Assembly (NCBI RefSeq): GCF_026344005.1
Contig: NZ_JAPKNH010000004.1
Location: forward strand, 124,001-188,000
DNA: 64,000 nucleotides
Direction of reading: 5' to 3'
DNA from: Kaistia terrae
GTDB lineage: Bacteria; Pseudomonadota; Alphaproteobacteria; Rhizobiales; Kaistiaceae
The notes under the pieces are model-generated. The model made no database searches. It was not told the origin of the DNA and worked only from the letters and a program-made list of their open reading frames with translations. The position numbers were made by a program, and so were the translations under genes. Positions 1 to 64,000 of this stretch are shown here, piece after piece. Position 1 is the first letter of the stretch; the number at the start of each line of letters is the position of its first letter.

Positions 1-2
1 AA

Positions 3-848
3 TTATCCTTTGACGCCGCCGAAGGTGAGACCGGCGATCAGATGTTTCTGCACGATGAAGGTCAGGATGAGCGCCGGCACGATGATGATCACGGCCATGG
101 CGCACATGCCGGTCCAGTCGACCGTGAACTGTGCGGTGAAATCCATCAGCCCGACCGGCAGCGTCTTCGACGCGGTGGTCCGGGTGAGCTGGGATGCGAG
201 GGCGAATTCGTTCCACGAGGTCAGGAAGGCGAAGATGCCGGCCGACGCGATGCCGGATTTCGCCAGCGGGAACTCGATCTTCCAGAATGCCTGCCAGCGG
301 GTGCAGCCATCGACCTGGGCGGCTTCCGAAAGCGACAGCGGGATCTGGCGGAAGAAGCCGTCGATCAGCCAGATCGTGAACGGGATGTTGAGCGCCAGAT
401 AGACGAGAATGACGCCGATGCTGGTGTCGATCAGGCCGAGCCGGCTCCAGATGATGAAGACGGGCAGCGACAGGGAAATGCCCGGCACCGTGCGCGAAAG
501 CATCAGCCAGAGGAAGGCGACGTTCTTGCCCTTGAAGCGGTAGCGGGCGAAGGCGTAGCCGCCCATCATGCCGATCAGCACCGCCAGAACCGTGCTCGTC
601 ACCGAGATGACCAGCGAGTTCAGGAAGTAGCGGATGACCGGGATGCCCTGCTGGGTCTCGGACAGGCCCAGGATGGCGCGGAAGTTATCGAGCGTCCAGC
701 GTTCGGGGATCCAGACCGGGGGACGGGCCATCACTTCGACATTGTCGCGGAAGGCCGTCATCACGATCCACAGACCGGGGATGCAGATGATCGCCATGAC
801 GATGAAGATGCCGAAGCGGATCAGCCAGCGCTGCCAGGAGCGTTCCAT
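3..848 (-). CDS. Sugar ABC transporter permease, MalG-type (CUT1 system 1)
   Basis: Inner-membrane permease of a carbohydrate importer, forming the channel with the gene immediately upstream. The 281-residue product has about six hydrophobic segments and the cytoplasmic EAA loop at about residues 175-195 (EAAQVDG followed by a FPLAKSG-type end), which docks on the ATPase in this family. It ends in GGVKG, usual for MalG-type subunits. The ATG directly abuts the stop of the MalF-type gene, so the two are co-translated. No ATPase gene follows before the left edge of the window. Substrate is unknown; the neighbours suggest a deoxy-sugar or sugar acid. Confidence 0.93.
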   Translation of the reverse strand: MERSWQRWLIRFGIFIVMAIICIPGLWIVMTAFRDNVEVMARPPVWIPERWTLDNFRAILGLSETQQGIPVIRYFLNSLVISVTSTVLAVLIGMMGGYAFARYRFKGKNVAFLWLMLSRTVPGISLSLPVFIIWSRLGLIDTSIGVILVYLALNIPFTIWLIDGFFRQIPLSLSEAAQVDGCTRWQAFWKIEFPLAKSGIASAGIFAFLTSWNEFALASQLTRTTASKTLPVGLMDFTAQFTVDWTGMCAMAVIIIVPALILTFIVQKHLIAGLTFGGVKG

Positions 849-1751
849 TTATTCGACTCCGCCCATGGTGCGTCGCGCCGCGGCGAGCTTCCGGAAGAAA
901 TAGACGGTGAAATAGACCGACAGCAGGATCGAGGCGTAGGACATGGCGTTGGCCATGCCCATGCGGGCGTCCTGGTAGCCGGTGCGGGCGATCAGCGTCC
1001 AGAGCAGCTCGGTGCGGCCGGCCGGGCCGCCATTCGTCATGATCTTGACCGTGTCATAGGCGCGCGCCACGTCGAGCGAGCGGATGGCCATGGCGATGTA
1101 GACGAAGGGCATCAGGTAGGGCAGCGTGATGTGGCGGAAGACTTGCCACGGATTGCAGCCATCGACCTTGGCCGCCTCGACCGGATCTCGCGGCATGGCC
1201 ATCAGGCCCGCCAGCAGCAGGATCGCGAAGATCGGCGTCGACATCCAGACCTCGGCCATCAGGATGGCGAGGTTGGCGGTGACCGGGTTCACCAGCCACG
1301 GGATCGTCACGTTTTCCCAGCCGAGCGACTGGATCGCGTTGTTCACCAGGCCGACATTGTCGTTGAAGATGTACTTGAACTGGAAGCCGACCAGGATCGG
1401 CGAGAACATCATCGGGAACATCATGATGGTGCGGATGATGCGCTGGCCGGCGGTCAGCTTGTCGATCAGCAACGCGATGCCGAGACCCAGCACCAGTTCC
1501 AGATTGAGCGCGACCGTCAGGAAGACCAGCGTGCGGCCGAAGGCCCACCAGAAATCGACGTCGGTCAGCAGGCGCTGGTAATTGCGCAGGCCGACCCACT
1601 GCCAGAGCGAGGCCGGCTGCACCAGGCGATAGCCGGTGAAGCTCGTATAGAGCGAAAACAGGAGCGGCACGGCCACCACCAGCGTGATGATGACGAAGGC
1701 CGGCATCAGCAGCAGGATCGGAGGCGAGAGCCGGCTTCGGAAGAAACGCAT
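849..1751 (-). CDS. Sugar ABC transporter permease, MalF-type (CUT1 system 1)
   Basis: Second channel subunit, 300 residues from the chosen ATG. An upstream in-frame ATG at 1850 would add 33 residues of non-membrane, low-quality sequence overlapping the hairpin region, so the internal ATG before RFFRSRL is preferred. The first membrane segment begins about residue 12. The EAA loop (EAAKVDGCNPWQVF, then ITLPYLMP) lies in the C-terminal half and fits the CUT1 family. It lies 168 bp downstream of the binding-protein gene, with a strong hairpin between, and is probably expressed from the same promoter at a lower level. Confidence 0.92.
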   Translation of the reverse strand: MRFFRSRLSPPILLLMPAFVIITLVVAVPLLFSLYTSFTGYRLVQPASLWQWVGLRNYQRLLTDVDFWWAFGRTLVFLTVALNLELVLGLGIALLIDKLTAGQRIIRTIMMFPMMFSPILVGFQFKYIFNDNVGLVNNAIQSLGWENVTIPWLVNPVTANLAILMAEVWMSTPIFAILLLAGLMAMPRDPVEAAKVDGCNPWQVFRHITLPYLMPFVYIAMAIRSLDVARAYDTVKIMTNGGPAGRTELLWTLIARTGYQDARMGMANAMSYASILLSVYFTVYFFRKLAAARRTMGGVE

Positions 1752-1871
1752 GAAAGGATTCCGTGAGCCGTTGAACTGGCCTGGACCTAACGGCCCGAGG
1801 TCTTTGTGCCCGCTCTCCGCGAGGAGGGCCGGGCGGGAATGCCGTCGCAATCGTGCGGCATCCCAGAAACA

Positions 1872-1899
1872 AAACCTCGCCCGCGAGCGGGCGAGGTTT
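1872..1899 (-). terminator. Intercistronic hairpin after the system 1 binding-protein gene
   Basis: A perfect inverted repeat of 13 bp (AAACCTCGCCCGC and its complement) with a 2-nt loop lies between the binding-protein stop and the permease start. Read leftward it is followed by a T-rich stretch. It could be a partial terminator, or a 3' end that stabilises the binding-protein message and lowers permease expression, as in many maltose-type operons. Confidence 0.6.
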
Positions 1900-1919
1900 C
1901 AATCTTGGTCGGTCGATGC

Positions 1920-3257
1920 CTACTGGAGGACGCCGGCGTCTTCCATGATCTGCGTCGCCTTCTTGGCGGCCGTGTCGAGCGCCTCCTGGGCGGTCTTCTG
2001 GCCGACGATGGCAGCCTGCAGTTCCGGCCAGATCACGTTCGACACTTCGATCCACTGCGGAACCAGCGGCGGCGTACGAGCGTCGGCGAGCGAAGCGCCC
2101 CAGACGGCGAACATGTCGGCCATGTACGGCGTGTCGCTCTTCTTGAACTCTTCGACGACGTCGGTGAAGGCCTTGGTCCGGGTCGGCAGATTGCCGGCGC
2201 GGGCTTCCATCATCGCGGAATCGTAGTTGGTCAGGAAGTTGGCGAGGCTGGCGGCAGCCGGCTTGTTGTCACAGGCTTCGGTGACCGAGAAGGAGTGCGA
2301 GCCGGACCAGCCGCCGCGCTTGCCGGCGGTGCCGAGCGGCGACAGGGCGAAGCCGACCTTGCCGGCGACCTTGGACTTGGCCGGGTCGTTGTAGAAGGCG
2401 GCGAAGCCGGGCCAATCGAGATCGACGGCGAGCGTGCCGGCGGCGAAGGCCTGGCCGATATCGTCCCAGGTGTAGTTCACGGTGCCGGCCGGAACAGCCT
2501 TGGCGTTGTAGATGTCGATGAACCACTGCAGGGCGTCGACGCCGGCCTTCGAATTGAAGATCGGCTTCCAGTTCTCGTCGAACATGTCGCCGCCATTGGC
2601 GCGCACGATCTCCATGAACCGGCCGGTCATGCCTTCGTCCTTGCCGGCGAAAGCGGTGCCGTAGAGGTTCGGCGGATTGGCGAAGAAGATGACCTGCTGC
2701 TTCAGCTCGTCATAGGTGACGGGCGGCGCGAGCTCTGTGCCGAACTTCTCCTTGTACTTCGCCTTGTTGTCGGCGTTCTCGTACAGGTCCTTGAGGTAGT
2801 ACAGGTTCGATACGTCGGTGACGCGGGGCAGCTGCACAAGGCGGCCGTCCACCATCGATGCCGCGAGCGTGCCGGGGACGAACTCGTCCAGCGTCGCCTG
2901 CGGGATCAGCGTCTTCAGGTCGACATAGAGGTCGCCGTACTGCGGCGCGAAGCTGGTGTGGTTGGAACCGACGCACCAGGTGATCGCACCGGACGCGATG
3001 TCCTGCTTGATCTCGCGGTCGAGCTCGAAATGGTTCTTCGAGGAAACGATCTCGACCTTGGCGCCGGTCGCCTTTTCCCACTCGGGAATGCGCGTGTAGA
3101 GCTTCTCGTACTGCGTGCCGCCGACGAGCTTCACCTTCAGGGTGTAGCCGGGGAACGAACCCCAATTGGCAGCGTCCTCAGCCGAGGCGACAGCGGTCAG
3201 CGCGCCGAGGGCTGCGCACGAAAAAAAAGCGGCCTGAATGCCGCGCACAAAATTCAT
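1920..3257 (-). CDS. Extracellular sugar-binding protein (CUT1 system 1)
   Basis: Periplasmic ligand receptor for the two permeases downstream. The product is 445 residues with an N-terminal signal peptide (MNFVRGIQAAF, a hydrophobic stretch, cleavage after AVASA near residue 26). The mature part has the family-1 binding-protein pattern (WEKATGAKVEI region, GRFMEIV, FAAGTLAVDLDWPGFA). The ATG at 3257 is chosen over one at 3368 because it starts the signal peptide and is preceded by GGGAGG. It diverges from the IclR gene across a short region with palindromes, so control by that IclR protein is likely. The exact ligand cannot be read from sequence. Confidence 0.93.
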   Translation of the reverse strand: MNFVRGIQAAFFSCAALGALTAVASAEDAANWGSFPGYTLKVKLVGGTQYEKLYTRIPEWEKATGAKVEIVSSKNHFELDREIKQDIASGAITWCVGSNHTSFAPQYGDLYVDLKTLIPQATLDEFVPGTLAASMVDGRLVQLPRVTDVSNLYYLKDLYENADNKAKYKEKFGTELAPPVTYDELKQQVIFFANPPNLYGTAFAGKDEGMTGRFMEIVRANGGDMFDENWKPIFNSKAGVDALQWFIDIYNAKAVPAGTVNYTWDDIGQAFAAGTLAVDLDWPGFAAFYNDPAKSKVAGKVGFALSPLGTAGKRGGWSGSHSFSVTEACDNKPAAASLANFLTNYDSAMMEARAGNLPTRTKAFTDVVEEFKKSDTPYMADMFAVWGASLADARTPPLVPQWIEVSNVIWPELQAAIVGQKTAQEALDTAAKKATQIMEDAGVLQ

Positions 3258-3323
3258 GTGTTGAATTCCTCCCAGAAAACGACCGAACCGCTTTGGTTCA
3301 AGGCCGCCACATTCTCCACTACT

Positions 3324-3369
3324 GAATGGAGCATTCGTATATAAGCGAAATTGACTGGAACGAGTCAAT
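3324..3369. promoter_or_regulatory. Divergent promoter region with two inverted repeats (IclR operator candidates)
   Basis: Between the leftward binding-protein gene and the rightward iclR gene lie GAATG-GAG-CATTC (3324-3336, perfect) and ATTGACT-6 nt-AGTCAAT (3350-3369, perfect 7-bp arms). Dyads of this size in the gap between an IclR regulator and its target fit operators for autoregulation and control of the transporter. Binding is inferred. Confidence 0.55.
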
Positions 3370-3415
3370 GTCTAACTTGTCACGGCCGGGCCCTGCGCCC
3401 ATGGGGAGGCGCATC

Positions 3416-4198
3416 ATGCTGGACGACGCGAACGACCGATATCGCGCACCCGCCCTCGACAAGGGGCTGGATATTCTCGAACTGCTCGCCGCGACCGACG
3501 AGAGCATGACGCAGGCGGAAATCGCCAAGGCGCTGAACCGTTCGCCGAACGAGATCTACCGCATGCTCGACCGCCTCGTGCGCCGTAGCTATGTCGCGCG
3601 CGTGCATGGTGACCGCTACGAGCTAACGCTGCGCCTGTTCGCGCTGGCGCATCAGCATGCGCCCGTTCGCCGGCTCGTCAGCCAGGCGCTGCCGGTGATG
3701 CGGCAGTTCTCGCGCGATTCGGAACAGGCCTGCCATCTCGCCATCTATGACCGCGGCCGGATCGTCGTCGTCGCCCAGATGGATGCGCCAAGCTATTGGA
3801 GTTATTCGATTCGTGTCGGTGCGCGGGTCAGCTTGTACAACACCGGCTCCGGCCATGTGCTGCTCGCTTTCGCTACGCCGGAAGAGCGCGTCATGATGGA
3901 AGCCGAGCGCGAGGAGCAGGCCGAGGACAAGGGCCGGCCGGATAATCTCGACGAGAGGCTGACCCAGATTCGCCGTCGCGGCTACGAATCGACGCCGAGC
4001 TCCCAGTCGCAATCCGTCTACAATCTGTCGGTCCCGGTGCTGGGCGCCAATGATACGGCACTGGCGGCGCTGACCTGTCCGTTCCTGCCGCGCATCGATC
4101 GTCCCAACGTCCCCGACATGCAGGAGGCGATGACCATCCTGCTCGCCGCCAGCCGCGACCTGTCGCATGTGCTCGGGCGCGGCCAAGCCGAAGCGTGA
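3416..4198 (+). CDS. IclR-family transcriptional regulator
   Basis: DNA-binding regulator of about 260 residues. The N-terminal winged helix-turn-helix lies at about residues 15-75 (MTQAEIAKALNRSPNEIYRM is the helix-turn-helix); the rest matches the IclR effector domain. ATGs at 3326, 3368 and 3401 are in frame, but GGGGAGG lies 6 nt before the ATG at 3416, and the 3368 ATG sits inside a palindromic operator candidate. The start at 3416 is therefore preferred. It diverges from the system 1 importer and heads the catabolic operon to its right, so it probably regulates both. The effector is unknown. Confidence 0.92.
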   Translation: MLDDANDRYRAPALDKGLDILELLAATDESMTQAEIAKALNRSPNEIYRMLDRLVRRSYVARVHGDRYELTLRLFALAHQHAPVRRLVSQALPVMRQFSRDSEQACHLAIYDRGRIVVVAQMDAPSYWSYSIRVGARVSLYNTGSGHVLLAFATPEERVMMEAEREEQAEDKGRPDNLDERLTQIRRRGYESTPSSQSQSVYNLSVPVLGANDTALAALTCPFLPRIDRPNVPDMQEAMTILLAASRDLSHVLGRGQAEA

Positions 4199-4345
4199 TC
4201 CCTGTTCCATGCGGCCGGCAGGGAATCACCCCGCTTTGACCGCCCAGAATCCCGACAGATCGGCTTGTCAGGCGCCGGTTTGACGTAAATGATGAACTCA
4301 CAGATGAATGGACCGGACGTTCAAATTCCGGCCGGAGGAGACGCC

Positions 4346-5176
4346 ATGCGGATGATCGATACCCACCTCCACCTGGTCTATCAGGAGCGGTTTTCCTATC
4401 CGTGGCTCGGCGGCGCGCCGGCGCTCAATCGCAATTTCACGCTGGAAGATTACCTGCCGCAGGCGAAAGCCGCCGGCATCACCGACATGCTGCACATGGA
4501 AGTCGATGTCGCCGAGGCTGACATCGAGCCCGAGACGGCGTTCGTCACCGGGCTCGGCCAGGGTGTGATCGGCGCGATTGCCGCCTGCCGTCCCGAGAGC
4601 CCGGATTTCGCCGGCCAGCTTGAGCGCCTCGCCGCCAATCCGAAGGTCAAGGGCCTGCGCCGCATCCTGCATCAGTCGCCGGACGAGCTTGGCCAGCAGC
4701 CGATCTTCGCCGAAAACATCAAGCGCCTCGCCGCCCACAAGCTGACGTTCGACTTCTGCGTGCTGCCGCGCCAGATCCCGATTGCGATCGCCATCGCCAA
4801 GGCGGCGCCCGACGTGCAGTTCGTCGTCGATCATTGCGGCGTGCCGGATGTCAAGGACAAGGCTTTTGAGCCCTGGCGCACCAACATGACGGCGATCGCC
4901 GAACTGCCCAACGTCGCTGCCAAGATTTCCGGGGTCATCGCCTATGGCGATCCCGTCAACTGGACGGTCGACGACCTGCGCCCCTTCGTCGAACACACGA
5001 TCGGTGCGTTTGGCTGGGACCGCGTTGTCTGGGGCTCGGATTGGCCGGTCTGCACGCTGACCGCCGATCTCGGCCGCTGGGTCGCGGCGACGCACGAGAT
5101 CATTGCCGGCGCCAGCGAAGACGAGAAGGCCGGCCTGCTTCACCGCAACGCCGAGCGGATTTACCGGCTGGACTAG
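4346..5176 (+). CDS. Amidohydrolase-family lactonase-like hydrolase
   Basis: A 276-residue TIM-barrel hydrolase of the amidohydrolase-2 family (COG3618 type), which includes L-fucono- and L-rhamnono-lactonases and 2-pyrone-4,6-dicarboxylate lactonase. Visible active-site elements are DTHLHL (residues 5-10), VVDHCGVPD with His at about 163, and VWGSDWPVC with Asp at about 232. The ATG at 4346 is preferred to 4289 because GGAGGAG lies 5 nt upstream and the metal-binding motif then sits at the N-terminus as usual. With a rhamnose mutarotase homologue and a sugar oxidoreductase downstream, a sugar-lactone substrate is the best guess. Confidence 0.85.
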   Translation: MRMIDTHLHLVYQERFSYPWLGGAPALNRNFTLEDYLPQAKAAGITDMLHMEVDVAEADIEPETAFVTGLGQGVIGAIAACRPESPDFAGQLERLAANPKVKGLRRILHQSPDELGQQPIFAENIKRLAAHKLTFDFCVLPRQIPIAIAIAKAAPDVQFVVDHCGVPDVKDKAFEPWRTNMTAIAELPNVAAKISGVIAYGDPVNWTVDDLRPFVEHTIGAFGWDRVVWGSDWPVCTLTADLGRWVAATHEIIAGASEDEKAGLLHRNAERIYRLD

Positions 5177-5190
5177 CTTTTGCGACTGTT

Positions 5191-5324
5191 GTGCGTGCTT
5201 CGAGGCCCGGCTCTGCCGGGCACCTCAGCATGTTGAGTTTGGGAAAGACCCGCCTCCGGTAGGCGGAGCCTGGTTCCCCAACATGCTGAGGAGCCCGCGC
5301 GAGCGGGCGTCTCGAAGCACGCAC
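5191..5324. repeat. Large nested palindromic intergenic element
   Basis: The outer arms are a perfect 14-bp inverted repeat (GTGCGTGCTTCGAG at 5191-5204, complement at 5311-5324). Inner perfect 13-bp arms follow (CCTCAGCATGTTG at 5223-5235, complement at 5279-5291), with GC-rich minor hairpins at 5205-5221, 5250-5266 and 5293-5308. The whole can fold into a cruciform or branched RNA. It resembles the short palindromic repeat families scattered in Hyphomicrobiales genomes. It sits inside an operon and may act as an RNA processing or attenuation point. Confidence 0.85.
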
Positions 5325-5360
5325 GACCAACCGATCCAAACTGAACGGGAGGGAAATTCC

Positions 5361-5690
5361 ATGCAGCGTATGGGAAATGTCATCGGCCTGCAGGACGGGG
5401 CGATCGCCGAATACAAGCGCCTGCACGCCGCCGTCTGGCCGGGCGTCCTGGCCAAGATTGCCGACTGCAATATCAAGAACTATTCGATCTACCTGAAGGA
5501 GCCGGAAAACCTGCTCTTCGCCTATTTCGAATATCACGGCACCGACTTCGCCGCCGACAGCGCCAAGATGGCCGAGGACGCGACCACGCAGGAATGGTGG
5601 GCCGTCTGCATGCCGCTGCAGAAGCCGCTCGACACCCGCAAGGAAGGCGAGTGGTGGGCTGGCATGGAAGAAGTCTTCCACATCGACTGA
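5361..5690 (+). CDS. rhaM: L-rhamnose mutarotase family protein
   Basis: A 109-residue ferredoxin-like protein of the RhaM family, which interconverts sugar anomers. The expected active-site pattern is present: Tyr18, His22, Tyr41 and the tryptophan pair near residue 75 (QEWWAVCMP). The start is supported by GGGAGGG a few bases upstream; the longer reading frame from 5103 would run through the palindromic element and the preceding gene. A second family member lies at 59604-59918 with the same Tyr-His-Tyr spacing. The cognate sugar need not be rhamnose, since this family acts on several deoxy-sugars. Confidence 0.9.
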   Translation: MQRMGNVIGLQDGAIAEYKRLHAAVWPGVLAKIADCNIKNYSIYLKEPENLLFAYFEYHGTDFAADSAKMAEDATTQEWWAVCMPLQKPLDTRKEGEWWAGMEEVFHID

Positions 5691-5771
5691 GGGTTCCCCC
5701 TTGCCATCCCTTCTCCCGCACGCGGGAGAGGGCGTCCGGCGCTCGTCGCCGAGCCAATCGAGGTTTACTCC

Positions 5772-6863
5772 ATGACGTCCTTCGACCCCGCATCGCTGGC
5801 CCAGTCCTGGCCGCTTCCGACCGCGCCCCGGCCCATCGTCATCATCGGCGCCGGTGGCATCGTCAACGACGCACATCTGCCGGCTTATGCGCTGGCGGGC
5901 TTCCCTGTCGCCGGCATCTTCGATCGCGATGTTGGGCGCGCCAAGGCGCTGGCCGATCAATGGGGCGTGCCCTTCTTTCGGGCGATGGATGAGGCGGTTG
6001 CGGTTCGTGATGCGGTGTTCGATCTAGCAACGCCGCCTGTCGCCCATCTGGAGATCCTGCGCCGCCTGCCCAAGGGAGCGGCGGTGCTGATCCAGAAGCC
6101 GATGGGCCGCGATCTCGACGAGGCGACGGCGATCCTGAACCTCTGCCGCGAGCGCCAGTTCAAGGCCGCCGTCAATTTCCAGCTCCGCTTCTCGCCGATG
6201 ATGCTGGCGGTCAGGGATGCGCTGGAGAAGGGCCTGCTCGGCCGGCTGGTCGATGTCGAGATGCATCTGAACCTCGTCACGCCCTGGCATCTGTTCCCAT
6301 TCCTGAAGGGGATGTCGCGGGTCGAGATCGCGGTGCATTCGATCCACTATCTCGACCTGATCCGCGGCATGCTGGGCAATCCGACCGGCATTCATGCGCG
6401 TACGCTGGGCCATCCCGGCAACGAACTGGCGCAGACCCGCACCTCGGCGATGCTCGATTTCGGCGGGGATGTCCGTTGCGCCTTGTCGATCAACCATGAC
6501 CATGATTTCGGGCGAAAATTCCAGGACGCGACCTTCCGCTTCGAGGGCGACAAGGGCGCGGCTTCGGTCAAGCTCGGCCTGCTGCTCAACTATCCGGAAG
6601 GCGAGCCGGATGAACTCTGGATCACGGCCTCGCGTGGGGCGGACGCCAACTGGCAACAAGTGCCGCTTACCGGCGGCTGGTTCCCGCATGCGTTTGCCGG
6701 CGTGATGTCGAATTTGCAGCGCTTTTCTGCCGGCGAGGACGCGAGCCTCGTCACGTCCGTCGAGGACGCCTGGCACACGATGGCGCTGGTCGAGGCGGCG
6801 TTCCGCTCGGCCGCAGAGCCTGCCACGCCGGTGCCGCAACAGCCCGGAGCGAGCGTGGCCTGA
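5772..6863 (+). CDS. Gfo/Idh/MocA-family NAD(P)-dependent oxidoreductase
   Basis: A 363-residue sugar or inositol dehydrogenase homologue. The N-terminal Rossmann fold has GAGGIVNDAHLP (residues 26-37). The usual EKP catalytic motif reads QKP here (residues 108-110, VLIQKPMGRDL), so the Lys is kept but the Glu is replaced by Gln. The C-terminal substrate domain follows (HSIHYLDLIRGM). A Shine-Dalgarno-like GAGG precedes the ATG. It lies in the IclR-linked operon and probably oxidises the transported sugar or a derivative. Confidence 0.87.
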   Translation: MTSFDPASLAQSWPLPTAPRPIVIIGAGGIVNDAHLPAYALAGFPVAGIFDRDVGRAKALADQWGVPFFRAMDEAVAVRDAVFDLATPPVAHLEILRRLPKGAAVLIQKPMGRDLDEATAILNLCRERQFKAAVNFQLRFSPMMLAVRDALEKGLLGRLVDVEMHLNLVTPWHLFPFLKGMSRVEIAVHSIHYLDLIRGMLGNPTGIHARTLGHPGNELAQTRTSAMLDFGGDVRCALSINHDHDFGRKFQDATFRFEGDKGAASVKLGLLLNYPEGEPDELWITASRGADANWQQVPLTGGWFPHAFAGVMSNLQRFSAGEDASLVTSVEDAWHTMALVEAAFRSAAEPATPVPQQPGASVA

Positions 6864-6879
6864 TCAAAACAATCAATCG

Positions 6880-6932
6880 ATCTGCAGGGTGGAATCTTGA
6901 TTTGCAGATGAGCGGATGATTGATATATGAAT
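6880..6932 (+). promoter_or_regulatory. Candidate internal promoter with inverted repeat before the MaoC-like gene
   Basis: The 91-bp gap has arms ATCTGCA (6880-6886) and TGCAGAT (6903-6909). It also has a possible sigma-70 promoter, TTGATT (6897-6902), 17 nt, TTGATA (6920-6925). AT content is higher than in the flanks. This could give the last three genes of the operon separate control. Weak evidence. Confidence 0.35.
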
Positions 6933-6954
6933 TCTGCTTTAGGGAGGATGAGCC

Positions 6955-7515
6955 ATGGCAGCCGAGACATTTGCACCTACGGTCGGTGTGGAATCGACGC
7001 ATCCCAAGGACATGCCGAAGGAGCATTCCAACCTGCCGGTCTGGAATGCGGAAAACTGGCTGTATGAGGATTGGCCGGTCGGCCAGAAGATCCGTTCGCT
7101 GCGCCGCACGATCGGCGAGGGCGAGTCGCACCTGTTCAACGCGCTGGTCGTCGACATCCATCCCTACGTCCAGGATCAGATGTTCGCAGAGAGCGAAGGC
7201 GTGTTCGGCCGCCGCCTTGTCGCCGGCGCCTTCGTCTTTTCGGCCGGCCTCGGCCTTGTCGCGACCAACTGCGTCAACGCCTTTTCCTATGGCTATGACA
7301 AGCTCCGCTTCATCAAGCCGGTCTTCATCGGCGACACCATCTACACGATCCGCACCAACATAGATAAGCGGCCGAAATACGAGAAAATGGGCCTGATCCG
7401 TGCGGCCTATGAAGTCTACAAGGGCGACGGTGAGCTGGTGCTTTATTGCGAGCATCTGCAGACCGTCCGCTACCGCGATCCCACCGCCTTCGCCGACCAG
7501 GTCGAGAAGAAATAG
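6955..7515 (+). CDS. MaoC-like hotdog-fold protein with altered active site
   Basis: A 186-residue protein of the MaoC/(R)-enoyl-CoA hydratase fold. The hydratase signature D-x-N-P-x-H-x-D reads D-I-H-P-Y-V-Q-D at residues 67-74, so both Asp residues remain but the catalytic His position is Val and the Asn is His. The glycine-rich stretch [17 protein letters not shown] that follows is typical of the fold. AGGGAGG precedes the ATG. It is 5 nt from the CoA-transferase gene, so the two surely act together. Classical enoyl-CoA hydration is doubtful; a changed chemistry or CoA-ester binding are alternatives. Confidence 0.85.
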
Positions 7516-7520
7516 GCCCC

Positions 7521-8678
7521 ATGTCCCAGTCCGATTTGCCACTCGACGGTCTGCTCGTCGTTGATCTCAGCCAGTTCTTGTCTGGTCCCTATTGCGCGCT
7601 GCGGCTGCGCGATCTCGGCGCCCGCGTCATCAAGATCGAGCGCCCGGATGGCGGTGATCTCTGCCGCCGCCTGTATCTGACCGACACCGAAATCGGCGGC
7701 GATTCCACGCTCTTCCACGCGATCAACCGCGACAAGGAGAGCTATGCCGTCGACATGAAGAACCCGGTCGAGCTGGAGAGCCTGAAGAAGCTCCTGGCCA
7801 AGGCCGATGTCGTCATGCAGAATTTTCGCCCCGGCGTGATCAACCGCCTCGGCCTCGGCTACGAGACGATCACGGCGATCAATCCCGACGTCGTCTATGG
7901 CTCGATCACCGGCTATGGCGACGAGGGGCCGTGGGTCACGCGTCCCGGCCAGGATTTGCTGGCGCAGGCGCGTTCCGGCGTCACCTGGCTGAACGGCGAC
8001 GAGGGGCAGGGGCCGGTGCCGTTCGGCCTCGCCATCGCCGACATGCTGGCGGGTGCAGCGCTTTGCCAGGGCGTGCTGGCGGCGCTTGTCCGGCGCGGCA
8101 TTTCGGGCAAGGGCTCGCATGTCGAGACCAGCCTGATCGAGGCGCTGGTCGACTTCCAGTTCGAGGTGCTGACGACGCATCTGAACGATGGCGGCCGCAA
8201 GCCGACCCGCGCCAATTTCCGCAGCGCCCATGCCTATCTGTCGGCGCCCTACGGCATCTATCCGACCCAGAACGGCTTCCTCGCCGTCGCCATGACGCCG
8301 ATTCCGAAGCTGGCCGACCTGCTGGAAATGCCGGAACTGGACCTCTATCGCGACACGCCGAAGAGCTGGTTCTCGGAGCGCGACGCGATCAAGCGCCTGA
8401 TCGCCAACCGGCTTGCGACCGAGACGACCGAGCATTGGCTGTCGATCCTCGAGCCGGCCGATATCTGGTGCGCCAAGGTGCTGGAATGGCCGGAGCTGCT
8501 GCAAAGCGAAGGCTTCACCTCGCTCGACATGCTGCAGACGGTGGAGCGCGCCGACAATGTCCGCGTCGTCACCACGCGCTCGCCGATCCGCGTCGATGGC
8601 AAGCGCCCGCCGGTCTCGCGCGCCGCGCCGCGCATCGGCGAGCACACGGAAGAGATCCGGGCCGAATTCGGCCTGTGA
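7521..8678 (+). CDS. Class III (CaiB/BaiF) CoA-transferase
   Basis: A 385-residue family III CoA-transferase, which moves CoA from a donor thioester to an organic acid through an aspartyl anhydride. The N-terminus (LPLDGLLVVDLSQFLSGPYC), the RVIKIERPDGGD segment and the catalytic Asp region (GLAIADMLAG, Asp at about residue 174) are all present and length is normal. An upstream in-frame ATG at 7446 lies inside the MaoC-like gene and is rejected. It shows that an acid is activated to a CoA ester in this pathway, unusual beside a sugar importer. Confidence 0.92.
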   Translation: MSQSDLPLDGLLVVDLSQFLSGPYCALRLRDLGARVIKIERPDGGDLCRRLYLTDTEIGGDSTLFHAINRDKESYAVDMKNPVELESLKKLLAKADVVMQNFRPGVINRLGLGYETITAINPDVVYGSITGYGDEGPWVTRPGQDLLAQARSGVTWLNGDEGQGPVPFGLAIADMLAGAALCQGVLAALVRRGISGKGSHVETSLIEALVDFQFEVLTTHLNDGGRKPTRANFRSAHAYLSAPYGIYPTQNGFLAVAMTPIPKLADLLEMPELDLYRDTPKSWFSERDAIKRLIANRLATETTEHWLSILEPADIWCAKVLEWPELLQSEGFTSLDMLQTVERADNVRVVTTRSPIRVDGKRPPVSRAAPRIGEHTEEIRAEFGL

Positions 8679-8703
8679 GGGAGAAAGCTCGTCCTCGCTT
8701 CAT

Positions 8704-8821
8704 CTCTCCCTGAGGGAGAGGTCGACGGCCAAAGGTCGGCGGGTGAGGGTTTAGGGAACCATCCGGGAGAGGGCGTAAACCCTCACCCGGACCTGCGGTC
8801 CGACCTCTCCGTTAGGGAGAG
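8704..8821. repeat. CTCTCCC-type long inverted repeat
   Basis: The outer arms at 8704-8724 and 8801-8821 are imperfect complements built on CTCTCCCTGAGGGAGAGGTCG; the inner 13-bp arms GGGTGAGGGTTTA (8741-8753) and its complement (8776-8788) are perfect. This kind of element is common between genes in Hyphomicrobiales. A short relative lies at 43731-43757. It separates the CoA-transferase from the next gene and could end or process the message. Confidence 0.8.
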
Positions 8822-8892
8822 GGGAAGGGCCAGTTTCATTGCCAGCCGGGATCCTGCGCGACGCGAGCGATCTCGACCGAGGGGGAATAGAA

Positions 8893-10032
8893 ATGACCAA
8901 GCCAATCACGCTCAAGGGCATGACCTGGAGCCATCCGCGCGGCTACGATCCCGTTGTCGCCGGCGCCGAACTCTATCTCAAGGAGACGGGCGTTCAGGTC
9001 GAATGGGACAAGCGCTCGCTGCAGGATTTCGAGAGCTTCCCGGTCGAGGAACTGGCGCGCACCTATGATCTGATCGTCATCGATCACCCGCATGTCGGCC
9101 AGATCACCAAGGAAGGCTGCCTGGCGCCGCTCGACGTGCCGGGCCGCGAGGCCGAGCGCGAGGCGTTGGCCGCCGGTTCCGTTGGCCTGTCCTATCCGAG
9201 CTACACCTGGCAGGGCCATCAGTGGGCTTTCCCGATCGATGCCGCGACGCCGGTTCTGGCGTATCGCCCCGATCTGATCGATACGCCGCCGACGACGTGG
9301 GACGAAGTCCTGGCGCTCGGGGCCGGCAAGGCGCTGATGCCGTTCCGCGCGCCGCATTCGCTGATGAGCTTCTATTCGCTCGCCGCCAATCTCGGCCGCC
9401 CTTGCAACGTCACGGGCGAGGGCAACCTGATCGACCCAGAGGTGGGCGTTCGCGTTTATGAGCTGCTGCAGAGCCTCGCTGCCAACGGCGTGGCTGATTT
9501 TGACAGCGACCCGATCGAGGTATTCGAGAAGCTGGCGGCGGAAGGTTCTGAAATTGCCGTCGCGCCGCTGCTCTATGGCTATGTGAGCTATGCGTTTGAG
9601 GGCTTCCGCCCCAATCGTCTCGCCTTCGCGGACATGCCGATTCTGGGTGAGAACGGCCCGGTCGGTTCGGCGCTTGGCGGTACGGGCATCGCCGTCTCTG
9701 CCTATTCGGAAAACCGCGACGCGGCCATCGATCTCGCCTACTGGCTCGCCAGCGCCACCATCCAGCGCGGCATCTATGCGCAAAATGGCGGCCAGCCCGG
9801 CCATGCGACGGCGTGGGAAGATCCCGCCGTCAATGCGCCGACGCATGGCTTCTATGAGAACACGCGGCCGACGCTGGAAGGCGCCTGGCTGCGCCCGCGC
9901 CACAATGGCTACATGGAGTTCCAGGACGCAGCGGCAAAGCGCATCAACGAGGCGCTGAAGGCCGGCGAGCCCGGCGCGTCGCTGGTCGCCGAGCTGAACC
10001 TGCTGTTCCGCGAGAGCTTCGCCAACGCCTGA
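8893..10032 (+). CDS. Leaderless solute-binding-protein homologue (apparently cytoplasmic)
   Basis: A 379-residue protein with the fold pattern of family-1 ABC solute-binding proteins (GMTWSHPRGYDPVV at the N-terminus, SGF/ITKEGCLAPLD and a GGTGIAVSA region) but no signal peptide. The start MTKPITLKG leads straight into what is the mature N-terminus in relatives. The only upstream extension (to 8839) is polar and non-secretory. It is the last gene of the IclR-linked operon and is not beside permease genes, although system 1 already has its own secreted receptor at 1920-3257. It may bind the substrate or its CoA ester in the cytoplasm, or have become an enzyme. Export by another route cannot be excluded. 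Confidence 0.85.
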   Translation: MTKPITLKGMTWSHPRGYDPVVAGAELYLKETGVQVEWDKRSLQDFESFPVEELARTYDLIVIDHPHVGQITKEGCLAPLDVPGREAEREALAAGSVGLSYPSYTWQGHQWAFPIDAATPVLAYRPDLIDTPPTTWDEVLALGAGKALMPFRAPHSLMSFYSLAANLGRPCNVTGEGNLIDPEVGVRVYELLQSLAANGVADFDSDPIEVFEKLAAEGSEIAVAPLLYGYVSYAFEGFRPNRLAFADMPILGENGPVGSALGGTGIAVSAYSENRDAAIDLAYWLASATIQRGIYAQNGGQPGHATAWEDPAVNAPTHGFYENTRPTLEGAWLRPRHNGYMEFQDAAAKRINEALKAGEPGASLVAELNLLFRESFANA

Positions 10033-10053
10033 GCCGAGGCTAGCCTTGGAACG

Positions 10054-10083
10054 AAACGGGGCGCGATTGCGCCCCGTTTTTTT
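10054..10083 (+). terminator. Rho-independent terminator of the module 1 operon
   Basis: A perfect 11-bp GC-rich stem (AAACGGGGCGC at 10054-10064, complement at 10069-10079) with a 4-nt loop is followed by seven T residues, 22 nt after the stop of the leaderless binding-protein gene. Confidence 0.93.
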
Positions 10084-10119
10084 GTCTGAAGTGTCCGCCG
10101 GTCGGGCGGTCAGTCGAAC

Positions 10120-10131
10120 ATTGTTAACAAT
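10120..10131. promoter_or_regulatory. Perfect palindrome downstream of gntR (operator candidate)
   Basis: ATTGTTAACAAT is a perfect 12-bp palindrome with the T-GT...AC-A layout common to GntR/FadR-type operators. A copy with one mismatch lies at 10872-10883 on the other side of the gntR gene. Confidence 0.45.
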
Positions 10132-10164
10132 CGTGTCGAGGGCTGAAGCCCCTACGGTTTGCGA

Positions 10165-10860
10165 TCAGGCGGGAGAATCCTGCAACAGCTGCTCGCGCAG
10201 ACGGCCATAGGCGGCCTGGATATGCGCGTCGATAGCGCTGACGGCTTTCGCCACGTCGCGCTCGCGCAATTGCGCCAGCAGGCTCGAATGATCGCGGTGC
10301 CAGGACGTCAGGTAGTCGTCCGGCAGACCGTCGCGCAGCAGCAGGAACACCAGGATCTGCGAGCGCAGCGCCTCCCAGGCGCGATAGAGCCGGGCATGAT
10401 GGGCGGCCCGAAACAGCGCATCATGGAAATCGATATCCAGTTCGGCGACGCGGCGACGGGTCATGCTCGCGCGCGGAACGGATTGAAAAACCAGAAGAAT
10501 TGCTTCCATCGGGGCCAGATCCGCCTCGGTCGCCTTGAGACAGGCGCTCTCTATGGCCAGCCGCTCCAGGGCGCGACGCAGCGTGTAGATCTCGTCCGCG
10601 TCTTCGACCGACACGCGCGCCACCGTGGCGCCGCGATGCGTCTCGTGGATGACCAGACCTTCCTGCTGCAGGCGAAAGATTGCCGCCCGGATCGGCCCCC
10701 GGCTCACCTTCAGGCTTTCGGCCAGTTCGTCCTCGATCAGGCGCGCGCCGCTCGCGATGCGGCCGCTCAAAATGGCTTCGCGGATTGAATCCGCGACATC
10801 GTCGGTCAGGACGCGGCGTTCGCGTCTCTCGAAGGGAGGCGTCACTGGGCTCTTGCTCAT
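10165..10860 (-). CDS. GntR-family regulator, FCD subfamily
   Basis: A 231-residue regulator. The winged helix-turn-helix occupies about residues 18-80 (LIEDELAESLKVSRGPIRAA), followed by an alpha-helical FCD effector domain with the expected acidic and histidine positions (ELDIDFHDALFRAAHH, SWHRDHSSLL). It diverges from the 2-hydroxyacid dehydrogenase gene across 69 bp. TGTTAACAAT palindromes before and after the gene suggest autoregulation and control of that dehydrogenase. FCD regulators usually respond to organic or sugar acids. Confidence 0.9.
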   Translation of the reverse strand: MSKSPVTPPFERRERRVLTDDVADSIREAILSGRIASGARLIEDELAESLKVSRGPIRAAIFRLQQEGLVIHETHRGATVARVSVEDADEIYTLRRALERLAIESACLKATEADLAPMEAILLVFQSVPRASMTRRRVAELDIDFHDALFRAAHHARLYRAWEALRSQILVFLLLRDGLPDDYLTSWHRDHSSLLAQLRERDVAKAVSAIDAHIQAAYGRLREQLLQDSPA

Positions 10861-10871
10861 CGCTACAGTCT

Positions 10872-10883
10872 ACTGTTAACAAT
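10872..10883. promoter_or_regulatory. GntR operator candidate in the divergent promoter
   Basis: ACTGTTAACAAT differs at one base from the perfect palindrome at 10120-10131. It lies 12 bp before the gntR start and 47 bp before the dehydrogenase start, where an autoregulatory site would be expected. Confidence 0.5.
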
Positions 10884-10929
10884 CCGAGGAACGCCAGCTT
10901 CTAGATCGGCGACGACCGGAGGAAACACT

Positions 10930-11952
10930 ATGCGCATTCTCAAGGCCAATTGGTATCCGCCCTTGAACGAGGAGCTGACGCGCCTCTTCGGCTCGACGGT
11001 GGATTTCGACATCGATCCGATCTCGACGGATCCCGACTATCGGCTGTCGAACGACCGTGCCGCCAGCGCGGACGGGTTGATCAATTGCTCCGCGACGCAC
11101 CTCCTGCCGGCCGATCTCGACGCTTTTTCGAATGTGAAGATCGTGGTGCGCGAGGGCGTCGGCTACGACAATCTCGATCTCGAAGGCTGGGGCGCGCGGG
11201 GTATCCCGGTCTGCAACGTGCCCGACTATGGCACCACGGAAGTGGCCGACCACGCCCTGGCGCTGATGCTGGCGCTGACGCGCGGCACAAACACTTATGA
11301 TCGCCTGCTCAATAGCGACCCGGTCAATGGCTGGAGTTTTTCGCGCGCGCCGCTGGTCCGGCGCTTGCGCGGCGCGACGTTTGGCGTGGTCGGTCTCGGC
11401 CGCATCGGCCTGGCCGCGGCGCGGCGCGCGGCGGCGTTCGACATGCGCGTCGTGTTCTACGATCCGCATCTTTCGAACGGCGTCGAGCTCTCCACCGGCT
11501 ATGAGCGCGTCCACAGCCTCAACGAACTGATGGCGATCAGCGACATACTGAGCCTGCATGCGCCGCGCAGCGCCGAGACGATCGGCATGATCAACGCGGC
11601 AGCGCTCGCGGCCGCAAAGCCGGGCCTGATCCTGATCAACACGGCGCGCGGACCGATTGTCGACCTCGACGCTCTGTACGACGCCATGCGCGACGGTCGG
11701 GTTGCCGGCGCCGGTCTCGATGTGCTGCCGGCGGAGCCCGCCGATCGCAGCCAGAAGCTCATCGCCGCCTGGGCCGCGAACGAACCCTGGATCGAGGGCC
11801 GGCTGGTCCTGAGCCCGCATGCGGCCTTCTACAGCCCCGACGCGATGAACGACATGCAGCGCAAGGCCGTCGAGTGCATCCTGACTTATGTGAACGAGGG
11901 TCGCCTGACCAACTGCGTCAATCGCGAGTATCTGAAGACCCCGCTGCGCTAG
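10930..11952 (+). CDS. D-2-hydroxyacid dehydrogenase (CtBP-like)
   Basis: A 340-residue NAD-dependent D-isomer-specific 2-hydroxyacid dehydrogenase. The Rossmann motif GLGRIG is at residues 155-160. The catalytic trio is visible: Arg240 (INTARGPIV), Glu269 (LPAEP) and His297 (SPHAAF). The segment VPDYGTTEVADHALAL is typical of the branch annotated as C-terminal-binding-protein-like. GGAGG precedes the ATG. It diverges from a GntR regulator and converges on the system 2 importer. The likely reaction is reduction of a 2-keto acid, or oxidation of a D-hydroxy acid, from sugar acid catabolism. Confidence 0.9.
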   Translation: MRILKANWYPPLNEELTRLFGSTVDFDIDPISTDPDYRLSNDRAASADGLINCSATHLLPADLDAFSNVKIVVREGVGYDNLDLEGWGARGIPVCNVPDYGTTEVADHALALMLALTRGTNTYDRLLNSDPVNGWSFSRAPLVRRLRGATFGVVGLGRIGLAAARRAAAFDMRVVFYDPHLSNGVELSTGYERVHSLNELMAISDILSLHAPRSAETIGMINAAALAAAKPGLILINTARGPIVDLDALYDAMRDGRVAGAGLDVLPAEPADRSQKLIAAWAANEPWIEGRLVLSPHAAFYSPDAMNDMQRKAVECILTYVNEGRLTNCVNREYLKTPLR

Positions 11953-11983
11953 GCGTCTTCGTCGGCTGAGTCTAAACGGGGAA

Positions 11984-12015
11984 GGGGCGATGATCGCGGG
12001 ATCGTCGCCCCTTTT
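11984..12015. terminator. Bidirectional terminator between convergent genes
   Basis: A 12-bp stem with one mismatch (GGGGCGATGATC at 11984-11995 against GATCGTCGCCCC at 12000-12011) and a 4-nt loop is followed on the + strand by TTTT. It lies midway between the stops of the dehydrogenase and the leftward permease. Confidence 0.7.
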
Positions 12016-12049
12016 CATTGCCGGGTGCCCGAGGAGGCGGGTTCTCGCT

Positions 12050-12979
12050 CTATGACTTCGACTGGCGTTCCAGCAGGGCGAAGAAGACCACTGTCATAGC
12101 CAAGACGATGACCAGCAGCACGAAGGCGGCAGCCGCGCCCTCATTGATCGATAGGCCGAGGAACGCCTGTCGATAGGCGAAGAAGCTCAGCACCTCGGTC
12201 GATGTGCCGGGGCCGCCCTTGGTCAACACATAGGGCAGGTCGTAGGTACGGAATTCATTGATCAACTGGATGATCACGGCGATCGCCGCGACCGGGCGCA
12301 GCATCGGCAGGGTGATGAACCAGAATTGCTGCCATCCGCGAGCGCCGTCGACTTCGGCCGCTTCATAGGGTTCGCGCGGCAGCGAGGCGAGGCCGGCGGC
12401 GAGGATCAGCACGACGAAGGACATCTGCTGCCAGATGTCGATGCCGGCCATGGTCCAGAGCGCCAGGCTTGCCGAACCGAGCCAGTCGAGCCGCGGCAGG
12501 CCGAGCGTTTCCATCAGGTGATTGACGATACCGAGATTGGGCTGCAGCAGCATGCGCCAGATCAGGGCGACGCTGACCGGCGACATCGCCATCGGGATGG
12601 TCAGGATGGCGAAATAGATCGGCTTGGTGCGGACGACCCGGTTCAGCATCAGCGCGATGCCGAGGCCGATGACAAACTGGCAGGCGACCGTAACGACCGA
12701 GTATTTCACCGTCAGCCAGGTGGCGCCCCAGAAGCGTTCGCTCGCCATCATCGTCGCGAAATTGTCGGTCCCGACGATCGGCAGGATCGCCGGCTTCAGC
12801 AGCGTGTAGGAGGAGACGGACAGCAGGCAGGCATAAAGCAGCGGAAAGCCCATGACGATGGCGAGCAGGATCAGGCCCGGAGAGGCAAAAGCCCAGCCGA
12901 TCCGCACTTCGCGATGCGCCCAGTTCATGAAGCCTGTCATCCGTCCGTCCGTTGTTCTTCGTCCGCTAGGCGTCGCCAT
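12050..12979 (-). CDS. Sugar ABC transporter permease, MalF-type (CUT1 system 2)
   Basis: Inner-membrane channel subunit of up to 309 residues. The EAA loop is clear (EAAEVDGARGWQQFW, then ITLPMLRP). In-frame ATGs at 12979, 12940 and 12928 all precede the first membrane segment (AFASPGLILLAIV). None has a strong ribosome-binding site; 12940, with GGACGG before it, may be the true start. It is the last gene of the leftward operon ATPase, permease, binding protein, permease, an order in which the two permeases are separated by the receptor. Confidence 0.9.
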   Translation of the reverse strand: MATPSGRRTTDGRMTGFMNWAHREVRIGWAFASPGLILLAIVMGFPLLYACLLSVSSYTLLKPAILPIVGTDNFATMMASERFWGATWLTVKYSVVTVACQFVIGLGIALMLNRVVRTKPIYFAILTIPMAMSPVSVALIWRMLLQPNLGIVNHLMETLGLPRLDWLGSASLALWTMAGIDIWQQMSFVVLILAAGLASLPREPYEAAEVDGARGWQQFWFITLPMLRPVAAIAVIIQLINEFRTYDLPYVLTKGGPGTSTEVLSFFAYRQAFLGLSINEGAAAAFVLLVIVLAMTVVFFALLERQSKS

Positions 12980-13045
12980 GCCGGTTGCCCGGAAACGGGA
13001 GCGCAGCCTTGCCGCCGCGCCCCCGAATTCGTGTTGCTGGATGGA

Positions 13046-14320
13046 TTACTTGGCCAGCAATTCCTCAAGCCCCTTGGCAGCGCCCTTCAGGGCGTCTTCC
13101 GGCGTCGCCTCGCCGCCGCCGGCCTGCGAGAGGTGCGTGCCGAGAACGTCCTCATACTGGGCGGAATAGGCGAAGATCGGGAACGATTTGCCCGTCGCGA
13201 CGATGTCCTGGGCTTCCTTGTAGTAGGGGTATTTTGCCAGCACCTTGGCGTCCGTGTAGACGTCGGCGCGAACCGGCGCATGGCCCTGCAGGGCGCGGGC
13301 GACCGAGACGTCCTTGCTCTGTACCCACTGGATGAACTTCCAGGCGGCTTCCTGCTCTTCCGGGCTGACATTCTTCGGAATGCCCCAGCCCCAGCCGCCG
13401 CTTTCGCCATGTCCGCCCGGCATGGTGGTCAATGCGACCTTGCCAGCGACGTCAGGGCATTTTTCGGCATTGTCGACCTGCGGCAGCATCCACCAATAGG
13501 TGACCATGCTGAACGCCTTGCCGCTGCACATCAGACGCAGCGTGTCGTCGAGATTGGCCGAGAGGGCGCCCTGCTGCGCACCGTTCTTGATGTTGTCGAC
13601 ATAGAGGTCGAGCGCGACCTTGCCCTCGGGACTATCGAGCACGACCTTCTTGCCGTCGGCGAGATAAGCGCCGCCGGACGCGAACAGGTAGTTGGAGAAC
13701 TCCATGCTGTTCGGGTCGCCGCGCTGGCCCTGCATGGCGGCGCCCGCCACGTCGGCGTTGGCCTTCATGAACTTGGAGATCTCGACATATTCGGCCAAGG
13801 TCGTGGGAACGGCGAGATCCCTGCCGCTCGCTTTCTTGAAGGCTTCCTGCAGCTTCGGATCGGCGAGCAGGTCCTTCCGGTAGATCAGGCCCATCGAGTA
13901 ATTATACATCGGCAGGATCTGGAGGCTTTCCTCCGTGCGGCCGAGCAGGTCGAGCGTCGAGGGAATGAACGGCGTCAAATCGTAGTTCGACTTGGCGATG
14001 AACGGCTTCAGATCCGCGAGCCAGCCGGCGGCGGGGAATTCGCCCGCCCAGAGGAAGTCGACCTCAAGCAGATTGTAGTAGCTCTGCGGCGAGACGAGCT
14101 GCGACACCAGCTTATCGTGCATGTCGCCATAGCCGATCTTCTCGAACTCGACCTTGATGCCGGTCTCCTTCTCGAAGTCGGGCAACATAGCCTCGATGAT
14201 CTGCGTCTCCGGCACGTCTTCCATCAGCGCGCGCAGGACGATGTCGTCCGCATAGGCGGGTGCGGCCGCCATCAGCGCGCCGGCGCCGACAGCCGCGAAT
14301 AGAATCTGTTTCAGCGTCAT
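13046..14320 (-). CDS. Extracellular sugar-binding protein (CUT1 system 2)
   Basis: Periplasmic receptor of 424 residues. The signal peptide MTLKQILFAAVGAG... ends after PAYA near residue 24. The mature part shows family-1 features (FEKETGIKVEFEKIGYGDMHDKL, then GGHGESGGWGWGIPKN). The start is fixed by the signal peptide and by GAGGAG upstream; the longer reading frame to 14572 runs into the neighbouring permease gene. It lies between the two permease genes of the same importer. Confidence 0.93.
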   Translation of the reverse strand: MTLKQILFAAVGAGALMAAAPAYADDIVLRALMEDVPETQIIEAMLPDFEKETGIKVEFEKIGYGDMHDKLVSQLVSPQSYYNLLEVDFLWAGEFPAAGWLADLKPFIAKSNYDLTPFIPSTLDLLGRTEESLQILPMYNYSMGLIYRKDLLADPKLQEAFKKASGRDLAVPTTLAEYVEISKFMKANADVAGAAMQGQRGDPNSMEFSNYLFASGGAYLADGKKVVLDSPEGKVALDLYVDNIKNGAQQGALSANLDDTLRLMCSGKAFSMVTYWWMLPQVDNAEKCPDVAGKVALTTMPGGHGESGGWGWGIPKNVSPEEQEAAWKFIQWVQSKDVSVARALQGHAPVRADVYTDAKVLAKYPYYKEAQDIVATGKSFPIFAYSAQYEDVLGTHLSQAGGGEATPEDALKGAAKGLEELLAK

Positions 14321-14364
14321 GATGTTCTCCTCGTTCTGGCCAGCGCGCATCCTGCCTCTCGGGC

Positions 14365-15162
14365 TTATTTGACGCCGCCGAAGGTCAACCCCTGGATGAT
14401 GAAGCGCTGGATGAAACGCGAGGCGATAACAAGCGGCAGGATGGCCAGCACCACACCCGCCGAAACTTTGGCAATCTGCACGCCATTCGATGTCTGCAAC
14501 GCCGCGAGTGAAACCGGAATCGTGGCAGTTTGCGGCCCGCTCAGGACGAGGGCGAACAGGAACTCGTTCCAAGAGAGAATGAAGCCGAGCACGCCGGCGG
14601 CCGCAAGACCGGGCAGCGAGACCGGGATGACGATGCGCCAGAACGCGCCCCAGGCGGTCGCGCCATCCGTCATCGCCGCCCCTTCCAGATCGGCTGGAAC
14701 CCCCTCGAAGAACCCCATCAGGATCCAGGTCAGGAATGGCAGGTTAAGCGCCGAATAGACGAGGATCAGGCCGGGCAGCGAATTGGTGAGGCCGGCGCCG
14801 CGCAGGATGGCGAAGGCCGGAAGCACCAGCGCCACCGGCGGCAGCATCTGGGTGGCGAGCACGGCGAAGCGGGCAAATCGCCCGCCGGTACGGAAGCGCG
14901 CGAAGGCGTAGCCGGTGCAGGCAGCGAAGGGCAGCGCCACGATCACCGAGCCGAGCGCGACGATCAGGCTGTTCACATAGAAGGTGCCGAACCGGTTCTT
15001 GGCGAAAAGACCGCGATAGTTGTCGAGCGTGAAGGCCGGGAAGATTTCCGTGCTGTAGGACATGGATTCCGGCACGAGGCTCGTGCGCAGCGCCCAAAGC
15101 GGCGGCAGCAGCACGATCACGCAAGCCAGGATCAAACCGAAATGCAGGCCGAATTTTCGCAT
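14365..15162 (-). CDS. Sugar ABC transporter permease, MalG-type (CUT1 system 2)
   Basis: A 265-residue channel subunit with about six membrane segments, starting MRKFGLHFGLILACV. The docking loop is a variant (GAAMTDGATAWGAFW, then IVIPVSLPG) in which the first Glu of EAA is shifted by one residue. The end GLTFGGVK is typical. It lies 11 nt after the ATPase stop, so the two are co-transcribed. Confidence 0.92.
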   Translation of the reverse strand: MRKFGLHFGLILACVIVLLPPLWALRTSLVPESMSYSTEIFPAFTLDNYRGLFAKNRFGTFYVNSLIVALGSVIVALPFAACTGYAFARFRTGGRFARFAVLATQMLPPVALVLPAFAILRGAGLTNSLPGLILVYSALNLPFLTWILMGFFEGVPADLEGAAMTDGATAWGAFWRIVIPVSLPGLAAAGVLGFILSWNEFLFALVLSGPQTATIPVSLAALQTSNGVQIAKVSAGVVLAILPLVIASRFIQRFIIQGLTFGGVK

Positions 15163-15173
15163 CGCGCCTCGCT

Positions 15174-16304
15174 CTAGCGGCCGGCCGGCAGGGGTGGTCG
15201 CGCCACCGCCTTGCCGGTCTCGGTATCGAACAGATGCATCGGCTCGGTATCGACGTAGAGATCGACGATCGAGTCGACGGGTGCGAAGAAATGCCGGCCC
15301 AGCCGCGCCTGGATTTCAATCGGCTTGTCGCGACCCAGCAGGCCGATCAGGACGTTCTCCGCCCCCAGCGCCTCGACGGCGACGACTTTGACGGAGATGC
15401 GCTGCCATTCCGGCCGCGCCTGCGTTTCGTAGATATCTTCGGCCCGGATGCCGGCCGTTATCGGCCCGCCTGCCTTTTGAACATAGGGCGCATAGTGCTT
15501 TGGCGGCACGCCGACATGCGTCGTGGGATCGATCTGCACGACCAGCTTGTCGTCCGCGTGCGTGAGCTGTGCGGGGATCAGGTTCATCGGCGGCGTCGCC
15601 AGGAAGCGCGCCACGAAAATGTCGGCCGGGTTGGCATAGACGTCGAGCGGCCGGCCGGTCTGTATCATCTGCCCGTCGCGCATGATGCAGATGCGGTCGC
15701 CCATCGTCATCGCCTCGACCTGGTCGTGCGTCACATGCACCATGGTCCGGCCGAGACGGCGATGCAGCTTGACCAGTTCGAGCCGCATTTCGGCCCGCAG
15801 CTGCGCATCGAGATTGGAAAGCGGTTCGTCGAGCAGGAAGGCTTCCGGCTCGCGCACAATGGCGCGGCCGAGCGCCACGCGTTGGCGCTGGCCGCCGGAA
15901 AGCGCGCCTGGCTTGCGCTGCAGCAGGAGGTTGAGGCCGAGAAGGTCGGCGGCCTTGGCAACCTTCTGGTCGATCTCCTCCAGCCCGACGCCGCGCATCT
16001 TCAGGCCGAAGGCCATGTTGTGCCACACTGACATGTGCGGATAGAGCGCGTAATTCTGGAACACAACGGCGACATTGCGGTCGCGCGGGGCGACGTTGTT
16101 GACGCTGCGGCCGCCGATGCGCAAATCGCCCGACGAGATGCTTTCAAGGCCGGCGATCATCCGCAGTGTCGTCGATTTTCCGCAGCCGGAGGGGCCGAGG
16201 AAGATCACGAACTCGCCGTCCTCGATTTTCAGGTCGATATCGCGCACGCCGTAGGTGCCGTTGGCAAACCGTCGGGATACGCGCTCGAGCTCGATGGATG
16301 CCAT
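15174..16304 (-). CDS. Sugar ABC transporter ATP-binding protein, MsmK/UgpC-type (CUT1 system 2)
   Basis: A 376-residue ATPase that energises the importer. Walker A GPSGCGKST is at residues 37-45, the signature LSGGQRQR at 135-142, Walker B FLLDEP at 156-161 and the switch His in THDQVEAM near 199. A C-terminal TOBE-type regulatory domain follows. The ATG before ASIELERV is chosen; a longer frame to 16589 is out of keeping with the family. First gene of the operon, divergent from deoR. ATPases of this type can serve several importers, so it may also power systems 1 or 3, which lack one here. Confidence 0.95.
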   Translation of the reverse strand: MASIELERVSRRFANGTYGVRDIDLKIEDGEFVIFLGPSGCGKSTTLRMIAGLESISSGDLRIGGRSVNNVAPRDRNVAVVFQNYALYPHMSVWHNMAFGLKMRGVGLEEIDQKVAKAADLLGLNLLLQRKPGALSGGQRQRVALGRAIVREPEAFLLDEPLSNLDAQLRAEMRLELVKLHRRLGRTMVHVTHDQVEAMTMGDRICIMRDGQMIQTGRPLDVYANPADIFVARFLATPPMNLIPAQLTHADDKLVVQIDPTTHVGVPPKHYAPYVQKAGGPITAGIRAEDIYETQARPEWQRISVKVVAVEALGAENVLIGLLGRDKPIEIQARLGRHFFAPVDSIVDLYVDTEPMHLFDTETGKAVARPPLPAGR

Positions 16305-16674
16305 CTTCGTGCCTTGTCGGGTGAGGGCTTCGCTGCCCGTTCCGCCCTCCGCAATTTGCCAGCCGAAGCCCGCATCTTCCAGTAGCGTCAACGCCCGAAT
16401 GTAAGCGCACAAATTCCAACGCCTCAAGAGCCAATTTTGATCGATAGTGTTTCTTTTTGCGCTTTTGGTGGGCAAAGCCCGATTTAACCTCAATTGACCC
16501 ATCGCAGGGATTGTTGAGAGATTGCAGCGTGGCGCTTGGAAAACGGCCTGTTCCCTCGCGATGCATCGCACAGCCACGCAATCGAACAAGCTGCCCGATA
16601 TCGTGTTTGAATTTGTTCATATTCCTGTTATGCAGGAGGTTGCCGGCTCGATTTCGTCCATGCAGGAACCCTGA
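16305..16674. promoter_or_regulatory. Divergent promoter region between the system 2 operon and deoR
   Basis: This gap of 370 bp has no convincing gene. It is more AT-rich than its flanks. TTTCTTTTTGCGCTTTTGG (16450-16468) holds two CTTTT units about one helical turn apart, a layout seen in DeoR-family operators. GGAG-like bases (GCAGGAACC, 16662-16670) precede the TTG start of deoR. Promoters for both directions must lie here; exact elements are uncertain. Confidence 0.5.
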
Positions 16675-17505
16675 TTGTCTGAATTCCCGACCGCACACCT
16701 CGGTCCAAACGCCGCCGCTCGCGGCCGCATGCTGCCGGAAATGCGGCATGCCGCCATTCTGGATGCCCTGCGCTCAAGCGGCGCCGTCCTGGTCGCCGAA
16801 ATCGCGGCGCAGCTTCAGGTTTCCGATATGACCGTGCGGCGCGACCTGGTCGAGCTGGAGCGCGCCGGCCGGCTGATCCGCACGCATGGCGGCGCGGTCA
16901 GCGCCTCAGGTTCAGCGACCGTCGCGATGGACAATGAGGAGCCGAGCTTCGACGCCAGGCTTCGTCGCCAGCACGAGGCCAAGGAGCGCATCGCCGCCGA
17001 GGCGGCCACACTTTCCATGGCTCACCGCACCATCGCTCTCGATGTCGGCACCACCACCTATCTCGTCGCCAACCATCTGCGCGAGCGGGCTCATACCAAG
17101 GTTTTCACCAACAGCGTGCGCGTCGCCGCCTCGCTCGGCACCAGCCAGGCCGAGGTCTATCTGGCCGGCGGCCGGGTGCGGCGCGACGAGCTTTCCGTCG
17201 GCGGCGCTGAAGCGGTCGCCCAGTTCGACAAGCTTTGGTTCGACATCTGTTTCGTCGGTCTGTCGGGGATCACCGAGAACGGATTGTTCGATTACTCTTT
17301 CGAGGATGTCGACCTGAAGCAGGTCTACCTTCGTCGATCCGGCCTCAAGGTTGCGCTCTGCGACTCGTCGAAGTTCCAGCGCATGTCGCTGGTGCATGTC
17401 GCGCAGCTGACCGAGATCGACGTCCTCATCACCGACGCGCCGCCGCCGTCCGATATCGTCGCGGCACTCAAAGCAGCCAAGGTCGACATTCACGTCGCGC
17501 CCTGA
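16675..17505 (+). CDS. DeoR-family transcriptional regulator
   Basis: A repressor-type protein of 276 residues. The N-terminal helix-turn-helix carries the DeoR signature (VAEIAAQLQVSDMTVRRDL, then RLIRTHGGA). The C-terminal part is the DeoR sensor domain related to sugar-phosphate isomerases (IALDVGTTTYLVANHL, then VGLSGITENGLFDYS). The first usable start is TTG at 16675, with AGGAA upstream; an ATG at 16729 is an alternative that still keeps the domain. It diverges from the system 2 importer and leads into the BtpA gene, so a phosphorylated sugar probably signals to it. Confidence 0.9.
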   Translation: MSEFPTAHLGPNAAARGRMLPEMRHAAILDALRSSGAVLVAEIAAQLQVSDMTVRRDLVELERAGRLIRTHGGAVSASGSATVAMDNEEPSFDARLRRQHEAKERIAAEAATLSMAHRTIALDVGTTTYLVANHLRERAHTKVFTNSVRVAASLGTSQAEVYLAGGRVRRDELSVGGAEAVAQFDKLWFDICFVGLSGITENGLFDYSFEDVDLKQVYLRRSGLKVALCDSSKFQRMSLVHVAQLTEIDVLITDAPPPSDIVAALKAAKVDIHVAP

Positions 17506-17539
17506 GCTTTTCCTCGTTTCTCTCGCAATGGAGCGGATT

Positions 17540-18340
17540 ATGGTTTTCGATTTCTTTGGCGACAAGAAGAAGGTCGTCATCTCGATGTCGCATATCGGCG
17601 CCCTCCCGGGTTCGCCGCTCTATGACGCCAAGGGTGGCCTCAACAAGCTGATCGACGATGCGCTCGCCGATGTCGTGAAGCTCCAGGCCGGCGGCGTCGA
17701 CGCCATCATGTTCGGCAACGAAAACGACCGTCCCTACGTCTTCAAGGGCGCGCCGTCGGGCATTGCCGCCATGTCGGCCATCGTCCAGGCGATCAAGCCT
17801 GAACTGAAGGTGCCGTTCGGCGTCAACTACCTGTGGGATCCGATCGCCTCGGTCTCGATCGGCGCCGTCACCGGCGCATCGTTCGTGCGCGAGATATTCA
17901 CCGGCGTGTTCGCCTCCGACATGGGCATCTGGGAGCCGAACTGCGCCGAGGCTTCGCGCCTGCGCCACAATCTCGGCCGAGATGACATGAAGCTGCTCTT
18001 CAACATCAACGCCGAATTCGCCCATTCGCTCGACCAGCGCCCGATCGAGCTGCGCGCCAAGAGCGCCGTCTTCTCGTCGCTCGCCGACGCGATCCTGGTC
18101 TCGGGCCCGATCACCGGCGAGCCGGCCGACGCCTCGAGCCTGCGCAAGGTCTGCGAGACGGTCACCAGCGTTCCGGTCTTCGCCAATACCGGCGTCAACA
18201 TCGACAACGTCACCGACGTCCTGAGCCATGCCAGCGGCGTCGTCATCGGCACCCATTTCAAGGTCGATGGCTACACCTGGAATGCAGTCGACGCAGACCG
18301 CGTCAAGCGCTTCATGGACGTCGTTTCGCGCCTGCGCTGA
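17540..18340 (+). CDS. BtpA/SgcQ-family TIM-barrel protein
   Basis: A 266-residue protein of the BtpA/SgcQ family. Typical segments are SMSHIGALPGSPLYD, GVDAIMFGNENDRPY and VFANTGVNIDNVTDVL, all in order and at normal length. The start at 17540 has GGAG 6 nt upstream; an ATG at 17528 is less likely. BtpA was first linked to photosystem I in cyanobacteria, whereas SgcQ belongs to an uncharacterised sugar operon of E. coli. Here it follows a DeoR regulator and faces a sugar importer, so a metabolic role is more likely. The reaction is not known. Confidence 0.88.
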   Translation: MVFDFFGDKKKVVISMSHIGALPGSPLYDAKGGLNKLIDDALADVVKLQAGGVDAIMFGNENDRPYVFKGAPSGIAAMSAIVQAIKPELKVPFGVNYLWDPIASVSIGAVTGASFVREIFTGVFASDMGIWEPNCAEASRLRHNLGRDDMKLLFNINAEFAHSLDQRPIELRAKSAVFSSLADAILVSGPITGEPADASSLRKVCETVTSVPVFANTGVNIDNVTDVLSHASGVVIGTHFKVDGYTWNAVDADRVKRFMDVVSRLR

Positions 18341-18648
18341 TCGCTCAGAACACCCTTCCGGCCGGACGTCACCGGTCGGAAGGAACTTCGCTCACGAGGA
18401 CGCCTCGCTCCATCTGTGGGCGAAATGTCATACAATCAGACTACTGCGTGGATTTATGTCACTTTCCCCAGCGTCCGCGCCATCTTCGATGCCAATCATC
18501 ATTTGAATGCGAAGCGGATTCGCCCTAGACGAGGGTACGCGGTTGCGCGGGCCTGCGAAGGCGTGCGCGCAATCGGAAGGATTGTCATCTGGCGAACCCT
18601 GATGCCGACCCACGGCTACCGGTTCTGCGCTTGCTCGAGGAAGAGAAA
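18341..18648. other. Intergenic gap without a recognised gene
   Basis: This gap of 308 bp lies between the BtpA gene and the Ldh-type gene. An imperfect hairpin (CCTTCCGGCCGG at 18354-18365 against CCGGTCGGAAGG at 18372-18383) may end the btpA message, but has no T tract. The rest is slightly AT-rich and presumably holds the promoter for the next gene. GAGGAAGAG at 18637-18645 is the ribosome-binding site of the next gene. No convincing small ORF was seen. Confidence 0.4.
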
Positions 18649-19737
18649 ATGGCTCTGGAAAAGATCGCGGGCGTTCGCGCCGCGGCCCGTGATGTCGAAC
18701 CGTTCGTCGCTGAGCTGTTCGTCGCAGCCGGCGTGAATCGCGAGAGCGCCGAAGCCTGCGCGCGCGCGCTGGTCGATGCCTCCGCCCGCGCTTATGACAC
18801 GCATGGCGTCCGCCTGATCCCCTTCTACATGCAGGGTCTCGACGGCGGCCGCATCAACAAGACACCGACGCTGACCGTGACCGAGAAGGCCGCTTCCGCC
18901 GTCCATATCGACGCCGATGATGGCTTTGGTCACTATGCCAGCTATCTCGCCATCGACGAGGCTGCCAAGCTGGCCGAGAAGACCGGTGTGGCGGTCGCGA
19001 CCGTCGGCCGCTCGACGCATCACGGCGCAACCGGCGTTTACACGCGCTATGCCGCGACCAAGGGCTTCGTTGCCATCGGCATGACCCATGCTGACGCCAT
19101 GGTGGTTCCGCATGGCGGCGCCTCTGCCTTCTTCGGCACCAACCCGCTCTCCTTCGCCGTGCCGGTCGAGGGCGAGGATCCGATGGTGCTCGACATGGCA
19201 ACCAGCTCGATCCCGTTCAACCGCGTCGGCCTGCGCCGCGCCACTGGCCAGCCGCTGCCGGAAGAGGTCGCGGTCGACGAAAAGGGCGAGTTCACCACCG
19301 ACGCCAACGCGGCGGTCTGGGTCGCCCCGGTCGGCGGCGCGGATTACGGCTACAAGGGCTCGGGCCTCGCCGGCATGGTCGATCTGCTCTGCTCGGCCTT
19401 CACCGGCATGGGCCACGGCAAGACGATGGCCTCGTTCAACGGTCCGGACTTCTCGAAGCCGATCCAGATCGGCCATTTCTTCATCGTGCTGTCGCCGGCC
19501 GTGTTCCAGGCGCTTTCCGCCTTTGATGCGCGCATCACCGACTTCCTGAACGACCTGCGCGCCCAGCCGGCCAAGCCGGGCCAGAAGGTCTATGCCCCGT
19601 CCGACATCGAGAAGGGCGAGGCCAAGAAGCGCGCCGTCGACGGTATTCCGGTCGATAACGTCACTTGGGGCGCGCTGGAAGGCTATGCTGCCAAGCTCGG
19701 CGTCAAGGTGCCGACGGCAACCGCCGACGCAGGCTGA
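18649..19737 (+). CDS. Ldh-family (malate/L-lactate dehydrogenase type) oxidoreductase
   Basis: A 362-residue NAD(P)-dependent dehydrogenase of the type 2 malate/L-lactate family, which also includes ureidoglycolate and delta-1-piperideine-2-carboxylate reductases. Family segments are present in order: YDTHGVRLIP, RSTHHGATGVYTRYA (active-site His region), FFGTNPLSFAVP, GLAGMVDLLCSAFTG. The ATG at 18649 follows GAGGAAGAG. It may oxidise a 2-hydroxy acid or reduce a keto acid or imine. It faces the PLP dehydratase, with a hairpin between them. Confidence 0.9.
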   Translation: MALEKIAGVRAAARDVEPFVAELFVAAGVNRESAEACARALVDASARAYDTHGVRLIPFYMQGLDGGRINKTPTLTVTEKAASAVHIDADDGFGHYASYLAIDEAAKLAEKTGVAVATVGRSTHHGATGVYTRYAATKGFVAIGMTHADAMVVPHGGASAFFGTNPLSFAVPVEGEDPMVLDMATSSIPFNRVGLRRATGQPLPEEVAVDEKGEFTTDANAAVWVAPVGGADYGYKGSGLAGMVDLLCSAFTGMGHGKTMASFNGPDFSKPIQIGHFFIVLSPAVFQALSAFDARITDFLNDLRAQPAKPGQKVYAPSDIEKGEAKKRAVDGIPVDNVTWGALEGYAAKLGVKVPTATADAG

Positions 19738-19750
19738 TCCGCCAGCTGTT

Positions 19751-19779
19751 AGCGGGAGGCTGCAAGTCTGCCTCCCGCT
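19751..19779. terminator. Hairpin between convergent genes
   Basis: A perfect 10-bp stem (AGCGGGAGGC and its complement) with a 9-nt loop lies between the stops of the rightward dehydrogenase and the leftward dehydratase. There is no clear T tract, so it may be a weak bidirectional terminator. Confidence 0.5.
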
Positions 19780-19785
19780 GATGAA

Positions 19786-20730
19786 CTAGCCCTTCAGGCC
19801 CAGTCCATCATTGCCGCTGCCGCAGAGAACGACGACCGTCTTCTCGCCGGGCGCGAGGTTGATGTGGCCGTTGAGAACTGCGGCCGCTGCGGTGGCCGCG
19901 CCGAGTTCGACGGCGAGGCCGGTGTTCTTCCACATCCATTCCGCCGCCAGGATGGGCTCGTCTTCCGGCACCAGGACGAGTTCGTCGACGCAGCGCTCGA
20001 TGATCTCGAAGTTGATCGGTGCCGTCGCCCGGGCCGCCAGGATCGGCACGTTGGTGACGACATCCTGCATCATCACCGGGTGGCCGGCCTTGCGGGATTC
20101 ATAGAGCGTCGGGCAGCCCGCTGCCTCGACACCGACGATGCGCACACCGGGCTTGCGCTGCTTGATCGCCTCGGCGATGCCGGCGATCAGCCCACCGCCG
20201 CCGATCGAGATCACCACCGTATCGACATCCGGCATGTCGTCGAGGATCTCGAGGCCGATCGTGCCCTGGCCGGCGATCGTCGCCTCATCGGCGAACGGGT
20301 GGAGCAGGGCGCCACCGCGCTCCTCCGCCAACTTGCGGCCGGCCTCCCAGGAGAGGTCCCAGAATTCGCCGACGACATGCAGCTCCGCGCCGTAGGAGGC
20401 GATGCGCTGGCGGGCAAGTTCGGTCGAGGTGGTCATGACGCAGACATTGGCGGGTACGCCCAGCTGCTGTCCGGCATAGGCGATCGCCGCGCCGAAATTG
20501 CCGCCCGAGGCGGTGACGACACCGCGATTGCGAACCTCTTCCGGGAGCGACAGCACCGAGTTGAACGCGCCACGCGCCTTGAACGAGCCGGACACCTGCA
20601 GGCATTCTGGCTTGAACCAGAGTTCTGCCACGTCGCCCTTGCGGGTAGCTGGAGCCGCCGGCACCAGTGTGGTGCGGCGGACATGGCCGAGTATGCGTTC
20701 AGCGGCGTCGGTATAGGCAGTCGGTTGCAT
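19786..20730 (-). CDS. PLP-dependent threonine/serine-dehydratase-like protein (EutB-like)
   Basis: A 314-residue fold type II PLP enzyme. The cofactor Lys is Lys51 in SGSFKARGA; the phosphate-binding loop GGGGL is in IGGGGLIAG and SGGNFG lies at 75-80. It resembles catabolic threonine dehydratases and the EutB branch of hydroxyectoine degradation. There is no C-terminal ACT domain, so it is not the biosynthetic IlvA form. Such enzymes release an enamine, and a RidA homologue is encoded in the same module at 26263-26766. It is the last gene of the operon headed by the system 3 receptor. The substrate is inferred to be a hydroxy-amino acid. Confidence 0.88.
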   Translation of the reverse strand: MQPTAYTDAAERILGHVRRTTLVPAAPATRKGDVAELWFKPECLQVSGSFKARGAFNSVLSLPEEVRNRGVVTASGGNFGAAIAYAGQQLGVPANVCVMTTSTELARQRIASYGAELHVVGEFWDLSWEAGRKLAEERGGALLHPFADEATIAGQGTIGLEILDDMPDVDTVVISIGGGGLIAGIAEAIKQRKPGVRIVGVEAAGCPTLYESRKAGHPVMMQDVVTNVPILAARATAPINFEIIERCVDELVLVPEDEPILAAEWMWKNTGLAVELGAATAAAAVLNGHINLAPGEKTVVVLCGSGNDGLGLKG

Positions 20731-20766
20731 GGGATCACCGTTCCAGGAGGCGGGGGCGCGAAGGGA

Positions 20767-21612
20767 CTAGCCCTTGACCGCGCCGGCAAGCATCGACTTG
20801 CCGATATAGGGATAGGCGAACAGGCCGAGAATCAGCGGTGGCAGGATGCCGATGGTCATGGCCGCCGCCGTCGGTCCCCATTCGATGCCGCGCGAGGTGA
20901 CGAAGAAGGTGGCGCCCACCGTCACCGGCACGGCGCTCTTCGTCGTCAGGATCAGGCCGAACAGGAACTCGTTCCAGCTATAGATGAAGGAGAGCAGGAA
21001 CACGGCCAGCATGACAGGGCGACTGAGCGGTAGCACGACATGCCAGAGGGTCTTCCACATCGAGGCGCCGTCGATCTTGGCCGCGTCATCCAGCTCGCGC
21101 GGCACGTCCTGCACGAAGCCGACGAACATCACCAGCGCGATCGGGATGTTGATGATGCAGCTGATCAAAGCGAGGCCGATGCGGGTGTCGAGCAGGCCGA
21201 CCTGCTTGTACATGAAGTAGAACGGGATCGCGAAGATGATCAGCGGCAGCGCGCGCAAATTGGTGATGATCGGCAGCAGCCAGGTTCGGCCGACGCCCTG
21301 TCGCACCATGGCGTAGGCGGCCGGCAGCGTCAGGACGATGGCGAAGATCGTGCCGAGCGTCGCGATGACGATGCTGTTCATGATGTAATGCGAATAGTTG
21401 ACGTTCGGCGACGCTAGAACCGCCCGGTAGTGCTCCAGCGTCGGCGAGAAGATCCATTTCGGCGGATAGGCGTTGATGTCGGCATTCGTCTTGAACGAGG
21501 TCAGCACCGTCGAGAGGATCGGGAAATTGACCAGAAGGGCGACAGCGACGAACACCACCCAGCGCAGGCAGTGGGTGACGCTGTCGAGCCGGCTGTGGCG
21601 CGAGACGATCAT
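20767..21612 (-). CDS. Sugar ABC transporter permease, MalG-type (CUT1 system 3)
   Basis: A 281-residue channel subunit. The EAA loop reads DAAKIDGASMWKTLW, then VVLPLSRP, so the first Glu is Asp. Ends in LAGAVKG. Its ATG is one base after the stop of the partner permease, indicating coupled translation. It is followed 36 bp later by the dehydratase gene. No ATPase gene belongs to this operon. Confidence 0.92.
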   Translation of the reverse strand: MIVSRHSRLDSVTHCLRWVVFVAVALLVNFPILSTVLTSFKTNADINAYPPKWIFSPTLEHYRAVLASPNVNYSHYIMNSIVIATLGTIFAIVLTLPAAYAMVRQGVGRTWLLPIITNLRALPLIIFAIPFYFMYKQVGLLDTRIGLALISCIINIPIALVMFVGFVQDVPRELDDAAKIDGASMWKTLWHVVLPLSRPVMLAVFLLSFIYSWNEFLFGLILTTKSAVPVTVGATFFVTSRGIEWGPTAAAMTIGILPPLILGLFAYPYIGKSMLAGAVKG

Positions 21613-21613
21613 G

Positions 21614-22486
21614 TCAGCTTCTCCGGACCACGAGACGCATCGCCACCACGATCAGGGTGAGCGACATCAAGAGCAGCAGGATCGAGACGGCGACGGCCTC
21701 GCCCAATGTGTTCTGCACGAAGAACAGCTTGTAGATGTAGATGCTGATCGAGGTGGTCAGGTTGCCGGGACCGCCGCCGGTGAGCACGTAGATGTGGTCG
21801 AACACGCGAAAACTGTCGATGAAGCGCACGAAGATGACGATCACCAGAGCTGGCTTCATCATCGGCAGCAAAATGTGGAAGGTCGAGCGGAAGCCGGTCG
21901 CGCCGTCGACAGCAGCGGCTTCTTCCAGTTCGTAGGAGACCGTCTGGCGCGCCGTCAGCAGGATGAGGAACGCGAAGGGCGTCCACTGCAGCACCTCGAT
22001 GGCGACGACGGTCTTGTAGATGTTGCCGCGCCCGAGGAAGTTCACGGCATAGCCGGCCATCTCCAGATAGACGGGGACGGCGCCGGTGAATTCGTTGAGG
22101 ATCAGCCGGTACATGACGCCCATCAGCGCCGGCGACACCATCATCGGCAGCATCAGTATCGCGGTCATCCAGGGGCGCTTGATCAGCAGCGGATGCAGGA
22201 TGAACACCAGCACCAGGGCGACGGCGACTTCCAGCGTCGTGCAGATCAAGGCGAATTTCAGCGAGAAGCCGAGCGCCTGCCACATCTTCGGGTTGCTGAT
22301 CGCCGCGACGTAGTTATCGACGCCGACGAAGGTGCCGATCATGTTCTGGAACGAGACGTCGCTGAACGAATACCAGAGGTTGATCAGCGTCGGGAAGCCG
22401 AGCAGCGCACCCAGAAACAGGCAGAGGGGCACGAGAAGGGCGCGGGCCGAGGCCTGCTCCTTGGTCTCGAAACTTGAGTAGGACAT
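21614..22486 (-). CDS. Sugar ABC transporter permease, MalF-type (CUT1 system 3)
   Basis: A 290-residue channel subunit with the EAA loop EAAAVDGATGFRSTF, then ILLPMMKP. The ATG at 22486 (MSYSSFETKEQ) is preceded by GGAG; a longer frame to 22543 would cover the intercistronic hairpin. It lies between the receptor gene and the second permease. Confidence 0.92.
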   Translation of the reverse strand: MSYSSFETKEQASARALLVPLCLFLGALLGFPTLINLWYSFSDVSFQNMIGTFVGVDNYVAAISNPKMWQALGFSLKFALICTTLEVAVALVLVFILHPLLIKRPWMTAILMLPMMVSPALMGVMYRLILNEFTGAVPVYLEMAGYAVNFLGRGNIYKTVVAIEVLQWTPFAFLILLTARQTVSYELEEAAAVDGATGFRSTFHILLPMMKPALVIVIFVRFIDSFRVFDHIYVLTGGGPGNLTTSISIYIYKLFFVQNTLGEAVAVSILLLLMSLTLIVVAMRLVVRRS

Positions 22487-22504
22487 TCGGGCTCCTGGGC
22501 GCGG

Positions 22505-22535
22505 AGGCTGTCGCGAGGGGTTCCCGCGACAGCCT
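22505..22535 (-). terminator. Intercistronic hairpin after the system 3 binding-protein gene
   Basis: A perfect 11-bp stem (AGGCTGTCGCG and its complement) with a 9-nt loop lies between the receptor stop and the permease start. No T tract; it may protect the receptor mRNA and set the receptor-to-permease ratio, like those at 1872-1899 and 32469-32499. Confidence 0.5.
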
Positions 22536-22553
22536 GAGGTCACCGGGCGGAAA

Positions 22554-23888
22554 TTACTGGGCGAAGGCCTTCTTCATGTCGGCGACGACATTGGCGATCG
22601 CTTCGTCCTGCTCCATCTCGCCGGTCCAGTAGCCGGTGAAGTTCTCGGCCATGTTGGTGTAGATGCCCATCGCCTTGGCGCTGGTGGCGCCGTCCATGAC
22701 GAAGCCGTACTTGGCGGCATGCTCGCCCATCAGCAGCATTTCCGGCCGGTCGCCGGCGATCTCGGCCATCAGGCCTTCGGCGAGCGGCGGCGAGCCGCCT
22801 TCCTTGGCGTAGAGCTTCATCGGCTCGGCGGTGGCCAGCCAGGAGAGGAAGGCCTTCGCCTCGTCGAGCTTCTCGGTGTTCTTGTTGATGCCGAGACCGA
22901 GGCTGTGGAAGTGGGTCTTCGGACCTTCCGAGCCGGCTGGCTCGTGGCTCAGGCCGAGCTTGCCGGCAACCGTCGGATACTTGGTGGCGTCGTTGAACTC
23001 CGGCACGGCGGCGTTCCACTGCAGCATGAATGCGACCTGGCCGGCGCCGAAGACGCTGTTGGCCTCGCCATATTCATAGGTCGAGCTGTCGCCGGGCGTT
23101 GCTTCGTTGTCGGTGATGATCTTGTAGATCTCGAGGCCGCGCTTGTAGGCCGGCGAGTCGACGGTGATGTTGCCGTCCTTGTCGCGCCAGTTGCCGCCAT
23201 TCGAGGCGACCGTGCCCTGCCACAGCATGATGTTGTAGAGCAGGTTCTTCATCTGCAGCACGGTGCCGTAGCGGGTCGGGCTGTCGGGATTGATCGACTT
23301 GGTGAAGAACAGGGCGGAGGCGATGAAATCGTCCCAGTCCCACTGGTCGGCCGGCTTCGGCGACAGCTTCTTGCCGAGGATCTTTTCCGAGATCTCCTCG
23401 TACTTCGCCTTCCAGGCCGGATCGGTGTTGAGCTGCTCGATCAGGTCCTTGCGATAGTAGAGGAAATGCAGGCTCAGGTCCGTCGGGATGCCGTAGGTCT
23501 TGCCTTCGTACTTCTGCGTCTCAATCGAGTTCTTCGAGACGACCTTGTAGACGTCGTCGGTGATCAGATCATCGATCGGCGTCATGAAGGGGGCATAGAG
23601 GCCGACGTCATAGGTCGCCGTCAGCATGACGTCGAATTCCTTCGAGCCGGCCGCGACATCGGCCAGCATCTTTTCCTTGAAGCCCTGCTGGCTGAAATAG
23701 ATGACCGAAGCCTTCGAATTGTTCTTGGCGCCTTCCGTCGAATTGTAGAGGTCGAGCACCTTGCGGAAAGCGGACTCGGCCGGTTCGCCCGGCCAGGCCA
23801 GGATGGTGATGTCGGCAAGAGCCGTCGAAGCGGAGAGCGCGGTCGCCAGAATGGCGGCGCCGGCCGTCAGGAATTTGGATCTCAACAT
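22554..23888 (-). CDS. Extracellular solute-binding protein, family 1 (CUT1 system 3)
   Basis: Periplasmic receptor of 444 residues. The signal peptide MLRSKFLTAGAAIL... is cleaved after STALA near residue 25, leaving DITILAWPG. Features include the LLYNIMLWQGTVASNGG and FMLQWNAAVPEF segments. The ATG at 23888 has GGGGAA upstream; longer starts at 23900 and 23948 are less suitable. It heads the operon receptor, permease, permease, dehydratase. The 18-bp motif at 24006-24023 lies about 120 bp upstream. Although the family is sugar-type, the surrounding enzymes act on amino-acid-like compounds. Confidence 0.93.
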   Translation of the reverse strand: MLRSKFLTAGAAILATALSASTALADITILAWPGEPAESAFRKVLDLYNSTEGAKNNSKASVIYFSQQGFKEKMLADVAAGSKEFDVMLTATYDVGLYAPFMTPIDDLITDDVYKVVSKNSIETQKYEGKTYGIPTDLSLHFLYYRKDLIEQLNTDPAWKAKYEEISEKILGKKLSPKPADQWDWDDFIASALFFTKSINPDSPTRYGTVLQMKNLLYNIMLWQGTVASNGGNWRDKDGNITVDSPAYKRGLEIYKIITDNEATPGDSSTYEYGEANSVFGAGQVAFMLQWNAAVPEFNDATKYPTVAGKLGLSHEPAGSEGPKTHFHSLGLGINKNTEKLDEAKAFLSWLATAEPMKLYAKEGGSPPLAEGLMAEIAGDRPEMLLMGEHAAKYGFVMDGATSAKAMGIYTNMAENFTGYWTGEMEQDEAIANVVADMKKAFAQ

Positions 23889-24005
23889 GTCGTTCCCCAT
23901 TGCTGATCTCTGGACTGGTGCCCGTCCCGCCGTTCCCTCTTTCGGCAACCGACCCCGAAGGAGTCTGGCTGTTGCAGGGATTATTATGGGCGGGCGGTAA
24001 AGTTT

Positions 24006-24023
24006 ATTCCATAATTACGTAGT
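24006..24023 (-). promoter_or_regulatory. Module 3 operator, copy at the transporter promoter
   Basis: Read on the minus strand the site is ACTACGTAATTATGGAAT. It matches the sites at 26135-26152 and 27661-27678 at most positions; TATGGAAT is identical in all three. It lies in the AT-rich leader of the transporter operon, suitable for an IclR-family regulator. Confidence 0.6.
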
Positions 24024-24168
24024 TCAATTCATTACAACAGAAGCCTACCATTGTGACTTGCCGGGTCAAGACCCCGTTTGAATCGAACCGTCACCGCAGG
24101 GGCAGGCCGCGATGAGGAGTGGCCCTCGGATCGCCGGCCGCTTGGCCGCGATCCGTTCGTCGCCGCGC

Positions 24169-25173
24169 TTAGTCGAAGCGCGCGAGGTTGATCAGGCAGT
24201 CGCCCGACTGGCTGTGCGTGTGCAGACGACGGGTCAGGACTATGCCGCCTTCCTGGAAGCGCAGCACCAGCGGCTCTTCCAGCGGGCGCTCCAGGTGGTG
24301 GAGCCAGCCCGCGATGTCACCCGCCGCCACTGTCTCGCCGATATCGACGGCCGGTTCGAACCAGCCCTCGCGCTCGGCATAGACGAACAGCGACTGACCG
24401 CCGGTCGACAACACGACCGTCTCGGGACCGCGATCGTCGCCGTGATAGAGGATCGGCCGACTGGTGATGCCGACCGCCTGCAGCAGGTTGTCGACGGCGC
24501 GCTGGGTGACGGCCATGCTGGTCTTGGTCGCCGTGGCGCCGCCGCCGAATTCGCCAGAAAGCGCAATGCAGCCGGCGCGCAGGGCTGCTGCCATCGAGGT
24601 CGGCGAATCCGGGCCGTTGTCGGCGATCATGCCGTAGGGCAGGCGCATCGAGCGCATCAGTTCCAGGCCGCGCTGGTAGCGCTCACCGTCGCCGAGCCGC
24701 TCGATCAGGCTGCAGATCAGGTGGTCCATGCTGGTGCCGCCGGAATGCAGGTCGAGCACGACGTCGTGGCGCGGGAAGATCTCATGCTCGATGAAATGCG
24801 CCATGCGCTGCGTCGGACCGCCGAACGGGTTGCCGGGGAAGGAGCGGTTCATGTTGCCGCCGTCGAAGGGCGAGCAGCGCTTGGCTGCCATCACAGCCGG
24901 CGTATTGGCCGAGGTGAGGATGGTGAGCGAGCCGCGAATGTCGGACGCCTCGATCAGGCGGATTGCCTTCAGCAGCGTCAGTTCGCCCTCGTACTCGTCG
25001 CCATGGTTGCCGGCCATCAGCACAAGGCTCGGGCCGTCGCCGTTCTTGATCCGGCAGACCGGCATCTTGATCTGGTAATAGGGCGAGCGGTCGATCGAAT
25101 AGGGGAAGCTGAAGAAGCCGACCTGCTTGCCGTCCTGGTCCCAGGAAATGTCGGAAAAGGCGCCCGTATGCAT
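24169..25173 (-). CDS. DoeB-like deacylase (succinylglutamate desuccinylase/aspartoacylase family)
   Basis: A 334-residue zinc-dependent deacylase. Metal ligands fit AGNHGDEYEG (His57, Glu60) and DLHSGG (His143), with NMNRSFPG at 107-114 for substrate binding. This pattern is shared with DoeB/EutE, which removes acetate from N-alpha-acetyl-2,4-diaminobutyrate in ectoine breakdown. It lies downstream of a short-chain dehydrogenase in a leftward unit controlled from the 26135 region. Together with the M24 hydrolase and dehydratase it suggests that an N-acylated amino compound is the substrate; ectoine itself is not proven. Confidence 0.88.
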   Translation of the reverse strand: MHTGAFSDISWDQDGKQVGFFSFPYSIDRSPYYQIKMPVCRIKNGDGPSLVLMAGNHGDEYEGELTLLKAIRLIEASDIRGSLTILTSANTPAVMAAKRCSPFDGGNMNRSFPGNPFGGPTQRMAHFIEHEIFPRHDVVLDLHSGGTSMDHLICSLIERLGDGERYQRGLELMRSMRLPYGMIADNGPDSPTSMAAALRAGCIALSGEFGGGATATKTSMAVTQRAVDNLLQAVGITSRPILYHGDDRGPETVVLSTGGQSLFVYAEREGWFEPAVDIGETVAAGDIAGWLHHLERPLEEPLVLRFQEGGIVLTRRLHTHSQSGDCLINLARFD

Positions 25174-25253
25174 TCTCTAGATCCTTCGTGATGTCTGCGT
25201 CTGGGACGGATGGGCGTAGGCCCTTGCCGCCGTAATTTCGCGAATGGGCCGCT

Positions 25254-26152
<899 letters not shown>

Positions 26153-26262
26153 TGCATCGCCAACAGGTCGAGATACCTGATATCGAGCTGCCTGGCGCCG
26201 AAGGGGTTCCAGCCATCTATGCAAGAAACGCTCCGACGCGCGGGGCGGGAACGGGTCACTGA

Positions 26263-26766
26263 ATGAGCGACAATCTCCCCGCAGCTCTCGTCGTCGAGGG
26301 AAGCTCCCCGTATGACCGCCTGCGCGCCCTGGGCATCGAATTGCCGAGCGCGCCGCCGCCCGTCGCCAATTTCGTGACCTATGTTCGCGAAGGCAATCTG
26401 CTGTTCCTGTCGGGGCAGGGGCCGATGCAGGCTGACGGATTCGAACATCATGGCCGCGTCGGCGACGACGTGACCGTCGAGCAGGCCTACGAGCATGCAC
26501 GCATCACCGGCATCAATCTTCTGTCGGTGATGCAGGAAGCGCTCGGTTCGCTCGACAAGGTGCGCCGGGTGGTCAAGCTGCTCGGCATGGTCAATGCCGT
26601 GCCGGATTTCACCCAGCATCCGCAGGTGATCAACGGTTGTTCGGATCTGTTCCTCGACGTATTCGGCCAGGAAAAGGGCCGGCACGCGCGCTCCTCCGTC
26701 GGCATGGGATCTCTCCCCAGCCAGATCACGGTGGAGATCGAAGCGGTAGTCGCGGTCGAGGATTGA
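26263..26766 (+). CDS. RidA-family (YjgF/YER057c/UK114) protein
   Basis: A 167-residue RidA-like protein. The C-terminal ARSSVGMGSLPSQITVEIEA segment carries the family Arg and Glu positions, and LLFLSGQGPMQ is the first conserved strand. It has an extra N-terminal stretch of about 25 residues compared with the 130-residue archetype. RidA proteins hydrolyse reactive enamines and imines released by PLP dehydratases, so pairing with the dehydratase at 19786-20730 makes sense. It diverges from the SDR gene across the module 3 operator. Confidence 0.9.
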   Translation: MSDNLPAALVVEGSSPYDRLRALGIELPSAPPPVANFVTYVREGNLLFLSGQGPMQADGFEHHGRVGDDVTVEQAYEHARITGINLLSVMQEALGSLDKVRRVVKLLGMVNAVPDFTQHPQVINGCSDLFLDVFGQEKGRHARSSVGMGSLPSQITVEIEAVVAVED

Positions 26767-26813
26767 GCGCTGTCGTCCTCTTCTTGCCTCCTTGGCGGAG
26801 GTGAAGGGCCGAT

Positions 26814-27629
26814 CTAGCGCTCGCGCCAGCCGAGCTTGCTCTCGATGGCTTCGGAGGCATTGCGGACCGCGTTGCCGTAGAGATCGGGATTGGCAACGAC
26901 CTTGTGTTCCGGCAGCACGATCGAGATCGTCGCGACGCACGCGCCGGATGCATCGCATATCGGGGCGGCGACACAGGAGACGAGAAAATCCGTCTCGCTG
27001 ATCTGGATCGACAGCCGCTCCTTGAACGCCTGGCCGGCGAGTTCTGAAAGCGCGGCCGCGTCGGTCTTGGCCTTTTCGGTCGGCGAAGCCTTGGCGCTAC
27101 GCCGGAAGACGGCGATCCGCTCGGCGTCCGGCAAATGGCCGATCAGCAATCGGCCGGATGCTGTCCAGTTGAGCGGCACCCGGGTGCCGACCTCCGACAT
27201 GACGCGAAAATGACCGGGGCCGTCCGCCATGGCGAGGACAACCATGTGGTCGCCGTCGCGGCCGCAGATCTGCACGGTTTCGCCGATCTCGCGACCGAGC
27301 TCATGCATGACGTGGCTCGCTTCGCCGAGGAAATCGAGCGACCGGGCATAGACCAGGCCGTAGTGGTAGAGGCGCGGTCCGAGCCAGATGAGGCCTTCCG
27401 GCCGCCGCGAAAGCATGTCGCGCTCGACCAGCTCGTCGATGATGACATAAACGGTCGAGAGCGGCGCGCCGATCGCCTTGGCGATGGCGTAGCTGCCGGC
27501 CGGCTCGCCGGTGGTGTAGAGATGATCGAGGATCTGCAGGGCGCGATCCATGCCGCTGACACGCGAGCGACGCGGCGCCTTGGTGCTCTCCGCTTCAGGT
27601 TCGGCGAGGCTGCGTTGGATCGTCTTCAT
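26814..27629 (-). CDS. IclR-family regulator of module 3
   Basis: A 271-residue regulator with an N-terminal winged helix (SYAIAKAIGAPLSTVYVII) and an IclR effector domain containing the conserved SETDFLVSCVAAPICDASG segment near the C-terminus. It diverges from the M24 hydrolase gene, with the best copy of the 18-bp motif between them. It most likely binds the three motif copies in this module and so couples transport, deacylase, SDR, RidA and M24 expression. The effector is unknown. Confidence 0.92.
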   Translation of the reverse strand: MKTIQRSLAEPEAESTKAPRRSRVSGMDRALQILDHLYTTGEPAGSYAIAKAIGAPLSTVYVIIDELVERDMLSRRPEGLIWLGPRLYHYGLVYARSLDFLGEASHVMHELGREIGETVQICGRDGDHMVVLAMADGPGHFRVMSEVGTRVPLNWTASGRLLIGHLPDAERIAVFRRSAKASPTEKAKTDAAALSELAGQAFKERLSIQISETDFLVSCVAAPICDASGACVATISIVLPEHKVVANPDLYGNAVRNASEAIESKLGWRER

Positions 27630-27657
27630 CGCGGGCGGCCATTCTCTCTGAATGTGA

Positions 27658-27681
27658 TCTATTACATATATATGGAATAGA
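27658..27681. promoter_or_regulatory. Module 3 operator, most symmetric copy, between iclR and the M24 gene
   Basis: The core ATTACATATATATGGAAT (27661-27678) is flanked by TCT and AGA, giving a 24-bp near-perfect palindrome with one mismatched pair (A opposite G). It lies 29 bp upstream of the iclR start, which points to autoregulation. Confidence 0.7.
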
Positions 27682-27810
27682 TGCGGACGCTGCCGTCGTC
27701 AATGGAATCCGTTCTCGCCGGGAGAGGGACTGGCCAAGTTCATGGTCAACCCGTAAACCCAGGGGGCGTCGACGACCGATCGTCGGCTGTTTTCGACCTC
27801 GGAGAGACCC

Positions 27811-29067
27811 ATGTCCGACCTGGATCGCTCGCGCGCGCAGCGCCTGCTGAATGAACGCGGGCTGGATGCGCTGGTTCTGACCCAGCCGGAGAGCTTTTCC
27901 TATGCGACAGGATTGCCCGCCGGCGTCCCGGCGATGTGGAGACGGGCGGGCGGTGCAACGGCGCTGGTGCCAGCGGATGCGGGAGCCAGGATTGGCGCGG
28001 TCGTCGGAGAACTGAACGCCGATGTGCTGGCCCGGCGCGCGCCGGAGATCGATATCCGGACGCATCCGCTCTGGATCGATCTGGTCGACATCAGCGGGAT
28101 CGATACTGCTGGCCTCGATCCGGCGGCTCTGGTGACAGAAGCCTATCGTCGGGAGAATGGCGGCGAAGCCGTCTTCCCGCCTCGTCCGACGACGTTCTCC
28201 GCCAGCGGGGCCTTTGCGGTTCTCGGCGAGTTGCTACGCGAGCGTGGGCTCGCTCGGGCGCGGATCGGCATCGACCTCGAATTCATGCCGGCCGCTGATT
28301 TCGCCACGCTGCGGCGAGCCTTGCCCGATATCGACTGGGTGGATGCGTCCGAGGTCGTCCGCCGCCTTCGCGCGATAAAGTCGGCGCGCGAGCTTGATTG
28401 TGTCCGCCGTGCCTGCGCGCTGGCGGATGCCGGTTTTCATGCGCTGACCGCCGGAATTCGGCTTGGATCGACGCCGCAGGACATGACGCGTCTCTGGCGC
28501 GGAGGCGTTGCGGTCGCCGCTTCGGCGCGCGGCGAAGCCGGTTTGACGGGAATGTGGGACTACATGTCGGTCGGCTCAGATCCCTGGAGCGGCGGCGGAT
28601 CCGTGGTCCCTGGCGCGGTCCTCAAGGCCGATGTCGGCTGTATCGTCGAGGGCTACAATTCGGATACAGCGCGCAGCTATGTATTCGGCGAACCGGACCC
28701 GATCGCGCGCGACGTTCATGCCGCGCTGGAAGACGCGTTCGAGGCCGGATTGGCGGCGATCCGGCCGGGCGTCGCCATGCGCGAGGTATTCGAGGTGACG
28801 GCCGGGGCCATGCGCGCCGCCGGCTATCCCGGCTATCGGCGCGGTCACTACGGCCATTCGATCGGCGCCAGCGTCGGCTCCGAGGAATGGCCGTTTTTCG
28901 CGGCCGACAGCGATGTCATCCTCGAACCGGGCATGACGCTCGCCTTCGAGACGCCGTTCTATGGCAAGGGTATCGGCGCACTGACGATCGAGGATTCCCT
29001 GCTCGTCACCGACACCGGCATTGAGGTGTTCAACGCCTTGCCCCGTGGCCTTGTCCGCCTCGGCTAG
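27811..29067 (+). CDS. M24-family metallohydrolase (Xaa-Pro peptidase/ectoine hydrolase type)
   Basis: A 418-residue creatinase-fold enzyme. All five metal ligands of the M24 family are visible: Asp274, Asp285, His349 (GHYGHSIG), Glu380 (AFETPFYGKG) and Glu394 (LTIEDSLLV). The N-terminal domain (RAQRLLNERGLDALVLTQPE) is complete. The family includes aminopeptidase P, creatinase and DoeA/EutD ectoine hydrolase. With a DoeB-like deacylase in the same module, a ring-opening or amide-cleaving DoeA-like role is attractive. GGAGAG precedes the ATG. It shares the final four bases (CTAG) with the convergent flavin reductase gene. Confidence 0.9.
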   Translation: MSDLDRSRAQRLLNERGLDALVLTQPESFSYATGLPAGVPAMWRRAGGATALVPADAGARIGAVVGELNADVLARRAPEIDIRTHPLWIDLVDISGIDTAGLDPAALVTEAYRRENGGEAVFPPRPTTFSASGAFAVLGELLRERGLARARIGIDLEFMPAADFATLRRALPDIDWVDASEVVRRLRAIKSARELDCVRRACALADAGFHALTAGIRLGSTPQDMTRLWRGGVAVAASARGEAGLTGMWDYMSVGSDPWSGGGSVVPGAVLKADVGCIVEGYNSDTARSYVFGEPDPIARDVHAALEDAFEAGLAAIRPGVAMREVFEVTAGAMRAAGYPGYRRGHYGHSIGASVGSEEWPFFAADSDVILEPGMTLAFETPFYGKGIGALTIEDSLLVTDTGIEVFNALPRGLVRLG

Positions 29068-29636
29068 GCGTCGCGCGGCAGCACCGAGGTGACGCGCGCG
29101 ATGAAGATGTGGAACGCCTCCATGTAGTCGCGCAAGAACGTCTCGGTCGATGGGTCCGTGACTTCGCCCTGGTCGTCGATCAGGCCCGGCTTGAACTGGA
29201 TGTAGGCCTCCGGCGCGTTCATCTGCGGCGCATTGCAGAAGGAGAGCACGCTGCGCAGGCTCTGCTGGGCCACTGCGGTACCGATCGCGCCGGGCGAGGT
29301 GCCGATGACGGCGGACGGTTTTCGGGCAAAGGAGTTGGTGCCATAGGGGCGGCTCGCCCAGTCGATGGCGTTCTTCAGCCCGCCGGGGATCGAGCGATTG
29401 TATTCCGGCGTCACGAATAGCAGCGCGTCGGCCTCGGCAATGGCCGCCTTGAACGCCTTGGCGACAGGTGGATAGTCCGCGTCATAGTCGTAGCTGTAAA
29501 GCGGCAGGTCCTTGAACGAGATTTCGCTGAACTTGAGATTTTCCGGCGATAGCTTGATCAATGCGGTTGCGAGCTTGCGATTGATCGAGGCCTTGGCGAG
29601 GCTGCCGATGAAGTAGCCGACCTTGTACGTTTTCAT
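29064..29636 (-). CDS. NADPH-dependent FMN reductase-family protein
   Basis: A 190-residue flavodoxin-like reductase. The FMN phosphate loop is GSLAKASINRKLA near the N-terminus, and TPEYNRSIPGGLKNAIDW is the second family signature. Members reduce quinones, azo compounds or chromate. The start at MKTYKVGYF is preferred to an ATG ten codons earlier. The stop codon overlaps the M24 stop on the other strand. It seems to stand alone; a 162-bp gap separates it from gntR. Confidence 0.9.
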   Translation of the reverse strand: MKTYKVGYFIGSLAKASINRKLATALIKLSPENLKFSEISFKDLPLYSYDYDADYPPVAKAFKAAIAEADALLFVTPEYNRSIPGGLKNAIDWASRPYGTNSFARKPSAVIGTSPGAIGTAVAQQSLRSVLSFCNAPQMNAPEAYIQFKPGLIDDQGEVTDPSTETFLRDYMEAFHIFIARVTSVLPRDA

Positions 29637-29798
29637 GATCCATCCACGCTGTGCGCTGCGCCACATCGTGATGCGGAATGCACCACCTGCTGCTAGAGAG
29701 CGCTTTCGGCGGCTGTTTCAAGACGCGGTACGGATACGGGTCGTTTTCAAGCGAAGTGGGTAGCTTTTCGCGAGCAGAAGAAGCGACCAGGCAAGGCT

Positions 29799-30587
29799 CT
29801 AGGCTCCGATCGACTGGTCCAGATGGATTTCGCCCTCGAAACGCTGGATGCGCGAGGGCTCCGGCTGGTTCGAGGCGGAGAAATATTCCGCATAGCGTTC
29901 CTGCACCGCACCCAGCACGGAGAAGATGCGCCGGAGATGGAAGCGCATCGCCTCTTCCGCTGCGTGGAGATCGCCGCTCTCGATCGCCGCGACGATGGTG
30001 CGGTGCTGGTCGATGACGATCGCCATGCTGTCCATGCGCGGGAAGCTCAGATAGCGGAAACGGTCCATGTGCAGCTTGGCGGCGCTGATATCCGCCCAGA
30101 TGCCGGGGAAGCCGGCATAGGCTGCGATCTGCTGGTGGAACAGCTCGTCCGAGCGAAAGAAGCGCTGGTCGTCCGAGATCGAAAGCAGCGTGTCCTGCAA
30201 CGCCAGCTCGTCCTTGAGCTTCTGAACGAGTTCGTCGCGCTGCGGGCTTTCGATGGCGCGGGCGATCAGACCCACTTCCAGTGCTTCTCGCAAAAACTGC
30301 GATTTTCGCAGATTGGCCAGCCGCAAGGGCGCGACCACGCTGCCACGCTGGGCGTAGATGTCGATCAGGCCGAGGCTGGCGAGACGGGCCAGCGCCTCGC
30401 GCACCGGGGTGCGGCTGACGCCCAGCGCCTCCGACATGCCCTTTTCAGAAATCAGCTCGAACGGCTTCAGCCGGAAGCTCATGATTTCGTCGAGCAGGAT
30501 GTCGAAGGTTCGCTGCGCAACCGAACCCGCGGCGCTCATCTCGGGATAGAAGGCAGAACTGGTGCGGGCCACGCGATCTCGCGCCAT
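29799..30587 (-). CDS. GntR-family regulator, FCD subfamily (hexuronate module)
   Basis: A 262-residue regulator with winged helix at about residues 22-85 (SEKGMSEALGVSRTPVREAL) and an FCD effector domain (DELFHQQIAAYAG, QHRTIVAAIESGD, RFHLRRIF supply likely metal-binding residues). The ATG at 30587, with AGGAAACC upstream, is chosen; the open frame to 31112 is only a shadow of the permease gene. It is the last gene of the leftward operon, 11 bp after a permease. It is the natural candidate to bind the CTACCATGGTAG sites at 35723 and 38701, as UxuR/ExuR relatives do for uronate genes. Confidence 0.9.
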   Translation of the reverse strand: MARDRVARTSSAFYPEMSAAGSVAQRTFDILLDEIMSFRLKPFELISEKGMSEALGVSRTPVREALARLASLGLIDIYAQRGSVVAPLRLANLRKSQFLREALEVGLIARAIESPQRDELVQKLKDELALQDTLLSISDDQRFFRSDELFHQQIAAYAGFPGIWADISAAKLHMDRFRYLSFPRMDSMAIVIDQHRTIVAAIESGDLHAAEEAMRFHLRRIFSVLGAVQERYAEYFSASNQPEPSRIQRFEGEIHLDQSIGA

Positions 30588-30598
30588 TTCCAGGTTTC

Positions 30599-31489
30599 CT
30601 ACAGGCTTTGCAGTTTCAGACCATTCATGAAGTACTTGCGCAGCAGCAGGAACAGCAAAACGCTGGGCAGGCTGGCGAGCAAGGTCGCCGTCATCACGAC
30701 ATTGGGCGTGGTGTTGGCGTAACTGCCTTGTAGCACCATCAGCCCGTTCATGAGCGAGCGCGCATCCTCGCGATTGGTCAGTACCATCGAAAAGATCAGG
30801 TCGTTCCAGATCCAGGTGAACTGGATCAGGAACAGGGTCGCCATCGGGGCCCAGCAATTCGGCAGGACGATCGAGCGGAAGATGCGGAATTCCGAACAAC
30901 CGTCGATGCGCGCCGCCTCGTCCATTTCGCGCGGCAGGCCGGCCATGTAGTTGCGCAGCACCAGTACCGGGAAGGGGATGCAGACCGCCGTGTAGAACAG
31001 CATCATGCCAAGGCGCGAATTGGTCAGGCCGAGCTTGTTGTAGCCCATGAAAAGCGGGATCAGGTACATCTGCAACGGGAAGATCGTGCCGGAAAAGATC
31101 AGCATGAACCAAAAGCCTTTGCCGCGAAAATCGATCCGCGTCAGCCCGTAGGACGCCAGCGCTGCGATGAAAATCGCCGCCGCGCCGCCGACGAGGCCAT
31201 AGAGCAGCGAATTGAGCATGCCCGAGCCCATCTTCGCCTTCGACCAGGCCTCGGTGATGTTCTCTATGACAGGCGCGAACGAAGTGGGCAGGGCAAGCGG
31301 GCTGCCCATGCCGTATTCGGCATTCGATTTGAAGATCGAGATGGCGAGATAATAGAACGGCGTCAGCCAGGCCAGCGCCAGGATGGCGGTGACGGAGAAC
31401 ATCACGATGCGCTGGATGCGGGCCTGGTCGTTGCGCCGGGCGATGGCGTCGAAATCGAGGCTGGCGAGGTCGAAGGTGGTTACGGACAT
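30599..31489 (-). CDS. Sugar ABC transporter permease, MalG-type (CUT1 system 4)
   Basis: A 296-residue channel subunit with EAA loop EAARIDGCSEFRIF, then IVLPNCWAP. The N-terminus has about 25 cytoplasmic residues before the first membrane segment (IVMFSVTAILALAWL). It lies 10 bp after the partner permease, and gntR follows directly. Confidence 0.92.
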   Translation of the reverse strand: MSVTTFDLASLDFDAIARRNDQARIQRIVMFSVTAILALAWLTPFYYLAISIFKSNAEYGMGSPLALPTSFAPVIENITEAWSKAKMGSGMLNSLLYGLVGGAAAIFIAALASYGLTRIDFRGKGFWFMLIFSGTIFPLQMYLIPLFMGYNKLGLTNSRLGMMLFYTAVCIPFPVLVLRNYMAGLPREMDEAARIDGCSEFRIFRSIVLPNCWAPMATLFLIQFTWIWNDLIFSMVLTNREDARSLMNGLMVLQGSYANTTPNVVMTATLLASLPSVLLFLLLRKYFMNGLKLQSL

Positions 31490-31499
31490 TTCTTGACCC

Positions 31500-32447
31500 T
31501 CAGCGCTTGTCGAGACGGTGCTGGAGCGCGCCGAGCGACCAGGAAATGCTCATCGCGATGACGCCGAGCACGACGGCGATGGCCGAGCCATAGGCCCAGT
31601 ACCCGGCGCGGAAGGACTCCCAATACTGGTTGACCGAGAGCGTCAGCGTTGAGCGGTTGGGGAAGTCGCGGCCCATCACCCAGACGAGATCGAACGAGGT
31701 GAAGCCGGCCAGTACGGAAACGGTCGTGACCATGATCAGGGTCGGCATCAGCAGCGGCAGCACGATGTGGCGGAAGATCTGGCTGCGCGAGGCGCCGTCG
31801 ACCTTGGCGGCTTCCATCGGTTCGCTGGGCAGCGCGTTGAGGCCGATCAGCAGCAGCACCATCATCAGGCCGACCTGCTGCCAGATATGGGTGACGATCA
31901 TTGCCGGAGTCGCCAAGTGGCTCTCATAGAGCCAGCGATTGGCGAGATCGCCGAGACCGACGGCGCGCAGGCCGGAATTGATGATGCCCTCATTGGCATA
32001 GACGTAATACCAGACGACGCCGACCGCGGTGGCCGAGAACATGCGCGGCAGGAAGAAGATCGACTTGAACGTCTCCTCACCCTTGACCCCGCGCACCAGC
32101 ATGGCGAGCGAAAGGCCGATGGTGGCCGGCAGCACGAAGGACACGCCGACCCAGATCAGCGTATTCCACGTCGCATCGTAGAATTTCGGGTTGGAGGCCA
32201 GGCGCTGGTAATTGGCCAGGCCCGCGAACTGGTTCAGGCCGGAGAACTTGGCCCACTGCGTCAGCGACGCATAAAGATTGAAGAATACCGGCAGCAACAG
32301 GAAGATCGCGACGAAGCCGATCGCCGGCGCCATGAAGGCGAGCGCCGTCCAAAGCCGCTTTCGCGCGCGCCGATTTTCCGCCGCGATCATCGCGTCGATC
32401 GATGGCGCGCCGGGCGGCAGGGCAAAGGCTTGTTGTTGCTGCTTCAT
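31500..32447 (-). CDS. Sugar ABC transporter permease, MalF-type (CUT1 system 4)
   Basis: A 315-residue channel subunit. The EAA loop reads EAAKVDGASRSQIF, then IVLPLLMP. A long cytoplasmic N-terminus (MKQQQQAFALPPGAPS) precedes the first membrane segment. It lies downstream of the receptor gene with a hairpin between. Confidence 0.92.
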   Translation of the reverse strand: MKQQQQAFALPPGAPSIDAMIAAENRRARKRLWTALAFMAPAIGFVAIFLLLPVFFNLYASLTQWAKFSGLNQFAGLANYQRLASNPKFYDATWNTLIWVGVSFVLPATIGLSLAMLVRGVKGEETFKSIFFLPRMFSATAVGVVWYYVYANEGIINSGLRAVGLGDLANRWLYESHLATPAMIVTHIWQQVGLMMVLLLIGLNALPSEPMEAAKVDGASRSQIFRHIVLPLLMPTLIMVTTVSVLAGFTSFDLVWVMGRDFPNRSTLTLSVNQYWESFRAGYWAYGSAIAVVLGVIAMSISWSLGALQHRLDKR

Positions 32448-32468
32448 GTCTCGTTTCCCGCTTTGGCG

Positions 32469-32499
32469 CCGGCAGGGCCGCGAGATGCGGTCCTGCCGG
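32469..32499 (-). terminator. Intercistronic hairpin after the system 4 binding-protein gene
   Basis: A 13-bp stem with one mismatch (CCGGCAGGGCCGC at 32469-32481 against 32487-32499) and a 5-nt loop lies between receptor and permease genes. There is no T tract. It probably stabilises the receptor mRNA. Confidence 0.5.
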
Positions 32500-32519
32500 A
32501 AGGTCTGGTTGGGTCCGGA

Positions 32520-33758
32520 TTACTGCTTGCTGGCCCAGTATTGCGAGGCGATGGCTTCGATGTTTGCCATGGCCTTCTGCGCCTGCTCTTCCGACGGATT
32601 GGTCATGAAGCGGTTGAACTCCTCGACGGCCGGCAACACGATCTCGGAAGGCGAGGCCTCCCAATAGCGGGTGACGGACGTGTACTTGCCGTCCGCTGCG
32701 ATCTTGGCGAGCTCGGCAATGATCGGGTTCGGCGTCTTGGCCTTGAGGTTGCCCGCATAGAGGCCCGGGTCGGTCGCCCAGCTGTTCATGGCGTTTTCGC
32801 TCATATACCAGTCGGTAAACTTGACCACGTCCGGGTTTTCCATGCCGGCCTTGGTGATGACGATCGGCGCGCCCTCGACGATGACGGCGTTGGGCAGGGA
32901 CGGGTCGACATTCGGCATGATGAAGGCGCCGAAATCGGTGCCGGCCTTCACGCCGCCCTTTTCGACAAGGCCGATGACCCAGTCGCCGAACAGGTACATG
33001 CCGGCCTTGCCGCGTGCGAAATCAAGCGGCTCTTCCTGGCTCGTCGCGTCGGTGAAATAGCCCTTCTGGTAGAAATCGGTCCAGATCTTGAAGACGTTCT
33101 GGACCGGCTCGTCGGTATATTTGAGCTTGCCCTGGTTCAGCGCGGCATAGGCTTCCGGATTGGTGCGGAGCAGAAGCTCCTGGAACCAGACGAAGCCGCG
33201 CCAGCCATCCTGGATGGTGGCGTTGAACGGGGTGGTGCCGGCTGCCTTCAGCTTGTCGGCGGCGGCGATCAGCTCTTCCCAGGTCGCCGGGGCCTTGGCG
33301 ATGCCGGCCTTTTCGAACAGCGCCTTGTTGTAGAGCACCACCCAGCGGTTCAGGCCGGTCGGCATGCCGTAGATGTGGCCATCGACGGTGAAGGGCGCGG
33401 CGCTCGAGGCGTCATATTCGCCGGAGGCGATCTTTTTGGCCCAGAGATCATCCAGGGGCGCAAGCTGGCCGCTGTCGACGATTTCCTTGAGCTTGGTGCC
33501 GTTCCACCAGGTGAAGGCCTGCGGCGCGTCGCCGGACATTAGGCTCGACTGGATATAGGCCTGGAACTGATCAGTGGCGTAGGCGCTGAAGTTCAGGTCG
33601 ATGCCGTCCTTCTTCGCCGTTGCCGTCAGCCCGTCCCAGCCGGACTGATAGAACGGCTTGTCGTGGAACACGGTGACGGGATCCGCCGAAGCGGCCGCCG
33701 TCGTGAACGTAACGCCCAGGGCCACAGCGGCCAGGAGCTTCGACAATTTCTTCTGCAT
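32520..33758 (-). CDS. Extracellular sugar-binding protein (CUT1 system 4)
   Basis: Periplasmic receptor of 412 residues. The signal peptide MQKKLSKLLAAVALG... is cleaved after AAASA near residue 25, leaving DPVTVFHDK. The mature region has family-1 features (TWWNGTKLKEIVDSG, GMPTGLNRWVVLYNK, DFARGKAGMYLFGDW). It lies 38 bp after the ATPase gene. Neighbouring enzymes suggest a hexuronate or uronate-containing oligosaccharide as ligand. Confidence 0.93.
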   Translation of the reverse strand: MQKKLSKLLAAVALGVTFTTAAASADPVTVFHDKPFYQSGWDGLTATAKKDGIDLNFSAYATDQFQAYIQSSLMSGDAPQAFTWWNGTKLKEIVDSGQLAPLDDLWAKKIASGEYDASSAAPFTVDGHIYGMPTGLNRWVVLYNKALFEKAGIAKAPATWEELIAAADKLKAAGTTPFNATIQDGWRGFVWFQELLLRTNPEAYAALNQGKLKYTDEPVQNVFKIWTDFYQKGYFTDATSQEEPLDFARGKAGMYLFGDWVIGLVEKGGVKAGTDFGAFIMPNVDPSLPNAVIVEGAPIVITKAGMENPDVVKFTDWYMSENAMNSWATDPGLYAGNLKAKTPNPIIAELAKIAADGKYTSVTRYWEASPSEIVLPAVEEFNRFMTNPSEEQAQKAMANIEAIASQYWASKQ

Positions 33759-33796
33759 GGCTCTCTCCTCCAGAGTTTTTGCGGTTTTGGTTCTGC

Positions 33797-34900
<1,104 letters not shown>

Positions 34901-34904
34901 GTGC

Positions 34905-35690
34905 TTACTCCTTGCGCGGCGAGCCGCCGATCCGCGACAGCAGGCCGCCATCGACGCGGACGACCTCACCTGTCACGAAGGACGCGGCTTTTGAGCCGAG
35001 GAAGGCGACGACCTCGGCGATTTCCTCGGGCTCGGCGGTGCGGCCGAGCGGGTGCATGTCATCCAGCGTGCGCCAGATGGCGGCCGGGTTTTCGTTGAGG
35101 GCGACGGCGTCGCGCAGCATCGGCGTGTTGACCGCGCCGGGCGCCACCGCGTTGATGCGGACGCCGAGCGGCGCATAGTCTACCGCCATGGATTTGGTCA
35201 TGCCGATCAGGCCGTGCTTGGCAACGGAATAGGCGAGCACGCCTTCCTGGCTTGCCAGCCCCTGCGCCGACGACATCAGCACGATGGCGCCGTGGCTCTC
35301 GCGCAGCATCGGCATGCAGGCCTGCGAGATCAGGTAGGCGGCCTTGAGGTTGACGTTCATCACCTCGTCCCAGAGCGCTTCATCCGTCGTCTCGACCGTG
35401 CCGTAGCGCTGAATGCCGGCATTGTGGGAAAGCAGGTCCAGCCCGCCGAATTCCTGCTGGGCGATGGCGGCGGCCTGGATGCATGACGAGCGGTCGGCGA
35501 CCGAGCCAACCACCGCATGGACATCGCAGCCCCCAGCGCGCAATTCGTCAGCGAGTGCGCGAAGTGGCTCGGCGGCGAGGTCGAACAGGACCATGGATGC
35601 GTTGTCGCGCGCGAGCCTTTCAGCGACTGCGCGGCCAATGCCCATGGCGGCGCCTGTGACCAGCGCGCGTTGTGCCTGTGCTGCCGCCAT
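34905..35690 (-). CDS. Short-chain dehydrogenase of the hexuronate module
   Basis: A 261-residue classical SDR with TGAAMGIG at residues 12-19, NAG (HNAGIQRYG) and the catalytic Tyr-x3-Lys in LAYSVAKHG. Head gene of the operon SDR, ATPase, receptor, two permeases, gntR. A CTACCATGGTAG palindrome lies 33 bp upstream. Since UxuA needs mannonate and no UxuB-type fructuronate reductase lies in the window, this SDR is a candidate for that step. That assignment is inference. Confidence 0.87.
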   Translation of the reverse strand: MAAAQAQRALVTGAAMGIGRAVAERLARDNASMVLFDLAAEPLRALADELRAGGCDVHAVVGSVADRSSCIQAAAIAQQEFGGLDLLSHNAGIQRYGTVETTDEALWDEVMNVNLKAAYLISQACMPMLRESHGAIVLMSSAQGLASQEGVLAYSVAKHGLIGMTKSMAVDYAPLGVRINAVAPGAVNTPMLRDAVALNENPAAIWRTLDDMHPLGRTAEPEEIAEVVAFLGSKAASFVTGEVVRVDGGLLSRIGGSPRKE

Positions 35691-35722
35691 GCGGCTTCTC
35701 CCTCAATGGTACTGCCATATGA

Positions 35723-35734
35723 CTACCATGGTAG
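35723..35734. promoter_or_regulatory. UxuR/GntR-type operator candidate before the SDR-transporter operon
   Basis: CTACCATGGTAG is a perfect 12-bp palindrome, embedded in GACTACCATGGTAGCC. The same 12 bp occur at 38701-38712. The TGGT/ACCA arms resemble FadR/UxuR-type operators. ATGG-5 nt-CCAT nearby (35706-35718) may be a second half-site pair. Confidence 0.65.
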
Positions 35735-35795
35735 CCATCGGCGCGGTTTTCGGCGTAGAGCGGGCCGGCCATCGCTGGCCGGCCGAATGTCGTGT

Positions 35796-36425
35796 TTAGC
35801 GGCGACCTTCGCGCATCGCGGCGAGTGAGGCGGCCATGCGGTCGCGGGCACTTGTCGTCGAGCCCTCGGCATACATCCAGGAGCCGCCGACCGAGGTGAT
35901 GTTCTTGAGCCTGGCGTAGCCGGCCAGATGTGAAAGCTGGATCTTGCCACTCGGCATGAAGGTGGCGGTCGTGAAGATGTTGGCGAAATCGGCCAGCACC
36001 ACCGTGCCGCCAGCGGGCTCGGACGGATAGAATTTCAGCAGGTCGAAGCCGGCAGCCTGCGCTGCCATCACCTCGCTCGCCGTCTGCACGCCGGGCACCA
36101 GCGTGATCGGCCCCCTCTTGGCGTGGGCGCAGACCGAAGGCAGGAAGCCGGGGCTGATACCAAACTGCGCGCCGGCGTTGACGGCGGCATCATAGTGGGC
36201 GTCGGTGAGGATCGTACCGGCGCCGACAAGCAGTTCCGGGAACTCGCGGCGGCAGGCTTCGATCGCCGAAAGCGCTGCGTCGCTGCGCATGACGATCTCG
36301 ATCGCCTCGGCACCGCCCTCGGCGAGCTCTGCCACCAGAGACAGCACGAAATCGACCGAGCGCGGCTGCACGATCGGCATGATCGCGGCCTGGCGCAGCT
36401 TCGGTTCGAGGATATCCGGGGTCAT
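35796..36425 (-). CDS. 2-dehydro-3-deoxy-phosphogluconate (KDPG) aldolase family protein
   Basis: A 209-residue class I aldolase that cleaves KDPG to pyruvate and glyceraldehyde 3-phosphate. The Schiff-base Lys is Lys131 in DLLKFYPSEPAGG; Glu43 and Arg47 (AIEIVMR) and PGVQTASEV are the other expected sites. The ATG at 36425 overlaps the kinase stop as ATGA; an upstream frame to 36503 is rejected. A KDPGal aldolase (DgoA) is the alternative, but the neighbours UxuA and KDG kinase favour KDPG. Confidence 0.92.
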   Translation of the reverse strand: MTPDILEPKLRQAAIMPIVQPRSVDFVLSLVAELAEGGAEAIEIVMRSDAALSAIEACRREFPELLVGAGTILTDAHYDAAVNAGAQFGISPGFLPSVCAHAKRGPITLVPGVQTASEVMAAQAAGFDLLKFYPSEPAGGTVVLADFANIFTTATFMPSGKIQLSHLAGYARLKNITSVGGSWMYAEGSTTSARDRMAASLAAMREGRR

Positions 36426-37342
36426 CAGGCGAACTGTCCTTCGAGCATGGCGAGCGTTTCGGCCCGGTTGGGGGCGCCGAGACGGCCACCGAATTTCAGG
36501 CATTTGAGCGCGGCGGCGGCGCTGGCGAAACGGATCGTCCGTTCCATGTCGAAGCCCTCGGCCAAGCCGACCGCAAAGCTGCCATGGAAGACGTCGCCGG
36601 CGGCCAGCGTATCGACCGGCGTAATTTTCGGCGCGGGCGTATGGCGTATATGGCCGGTCTCGGTATCGAGCCAGAACGTGCCGTCACCGCCCGCCGTCAC
36701 CGCGACGAACACGCCGGTGCGGGCATGCAGAGCCAGTACGGCCTCGGGGCCGGAAATCTCGTCGCCGCACAAGATCATGGCGGCAGGCTCCGACGCGACG
36801 ATGTGGGTGGCGAAGGGCAACAGGCTCTCCAGCACAGATCGGGCCGCAACATCGGCGTCGAGAATGGCTGGAATTCCGGCAGCTTTCGCCGCCTTCAGTG
36901 CCATGGCGGCGGCACCTGGCCAGCGAACGTCACTCAGCACGGCGTCGAAACCGGATATGTCGAAGGGTAGGGCGTCCGGCGCCGTGGTGGCGCGCGGATC
37001 GTAGAACGGCACGATCATCCGCTCGCCGCTCGCGTCGACGAAGATGGTGGCGATGGCCGAGCGCGCCCCGACAACCCGGCGCACACCCGAGCAATCGATT
37101 CCTTCGGCCGTAAGCTCAGCGATCAGCTCGCTACCCAGCATGTCGTCGCCGACACTGGCCCAGAGCGAGACTTCAGCGCCCTGGCGTTTGGCGGCGGTGG
37201 CAGCGCTCGACGCCATGCCGGCGGCATTCTGGACGGCCTCGATCGGAATGAACTTGCCCGGACCGCGCGGCAGCTCGTCCAGACGGAAGATCGTGTCCTG
37301 CGTCAGAGCTCCGACAGAAAGGATGCGGGGAGGGCGACTCAT
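36425..37342 (-). CDS. PfkB-family sugar kinase, probable 2-keto-3-deoxygluconate kinase
   Basis: A 305-residue ribokinase-like kinase. The N-terminal glycine motif is in FIPIEAVQNAAGMASSAA and the C-terminal PfkB signature reads TLAAGDVFHGSFAVG, with catalytic Asp250. It lies one base from uxuA and overlaps the aldolase gene by ATGA, so it is expected to phosphorylate KDG, the product of UxuA. The specificity is inferred from position. Confidence 0.9.
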   Translation of the reverse strand: MSRPPRILSVGALTQDTIFRLDELPRGPGKFIPIEAVQNAAGMASSAATAAKRQGAEVSLWASVGDDMLGSELIAELTAEGIDCSGVRRVVGARSAIATIFVDASGERMIVPFYDPRATTAPDALPFDISGFDAVLSDVRWPGAAAMALKAAKAAGIPAILDADVAARSVLESLLPFATHIVASEPAAMILCGDEISGPEAVLALHARTGVFVAVTAGGDGTFWLDTETGHIRHTPAPKITPVDTLAAGDVFHGSFAVGLAEGFDMERTIRFASAAAALKCLKFGGRLGAPNRAETLAMLEGQFA

Positions 37343-38539
37343 CTAGAGGACATAGCCGCGCTGGTGAGAAAGGGCCGCCATGACGCCGCGTAGTTCGGCG
37401 AGGCCGCGCAGGCGGCCGATGACGGGATAACCGGGATGGGTCGGACGGGTCGCATCGTCGATGAGCTCATGGCCGTGGTCGGGCCGGAACGGTAGCAGAG
37501 AATTCGGCAGCCCGGCATCGCGACGGCGCTGTTGTTCAGCGAGAAGAACGTCGACAACGGCTACCATGTCGACGTCGCCGCCGAGATGATCGGCCTCCAT
37601 GAACGAGCCGTCCGCCTCCTTCGTCACATTGCGCAGATGCACGAAGAAGATCTTCGACGCGAACTGCCTGGCAATCGCCGCCACATCATTGTTCGGATTG
37701 GCGCCCAGTGAGCCAGAACAGAGCGTCAATCCGTTCGATGACGATGGCACCGCGTTGAGGATGTAGTCGATATCTCCGGCATTCTTGACGATGCGCGACA
37801 GTCCCATGATGTCGCGCGGCGGGTCGTCCGGATGGATCGACATCACGACGCCAGCCTCTTCGGCCGCCGGCAGCACGTTTTCCAGGAACTGGACGAGATT
37901 GGCGCGCAGTTTGGGGTGGTTCATCTCCGCCTGCTCGGCCAGTACGTCGCGCAGTTCCTCGATGCCGTAGCGTTTGAAGGCGCCCGGCAGCCCAGCCATG
38001 ATGTTGGCGAGCAGCTTCGTCTTCGCTTCCGGCGGGGTGGTGTCCATCCATTCGCTGGCGCGCTGCAGCACATCCTGACTGTAATCGCGCTCGGCGCCGG
38101 GGCGTTGCAGCACGTGGCAATCGAAGGCTGCGACCTCGTGCATATTGCACTTCAGCGCGCGCGCCCCGCCCGGGAGTTCGACCGCGAGGTCGGTGCGGGT
38201 CCAGTCGAGCACGGTCATGAAATTGTAGCAGACGGTGCGGATTCCGGCCTGGCCGAGATTGCGCAGCGTCTGGCGGAAATTGCCGTAAAGCCGGTCGAGA
38301 TCGCCGCGCCCGAGCTTGATGTCGTCGTGCATCGGCACGCTTTCGACGACGCTCCAGGTGAGGCCGAGGGATTTGTCCGCCTCGATCAGGGCCTTGCGCT
38401 CGAGGATCGCTTCCAGCGGCCAAGCTTCGCCATAGGGGATGTCATGCAAGGCGGTGACGATGCCGGTCGCGCCGGCCTGACGCGCATGGGCAAGCGTGGC
38501 AGCATCGTTGGGTCCGAACCAGCGCCAGGTCTGTTCCAT
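37343..38539 (-). CDS. uxuA: Mannonate dehydratase
   Basis: A 398-residue TIM-barrel dehydratase converting D-mannonate to 2-keto-3-deoxygluconate in hexuronate breakdown. The N-terminus MEQTWRWFGP, the segment CYNFMTVLDWTRTDLA and the metal-site motif HPDDPP (residues 236-241) are hallmarks of UxuA, and length matches the family. First gene of the uxuA-kinase-aldolase operon. The operator candidate lies 162 bp upstream. Confidence 0.95.
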   Translation of the reverse strand: MEQTWRWFGPNDAATLAHARQAGATGIVTALHDIPYGEAWPLEAILERKALIEADKSLGLTWSVVESVPMHDDIKLGRGDLDRLYGNFRQTLRNLGQAGIRTVCYNFMTVLDWTRTDLAVELPGGARALKCNMHEVAAFDCHVLQRPGAERDYSQDVLQRASEWMDTTPPEAKTKLLANIMAGLPGAFKRYGIEELRDVLAEQAEMNHPKLRANLVQFLENVLPAAEEAGVVMSIHPDDPPRDIMGLSRIVKNAGDIDYILNAVPSSSNGLTLCSGSLGANPNNDVAAIARQFASKIFFVHLRNVTKEADGSFMEADHLGGDVDMVAVVDVLLAEQQRRRDAGLPNSLLPFRPDHGHELIDDATRPTHPGYPVIGRLRGLAELRGVMAALSHQRGYVL

Positions 38540-38972
38540 TCATTCCATCCCGCATGCATGTTTGTCCGGCGCTGCGAGCGCCGGGCTTGGGTCGCTGTTC
38601 TTCGGCGGCGCTCTTTGGCGCCATCCGGATCCCCGCTGCGAGCCGTTTCCAGTTCCGTATCTGGATCGTCTTCAATGGGTCGGATGCATCTAATTGCCGT
38701 CTACCATGGTAGTCAACCTGAGTCTTTCGCTCTGACGATTTTTCCCGCCGTCCGATGATGGAGCCAGGTTTGGTCCGGCCCGGGCTAGAAACGAAGAACT
38801 CGGCCGTGACCAGGACAACGGGCCCTGTTGGCGACAACGGGCTGCCCAAGCCATATGATTGGTTCGAAAGCGGCCCGCTGGCGTCTGAGTCGCGCCGCTT
38901 TTGCGTCCGGCTCCAATGGCCGGCTTATTGATCTGCCGCCCACCGGGGCGTTCGGATAGGCCACGGGGATCC
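38540..38972. other. Intergenic region between uxuA and the SbcD-like gene
   Basis: This gap of 433 bp has no convincing gene. It holds the CTACCATGGTAG site at 38701-38712 and must carry the uxuA promoter. The right part (about 38750-38972) is a GC-rich stretch without visible structure. No good ribosome-binding site is seen before the ATG at 38973. Confidence 0.4.
38701..38712. promoter_or_regulatory. UxuR/GntR-type operator candidate before uxuA
   Basis: Perfect palindrome CTACCATGGTAG, identical to 35723-35734. It lies in the only long gap upstream of the uxuA operon, so the two operons probably share one regulator. Confidence 0.65.
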
Positions 38973-40235
38973 ATGTCGTTTCGCTTCATTCATGCCGCCG
39001 ATATCCATCTCGACAGCCCGCTGCGCGGCCTTGCCCGGCGCGGCGAACTCGCCGGCGTGTTCCTCGAAGCCTCGCGAAAGGCGCTGGAAAATCTGGTCCA
39101 GGCGGCGATCGACGCGAAGGTCGCTTTCGTGGTCATCGCCGGCGATGTCTATGACGGTGACTGGAAGGACTATGCGACCGGACAATTCTTCGTTCGCGAG
39201 ATGGGGCGGCTTCACCGCGAAAGCATCCGCGTCTTCCTGATCCGGGGCAATCACGATGCCGAATCCCTCATCAGCAAAAGCCTGACCCTGCCGCCGAATG
39301 TCTTCAGTTTTTCCGTCCGCGCGGTGCAGACCGAGACGATCGAGGATCTGCGCGTCGCCCTGCATGGGCGCGGCTTTGCCAACCGGCATGTGGCGGAGAA
39401 TGTCGCGCTGACCTATCCGGCCGCGAAGCCCGGCTTTTTCAACATCGGTCTGCTGCACACCTCGCTGACCGGCCGCGATGGCCATGACGCCTACGCACCA
39501 TGCTCGATCGAGGATCTGCGGATCGCGGGCTATGACTATTGGGCGCTCGGTCACATCCATAAGCGCGAGATCGTTTCGGAAGACCCGACCATCGTCTTCC
39601 CCGGCAATTTGCAGGGCCGACACGCGCGGGAAACGGGTCCAAAGGGCGCGACGCTGGTCACGGTCACCGATGGGCGGATCGAGAGCCTGGAGGCGCTGAC
39701 ACTTGACGCGGCGCGGTTCGAGACGGTCGAGATCGATGCGTCCGACATGACCGAACCGGCAACCCTGCTGGCCGAAGCGCGGCGCGTCATCGCCGCCGCT
39801 CGTGATAGCGCCGAGGGCCGGCCGCTGGCGCTGCGGCTGACGCTTATCGGCGAAACCGCGCTGCACGACTATCTCTCGGTGCAGGCGGAACAGGTCCGCG
39901 AGGAAATGCAGGCGCTCGCCTGGGAGGCGGGTTCCGACGTACTGATCGAGAAGGTGCGCGACAAGACCACGGCCAAAACCGGCGCGGCGCGGCTCTCGGC
40001 GCTGCTCGGTTTCGACGCGATCCTGGCGGATATCGCCGCCGATCCGGCCTTTCGCGCTGAGATTGCCAAGACCTTGGGCGACCTGCGCGTCCGCACTCCG
40101 GTCGAGGCACAGGCACTCCTGGATGCGGACGGCTCCGATGCCGAGGCGCTGGCGGGCTCCGCAATCGAGTTGGCGACGGAAGCGATCCTTGCCGGCCTTG
40201 GCCATGTAGGCAACGAGCCGGAGGGCGCACGATGA
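38973..40235 (+). CDS. SbcD/YhaO-like metallophosphoesterase (DNA repair exonuclease family)
   Basis: A 420-residue calcineurin-like phosphoesterase. Metal-binding motifs in order are DIH (residues 10-12), GDVYDG (57-62), GNHD (92-95) and GHIHKRE further on. The start at 38973 puts FIHAADIHLDS at the N-terminus as usual. It overlaps the ATPase gene by ATGA. By homology to SbcD/YhaO it should be the nuclease subunit of a Mre11-Rad50-like complex acting on DNA ends. It is unrelated to the neighbouring sugar genes. Confidence 0.93.
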   Translation: MSFRFIHAADIHLDSPLRGLARRGELAGVFLEASRKALENLVQAAIDAKVAFVVIAGDVYDGDWKDYATGQFFVREMGRLHRESIRVFLIRGNHDAESLISKSLTLPPNVFSFSVRAVQTETIEDLRVALHGRGFANRHVAENVALTYPAAKPGFFNIGLLHTSLTGRDGHDAYAPCSIEDLRIAGYDYWALGHIHKREIVSEDPTIVFPGNLQGRHARETGPKGATLVTVTDGRIESLEALTLDAARFETVEIDASDMTEPATLLAEARRVIAAARDSAEGRPLALRLTLIGETALHDYLSVQAEQVREEMQALAWEAGSDVLIEKVRDKTTAKTGAARLSALLGFDAILADIAADPAFRAEIAKTLGDLRVRTPVEAQALLDADGSDAEALAGSAIELATEAILAGLGHVGNEPEGAR

Positions 40236-43200
40236 AGCTCCGCTCACTCGGCCTGGAACGCTATGGCCGCTTCACCGGGCGCGTGCTCGAATTCGATCCC
40301 GAGGCGCGTGTCACGGTCATCGTCGGCGCCAACGAGGCCGGCAAGACGACGGCGCTCGCCGCCGTCGCCGATGCGCTTTACGGCATCGAAACGCGCTCAC
40401 GCTATAATTTCCTGCATGATTACAAGACCATGCGGCTCGCCGCCACCGTCGAAGCGTCGGATGGTCGGTCGCTTTCCTTTGCCCGGTTGAAGCGGCAGAA
40501 TGCGACGCTGATCGATCCGGCGAGTGATAAGCCGCTGGCCGATGATGTGCTGGCCGCCTTTCTTGGCGCGCATGATCGACAGGCCTTTCTCGATATTTTC
40601 GGGCTGAACCAGCGACGCCTGCGTGAGGGCGGCGAGAAACTTCTCGCCGGCGGCGGAGACCTCGCCGAAACGCTGCTGGCCGCCGCTCCCGGCCTTGGCC
40701 AGGTGGCAGCTCTGCGCGACCGGTTTCAGGAGAACGCGGCAAAGATCTTCAATCCGGCGCGGAAAACCTCGAGCCACACCTTCCATGCCGCGGTCGACAA
40801 GCGCGCGCAGGCGCAAAAGGCCATCCGAGAGCAGGAACTGCGCGTCGACGAGGTGAAGAAGCTGCGCGACGCCGCCGAGCGGGCTGCCGAGGCCCGGAGG
40901 GCGGCGGAAAAGGCCGAGCGCGCTGCGGACATGGCGCTGGCCCGGGCTCGCTCGCTGGTACATGGCGTCAAGGAACTCCGCATCCTCGATGCTCAGACGC
41001 TGGCCCGCGCCGAACTGGGTGAACTGCCGATCGTGCCATCTGGCTTCGTGCCGCGTGCGCGCGGATTGCTGGCGGCGCTCGACAAGGCGCGAGAGGCGTC
41101 CGCTCTCGCGGCAAAGGAAGAGGCAGCCGCGAAAGTGGCGCTTGAGGCCATCGCGGTCGACGACGCCATCCTTGCCTTTGCAGCTGTGATCGAGAGCTGT
41201 GACGAGGAGCGCGCCGCGGTCGAAAAAGAGCTGCTGAGCCTGCCAAAGCGGCGCGTTGAGGCCGGTGAGGCGGAGGCCGCCCTGCATCGCATCGCGTTGG
41301 CGCTTGGACTTGCCGATGTCGAAACGCTGCGCGAAAAATTGCCGGATCTGCCGTTGCTGGCGCGCGCTGAGGCGCTGGTCGAGAAGATGCGCGCCTCGGC
41401 CATTCGCGACGAAGCGGTTTCGCGCGATCGGGCACGGCTCGCGGCTGAACAAAGCTCTGCCGAGGAAGCGCGCGAAGCACTTGGGCATATCGTCGATCCG
41501 GTGCCGCTGCAGCGCCGGCTGGCGCGGCTCGATGGCGTCGAGGAGCGCGAGCGGGCGCTTCGCACGCTCGAGCTTCGGCTTGAGGCGCAACAGGCGCAAC
41601 TGGCCGAGCGGGTCGGCCGGCTCGGGCATGGCGTGGCGGATGCGTCGGCCCTGGCCAGTTTGCCGTTGCCGGCACTTGCCGTGATCGAGGCGGCGCTGCG
41701 CGAGTTGAAGAACGCCGCTGACGGGTTGGATCGTCAGAACGAGGCGTTGGCCGGCTTCGAGGAACAGCGCGCCCAAGCCGAGGCCCGGCTGGCGGCGCTT
41801 CGCTCCGGCCGCCCGGCGCCGACCGAGGACGTCATCGCCGCCGCGCGAACCGAGCGAGATACCGCCTGGACAGCGCTTCGACCACTGGCGCTTGGCGAGC
41901 GTGGCCGGGAGGAAGGCGATGCAGGGCTGGCGCAGCGCATCGATCGCGCGCTGATTGCCGCCGATCAACTGGCCGATGAACGACAGGTCGAGACGCAGCG
42001 CCTCGCCGCCCTGGCGCAAGCCGAGCGTGATATTGCCGAGCTTTCCGCGCGGATCGAGATGGCGACGCGGCGTGCCGCCGAGGCGCTCGCGCGGCGGGAG
42101 GCGCGGGAAGCAGAATGGGTGGCGCTCTGGACGCCCTGTGGCCTGACGCTACCGACTGACGAACGTGCGCCGGCGTTCCTGCGCGAGGCCGAACTGATCC
42201 GTCAGGCGCGCGATGGCATTCGTCAGGAGGCGGCGCAGGCCGCCGCCCAGCGCGAGACGGTGCAAGGAGAGCGGGTCGAGACGGATCGGCTGCGGCATGA
42301 ACTCGGCCTGCCGCCGCTTGGCGATGCGCCGTTGCGGATCGCGGATCTGCGCGAGGCGATCGCCGCGACCGAAACGCGCTTCCTGCAGGCGCGCGACCAT
42401 GAGCGCGATTTGCGCCAATTGGAGCAGGGCGCCGCCGATCTCACTGCGCGCCAGCGCGACGGCACGGCCGAGTCCGAGGCACAGGCGGCGGAGGCGGCCG
42501 AGATCTTCCCGCGCCTTGCCATTCGTCCGGCCGCGCAGGCCGGCGAGGCCCGCGCTGCCATCGATCTCTGGCGCGAGGCGCTGCCTCAGTTCACGGCACT
42601 CCGGTCGCTGGAAACGCGTATTTCCGCGATTGAACGTGACGAAGCCCTGTTCGTTGGCCGGGTTGGTGAACTTCTGGCCGAGGTTGGCGATGCCGTCGCG
42701 GATGGCAATCCCTTCGCCTCCGCGCAGCGTCTGCGCAAGCGGCTGGAGGTCGCCGGTCAGGCACGGTCCAAGGCCCACGCCGCCGGGGAGGCGCTCGCGA
42801 TCCGACGCGCCGCACTCGTGGCTGCGAACGAGGCGTTCGAGCAGGCCGACGCGGCACTGGGCGAATTGCTGGCCGTGGCGGATTGTGCGAGCGCAGAGGC
42901 GTTGCCGGCCCTGCTGGAGCGGATGGAAAAGGCATCTATCTGTGACGATCGGCTGGTCGAGGCGCGCCAGCGGCTCGATGGCCTGCGCGGATCGCGCAGC
43001 GAGGAGGAGGTTCGCGTGGCGATCGACGGTCGCGACGACGAGGCCCTGATCCTGGCCGCGGCCGAAATCGAAGGAGCGCATTCCGAGGCGCGTGCCGCCC
43101 GCGATGCCGCGATCGAGGAAGACACTCAGGCACGATCGGCTCTTGCCGCGCTCGACCGTCGCGAGGGCGCGGCGGCTGCCGCCCAGGACGAGCAGGATGC

Positions 43201-43699
43201 GGTGGCCGAAATCGCCGAGGCGGTCGAACGGTTCAGCCGCGATCATGTCGCGGCAAGGCTGCTGCAGGCAGCAATCGAGCGCTATCGGGCCGAACATCAA
43301 AACCCGATCGTCGAGCGGGCCTCGCGCGCCTTCGCGACCCTGACGGGTGGGCAGTGGAGCGGCATCGGCATCAATTATGACGAGGATCCGCCGCGTCTGG
43401 CTGCCTCGCGTGATGGCGCGCATTTCGGTCCGGATGCCTTGTCGGAGGGGACGCGCGATCAGTTGTTCCTGGCGCTACGCATCGCGGCGATCGAGGAGCA
43501 CGCCCGCCGCGCCACGCCATTACCCTTCATCGCGGATGACCTGTTCATCACCTTCGATGAGGCGCGGACCGCGGCGGGCTTCGAGTTGCTGGCCGAACTC
43601 GGCGCGGTGACGCAGGTGATCGTCTTCACCCACCACGTCCATGTCGCCGAACATGCCGCGCGGGTGCTGGGCAACAGGGCGGCGCTGATCGAGTTGTGA
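40232..43699 (+). CDS. SbcC/YhaN-like AAA ATPase with long coiled coil
   Basis: An 1155-residue Rad50-like ATPase. Walker A GANEAGKTT is at residues 32-40. Residues of about 190-1000 are rich in Ala, Glu, Arg and Leu with heptad-like spacing, typical of coiled-coil arms. The signature LSEGTRDQLFLALR and Walker B PFIADDLFITFDE (ending near 1110) close the nucleotide-binding site at the C-terminus. A CxxC zinc hook, present in true SbcC/Rad50, was not seen, which fits the YhaN branch. Works with the overlapping nuclease gene. Confidence 0.93.
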   Translation: MKLRSLGLERYGRFTGRVLEFDPEARVTVIVGANEAGKTTALAAVADALYGIETRSRYNFLHDYKTMRLAATVEASDGRSLSFARLKRQNATLIDPASDKPLADDVLAAFLGAHDRQAFLDIFGLNQRRLREGGEKLLAGGGDLAETLLAAAPGLGQVAALRDRFQENAAKIFNPARKTSSHTFHAAVDKRAQAQKAIREQELRVDEVKKLRDAAERAAEARRAAEKAERAADMALARARSLVHGVKELRILDAQTLARAELGELPIVPSGFVPRARGLLAALDKAREASALAAKEEAAAKVALEAIAVDDAILAFAAVIESCDEERAAVEKELLSLPKRRVEAGEAEAALHRIALALGLADVETLREKLPDLPLLARAEALVEKMRASAIRDEAVSRDRARLAAEQSSAEEAREALGHIVDPVPLQRRLARLDGVEERERALRTLELRLEAQQAQLAERVGRLGHGVADASALASLPLPALAVIEAALRELKNAADGLDRQNEALAGFEEQRAQAEARLAALRSGRPAPTEDVIAAARTERDTAWTALRPLALGERGREEGDAGLAQRIDRALIAADQLADERQVETQRLAALAQAERDIAELSARIEMATRRAAEALARREAREAEWVALWTPCGLTLPTDERAPAFLREAELIRQARDGIRQEAAQAAAQRETVQGERVETDRLRHELGLPPLGDAPLRIADLREAIAATETRFLQARDHERDLRQLEQGAADLTARQRDGTAESEAQAAEAAEIFPRLAIRPAAQAGEARAAIDLWREALPQFTALRSLETRISAIERDEALFVGRVGELLAEVGDAVADGNPFASAQRLRKRLEVAGQARSKAHAAGEALAIRRAALVAANEAFEQADAALGELLAVADCASAEALPALLERMEKASICDDRLVEARQRLDGLRGSRSEEEVRVAIDGRDDEALILAAAEIEGAHSEARAARDAAIEEDTQARSALAALDRREGAAAAAQDEQDAVAEIAEAVERFSRDHVAARLLQAAIERYRAEHQNPIVERASRAFATLTGGQWSGIGINYDEDPPRLAASRDGAHFGPDALSEGTRDQLFLALRIAAIEEHARRATPLPFIADDLFITFDEARTAAGFELLAELGAVTQVIVFTHHVHVAEHAARVLGNRAALIEL

Positions 43700-43730
43700 G
43701 GGCGGGACGGCAATAGCTCGACGCCTGTCC

Positions 43731-43757
43731 TTCACCCCTCCCTGAGGGAGAGGTGAA
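43731..43757. repeat. Short CTCCCTGAGGGAG hairpin repeat
   Basis: A 12-bp stem with one mismatch (TTCACCCCTCCC and GGGAGAGGTGAA) with a 3-nt loop. The core CTCCCTGAGGGAG also occurs in the larger repeat at 8704-8821. It lies just after the ATPase gene. Confidence 0.65.
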
Positions 43758-43849
43758 GAACAGGCGATGGAGGCTGGAATCAGCCCCCGTCGTTCACTCG
43801 CCAAAACTCTGGATGAGCCGCGACCTCGACGGGGTTGTATTGTGCGAGG

Positions 43850-44599
43850 TCAGCGATGGATCGCGACGACGCGGGCCGGGAAGCCCGAACCGTCCTTGAC
43901 CTTGGGCCAACTGGCCATGATCAGCGCCCCGGCTTCCGGGACCTTGTCGAGATTATTCATCAGCTCGATCTGCCAGCGGTCGAGCGACAGCACGTAATGC
44001 TCGAGCGCGTAGTTGCCGGCCGAGGTGGCGAGGCCGGGATCGGTGTCGATCTGCTCGTGACCGATAGCGGTGATGCCGCGCTCGACGAAAAGCAGTTCCA
44101 GCACGTTGCGGCTCCAGCCGGGCGTGTGCACGACGCCATCGGCCGAGCGGTTGTAAAAGCGATCGGAATCCGGCCAGCGCTTGTACCAGTCGGTACGGAG
44201 CGCAACGAAAGCCTTCTCCGGGATGCGGCCGTTGCGCGCCTCCCAGGCGGCAACGTCGTCCGTCGTCGGTGTGGCGTCGGCATCCGCCGCCACGCGTTCG
44301 CTGATGTCGAGAATGACGAGCGGCAGCAGCATCTCCGAGACCGGGATCTCGTCGAGCGTCCGCCCACCTTCGATGAAGTGGACGGGCGGATCGACATGCG
44401 TCCCCCACTGGCCGGGAATGCTGTAGCGATGGACCTGAAATCCATGGCCCTTGGCAAAATCGAACAGCAGTTCGCGCTCCTCGTCCGGGAAAGACGCGAA
44501 ATGCGGCTGGCCCGGATGGAAGGCGTGGGTGAGGTCCGTGTAGGTCGCACCGGCAAGGCCGCTGCGGTGGAGATCCCAGAGAGGGTTGCTGCCGCTCAT
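43850..44599 (-). CDS. Cyclase-family (kynurenine formamidase/isatin hydrolase-like) hydrolase
   Basis: A 249-residue metal-dependent amidase of the COG1878 family. The signature H-x-G-T-H-x-D-x-P-x-H reads Q-W-G-T-H-V-D-P-P-V-H (residues 64-74); the first His is Gln, as in a distinct branch of the family. HEQIDTDPG and a C-terminal acidic residue support the metal site. It follows the importer receptor gene by 4 bp and is the last gene of that operon, so it probably hydrolyses the imported compound or its amide. Confidence 0.87.
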   Translation of the reverse strand: MSGSNPLWDLHRSGLAGATYTDLTHAFHPGQPHFASFPDEERELLFDFAKGHGFQVHRYSIPGQWGTHVDPPVHFIEGGRTLDEIPVSEMLLPLVILDISERVAADADATPTTDDVAAWEARNGRIPEKAFVALRTDWYKRWPDSDRFYNRSADGVVHTPGWSRNVLELLFVERGITAIGHEQIDTDPGLATSAGNYALEHYVLSLDRWQIELMNNLDKVPEAGALIMASWPKVKDGSGFPARVVAIHR

Positions 44600-44603
44600 G
44601 ATG

Positions 44604-45779
44604 TTACGGCTCCGGAACGAAGGCCGGAGCGGCTTCGCTGGCGAGCATCAGCTTGCCGTCCTTGACGCCGATGACCGAGACGGACTTGTCCGGTACGGCG
44701 ACGCCCGGGCGATAGGTGATCGTGCCGGTAACGCCGGGCAGGCCCGAGGTGGCGGCGATGGCGTCGCGGATCTTGGCGGGCTCCGGGGCGCCGGCGCGCT
44801 TGATGGCGTCGGCCATCAACTTGACGGCGTCATAGCCCAGCGCTGCGAAGGAATTCTCCGGCGCGTTGCCGGTCGCCTTCTTGTAGGCGTCGCTGAACGC
44901 CTGAACCGCCGGGCTGGCGCCTTCGCCCATGAAGGCATGGGTGGTGAAGTACGCGTCATTGGCAGCGGCGCCGCCGACTTCGAGCAGCAACGGCGTGTCG
45001 TAGCCATCGCCGCCGACGACCGGCAGGTTGATGCCAGCCTGGCGCAGCTGCTTCAGGATCAGGCCGATTTCCTCGGCATTGGACGAGGCATAGATGAAGG
45101 CGGGCTGCTCCGGCAGCGCCTTGATCTTGGCGATCTGGGCGGTGAAGTTCTTGTCGCCGATCTTGTAGGTGTCCTTGCCGAGCAGCTTGCCGCCGCCATG
45201 CTCATACGCCGATACGAAGTAATCGGACAGCAGCGTGGTGTATTCCGAGCCGATGTCGGTCAGCAGGTAGCCGGTCTTGGCACCCAGCTTGTTGAGCGCG
45301 AATTCGGCGCCGACAGCAGCCTGAACGTTATCGCCGAAGGCGGCGAGGAACACCTGGTCGCCCAGCTGGCTCGGCAGCTTGGGCGAAGTGGCGCCCGGTG
45401 TGATGAACGGGATCTTGGCCTTGTCGACCTGCGGTCCGATCGACAGCACGCTGTCGGAATCGGCGAAGCCGATGATGCCGACGACCTTGTCGCTGTCGAT
45501 CAACTGGGACGCGACGGTCGAGATGACGGTCGCGTCGCTCTTCGAGTCATAGGTGACGAGTTCGAGCGGGCTGCCGAGTACGCCGCCGGCGGCGTTGATC
45601 TCGGCGACGGCAAGCTTCGCGCCGTTCAGCATCGGGCCGTCGAGCGAGGCCTGCACGCCGGTGACGTTGGCGGGGAAGCCGATCTTGATGGGGTCGGCGG
45701 CGTAGGCGCCTACGGTGGAGAAGGCAAAGGCGGCGCCGAGCCCGAGGCCGATGGCCGCCCGTCTGGAAAGCTTCATCAT
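44604..45779 (-). CDS. Branched-chain amino-acid-type ABC transporter substrate-binding protein
   Basis: Periplasmic receptor of 391 residues in the LivJ/LivK fold. The signal peptide begins MMKLSRRAAIGLGLGAAF and ends at AYA near residue 28; the twin Arg suggests possible Tat export, although Sec is also possible. The mature protein starts ADPIKIGFPANVTG. It overlaps the stop of the permease gene upstream. Such receptors bind amino acids, amides, urea or aromatic acids; the neighbours point to an amide or amine. Confidence 0.92.
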   Translation of the reverse strand: MMKLSRRAAIGLGLGAAFAFSTVGAYAADPIKIGFPANVTGVQASLDGPMLNGAKLAVAEINAAGGVLGSPLELVTYDSKSDATVISTVASQLIDSDKVVGIIGFADSDSVLSIGPQVDKAKIPFITPGATSPKLPSQLGDQVFLAAFGDNVQAAVGAEFALNKLGAKTGYLLTDIGSEYTTLLSDYFVSAYEHGGGKLLGKDTYKIGDKNFTAQIAKIKALPEQPAFIYASSNAEEIGLILKQLRQAGINLPVVGGDGYDTPLLLEVGGAAANDAYFTTHAFMGEGASPAVQAFSDAYKKATGNAPENSFAALGYDAVKLMADAIKRAGAPEPAKIRDAIAATSGLPGVTGTITYRPGVAVPDKSVSVIGVKDGKLMLASEAAPAFVPEP

Positions 45780-46825
45780 CTGTCTTTTCCCTCTTTTTGG
45801 TTATGGTTCGCCGATCTTCCGGAGAGACCGAACGTCAGTTCGCGGTCTCCCATGATCCCCTTCGGCCGGAAGATCATGATCAGGATGAACAGGAAGCCGA
45901 GCACGATTTGGCTGGCTCCGAACAGAGCAGGCACCGTGATGTCGCCGATCGTGAAGCCACGCTCGACCGAGCGCAGGACTTCCGAAAGGATCGACACGCA
46001 GATGACGCCGATGATCGCGCCTGAGAGCGAGCCCATGCCGCCGAGAACCAGCATGGCGATCAAATTCATCGTCATCGCGAAGTAGAAGGTGTTGGGGGAG
46101 AAGGAACCGAGATAGTGGGCATAGAGCGAGCCGCCGACGCCCGCGAAGAACGCGCCGATGACGAAGGCGACGAGGCGGGCGCGCAGCACGCTGATGCCCA
46201 CGGCGCTGGCGGCGATCGTATCGTCGCGCACCGCCTTCATCCGTCGCCCGAACGGTGAATAGACCAGCCGCGACAGCACCAGCAGCGTCACCGCCAGCCA
46301 GCCGAGCACCCAGGGCAGCGAGGTTGCCAGCGGCACGCCGGTGAAGGTCCGCGCACCGCGGGTAAAGTCGGAGGCGTTGATCAGCACGACGTTGACGATG
46401 ATGAGGAAGCCCATCGTCGCGACCGAGACGAAATAGCCGGAAAGCCGCATCAGCGGATAGCCGACGATGACGGCGAGGATCGCTGCGAACAGGCCTGCCG
46501 CCAGCGTCGCCGGCAGGAAGGGCAGGCTGAACCAGTTGAGCAGGTCCGGCAGATGGGGCAGCAGCGCCTTTTTCTGCTGGACGGTCAGCGACAGGATGCC
46601 GGCGGCATAGGCGCCGGCACCGATGAAGCCGACATGGCCGAGCGAGAACACGCCAGTGAAGCCGTTCGAAAGAGACAGCGACAGCACCAAAATGCTGTTC
46701 AGGGCGATCAGCAGCAGGATGCGGACGAAATAGTCGCCCACCACATGCGGCGCGCCAAAGGCGACGACGGCAGCGAGGATGAGCGCCGCAGCGACGGCGA
46801 GCGGAATACGCAGATCAGCCTTCAC
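45776..46825 (-). CDS. livM: Branched-chain amino-acid-type ABC permease LivM
   Basis: A 349-residue inner-membrane permease with eight or more hydrophobic segments. LivM features include NGFTGVFSLGHVGFIGAGAY near residues 54-73 and the cytoplasmic loop with FGRRMKAVRDDTIAASAVGI. The start overlaps the livH stop as ATGA. Forms the channel with LivH. Confidence 0.94.
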   Translation of the reverse strand: MKADLRIPLAVAAALILAAVVAFGAPHVVGDYFVRILLLIALNSILVLSLSLSNGFTGVFSLGHVGFIGAGAYAAGILSLTVQQKKALLPHLPDLLNWFSLPFLPATLAAGLFAAILAVIVGYPLMRLSGYFVSVATMGFLIIVNVVLINASDFTRGARTFTGVPLATSLPWVLGWLAVTLLVLSRLVYSPFGRRMKAVRDDTIAASAVGISVLRARLVAFVIGAFFAGVGGSLYAHYLGSFSPNTFYFAMTMNLIAMLVLGGMGSLSGAIIGVICVSILSEVLRSVERGFTIGDITVPALFGASQIVLGFLFILIMIFRPKGIMGDRELTFGLSGRSANHNQKEGKDR

Positions 46826-47724
46826 AGCTTGATCTCCCGGTTCGGCTGCATGAGGCCGCCCGGCCGGAACAGCAGGAAGGCGATCAGGAGCGCAAAGACG
46901 ATGGCGTCGCGGTAGGGGACGACGACGTCGGGCATGAAGGCGACGATGAAGATTTCCAGCGCGCCCAGCATGTAGCCGCCAAGCAGCGCCCCCGAGATCG
47001 AACCGAAGCCGCCGATGATCGCCGCGACGAAGGCCTTCAGCAACGGCGTGAAGCCCATCTGCGGCTGCACGACGCCGGCCTGCGCCGCCCAGAGCACGCC
47101 AGCGAGGCCGGCATAGGCGGAGGCAACGATGAAGGCGATGATGATCACCTTGTTGACGTTGAGACCGACCAGTTGTGCTGCCTGCATGTCCTCGGCGGCG
47201 GCCCGCATGCCGAGGCCGATCGTCGTGCGGGTGATGAACCAGCCGAGCCCGATCAGCGACACGAAGGTCAGCGCCACCGTCAGCACGTTGATGTTGGTGA
47301 AGGTGATGGCGCCGCCCGAAAGCTGCCAGGAGGTATTCAGGATATCCGGCAGCGGAAAGTTTCGGGGTGACGAGGTGAACAGCAGGATGCCGAGATTCTC
47401 CAGGATGTAGGTGACGGCCAGGCTGGTCAGGAGCCGCGTCACATCCGGCGCGTTGCGGATGGGGCGATAGGCGATGCGTTCGATCAGGAAACCGGCTACC
47501 GCCGAGGCGAGGATGCCGCAGAGCATCGCCGGCGCGAACGGCATGCCGATGCCGATCAAGAGCACGGTGGTGAAGGCGCCGACCATCATCACGTCGCCAT
47601 GGGCGAAGTTGGTCAGCTTCAGGACGCCGAAGACGATCGAGAGACCGACCGCCACCAGCGCATAGAGACTGCCCAGGCTGACGGCGTTAATGATCTGCTG
47701 GATGATATATTCAAGTTGGCTCAT
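46822..47724 (-). CDS. livH: Branched-chain amino-acid-type ABC permease LivH
   Basis: A 300-residue permease. Typical LivH features are the N-terminus LIINAVSLGSLYALVA-like segment (QQIINAVSLGSLYALVAVGL), VLKLTNFAHGDVMMVGAF and the loop GLGMRAAAEDMQAAQLVGLN. It overlaps livF and livM at both ends by 4 bases. Channel partner of LivM. Confidence 0.95.
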   Translation of the reverse strand: MSQLEYIIQQIINAVSLGSLYALVAVGLSIVFGVLKLTNFAHGDVMMVGAFTTVLLIGIGMPFAPAMLCGILASAVAGFLIERIAYRPIRNAPDVTRLLTSLAVTYILENLGILLFTSSPRNFPLPDILNTSWQLSGGAITFTNINVLTVALTFVSLIGLGWFITRTTIGLGMRAAAEDMQAAQLVGLNVNKVIIIAFIVASAYAGLAGVLWAAQAGVVQPQMGFTPLLKAFVAAIIGGFGSISGALLGGYMLGALEIFIVAFMPDVVVPYRDAIVFALLIAFLLFRPGGLMQPNREIKL

Positions 47725-48449
47725 TCCGCCGCTCCCAGATAGGCCTGAGCCACGCGGTCATCGACGCGGAGTTCGGAAGCGATGCCGGAAAGCGCCACCT
47801 TGCCGGTACGAAGCACATAGGCTCGATCAGCGAGTTCGAGCGCGAGGGCGATGTTCTGCTCGACCAGCAGCATGGTCATGCCCTGCCGCTTCAATTCGGC
47901 CAGCGCGTCGAAGATGTGGCGCACCAGCAGCGGCGCGACGCCGAGCGACGGTTCGTCGAGAAGCAGCAGGCGCGGCGCAGCCATCAAGGCCCGGGCCAGC
48001 GCCAGTTGTTGCTGCTCGCCGCCCGAAAGCGTGCCGGCCAACTGCTTCCAGCGCTCGCGCAGAATCGGGAACAGAACGAACATCTTCTCGGTGTCGCGGG
48101 CGACGCCATCGGGATCGGACCGCGTGCAGGCGCCAAGCCGCAGGTTTTCCGCCACCGAAAGGCCGCCGAACAGGCGTCGTCCTTCCGGGCTATGGGCGAT
48201 GCCGAGGCGGACAATCTGTGGCGCGGTGCGCTTGTTGATCACTGTCCCGGCGAAGGTGACGGTGCCGGATTTGGCTCGTGCCAGGCCGGAGATGCTGCGC
48301 AGCGTCGTGCTCTTGCCGGCGCCATTGGCCCCGACGAGCGCGATCACCTCACCCTCGCGGACGTCGAGCGAGACACCCTTCAGGGCGCGCACGGCGCCGA
48401 AATTGACTTCCAGATTGTCGACGCGCAGCAGGGGATCAGCTGTGGCCAA
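47721..48449 (-). CDS. livF: Branched-chain amino-acid-type ABC ATP-binding protein LivF
   Basis: A 242-residue ATPase with Walker A GANGAGKST at residues 40-48, LSGGEQQQLALARAL as signature and LLLLDEPSLGVAP as Walker B. Overlaps livG by 14 nt and livH by 4. Pairs with LivG to drive uptake. Confidence 0.95.
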   Translation of the reverse strand: MATADPLLRVDNLEVNFGAVRALKGVSLDVREGEVIALVGANGAGKSTTLRSISGLARAKSGTVTFAGTVINKRTAPQIVRLGIAHSPEGRRLFGGLSVAENLRLGACTRSDPDGVARDTEKMFVLFPILRERWKQLAGTLSGGEQQQLALARALMAAPRLLLLDEPSLGVAPLLVRHIFDALAELKRQGMTMLLVEQNIALALELADRAYVLRTGKVALSGIASELRVDDRVAQAYLGAAE

Positions 48450-49227
48450 GATACGCCTCCCGCACGCGAGGATGGTTGCGGACTTCTTCCGGCGTACCGA
48501 CGCAGATGACTTCGCCGGTGGCGAGCACCTGGATGCGTTCGCAGAGCCCCATGATCAGGTCCATGTCGTGCTCGACCACGACGACCGCGACGCCGTAACG
48601 GTCGCGGATCGTACGGATCAGTCCGGCGAGAACCTTGGTTTCGTTGGAATCGAGGCCGGCTGCCGGCTCGTCGAGCAGCAGCAGTTCCGGCTTGGTCGCC
48701 AGCGCGCGGGCGATTTCGAGCCGGCGCTGGTCGCCATAGGGCAGGTCGGCGGCAAGCCGGTCGGACTGATCGGTCAGTCCCATCAGGTCGAGCAACTCGG
48801 TCGCGATTGCTTCGGCGGCGGCGACGTTGCGCTGGTACAGCGGTCCGCGCACGACCGAGGCGATCGGGCCGATCGGCTGGCGCAATTGCGCCGCCGACAG
48901 CACGTTTTCGCGCACGGTCAGCGTGCCGAACAGGCGCGACCCTTGGAAGGTCCGGGCGATGCCGAGCGCGACGATGCGCGAGGTGCGCATACCGACGATC
49001 GAGCGACCCTTGAATTCGATCTGGCCGGAATTTGGCTGCGAGAAGCCGGTGATGAGGTTGAAGAAGGTGCTCTTGCCCGAACCATTGGGGCCGATGACCC
49101 CGACGATTTCGCGCGCCCGAAGTGTAATGGCCTGATCGCGCAAGGCGACGAGGCCACGGAACGCCTTGGTTAGCCCCGTAGTCTTGAGCAGGACCTGCTC
49201 ATCCGATTTGCCGTCACGAAATGCCAA
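48436..49227 (-). CDS. livG: Branched-chain amino-acid-type ABC ATP-binding protein LivG
   Basis: A 263-residue ATPase with Walker A GPNGSGKST at residues 46-54, Walker B LLLLDEPAAGLDSNE, and the C-terminal extension typical of LivG (GEVICVGTPEEVRNHPRVREAYLG). The usual LSGG signature is replaced by DLPYGDQRRLEIARAL, a known LivG variant. First gene of the operon livG-livF-livH-livM-receptor-cyclase. Confidence 0.95.
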   Translation of the reverse strand: MAFRDGKSDEQVLLKTTGLTKAFRGLVALRDQAITLRAREIVGVIGPNGSGKSTFFNLITGFSQPNSGQIEFKGRSIVGMRTSRIVALGIARTFQGSRLFGTLTVRENVLSAAQLRQPIGPIASVVRGPLYQRNVAAAEAIATELLDLMGLTDQSDRLAADLPYGDQRRLEIARALATKPELLLLDEPAAGLDSNETKVLAGLIRTIRDRYGVAVVVVEHDMDLIMGLCERIQVLATGEVICVGTPEEVRNHPRVREAYLGHS

Positions 49228-49426
49228 ACTCGACCCCTCAAGAGATGCCCGCGTAACTGGTCTGTACGCGGGGTAAACCGAGTAAAGTCTATCGATTATT
49301 CCGTATAGCTTGACGATTATTCGCCATTATTTTTTCGGTCGGAATAACGATTGGTATAGATATCGTATTGAAAGTTCAGGCTCTCGCAGTGTCAAGCGAA
49401 TGCGAGCGAGATGAGAATAATGCCAA
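49228..49426. promoter_or_regulatory. Promoter region of the liv-type operon
   Basis: An AT-rich stretch of 199 bp. CGATTATTC occurs twice (near 49290 and 49315), and TTATTCCG near 49293 is complementary to CGGAATAA near 49339, forming a widely spaced inverted repeat. The leftward promoter for livG must lie here. Individual elements cannot be assigned. Confidence 0.4.
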
Positions 49427-50050
49427 TCAAGAGCGGTTACTTAGTTCTTGGACCAGGCTGCTGGTGTCGGTTTGACGGCAATAGCCTTTGAATGCAGCCA
49501 ACGCTCCGTCATGTCGTTCCAGGCTGTCTGTCGTGCAGGCATCGATCGGGCAGATCATGCGAAAGCCCCGGTCGGCGCCGTCGCGGACCGTATGGTCTAT
49601 GCACTGGTCGGTCAGGAAGCCGGTCACGATGACAGTATCGATGCCAATGTTGCGCATCAGATATTCGAAGATTGTCGAGTTGAAGAGGCTCGACGAGGTC
49701 TTCGGCAAGATGATCTCGTCGTCTTCAGGCTTGAGCGCCTCGATGACGCGTGTCTCGGGCGAGCCGGGCGCGAAATGAAAGTCGGTCTGCTTGTAGTCGA
49801 GACTGCGGTCTCGTCCGTCGCGCGTCAGGCTTTCGATGACGGTGAAGATGATCTCCGCCCCAGCAGCGCGTCCGGCCTTGAGCAGGCGCGCCATGTTCGG
49901 AACCGCCATGTCGCGCGCGCTGCGGAAAAAATACGGCCGCGCGGTTTCGGCACCGGGATGAAAGATGCCGTCCTGCGTATCGATGAACAGGATCGCCGTC
50001 CGGGACGCCTCGATGGGCGACAGTCGGGCGAGGAGCGGCGGGCGGGTCAT
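49427..50050 (-). CDS. Isochorismatase-family cysteine hydrolase (copy 1)
   Basis: A 207-residue hydrolase of the isochorismatase/nicotinamidase family. The catalytic triad is Asp24 (LFIDTQDGIF), Lys117 (ILPKTSSS) and Cys150 (GFLTDQCID). The ATG at 50050 overlaps the stop of the N-formylglutamate amidohydrolase gene as ATGA; the frame to 50113 lies within that gene. It shares FTVIESLT-DGRDRSLD with copy 2 at 53319-54008. It probably hydrolyses an amide or carbamoyl group; it is unlikely to act on isochorismate. Confidence 0.9.
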   Translation of the reverse strand: MTRPPLLARLSPIEASRTAILFIDTQDGIFHPGAETARPYFFRSARDMAVPNMARLLKAGRAAGAEIIFTVIESLTRDGRDRSLDYKQTDFHFAPGSPETRVIEALKPEDDEIILPKTSSSLFNSTIFEYLMRNIGIDTVIVTGFLTDQCIDHTVRDGADRGFRMICPIDACTTDSLERHDGALAAFKGYCRQTDTSSLVQELSNRS

Positions 50051-50850
50051 GCTGTGGCGACCTGGAAGCGGCGATAGGCGGCAGGCAGGACGGCGCCAAG
50101 GCGGGCGGCCCATTCCGACTGGCCGGCAGCCTCGCCGATCAGGTCCTGGCGGATCTCGAACTCGACATAAGGAAGTCCGCGTTCCTCGCCATGCACGGGG
50201 ATCGAATAGTCCTTGGCCAGGTCGACGCCATAGGGCTCGTTTTTGCCGACGATGAGGTTTGCCTCAAGCGCCAACTCGTCCAGCACTGGCATCGTGAAGC
50301 GCGTATCGGCCCCGTAGCAGAGGCCGATCTGCCACGGCCGCTGGAACGGTTTGGCCCGCAGCGATGGTGTGAAGGAGTGCATCGAGACGAGGATGGTCGG
50401 AATGCCGGCGCTCGCGCGACGGTCGAGGATGACCTCGATCTGGCGGTGATAGGGCACGACGATCTCATCGAGGCGTTCGGTGCGCTTTGCCGGCGAAAGA
50501 TCGGCATTCGCCGGCACGATCGTGCCGTCCGAAACCAGCGCGATGCTGTCCGGCGAGGTGACGCGGCGGTTGCACTCGACGACGAGGCGCGAATAGCGCT
50601 GGTACACCAGCGACGCACCAAGTTTCTCGGCGAGATCCTCGGACACGCCGAGAATGCCGATATCGATGCCGATATGGCGGTCCAACTCGGCCTGTTCGAG
50701 CCCCAGACCGTCCAGTGCCTTCGGCACGGCATTGCCGGCATGATCGCAGATCAGCACGAAGGGTGAGGTGTCGCCCCGGTCGACAAAGCCGACGGGCTCC
50801 GGGTCGCCGGGGCCGAGCAGTCCGCGCGGGTCACTCACAGCCTGGTTCAT
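50047..50850 (-). CDS. N-formylglutamate amidohydrolase-family protein
   Basis: A 267-residue member of the N-formylglutamate amidohydrolase family (HutG/FGase type), related to zinc carboxypeptidase-like amidases. Key segments are FVLICDHAGNAVP, YSRLVVECNR and LVSMHSFTP (metal His region). ATG at 50850 directly follows the GS-like stop (TGAGATG); an ATG at 50868 lies within the upstream gene. No hut genes are nearby, so the substrate may be another N-acyl or gamma-glutamyl compound rather than N-formylglutamate from histidine. Confidence 0.9.
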   Translation of the reverse strand: MNQAVSDPRGLLGPGDPEPVGFVDRGDTSPFVLICDHAGNAVPKALDGLGLEQAELDRHIGIDIGILGVSEDLAEKLGASLVYQRYSRLVVECNRRVTSPDSIALVSDGTIVPANADLSPAKRTERLDEIVVPYHRQIEVILDRRASAGIPTILVSMHSFTPSLRAKPFQRPWQIGLCYGADTRFTMPVLDELALEANLIVGKNEPYGVDLAKDYSIPVHGEERGLPYVEFEIRQDLIGEAAGQSEWAARLGAVLPAAYRRFQVATA

Positions 50851-50851
50851 C

Positions 50852-52171
50852 TCAATAGGCCCGCGCATAGATGCGGCAGAGCTCGTCGATGTCGATGCCC
50901 TCGGCCATGGAGATCTCGCCGCGCTTGTGGATCAGATAGGCGTTGGAAAGCACTGGCCCGAGCCAACCCATCGCAACACTGTCCTGCTCCAGGGCTTCCA
51001 GCGCTTCGGGCAGGCTGCGGGGCAGGTCGCCAATGCCGCGCTCGTCGCGCTGGCCTTGCGAAAGCGTGCCGGGATCGCCGCTGGAAAGATACGGCGCCGG
51101 CAGGTTTTCGCGGATGCCGGCGAGGCCGGCATGCACCAGCATGGCGAGCTGCAGATAGGGGCTGGCCGTCGCATCGGCGCCGCGGAACTCGATGTTGTAA
51201 CGCTTGGCGACGTTGACGCCCTCGACCTCGGGATAGGGGCAGATGCGCAGCAGCGCCTCGCGGTCGCGATCGGCGAGGTTGATGTAATAGGCCGACCAGG
51301 AATGCGGCTTCAGACGCTCATAGGAAATCACGCTGGGCGCCGTGACCGCGCAAATCGCGCGACCATGCTTGAGGATGCCGGCGGCAAACGATGCGCCGAC
51401 CGGGCTCAATTTGCCGGGGCCTGCCGGATCGTACATGACGGGGTTGCCGTCCCCATCGATCAGACTGAAATGGATGTGCACGCCGTTACCGACGATGCCG
51501 CGCGTTACGACCGGCGAGAAGGAGAGTTGGTAGCCGTGCTTCTTCGCGACGGACTTGCCGATCTCGCGCAGCTTCACCGCCTCGTCCGCCGCCGTTAGCG
51601 CTAGCGCCGGATCGACGGTGATCTCGTATTGGCGGGGGCCGTATTCCGGCAGGAACGTGTCCGGCTGCAAGCCGTTGGCGCGCAGCGCGCCGACAAAATC
51701 GCCGATGAAGGGTTCAAGACCGCGCAGCGTGCTGGCAGCATAGGCGTCGCCCGGCCGCTCCTCGCCGCCATCAAGCCAGAATTCATGCTCGAAGCTGGCG
51801 AGGACCCGCAGGCCTGTCTCGGCCTCTAGCTTGTCGAGCGCATCCTTCAAGACGCCGCGCAGGCAGCAATCCCAGCGTTCGCCGGCCATAGTCAGGATGT
51901 CGCCGAGCACGATGCGTTCGACCGGCGTTCCGTCGCCATAGTCGAGTGTGATGTCGCCCTCCGGGCTCGGCACCAGCATGAGGTCGCCTTCGGCGCCGAA
52001 AGGCGTCGCCGGAATACGACCGAAGCAGTTGATCATGATGTTGGTTGGCGTCCAGCCGACGCCGAAGCGGCGCCGATTTTCGAGTTCGCGGGCCGGAAAG
52101 CCCTTGCCACGAACCTGTCCAGCGATGTCGCTGCAACAGACTGTGACGATCGTTTCACGCTCGATCGCCAT
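50852..52171 (-). CDS. Glutamine synthetase-family amine ligase
   Basis: A 439-residue glutamine-synthetase-like enzyme. Metal and substrate sites are visible in FEHEFWL (two Glu), EYGPRQYEI, NGVHIHFSL (His region) and NIEFRGADATASPYLQLAM (Arg region). It is shorter than housekeeping GlnA (about 470) and lies with hydrolases, so it is more like the GlnA3/PuuA/GlnT group that gamma-glutamylates amines. The start at 52171 has GGGGAAG upstream. It heads the operon with N-formylglutamate amidohydrolase and isochorismatase copy 1. Confidence 0.9.
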   Translation of the reverse strand: MAIERETIVTVCCSDIAGQVRGKGFPARELENRRRFGVGWTPTNIMINCFGRIPATPFGAEGDLMLVPSPEGDITLDYGDGTPVERIVLGDILTMAGERWDCCLRGVLKDALDKLEAETGLRVLASFEHEFWLDGGEERPGDAYAASTLRGLEPFIGDFVGALRANGLQPDTFLPEYGPRQYEITVDPALALTAADEAVKLREIGKSVAKKHGYQLSFSPVVTRGIVGNGVHIHFSLIDGDGNPVMYDPAGPGKLSPVGASFAAGILKHGRAICAVTAPSVISYERLKPHSWSAYYINLADRDREALLRICPYPEVEGVNVAKRYNIEFRGADATASPYLQLAMLVHAGLAGIRENLPAPYLSSGDPGTLSQGQRDERGIGDLPRSLPEALEALEQDSVAMGWLGPVLSNAYLIHKRGEISMAEGIDIDELCRIYARAY

Positions 52172-52253
52172 ACTTCCCCCGATGTCCCGCACTGCATGCC
52201 GCCGTTGCGCGTTTGACCCGCGTCTTTGTCCGGCTGCCTCAACGCTAGCATGC

Positions 52254-52307
52254 GTGACGAAAATTTTACAAGACGCTCAATTAGGCAGCAAAGCTGTAAT
52301 TTTTCGC
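52254..52307. promoter_or_regulatory. Promoter of the GS-like operon with inverted TGTAA-type repeats
   Basis: TGACGAAAATTTTACA (52254-52269) and TGTAATTTTTCGCA (52294-52307) are imperfect inverted copies of one element, TGTAA(A)ATTTTCG. RpiR-family operators are often AT-rich dyads of this kind, and the rpiR gene lies immediately to the right. Confidence 0.45.
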
Positions 52308-52320
52308 ACGCGGATGATCG

Positions 52321-53202
52321 TCAAGGGATCAGCTTGCCTCGCACCTGTTCGATAGCCTCGAAGCGGGCGCGGGCGATCGGCCATTGCCGCGCGTCGATCG
52401 AAAGCGCCAGCGTCTCGACCAGCGCGATCAGGCCGATCAGGCTGTCCCAGGGGGAGGGCAGGTCGACCTGGGCGCGGATAACGATATCGGCGACCTGGGC
52501 GACGTCGGACATCCAGCGATCGGTGAAAAGCGCCACCACGGCGCCACGCTCCTTGGCGATCTCGGCGGTGCGGATGGTGTCGAGCTGATAGCGGCGGATG
52601 TCGAAAAGGATGACGACGTCACGCTTGCGAATGTCGGCCAGTTCGTCGGCGCGGCGCGGCAAGGCTTGCGAAAACAGGCGGACGCGGCTGCGCATCTTGC
52701 GCAGATGAAACTCGAGATGGCGGGCGGCCGGATCGGTGAAATCGCCACCGAGCAGGAAGATCTCGCGCCTTTCATCGATCAGAAAGTCGGTCAATCGCTC
52801 CATGTCGGCCTGGCTCACCATGGCGAGGGAATTCTCGACCGTCGTGACGAGGCTCTGGGTGAACGCGGCGTAGGCGGTGGAGGTGCCGTCGGCATGCGGT
52901 CGCGTCAGCGGATATTCCGCCTGCGCTTCCATCTCCTCGCGCAGCGCCCGGCGGAAATCGGCATAGCCGGAAAAGCCCAGTTTGGCGACGAAGCGAAGGA
53001 TGGTGGGCGCGCTGACCTTGGCGCGTTCGGCAAAGAGTGCCACTGTCTCCATGCCGGTTGTCGGATAGCGGGCGAGAAGGGCGCGCGCCGCTCTCCGTTC
53101 TGCCTCGCTGAGCGAGGCCATGCTGGCCGTGACGCGATCGGCAAGGGTCGGCTTGTTGGTGCGCAGGGAACTCCCCTCCGCCGGCTCTGCCTCGTCGATC
53201 AT
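52321..53202 (-). CDS. RpiR/MurR-family transcriptional regulator
   Basis: A 293-residue regulator with N-terminal helix-turn-helix (FAERAKVSAPTILRFVAKLGF, about residues 60-82) and a C-terminal SIS sugar-isomerase-like domain (EIFLLGGDFTDPAARHLEFH). The start at 53202 has GGGGAG upstream; the frame to 53241 is less likely. It lies between the leftward GS-like operon and the rightward isochorismatase/aminotransferase genes and probably controls both. Although SIS domains often bind sugar phosphates, members also regulate amine and amide catabolism. Confidence 0.92.
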   Translation of the reverse strand: MIDEAEPAEGSSLRTNKPTLADRVTASMASLSEAERRAARALLARYPTTGMETVALFAERAKVSAPTILRFVAKLGFSGYADFRRALREEMEAQAEYPLTRPHADGTSTAYAAFTQSLVTTVENSLAMVSQADMERLTDFLIDERREIFLLGGDFTDPAARHLEFHLRKMRSRVRLFSQALPRRADELADIRKRDVVILFDIRRYQLDTIRTAEIAKERGAVVALFTDRWMSDVAQVADIVIRAQVDLPSPWDSLIGLIALVETLALSIDARQWPIARARFEAIEQVRGKLIP

Positions 53203-53318
53203 GGACGCTCCCCTGTTCGCAGTAGAATATTCCAATAACATTCTGGCAGCATCTTCCCAGATCCGTAATCCCCATTACAGTGTCTGCGCGCAAACCTAAG
53301 CCTCGCCGGAGTTGCCAG
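53203..53318. promoter_or_regulatory. Divergent promoter between rpiR and isochorismatase copy 2
   Basis: AT-rich gap of 116 bp with AGAATATTCCAATAACATTCT (53224-53244 region), whose AGAAT/ATTCT ends are complementary and which contains the palindrome GAATATTC. Candidate RpiR binding site. Confidence 0.4.
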
Positions 53319-54008
53319 ATGACAGCCCTACCATCGATCGATGCCGCCAACGGCGCCTATCGCGAACGCAATTTCATTCCGGCGCGCACGGCGCTGCTCA
53401 ACGTCGATATGCAGAATGGCGAATTCAACGCCGAGCTGCTGGCGCAGGCGCGCATCGACGGCACGCCGGAATCGAAGAAACGCGCCTTTTACGAGCGCAT
53501 CGCCGACACGCTGATCCCCAATCAGGCCCGCCTGCAGGACGCCGCCCGCGCCGCCGGCATCGAGGTGATCTTCACCGTCATCGAGAGCCTGACGCAGGAT
53601 GGTCGCGACCGCAGCCTGGATCACAAGATCTCCGGCCTGAACATCGCCAAGGGCTCGTGGGAAGCGCAGCCGATCGAAGCGGTCGGGCCGCGCGGCGACG
53701 AGATCATCATCCCGAAGACCGCTTCCGGCATCTTCAACTGCACCAACATCGAATATGTTCTGCGCAATCTCGGCATCGAATACCTCGTCATCTACGGCGT
53801 CGTCACCGACCAGTGCGTCGAATCCGCCATCCGCGACGCGGCCGATCGCGGCTTCCTGGTAACGCAGGTCGAGGATTGCTGCGCGGCCGATACGCCGGAA
53901 AACCACGCCGTCTCGATCGATTCGATGCGCGGCCACTATTGCCGCACCCGCACGACCGACGAACTCATCGCCGAGATCTCCGGCGCCGCTGCCGTGGCCG
54001 CCGCCTGA
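53319..54008 (+). CDS. Isochorismatase-family cysteine hydrolase (copy 2)
   Basis: A 229-residue hydrolase. The catalytic triad is Asp30 (LLNVDMQNGEF), Lys133 (IIPKTASG) and Cys166 (GVVTDQCVE). GGAG lies 7 nt before the ATG at 53319; a GTG frame from 53280 is rejected. It is clearly related to copy 1 across the divide of the rpiR gene, especially in the FTVIESLTQDGRDRSLDHK region. An amide or ureido substrate is likely. The aminotransferase gene follows by 85 bp. Confidence 0.9.
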   Translation: MTALPSIDAANGAYRERNFIPARTALLNVDMQNGEFNAELLAQARIDGTPESKKRAFYERIADTLIPNQARLQDAARAAGIEVIFTVIESLTQDGRDRSLDHKISGLNIAKGSWEAQPIEAVGPRGDEIIIPKTASGIFNCTNIEYVLRNLGIEYLVIYGVVTDQCVESAIRDAADRGFLVTQVEDCCAADTPENHAVSIDSMRGHYCRTRTTDELIAEISGAAAVAAA

Positions 54009-54093
54009 ACCTCGCTTTGGCGAGGCGGAACCGATTCGGCTCGCTCATTTCACCCATCGCCGGCTTCTGTCGGCCAGGTTTCGAAGGACCGAC

Positions 54094-55485
54094 ATGTCAG
54101 AACAGCCGACGCTCTCGCACAATGAACTCCACGCCTGGGACCGGGATCATTTCTTCCATCCCTCGACCCACATGGCGCAGCATGCGCGCGGCGAGACGCC
54201 GAACCGGATCATCGCCGGTGGCGAAGGCGTCTACATTACCGACGTCGACGGCAAGCGCAGCCTCGATGCCTTTGCCGGCCTCTATTGCGTCAATGTCGGC
54301 TATGGCCGCACCAAGATCAGCGATGCGATCGCCCACCAGGCGTCGCAGCTTCCCTATTACCATGCCTATGTCGGCCATGCCTCGGAGCCGTCGATCCGGC
54401 TCGCGAAGATGGTGATCGACCGCGCGCCGGATCACATGAGCCGCGTCTTCTTTGGCTTGTCGGGCTCCGACGCCAACGAGACCAACATCAAGCTTGTCTG
54501 GTACATCAACAACGTGCTCGGACGGCCGGAAAAGAAGAAGATCATCTCGCGCTGGCGCGGCTATCACGGCTCCGGCGTCATGACCGGCAGCCTGACCGGG
54601 CTTGCCGCCTTCCACAATCTGTTCGACCTGCCGCGCGCGCCGGTGCTGCATACCGAGGCGCCGTATTTCTATCGCCGCGAGGATCGCAGCCTGACCGAAG
54701 AGCAGTTCTCGCAGTTCTGCGCCGACAAGCTGGAAGAAATGATCCTGGCCGAAGGGCCGGAGACGATCGCCGCCTTCATTGGCGAGCCGGTGCTGGGCAC
54801 CGGCGGCATCGTGCCGCCACCGGCGGGCTACTGGGCGAAGATCCAGGCCATCCTCGACAAATACGACATCATCCTGATCGCCGATGAAGTCGTGACGGCG
54901 TTCGGTCGCCTCGGCTCGATGTTCGGCTCGGATCACTACGGCATGAAGCCGGACCTGATCACCATCGCCAAGGGCCTGACCTCCGCCTATGCGCCACTCT
55001 CCGGCGTCATCGTGTCGGAAAAGCTCTGGCGCATCCTGGAGCAAGGTTCCGACACGTTCGGCCCGATCGGCCATGGCTGGACCTACTCGTCGCATCCGCT
55101 CTGCACGGCGGCCGGCGTTGCCAATCTCGAAGTGGTCGATGAACTCGACCTCGTCAACAACGCCCGCGATGTCGGCGCCTATTTCCGGGAGCGTCTCGCC
55201 GATGCGGTCGGCGGTCACCGGATCGTTGGCGATGTGCGCGGCGAGGGGCTGCTGGCCTCGGTCGAGTTCGTCCGGGATCGCGACGACCGCGTGTTCTTTG
55301 ATGCCGCCGACAAGGTCGGGCCGCGCATTTCGACGGCGCTGCTGGGGCAGGGGGTCATCGGCCGCGCCATGCCGCAGGGCGACATTCTCGGCTTCGCGCC
55401 GCCGCTCTGCCTGACGCGCGAGGAGGCGGATATCGTCGTCGCCGCGACGGTCAGGGCTGTCGAAGAAGTCGCCGCCATGCTCTGA
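54094..55485 (+). CDS. Class III (omega) aminotransferase
   Basis: A 463-residue PLP aminotransferase of the omega-amino acid:pyruvate group. The cofactor Lys is Lys293 in TIAKGLTSAYAP, with Asp264 in LIADEVVTAFGR. FGLSGSDANETNIKL binds the phosphate and the N-terminus (HFFHPSTHMAQH) is typical. It ends in a strong terminator. In this module it would remove an amino group from an amine or omega-amino acid released by the hydrolases. Confidence 0.93.
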   Translation: MSEQPTLSHNELHAWDRDHFFHPSTHMAQHARGETPNRIIAGGEGVYITDVDGKRSLDAFAGLYCVNVGYGRTKISDAIAHQASQLPYYHAYVGHASEPSIRLAKMVIDRAPDHMSRVFFGLSGSDANETNIKLVWYINNVLGRPEKKKIISRWRGYHGSGVMTGSLTGLAAFHNLFDLPRAPVLHTEAPYFYRREDRSLTEEQFSQFCADKLEEMILAEGPETIAAFIGEPVLGTGGIVPPPAGYWAKIQAILDKYDIILIADEVVTAFGRLGSMFGSDHYGMKPDLITIAKGLTSAYAPLSGVIVSEKLWRILEQGSDTFGPIGHGWTYSSHPLCTAAGVANLEVVDELDLVNNARDVGAYFRERLADAVGGHRIVGDVRGEGLLASVEFVRDRDDRVFFDAADKVGPRISTALLGQGVIGRAMPQGDILGFAPPLCLTREEADIVVAATVRAVEEVAAML

Positions 55486-55510
55486 CGAGTCTGGACACCA
55501 ATACAGACAG

Positions 55511-55546
55511 AAACGGCCGGATCATCCTTGATGATCCGGCCGTTTT
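55511..55546 (+). terminator. Rho-independent terminator after the aminotransferase gene
   Basis: A perfect 15-bp stem (AAACGGCCGGATCAT at 55511-55525, complement 55531-55545) with a 5-nt loop and TTTT at the end, 26 nt after the stop. It could also end the convergent DUF983 transcript. Confidence 0.92.
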
Positions 55547-55573
55547 CGTATCCGCGAAGTGTACTGGAACCGG

Positions 55574-55960
55574 CTACTTGTCGATCCGGGTCAGTTCTCT
55601 GCCGCCATCGGCGCGGTGCAGATATTGCGAGCAAACCAGCCAGCCCTTGATCGGTCTGAGCAACAGCAATGTCGGCAGCAGCAGCAACGGCAGCGTCGTA
55701 AACACGTGAACCCAGATCGGGGCAGCGAACTTGATCTGAAGCCAAAGCGCGAAGACCACCGCAGGGATCGCACCAATCAACTGGGCGAAGAAGGCGGGAC
55801 CGTCGGCCGGGTCGGCGAAGGAAAAATCGAGGCCGCAGACTTCGCATTTCGGCGCCATCTTCAGCCAGCCGCTGAAGATATGGCCGGACTGGCACCTCGG
55901 GCATCGGCCGGAGACGCCAAGCTTGAAAGCCAGGCGATAGGGGGATTCGGTTTCGCTCAT
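55574..55960 (-). CDS. DUF983 membrane protein with zinc-ribbon-like motif
   Basis: A 128-residue protein with two CxxC pairs near the N-terminus (GRCPRCQSG and KCEVCGLDF), followed by two hydrophobic segments (QLIGAIPAVVFALWL and HVFTTLPLLLLPTLLL). This is the DUF983 layout, common in Alphaproteobacteria and often near cytochrome oxidase genes, though not here. The Cys pairs probably bind zinc. Function is unknown. The gap of 207 bp to its left neighbour on the + side (55961-56167) shows no other gene. Confidence 0.88.
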   Translation of the reverse strand: MSETESPYRLAFKLGVSGRCPRCQSGHIFSGWLKMAPKCEVCGLDFSFADPADGPAFFAQLIGAIPAVVFALWLQIKFAAPIWVHVFTTLPLLLLPTLLLLRPIKGWLVCSQYLHRADGGRELTRIDK

Positions 55961-56167
55961 CGGGCGATCCTTCGGTGCTATTCGCGGCCGCTGCTACCAA
56001 CCCTGGCAACGTCGGGCCTTCAGAAAGAAATCGCTGACGCTCCGAGAAGTCGCGCTTCCAAGGATCGTGCCTGTCTTTCCATCTCAGTGCTTAAAATATA
56101 ATCGCTTTCCCTCGTAGACACGAGGTGACGAAATGTAGCCGGCAATCTGTCGCAGCCGCGACGAGGT

Positions 56168-58048
56168 CTAATTGCTTTCTGTCACCAGCGAGTCGCGCAG
56201 GTTTTGCATCTCGGTCGCGACGAAGGCTGGCAGCGGCGCTGCAATCGCGGGCTGCTTCTGATTGCGAGCCGACCGTCCCAGCTCCAGCAAGGCATCGCGC
56301 ATCGCGCTTGCGCCATTCGGGCCAAAGAGGGAAAGGGCTGTTTCCCGCGCTTTGGCTTCGCCATCCGCTTCCATGGCCCAGCATGTGGAAAGCACGCGAT
56401 AGGCAAGCCGTTGGGTCGTGACCACGGCGGGCCACATCCGCTCCACCTGTTCGCCGTGGCGCGGCGACGAGCCGACGCTGCGATCATAGGCCTGCAGCAG
56501 GGTGATCGCCCGGTGTTGCAGGTCGTGTCGTGCCGCTCGCGCCGTTGGGGTCAGGACATCGCCCCTGGACATGGGCCCGATAACGGCGGCGATCGCGTTC
56601 AGCGTGCGGACGAGTTCATCCGGGACCCTGGATGTGGCAAAGCGCGGGCGCGACAGCGCAAACACTGTCAGCCCGACGACACAGCCGATGACGGTATCGA
56701 CGCCGCGTACCCAGAGCAGGTGACCGACATCGGGGACGGGATGGCCACCCGCTGCGATCGTCAGTGCTGCCGCCGTGATGAAAATCACCGCCAGCGCATA
56801 GTTTCGGATGACGATCATCTCGATGGTGAACTGGAGAGCCATTAGCGTCACTGCGATCCAGAGTCCTTCCGGCTGGAGGACAAGGATCGCGCCGGCCAGC
56901 AGCAGGCCGACCAGCGTCCCGGCCATGCGCTCCAGACCGCGCTGCAGCGTGCGAGCCCAGTCGAGGCCCTGATGCAGGATCAGCATGGCGGCGGCGATGC
57001 ACCAATAGGCGCGTTCCAGCCCGAGCATCGCGCCGATGGTGCCGGCGATCGCGGTTGCAATGCCGACGCGCAACGTCACCAGCAGCGCTGGTGACCAGGG
57101 CCGCAGGCTTTCCCGCAGCGAAGCGAGCACGCCGGGATGTCCGAGCGGGACGTGGCCCGGGTCGGTGCGCTCGGCTTCAGGGTGCGGTTTCTGCGCTTCG
57201 GCGCCAATATGGCGCGCCTTGATGGCGGCACTTTCTGGCAACGGCGCCGTCGCGTTCATCGCCTCGGCGAACAACTGGTTCAATTCGCGGCCCATGGCGC
57301 GCAACCGGCTCAGCGTTCCGTCAGGACGCGGCTTGGGCGGCTGGAAACGGACCAGTGTCGTCCAGGATTCCTGCATCGTGAGGGCTGCATGGTGCCGGGC
57401 AGCATCCTGGGCCGGCGTTCCAACGGCCTCGATGAAACGCGCGACAGCCTCGGCAGCTGTGGCGACAGCCTTCCGCTCGGGGCCGCGCGGCCAGAAGAAG
57501 GCGCCGATCATATGAGCGAGCCAGGCGACGCCGCCGCCGGCCGCCACCAGCAAGGCGGTATGCCAGATCGTCAGATGCGGTGCGTCAATGGCGGTGCCGG
57601 CCGCGCAGACCAGCGTGAACATAAAGGCGCCGGGCGGCGACACCCGCAGCGCATTGCAGAGAAAGGTAGCCACCATTGCCATCATTGCGATGACGGGAAC
57701 CACCGTCCATGGCGTCGTCTGCGCCAGGAGGCCGACGCTGACGGCAACGGCGAAAGCGAGGGCGATCAGGGCGAGATAAAACGCCCGGTTGAGGTAGGGA
57801 CGATCACTGCCATAGAGCGCGGTGAAGGCTCCGAGCGTCGCCATCAGTCCGGCGGAAGTATCGCCGACCGCCCAACCCACGACCACCGGAATGCCCATGC
57901 AAAGTGCGGCGCGACTGGCAAAAGGCCAACGCCGCTTGGCGTCCCGAAACTGGAACAGCATGCCGAGACTCAGCGAGCTGCGGGGCGGCGGCGGCGGTAT
58001 CGGCAGTGCGGATGTCGAGGGCGATGACGTCGTCGTCATTGTGGGCAT
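56168..58048 (-). CDS. FUSC-family inner-membrane transporter (AaeB-like)
   Basis: A 626-residue membrane protein with two blocks of about five hydrophobic segments (about residues 45-190 and 325-470) separated and followed by cytoplasmic regions. This repeat layout is that of the fusaric-acid-resistance/AaeB exporter family, which pumps out aromatic acids. An N-terminal Pro-rich stretch (STSALPIPPPPPRSS) precedes the first segment. No membrane-fusion partner gene lies beside it. Start at 58048 or 58039 (MTTTSSP) are both possible. Confidence 0.9.
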   Translation of the reverse strand: MPTMTTTSSPSTSALPIPPPPPRSSLSLGMLFQFRDAKRRWPFASRAALCMGIPVVVGWAVGDTSAGLMATLGAFTALYGSDRPYLNRAFYLALIALAFAVAVSVGLLAQTTPWTVVPVIAMMAMVATFLCNALRVSPPGAFMFTLVCAAGTAIDAPHLTIWHTALLVAAGGGVAWLAHMIGAFFWPRGPERKAVATAAEAVARFIEAVGTPAQDAARHHAALTMQESWTTLVRFQPPKPRPDGTLSRLRAMGRELNQLFAEAMNATAPLPESAAIKARHIGAEAQKPHPEAERTDPGHVPLGHPGVLASLRESLRPWSPALLVTLRVGIATAIAGTIGAMLGLERAYWCIAAAMLILHQGLDWARTLQRGLERMAGTLVGLLLAGAILVLQPEGLWIAVTLMALQFTIEMIVIRNYALAVIFITAAALTIAAGGHPVPDVGHLLWVRGVDTVIGCVVGLTVFALSRPRFATSRVPDELVRTLNAIAAVIGPMSRGDVLTPTARAARHDLQHRAITLLQAYDRSVGSSPRHGEQVERMWPAVVTTQRLAYRVLSTCWAMEADGEAKARETALSLFGPNGASAMRDALLELGRSARNQKQPAIAAPLPAFVATEMQNLRDSLVTESN

Positions 58049-58144
58049 GGAACCAGCAGGCAGACGTTGCAGAGACCAGTCTCACCACCCTACCGGATTG
58101 GATCCCATCGGCGAAGCGTCGCGGCGCGATATTGGACGTTCCCG

Positions 58145-58357
58145 CTAGCGTTCGATGTCGTCGTCGCTCTCGATCTCGTCTTCGTTTTCCTCGTCATCCT
58201 CCGGCATGTCGATCGCCTCGCTCATGGGGCGACCGTCCGTATCGATCAGGGCATCGAGAAAGGCCTGGTTAGCGCGCTGGTCTACATCCGGGATCGCATG
58301 ATCGGAGACGGTTTGGCTCGGAGGTAGCGGATCGGGAATCGGCTTCTTCGGGTCCAT
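58145..58357 (-). CDS. Small acidic hypothetical protein
   Basis: A 70-residue protein starting MDPKKPIPDPLPPSQ, with AAGGAGA 7 nt upstream of the ATG at 58357. The C-terminal third is very acidic (DMPEDDEENEDEIESDDDIE) and probably disordered. No known domain was recognised. An ATG at 58387 gives a less likely longer form. Codon use matches its neighbours and the start signal is strong, so it is probably real. Confidence 0.65.
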   Translation of the reverse strand: MDPKKPIPDPLPPSQTVSDHAIPDVDQRANQAFLDALIDTDGRPMSEAIDMPEDDEENEDEIESDDDIER

Positions 58358-58456
58358 CGCAAGTCTCCTTCGGGCAAGGCAAAACAAGGCGGGCAGCGAC
58401 GAAAGAGCCGCTCCCGGTTCGTTCCAGCGAGCCTTCGCTATTCAGCGGAAGCTTCG

Positions 58457-58729
58457 CTAGTCGGTAAGAAGGTCGTCTCGAACCCGCAGTCCGCGGGCCA
58501 GAAGCCGCAAGGCTTCCTTCGAGATCAACCAGCCCGATTCGCAGCGCATGATCTGCGTCACGGCAACGCCGGTCCTATCCGCAAGATCCGTTTGGCTAAT
58601 GCAGCGCCATTCACGGATGGCTTTAAGCGGCTGTTCTCCGGCGGCTATCTTGTCAAGAACATGGCTCGGCAGCCCGGCGGTATCGCGCGGTCCCACGTCG
58701 GGCTGCTGACGGAAATGACGAAGCTCCAT
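58457..58729 (-). CDS. Small helix-turn-helix (XRE-like) protein
   Basis: A 90-residue protein whose C-terminal half is a Cro/CI-type helix-turn-helix (ISQTDLADRTGVAVTQIMRCESG). GGGAGGG lies 4 nt before the ATG. The size and fold are like antitoxin components or small regulators, but no toxin-like partner lies next to it; the acidic 70-residue protein is the nearest gene, 99 bp downstream. It may control its own or a nearby promoter. Confidence 0.78.
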   Translation of the reverse strand: MELRHFRQQPDVGPRDTAGLPSHVLDKIAAGEQPLKAIREWRCISQTDLADRTGVAVTQIMRCESGWLISKEALRLLARGLRVRDDLLTD

Positions 58730-58827
58730 CTTTCCCTCCCAATCGATGGCACTCCCCTGCCACCTTCAGTTAGGAACGCACGAATCCGGAAAATGTTCCA
58801 GATATTCGTGCGCCTGGAGCGATGTCG

Positions 58828-59592
58828 TCAGGTTGCCGGAAGCGCCGGCAGGCCGGCCCGGAGGCGGAACTCCGGCTTGCGGATGTCCAGTTCGCTGCCG
58901 GCCAGATCATCGGCGGCGGCCGTGCACAGATAGACGATCGCCAGCGCGGGATCGCCGACGCCGGCGAGCTTCTCGCGCGGCAACTGGCTGACCGGGTTGA
59001 TGCCCGAGGCGCGGATTTCGACCTGCATGCCGGTATCGACGATACCAGGCGCGAAGCCGAAGGCGCGAATGCCTCGTGCGCCATATTCGAGCGCCAGCGA
59101 TTTCGTCACCATGGCGAGTCCAGCCTTGGCGGCGCAATAGGCGCTCCAGCCCTCCATGGCGTGATGGGCGGCCCCGGAGGAGAGGTTGACGATGGTGCCG
59201 CGCCCCTGGTCGAGCATGGCCGGCAGCACGGCCCGCGCCATGGCAGCCGCGCCGATGAGCGTGGCGTTTATATTTGCGGCCCAGGCGTCGGCGTCGGTCT
59301 CGTGCAACAGGCCGATCGGCTGCACCGTACCGGCATTGTTGACGAGGATGGTCGGCGCGCCGACGATCGCGGTCGCCTCGCGCACAGCCGCACGGACGGA
59401 ATCAGGGTCTGCAACATTGCAAGCGAGGCCGATGGCGCGGCCTTCGGCGCATTCGCGCGCGATTGCCTCGGCGTCTTCGAGGCGGCGCGCCGTGACGATG
59501 ACCCGCGCGCCAGCTTCGGCGAGCGCCTTGGCGGTGGCGGCGCCGATGCCCCCCTTGGCGCCGGTGACGAGGGCGATTTCTCCGTCGAGCAT
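58828..59592 (-). CDS. Short-chain dehydrogenase/reductase (module 8, first)
   Basis: A 254-residue classical SDR with TGAKGGIG at residues 10-17, LVNNAGT and catalytic SAYCAAKAG. The start MLDGEIALVTG at 59592 fits SDR N-termini; an ATG at 59619 would overlap the mutarotase gene by 16 nt. It is the last gene of the leftward sugar operon. It probably oxidises a sugar or sugar acid. The C-terminus (ELDIRKPEFRLRAG) departs from the usual SDR ending with a DGG motif. Confidence 0.88.
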   Translation of the reverse strand: MLDGEIALVTGAKGGIGAATAKALAEAGARVIVTARRLEDAEAIARECAEGRAIGLACNVADPDSVRAAVREATAIVGAPTILVNNAGTVQPIGLLHETDADAWAANINATLIGAAAMARAVLPAMLDQGRGTIVNLSSGAAHHAMEGWSAYCAAKAGLAMVTKSLALEYGARGIRAFGFAPGIVDTGMQVEIRASGINPVSQLPREKLAGVGDPALAIVYLCTAAADDLAGSELDIRKPEFRLRAGLPALPAT

Positions 59593-59603
59593 GCTGGGTC
59601 CGA

Positions 59604-59918
59604 TCAATCCATGTGCCATTGCAGGGGCAGAAGATAAGCGAAACCGGTGCGCGGATCGCCCTCGATCTTCATGATCGGCGCCATGGCGACGCCCCAGCGC
59701 GCATTGACCGGATCGTCCTTCAGATAGGCGATGGTCTTCTGCAGATCGTCCGTCTCGAAATAGCCGATCAGCTTCAGGCCGAGCCGGAAAATCGAGTAAT
59801 TGCGCATGCCGGCTGCCTTCAGCGTCTCCAGCATCTCCGGCCAGATCTCGTCATGCGCCTTCTTGTATTCCTCTTCGCATCCCGGACGGACTTCCAGAAC
59901 CCAGGCGTATTGACCCAT
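59604..59918 (-). CDS. L-rhamnose mutarotase family protein (second copy)
   Basis: A 104-residue RhaM-like anomerase with the active-site Tyr18, His22 and Tyr41 and a Trp near residue 75 (ARWGVAM), as in the copy at 5361-5690. GGGGGAAG precedes the ATG at 59918; the frame to 60095 runs into the next gene. In a six-gene sugar operon it would supply the anomer needed by the dehydrogenases. The sugar is not identified. Confidence 0.9.
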   Translation of the reverse strand: MGQYAWVLEVRPGCEEEYKKAHDEIWPEMLETLKAAGMRNYSIFRLGLKLIGYFETDDLQKTIAYLKDDPVNARWGVAMAPIMKIEGDPRTGFAYLLPLQWHMD

Positions 59919-59928
59919 AGCTTCCCCC

Positions 59929-60708
59929 TCAGGCGAGATAATCGTGAACGATGCGGCCGGGCACGAGCGTGAAATCGGCCTTCCAGTGCAGCCCGTCGAG
60001 CATATCGACGACCGGCAGCCGGTGGATCGGCGCCTGCGCGTTGGGGCGCAGTTCGACGGTGCAGGGACCACCCCAGCATTCATGAACGACGACATTCTGA
60101 AGGCGTCGCGACGTCAACTGGCGAATGGCCGGGCGCTGGTCGATGTGATCGATGACCTTGAGATTGATGTTCTCGGCGAAGTCGAAATGCTTGTTGAGGC
60201 TGGCCAGCGTGTCGGTGCGCTGCTTGTAGGGCAGCGTCCCGGTCAGCACGTCGATGCCGTTGCGGGCCACCGTTCCGACGACGAGGTCGCCGCGCAGTTC
60301 CAGCTTCGGATCGCCCAGCTTCTTCGGCTGGCCGTGCAATTCGCGGCCATGCGCGACGCCGGCATCCGAAGACAGGAACAGATAGGGCGAATAGGAACCA
60401 TCCGCGACGCCGGGCAGCCGGCAGCCGAGCGAGACGTTGCTCTCGCCATAGGGGCCGAGCCATTCCGTGTCGTTCATGCGGTAGATATGCGCCATGACGA
60501 TGTCGCTGGTCGGCTCCAGCGGCGGCGGCAGCAGCCGGGCGACCGCCGCCTCCGTCGTGCGCCACACCAGTGTCAGCACGTCGACATTGCGGAAGGTGAA
60601 CGGGTAGGGCGGCACCATCGGTGCGTCCCAGGGCGTCGAGAAGCCGGGCTTCAGGATGTCCTCGACCGTCAGCCGGTCGAGGCCGCCATTGCGCAGGTCC
60701 TTGCTCAT
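59929..60708 (-). CDS. Acetoacetate decarboxylase-family protein
   Basis: A 259-residue protein of the acetoacetate decarboxylase family. The catalytic Lys region is seen in GRELHGQPKKLGDPKL (Lys129/Lys130), and the Glu/Arg-containing TEWLGPYGESNVS and SPYLFLSSDAG segments fit. The ATG overlaps the SDR stop as ATGA. Relatives in sugar or aromatic pathways act as decarboxylases, aldolases or dehydratases through the same Schiff-base Lys. The presence of such an enzyme in a sugar operon is uncommon. Confidence 0.9.
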   Translation of the reverse strand: MSKDLRNGGLDRLTVEDILKPGFSTPWDAPMVPPYPFTFRNVDVLTLVWRTTEAAVARLLPPPLEPTSDIVMAHIYRMNDTEWLGPYGESNVSLGCRLPGVADGSYSPYLFLSSDAGVAHGRELHGQPKKLGDPKLELRGDLVVGTVARNGIDVLTGTLPYKQRTDTLASLNKHFDFAENINLKVIDHIDQRPAIRQLTSRRLQNVVVHECWGGPCTVELRPNAQAPIHRLPVVDMLDGLHWKADFTLVPGRIVHDYLA

Positions 60709-61511
60709 CAGTCGGCATCCCTTCCGAAGCGGGCTTCCTTCGGCGGCGCGATGCCGTAGCCGACGAAGCCGCCCGTTACATTGATCAGTTCGCCGGTGAC
60801 GAAGGAGGCTTCCGGCGAGGCGACATAGGAGACGGCGGCGGCGACATCGGCCGGGCGGCACCAGCGGCCGACGGGGATCGTCTTCAGCACCTGCGCCTCG
60901 AACGCCTCCCACGACAGGCCGAGCTTCTCAGCCTTCTCGCGAAACTGCTTCTCCATGCCGGTTCCGGGTCCGACATGGCCGGGCGCGACGCCATTGACGG
61001 TGATGCCGTAAGAGGCAAGCTCGACCGCGAGGCACTGGGTCAAGCCCCAGAGCGCGTTCTTCGACGAGATGTAGGCGCTGGAATACGGGTTGCCGAAGTT
61101 GAGGCGGGTGATGATGTTGATGATCCGGCCGCTTTCGGCCCGCATCATGGCGCGGGCGGCGGCGCGGCAGGTCAGGAACGGCCCACGCGCATTGACGCTC
61201 TGGATCCGGTCCCATTCCTCCGGCGTCGTATCAACGACCAGCTTCTGCAGATGGATGCCGGCGGCGTTGACCAGCACGTCGAGGCGGCCATGTGTTCCGA
61301 GCACGGACTCAAAGGCCTGATCGACGGAGTTCGCGTCGGTGATGTCGATCGCGATGCCGCTGCCACCAACACTGCTTGCGACCTCAGCCGCCAGTGCCTC
61401 GTTATGGTCGGCGGCGACGACGTGATAACCGTCGCTCGCCAGTCGGCGCACGATTTCCGCGCCGATGCCGCCGGCGCCGCCGGTCACGAGCGCAATGCCT
61501 TTTGCCGTCAC
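60708..61511 (-). CDS. Short-chain dehydrogenase/reductase (module 8, second)
   Basis: A 267-residue classical SDR with TGGAGGIG at residues 10-17, LVNAAGI and catalytic SAYISSKNA. GTG at 61511 is taken as start because it overlaps the previous stop as GTGA, with GGGAG upstream; the ATG at 61532 would add seven residues inside the preceding gene. The substrate is probably a sugar alcohol, aldose or hydroxy acid. The C-terminal GELINVTGGFVGYG is typical. Confidence 0.88.
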   Translation of the reverse strand: MTAKGIALVTGGAGGIGAEIVRRLASDGYHVVAADHNEALAAEVASSVGGSGIAIDITDANSVDQAFESVLGTHGRLDVLVNAAGIHLQKLVVDTTPEEWDRIQSVNARGPFLTCRAAARAMMRAESGRIINIITRLNFGNPYSSAYISSKNALWGLTQCLAVELASYGITVNGVAPGHVGPGTGMEKQFREKAEKLGLSWEAFEAQVLKTIPVGRWCRPADVAAAVSYVASPEASFVTGELINVTGGFVGYGIAPPKEARFGRDAD

Positions 61512-62320
61512 GCCAGCCACTCCCTTACACAATCCCGCATGTCGACGGTCTCGGTCAGCACGTCGTCATGCTGGCCGTCCATGTAGTCCTGATGCACATA
61601 TTCGATCGAGAGATAGCCGTTATAACCAGCCGCTCTCAGTGTCCCGAGCATGGCGCCGAAATTGAGCGTGCCGAGCGCAAGCTTGCATTGCAGCACGCCG
61701 GCGCGCGCCTGGCGCAGATGCACATGGGCCGCGTGCGACGCCAGCACGTCGATCTCTTCCTGCCGATAGCCAAGGCAGGCGAAATGGGCGTAGTCGAGCG
61801 TCAGCTTCAGTCCCGGCACGCGGTAGAGCAAGTCGAGCACCAGCGTCGGACTTTCGAGATAGGAATGCACATGCGGCTCGACGGTGAGCTGGATGCCCTC
61901 CGGCGCCGAGATCGCCACCAGCCGGCGCAGGCTTTCCGCCGATTCCGTCAGCGCCGATACGCGGTCCTGGCCGGGATTGACCACGCCCGGCAGCACGAAG
62001 ACACTGGCGAGGCCCGCGCGCTTGGCGAAGCGGACAACCTGCCGGAAATCTGCCTCGTTGCGCTCGCGATTGCGGGGATCGGCCAGGTTCCGGTCCGACA
62101 GCGAGCCGCCGAACAGATGATAGAGATTGGGCAGCGCGACGCCGAGCTGAAGCACGCGGTCGGCGGTGCCGTCTGGGTCGGCGATCAGCGCCTCGCGGTC
62201 GAGGCCGGGCTTGTAGAAATAGCCAAGATCGAGCGCGCCGATGCCGAGGACGCGGGAGAGCCCCGCCGCCTCGTCCAGCGTCAGGCTGCGCAGCGACCAG
62301 GAAGCGAGCGACAGCTTCAT
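61508..62320 (-). CDS. Sugar phosphate isomerase/epimerase (AP endonuclease 2-like TIM barrel)
   Basis: A 270-residue TIM barrel of the xylose isomerase-like family. Metal-site segments are TVEPHVHSYL (Glu), LTLDYAHFA (Asp, His) and HVHLRQA (His); GYLSIEYVHQD supplies the last Glu. Members isomerise or epimerise sugars and inositol derivatives. It is linked by GTGA overlap to the SDR and by 5 bp to the oxidoreductase gene. Confidence 0.88.
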   Translation of the reverse strand: MKLSLASWSLRSLTLDEAAGLSRVLGIGALDLGYFYKPGLDREALIADPDGTADRVLQLGVALPNLYHLFGGSLSDRNLADPRNRERNEADFRQVVRFAKRAGLASVFVLPGVVNPGQDRVSALTESAESLRRLVAISAPEGIQLTVEPHVHSYLESPTLVLDLLYRVPGLKLTLDYAHFACLGYRQEEIDVLASHAAHVHLRQARAGVLQCKLALGTLNFGAMLGTLRAAGYNGYLSIEYVHQDYMDGQHDDVLTETVDMRDCVREWLA

Positions 62321-62325
62321 GGGGT

Positions 62326-63369
62326 TCAGACCTTTTCCATCCGGCCGCTTTCGGCCGAACGGTAGAGCGCGTCGAGCACTTCGACGGCGCGCATGCCGAC
62401 CGTACCGGGCGAGGCGTTCGGCGGATTGAGGCCACGGCAGATGTCGACCAGCAGATTGACCGGCTCGACGCAGCTATAGGCGCCGGCGCCGGGCTCGATC
62501 GTGACGAATTCATCGGTGCCGTCACGGCGGCTTACTTCCAGCCGCTCGCGTTCGATGTCGAGCAGCAGCATGCCTTCCGAGCCGAAGATGCGCAGGTCGA
62601 TCTGGAAACCGCGATGTTTGGGAACCGTCGAGGCGCCGGAAAGGGAGGCGGTCGCGCCATTGGCGAAGCGGACGACCGCGGCGTCGTAATAATCGACGCC
62701 GGCCGGCGAGCGGCCGACCATGGCGAAGACCTCTTCCGGCGCAATGTCGGCGATCTTGAACAGAAGACCGAGCGCATGCACCAGCTGGCCCCAGCCATAA
62801 CCGCCGGCGCGCTGCGGGTCGGCCCAGGTCGAGGCCGGCGGGCGGAACATCGCCCCTTCGGTTTCCTTCATCGGCTGGCCGGCCATCAGGTCGCCCAGCG
62901 CCGAGGCCATCTGCAGCACGACATGCTCGACCTTGCCGATCTTGCCGGCGGCGACCAGCTCGGCGGCGCGCTCGCTGAACGGCTTGAAATTCCAGCCATA
63001 GGGAACGACGACTTCACGGCCAAAGGCTGCGGCTTCCGTGACAATGTCGCGCGCGTCGGCGGCGTTGGTGGCGAGCGGCTTCTCGACCAGCACATGGCAG
63101 CCGGCGCGGATCGCGGCGATCGCATGCTCATGGTGCAGCACATGCGGCGAGGCAATGATCACACCGTCGAGTTCGACCTCGCGCAGCATGTCGCGATAGT
63201 CCTCGAACCCACGCGGAATATCGAATTTCGCCTGGATCTGCGCCAGTTCTGTCTGGCCGAGCCGGTTGACGGCGACCAGCTCGCAGTCCGGGTTCGCCTT
63301 CAGGATCGGGATGTGGTTTTCGACCGCCCACCAGCCAGCCCCGATGATGCCTATCCTGGCGCGCTTCAT
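62326..63369 (-). CDS. Gfo/Idh/MocA-family oxidoreductase (module 8)
   Basis: A 347-residue NAD(P)-dependent dehydrogenase. Rossmann motif GIIGAGWWAVENHIP lies at the N-terminus and the catalytic EKP motif is intact (residues 96-98, VLVEKPLATNA), unlike the paralogue at 5772-6863. The C-terminal domain follows (GGYGWGQLVHALGLLF). First enzyme gene after the GntR regulator in the operon. Confidence 0.92.
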   Translation of the reverse strand: MKRARIGIIGAGWWAVENHIPILKANPDCELVAVNRLGQTELAQIQAKFDIPRGFEDYRDMLREVELDGVIIASPHVLHHEHAIAAIRAGCHVLVEKPLATNAADARDIVTEAAAFGREVVVPYGWNFKPFSERAAELVAAGKIGKVEHVVLQMASALGDLMAGQPMKETEGAMFRPPASTWADPQRAGGYGWGQLVHALGLLFKIADIAPEEVFAMVGRSPAGVDYYDAAVVRFANGATASLSGASTVPKHRGFQIDLRIFGSEGMLLLDIERERLEVSRRDGTDEFVTIEPGAGAYSCVEPVNLLVDICRGLNPPNASPGTVGMRAVEVLDALYRSAESGRMEKV

Positions 63370-63382
63370 GAGTTTCGTTCCA

Positions 63383-64000
63383 TTAGGGAGTGATATCCAT
63401 GGCGTTGACCGTAGAGAGGTGCACGTTGGTCATGTGCTGGACCATCGCCGCCTCGGCGGCGTCGGGATCGCGCGCTTCGAGGGCGGCGACGATCAGTTCG
63501 TGATCCTTGAAGGATTGACCGAGCACGCCCGGATTTTCGGCGGCGATGCGGCGGTATTCCATGCCGAGGATGTAGAGCGACGTCGAGACGCGCACGAGGA
63601 ACGGGTTGCCGGTCGCATCCGACAGGACGCGGTGGAACTCGACGTCGGAAACGCGGAAGCCGATGGGATCGTTGATCAATCCGCGCTGGACGAGAAGCAT
63701 GTTCTTCATCCGCGTCAGGTCTTCGGCCGTGATGCGCTCGGCCGCCATGCGCCCGATGCCGCCGTCGATCAGCTTTCGTGACTCGTAGAGCGCGTTGACG
63801 TTGTGCTCGTTGAGCGTGATCAGCAATTGCAGGGGCCCAAGCAGATCCGAGGCTTCGAGCGACGACACATAGATGCCGCCGCCCTGCCGGACCTTGAGCA
63901 CGCCAAGGATCTGCAGGCCGCGCAGGGCCTCGCGGACGCTCGGCCGGCTCACCTGCATGGCGGCAGCCAGCTCGCGTTCGGGCGGAAGCTGGTCGCCCGG
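63383..64000 (-). CDS. GntR-family regulator, FCD subfamily (5' end outside window)
   Basis: The reading frame is open to the right edge, so the N-terminus is missing. The visible part starts with the end of the winged helix (QLPPERELAAAMQVSRPSVREAL) and continues with the FCD effector domain (VEFHRVLSDATGNPF, KDHELIVAALEARDPDAA, HMTNVHLSTV). It lies 13 bp before the oxidoreductase gene and probably regulates module 8. An ATG at 63958 is internal to the DNA-binding domain and is not the start. Confidence 0.9.
   Translation of the reverse strand, partial: PGDQLPPERELAAAMQVSRPSVREALRGLQILGVLKVRQGGGIYVSSLEASDLLGPLQLLITLNEHNVNALYESRKLIDGGIGRMAAERITAEDLTRMKNMLLVQRGLINDPIGFRVSDVEFHRVLSDATGNPFLVRVSTSLYILGMEYRRIAAENPGVLGQSFKDHELIVAALEARDPDAAEAAMVQHMTNVHLSTVNAMDITP

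Follow-up and report, generated by a model that had tools for sequence, protein, structure and literature searches.

Why a protein with the fold of a sugar receptor, yet with no export leader, should be encoded next to a class III CoA-transferase and a MaoC-like protein is the question raised by positions 6955–10032 of the Kaistia terrae sequence analysed here (the window, a stretch of 64 kb). A preliminary description had presented these three genes as one unit. The trio is part of a conserved oxidative aldose cluster, made up of an ABC importer, an IclR-type regulator, a lactonase, a RhaM-type mutarotase (RhaM), a Gfo/Idh/MocA oxidoreductase (Gfo), the MaoC protein (MaoC1), the CoA-transferase (CoAT) and the leaderless binding protein (SBPx; Table 1). 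Relatives of SBPx are encoded in at least 562 stretches, of which 80 were inspected.

Table 1. Features of the aldose cluster in the window; fractions give the presence of the gene among named SBPx loci
Feature	Position	Strand	Remarks
Sugar importer, ABC permease 2	3..848	-	present within fetched flanks in 43/80 named SBPx loci
ABC permease 1 (start codon uncertain)	849..1850	-	56/80 named loci
ABC solute-binding protein, signal-like N-terminus	1920..3257	-	no Pfam family at 1e-3
IclR-type regulator	3368..4198	+	PF01614/PF09339; 66/80 named loci
Amidohydrolase-family lactonase, L-fucono-1,5-lactonase-like	4289..5176	+	114 bits, far under the cut-off of 400 bits; 62/80 named loci
RhaM-type mutarotase	5361..5690	+	PF05336 4e-32; 46/80 named loci
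Gfo/Idh/MocA oxidoreductase	5772..6863	+	PF01408 5e-13; 47/80 named loci
MaoC1 (MaoC-domain protein)	6955..7515	+	PF01575 3e-11; motif D67-x-H69-P-Y-V-x-D74, with Val in place of the motif His and an invariant His in place of the motif Asn
Class III CoA-transferase (CoAT)	7521..8678	+	PF02515 6e-95; Asp145 at nucleophile position
Dispersed palindromic repeat in the CoAT–SBPx gap	8698..8827	no strand	own genome: best 40 of 158 candidate places scored
SBPx, leaderless sugar-receptor fold	8893..10032	+	SBP_bac_8/SBP_bac_1 1.6e-15 and 1.3e-11; N-terminal motif LKGMTWSHPRGYDP
Terminator-like hairpin 3' of SBPx	10053..10080	+	12-pair stem, T tail

Pfam matches bore out the MaoC-like, class III CoA-transferase and SBP_bac genes, all on the plus strand; the 5 bp described between the first two were confirmed as well. 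The separate promoter candidate said to precede them was not recovered (0 sigma-70-like sites in 6800–10200 in a sigma-70-type search), and the statement that no permease lies beside the last gene needs correcting, since genes for an ABC importer, among them one for a binding protein that does carry a leader, lie on the minus strand of the cluster. The terminator-like hairpin is weak evidence alone, because two such sites were found in the stretch against 1.9 expected from shuffles.

The start of SBPx is most likely ATG 8893, with GGGGGA upstream, rather than TTG 8839. In 88 of the 102 SBPx loci that have CoAT upstream, a start codon shares bases with the CoAT stop (NTGA), and in 95 of them the GMTW motif occurs within 13 codons of that stop. 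Signal-like N-termini were judged by our own hydrophobicity measure, with a threshold of 2.0 and, as control, the ABC binding proteins encoded at these loci: a value of at least 2.0 was reached by 0/133 SBPx (maximum 1.61) versus 71/80 of the ABC binding proteins (minimum 1.78). By this measure SBPx lacks the export signal or lipoprotein leader of ABC binding proteins, as had been proposed for the window's protein, and no relative with a signal peptide, which would have spoken against that proposal, was seen. The ABC binding protein was kept as a hydrophobicity control only and dropped as a conservation control, for which it was too uniform: the candidates scored gave no matches in the E range from 2e-153 to 1e-40.

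Both the profiles and a structure model (pLDDT 90.9) assign SBPx to the family-1 receptor fold. The model matched 5yse, 7ape and 7ofy with TMq of 0.75–0.82; the 20 best structural matches were ABC binding proteins, with MBP-fusion entries among later ones, and a fold search against viral structures gave weak matches only, the best to Bug-type proteins. SBPx thus shares its fold and the SBP_bac_1/8 profiles with the sugar-binding proteins of family 1 that serve ABC importers (LpqY, SmoF, the beta-1,2-glucooligosaccharide-binding protein), but differs from them in having no signal peptide, in its translational coupling to CoAT and in its presence without an ABC importer in the L064-type and L215 operons. 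Public records annotate it as an extracellular or carbohydrate ABC binding protein, and many loci have an ABC importer close by; that SBPx is an ordinary ABC receptor, with a signal peptide missed or another route of export, is nevertheless highly improbable. Its start is tied to the CoAT stop and, in gene context, the ABC permease pair has its own binding protein. SBPx is also kept where the carrier is RhaT (L064 and L215) or of the MFS type (L183 and L184), and therefore is probably not an ABC receptor there. We rejected this reading, which the missing leader, the overlap with the CoAT stop and the RhaT loci largely contradict.

The association with CoAT extends well beyond the relatives of K. 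terrae. CoAT was present in 79 of the 80 named loci, directly upstream of SBPx in 78, in 25/30 distant loci (SBPx below 50% identity) and in 6/6 further loci; the pair was also found in Streptomyces and on a Bacteroidota plasmid, and in Streptomyces and Pseudosulfitobacter the genes for CoAT, SBPx and an enoyl-CoA hydratase follow each other, overlapping by 4 bp. SBPx occurred without CoAT in the fetched stretches of L067, L069, L169, L170 and L171, the last two carrying MR/MLE genes, and also in L057 and L159. Two CoATs with one detected binding protein were seen in L114, L207 and L208, where a rule of one receptor per transferase fails; two receptors accompany two transferases in Persicobacter and Croceibacterium.

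The third member of the proposed unit fared differently. MaoC1 was seen in Alphaproteobacteria only, among the loci fetched, and is absent or in pieces in others. Of the proposal that the three families form one unit, what stands is a recurring CoAT–SBPx pair: these two are neighbours far outside close relatives, which for MaoC1 partly fails. Applying length cuts to 120 loci, counts limited by the fetched flanks, both MaoC1 and an intact MaoC (MaoC2, located 3.2 kb left of the window) were found in 18, MaoC1 only in 56, MaoC2 only in 15 and neither in 31, on which counts the trio was rejected as a unit and MaoC1 regarded as optional. A MaoC or crotonase match accompanied all 25 distant loci with CoAT versus 0/5 without it; the pair is more generally joined by intact MaoC2 or a crotonase as its hydratase, and MaoC1 is the dispensable member.

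The active-site motif of MaoC-type hydratase 2 is D-x-N-P-x-H. MaoC1 has a MaoC (hot-dog) domain but departs from this motif: it reads D-I-H-P-Y-V-Q-D, as had been noted, with the motif His absent, although the further claim that the base is gone is too simple, as an invariant His lies two residues past the Asp, at the motif's Asn position. Among copies that passed the length cut, D-x-H-P-Y-V-x-D was kept in 75/75 of MaoC1, counting the one in the window, and the D and H of the motif in 34/34 of MaoC2. Both proteins match beta-methylmalyl-CoA/mesaconyl-CoA dehydratase (8hgn, 4e3e), in which two MaoC domains are present, whereas here there are two separate genes, one without the motif His. The structure model of MaoC1 was too poor to use (pLDDT 59) and was left aside.

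CoAT itself is a class III CoA-transferase by its full-length PF02515 match and nucleophilic Asp, and the described integrity of that residue held beyond the window copy, in 122 of the 124 best CoAT matches (the others being one Ala in a shifted alignment and one not covered). Its highest scores were to transferases of the succinate/glutarate, mesaconate and formyl-CoA types, and no score passed a cut-off (best equivalog score 197 bits versus cut-offs of 700 and 750); CoA-transferase activity is predicted.

We tentatively favour, at somewhat less than an even chance, an oxidative aldose cluster of the L-fucose/L-rhamnose kind in which SBPx would be the cytosolic partner of CoAT in a CoA-dependent sugar-acid step; the chemistry, the substrate and the part of SBPx are what we infer. 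Import of an aldose, mutarotation (RhaM), 1-oxidation (Gfo) and lactone opening (amidohydrolase) would give an aldonate. CoAT may then move CoA onto the aldonate, or onto a keto acid made from it, while the SBPx cleft would bind the polyhydroxy acid and either present it to CoAT or itself work on the thioester. Removal of the 3-OH from the CoA-activated acid would fall to the hydratase, either intact MaoC2 (with MaoC1 perhaps as its companion subunit) or elsewhere a crotonase, and would give a 2-keto-3-deoxy thioester, from which CoAT might hand CoA on to the next aldonate. CaiB and CaiD pass CoA on in this way with carnitine; that system likewise joins a class III CoA-transferase to a hydratase/dehydratase acting on a CoA ester, but has another substrate and no receptor-fold partner, and the hydratase here is a MaoC or crotonase protein. 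The described picture, with a recruited receptor fold in the cytoplasm beside a transferase that loads an acid on CoA, is supported by sequence comparison, the leaderless state and the link to CoAT holding across phyla.

Genes at several loci speak for a sugar of this kind. A rhamnosidase-like gene overlaps a CoAT stop in L212, an alpha-L-fucosidase is encoded in L215, and L186 has a homologue of L-2,4-diketo-3-deoxyrhamnonate hydrolase. The cluster has a mutarotase, dehydrogenase, lactonase and SDR in common with the oxidative L-fucose/L-rhamnose pathway that uses a 2,4-diketo-3-deoxy acid hydrolase; to our knowledge, the textbook route has no role for CoAT, MaoC1, MaoC2 or SBPx. An MR/MLE (enolase-superfamily) gene in the cluster of the window's clade (L080:15763–16869; same gene type in 39/80 named loci) could perform the dehydration, and therefore CoA activation need not serve it; in the homologous S. 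meliloti cluster, which presumably has an L-fucose mutant phenotype, we take the MR/MLE gene to be fuconate dehydratase. Own-cluster and own-genome queries (E ≤ 1e-8) found an MR/MLE or ILVD/EDD match in 10/25 distant CoAT loci, which counts against the CoA-dependent reading, and none in the other 15, which counts for it.

Also counted against the CoA-dependent reading are the SBPx loci without CoAT, those with two CoATs and one binding protein, and complete CoA-free routes beside the module in L185 and L186. Genes annotated as L-fuconate dehydratase and FAH-family hydrolase occur in these two loci and in L214. Such an adjoining route (L-fuconate dehydratase, SDR, fumarylacetoacetate-type hydrolase), which in S. 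meliloti lies ~10 kb from the pSymB-borne CoAT–SBPx pair, would fit CoAT, MaoC and SBPx handling a second compound, for example a modified-sugar acid, and sharing only regulation with the fucose/rhamnose-type genes. We consider this decidedly unlikely in view of the compact runs in L064, L072, L073 and L079, whose main enzymes are dehydrogenase, lactonase, CoAT, hydratase and SBPx, although L072 has MR/MLE and ILVD-type matches 4–5 kb away on the other strand.

A rival to the favoured CoAT-partner reading is that SBPx is itself an enzyme. Residues W12, H14, R16, D64, H65, Y104, D116, Y230, Y233 and R334 were invariant in 41/41 members, down to 32% identity, and in an alignment with maltose-binding protein residues 14–20, 59–69 and 116 fall on segments that we take to line its cleft. 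Acid/base side chains (H14, R16, D64, H65, D116, R334) and the three tyrosines would suit a new enzyme on the periplasmic-binding-protein fold, predicted to act on a CoA thioester or sugar acid beside the CoAT step, such as an isomerase or lyase; it would agree too with CoAT and SBPx recurring while carrier, dehydrogenase, lactonase and hydratase types change. Pure binding of one ligand class would, however, equally be expected to conserve cleft residues, and SBPx matched no family with a known reaction; we regard an enzyme as rather unlikely. We disfavour a role as the C–C lyase of the route, since SBPx stays while the cleavage genes downstream differ (FAH types, RraA, PfkB nearby). MqnA and MqnD are cytosolic enzymes on the periplasmic-binding-protein fold and, like SBPx, represent a receptor fold recruited into the cytosol and tied to a pathway, but were absent from the SBPx matches obtained. 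A passive cytosolic carrier or sensor of sugar or aldonate, signalling for instance to IclR and standing outside catalysis, would accord with the receptor fold and the frequency of IclR genes (Table 1); we regard it as unlikely, as SBPx overlaps CoAT rather than the regulator and the regulator type differs between loci (IclR, LacI).

A full-text literature search, judged on titles and abstract openings, returned nothing on the CoAT–SBPx pairing. Passages of PMC9007349 refer to an unknown glyceryl-CoA hydrolase in the oxidation of deoxyribonate, and not to a CoAT–SBPx system.

These data suggest an undescribed breakdown route for sugars such as fucose or rhamnose. It is possible, if doubtful, that Pseudomonadota, Actinomycetota and Bacteroidota have a CoA-dependent system for processing aldonates. 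In it, a class III CoA-transferase would include a leaderless sugar-receptor fold as a functional subunit or enzyme, and CoA-ester elimination would replace metal-dependent sugar-acid dehydratases. Many genomes label SBPx-type proteins 'extracellular solute-binding protein', although these most likely belong to a cytosolic pathway. Should the CoA-dependent reading prove true, the catabolism of sugar acids in rhizobia, Streptomyces and marine users of fucose would gain a thioester branch, and SBPx would be a further example, and a new one, of a transport receptor that became part of metabolism.

The binding-protein homologue in the window (SBPx), which has a sugar-receptor fold, is leaderless by the evidence of its sequence and gene context. 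A start-codon survey covered 133 sequences (the window plus 40, 80 and 5 loci and 7 plasmid loci), a redundant set with some species present in two collections. When every possible start as far as 60 codons upstream was considered, the most hydrophobic 12-residue segment reached the threshold of 2.0 in none of the 133 SBPx sequences (maximum 1.61), compared with 71 among 80 ABC binding proteins encoded at these loci (minimum 1.78). In 102 of the 133, a class III CoA-transferase gene (CoAT) preceded SBPx in the same orientation at a distance of no more than 2.5 kb (in L064, L numbers being fetched stretches around SBPx genes, an intact MaoC gene, MaoC2, intervened); CoAT lay downstream in 13 and was not adjacent in 17, and the remaining row, L168, had no scorable motif. 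A start codon available to SBPx overlapped the CoAT stop in 88 of the 102, a count tempered by the fact that a CoAT ending in CTG-TGA creates a GTG start by itself; for this reason the stronger point was that the conserved N-terminal GMTWxHPRGYDP-like motif began at most 13 codons from the CoAT stop in 95 of the 102. Among 297 genomes in the order, at least 39 had the family (E ≤ 1e-40; up to six candidates scored per genome), and the matches listed began at query residue 1–10. SBPx was 90% identical to its Kaistia granuli counterpart, which makes a host related to Kaistia probable. The preliminary description's claim of a missing signal peptide was borne out.

Coordinates of features in the window and in fetched stretches
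Feature	Position	Remark
MaoC1 (MaoC-domain protein without the motif His)	window 6955-7515	
CoAT	window 7521-8678	
Palindromic repeat, REP-like family	window 8698-8827	between CoAT and SBPx
SBPx	window 8893-10032	
MaoC2	L080 (surroundings of the window): 14313-14759	3.2 kb from window edge; motif D-F-F-P-H-H-M-D
SBPy (second leaderless binding-protein family)	L212:1417-2604	
SBPy	L215 (Persicobacter): 7556-8788	

In the 5.59 Mb genome, where the window spans positions 124001–188000 of its contig, CoAT and SBPx were separated by 214 bp, including the ~130 bp palindromic repeat, which matched at least 40 places in the same genome (40 of 158 candidates scored); in a 92% identical relative (L040), the SBPx motif lay 13 codons from the CoAT stop. 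Genes for an IclR regulator, an amidohydrolase-family lactonase, a RhaM mutarotase and a Gfo/Idh/MocA oxidoreductase (Gfo) preceded MaoC1-CoAT-SBPx on the same strand. Divergent from this run was an ABC importer whose own binding protein carries a leader; the divergent genes continued left of the window with an ATPase, an enolase-superfamily protein, an SDR and MaoC2. The importer's binding protein (window 1920–3257) matched no Pfam family at 1e-3; among candidates scored in 150 genomes of the order, its family (≥ 55% identity) occurred in at least 11, and no weaker match appeared down to E 1e-40.

A structure model of SBPx built from 54 sequences (the window and 53 of an 80-locus set; pLDDT 90.9, pTM 0.88) resembled the sugar receptors 5yse, 7ape and 7ofy (TMq 0.75–0.82); the best 20 structural matches were ABC binding proteins, with MBP-fusion entries among later ones. 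Across 41 family members, the most divergent at 32% identity, the invariant residues included W12, H14, R16, W38, D59, D64, H65, Y104, D116, Y230, Y233, Q301, W308 and R334. Residues 14–20, 59–69 and 116 aligned with cleft-lining stretches of maltose-binding protein. Public records label SBPx an extracellular or ABC binding protein. The missing leader speaks against a role as transport receptor, as does the retention of SBPx in loci that encode RhaT (L064, L215) or an MFS protein (L183, L184) as the carrier. In L064, ABC permease matches lay 8 kb off, beyond a divergent IclR gene.

The three genes had also been described as one unit, of which the CoAT–SBPx pair stood: among the best 80 of at least 562 relatives, CoAT was present in 79 loci, directly upstream of SBPx in 78, and MaoC1 in 61, some copies fragmentary. 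Other neighbours were IclR (66), lactonase (62), ABC binding protein (57), Gfo (47), RhaM (46), MaoC2 (45) and enolase-superfamily MR/MLE (39), the later-listed counts being held down by the 9-kb flanks. Many loci lacked MaoC1 within the stretch fetched. In three Mesorhizobium loci (L134, L145, L147) it survived only in pieces while CoAT and SBPx stayed, the L147 CoAT itself being matched in two pieces. As for the claim that the MaoC catalytic base is gone, Val did replace the motif His in all 75 MaoC1 copies above the length cut, but D67 and H69 were unchanged in all 43 copies aligned. Our guess is that MaoC1 is a companion subunit; a base shifted to H69 is an equally open reading. All 34 MaoC2 copies that passed the length cut retained D and H; with no cut applied, 62 of 64 matches had the motif, and the remaining two were fragments in L159.

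The pairing extended to distant relatives. Thirty loci whose SBPx shared less than 50% identity (22 from the order, 5 from the class and 3 from plasmids) were scored by similarity to our own query set (E ≤ 1e-8, within the fetched stretch): CoAT matched in 25, all 25 with a MaoC or crotonase match, not always adjacent, and none of the five loci without CoAT (L067, L069, L169, L170, L171) had one. L057, L114 and L149, scored alongside, had higher identity and fall outside the 30; L057 had no CoAT in its fetched stretch. Six further loci, three outside the class, all had CoAT and hydratase matches. In L067, L068 and L069, SBPx lay near SDR genes and a protein matching the MetE catalytic domain (PF01717 in L068, by similarity in the others), with a Zn-alcohol dehydrogenase also in L067 and L068, perhaps a route for another sugar.

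The pairing also reached beyond Proteobacteria. In Streptomyces sp. NBC_00184, CoAT, SBPx and an enoyl-CoA hydratase (ECH) were linked by 4-bp overlaps and followed by an FAH-family protein that resembled 9kkt and, more distantly, 2-keto-3-deoxy-D-arabinonate dehydratase. Pseudosulfitobacter shared the order and overlaps of the three linked genes. A Streptomyces plasmid (L183) carried SBPx, CoAT, MaoC, an FAH-family protein and an NADP aldehyde dehydrogenase together, a set suggestive of a pentose-to-2-oxoglutarate route. Persicobacter psychrovividus (Bacteroidota) had the order RhaT-SBPx-CoAT-CoAT-SBPy-Gfo-alcohol dehydrogenase-SDR-MaoC2, adjoined by IclR, propeller lactonase and alpha-L-fucosidase genes; the (incomplete) gene table of these 24 kb held no ABC permease. 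SBPy, part of which is 24% identical to SBPx, also occurred in L210, L211 and L212, each with two CoATs, yet L114, L207 and L208 had two CoATs and no SBPy match.

Compact runs point to an aldonate as the probable branch point: IclR-RhaT-Gfo-amidohydrolase-RhaM-CoAT-MaoC2-SBPx-Fe-ADH in L064, and ECH-SDR-ATPase-SMP30 lactonase-SBPx-CoAT behind sugar ABC genes in L079 (by Pfam), L072 and L073 (by similarity). The identity of the sugar is suggested by the Persicobacter fucosidase, a homologue of L-2,4-diketo-3-deoxyrhamnonate hydrolase in L186, and a rhamnosidase-like gene starting inside a CoAT stop in L212 (246 bits against a 1300-bit cut-off, although its rhamnosidase jelly-roll domain scored above cut-off). 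MR/MLE or ILVD/EDD matches were absent from 15 of the 25 distant CoAT loci and present in 10. Counting against the CoA-dependent reading given below, the clade of the window has MR/MLE genes alongside the module, and full CoA-free routes adjoin it in L185 and L186 and lie ~10 kb away in S. meliloti. The S. meliloti cluster homologous to that of the window presumably carries an L-fucose phenotype. Among the titles and abstract openings listed by full-text literature searches, none concerned the CoAT–SBPx pairing. On the compact runs, the sugar-gene clues and the MR/MLE and ILVD/EDD tally, we commit to the reading that CoAT would activate a sugar acid by loading CoA, with SBPx as its putative cytosolic partner; less surely, MaoC2 or a crotonase would carry out an elimination on the thioester.
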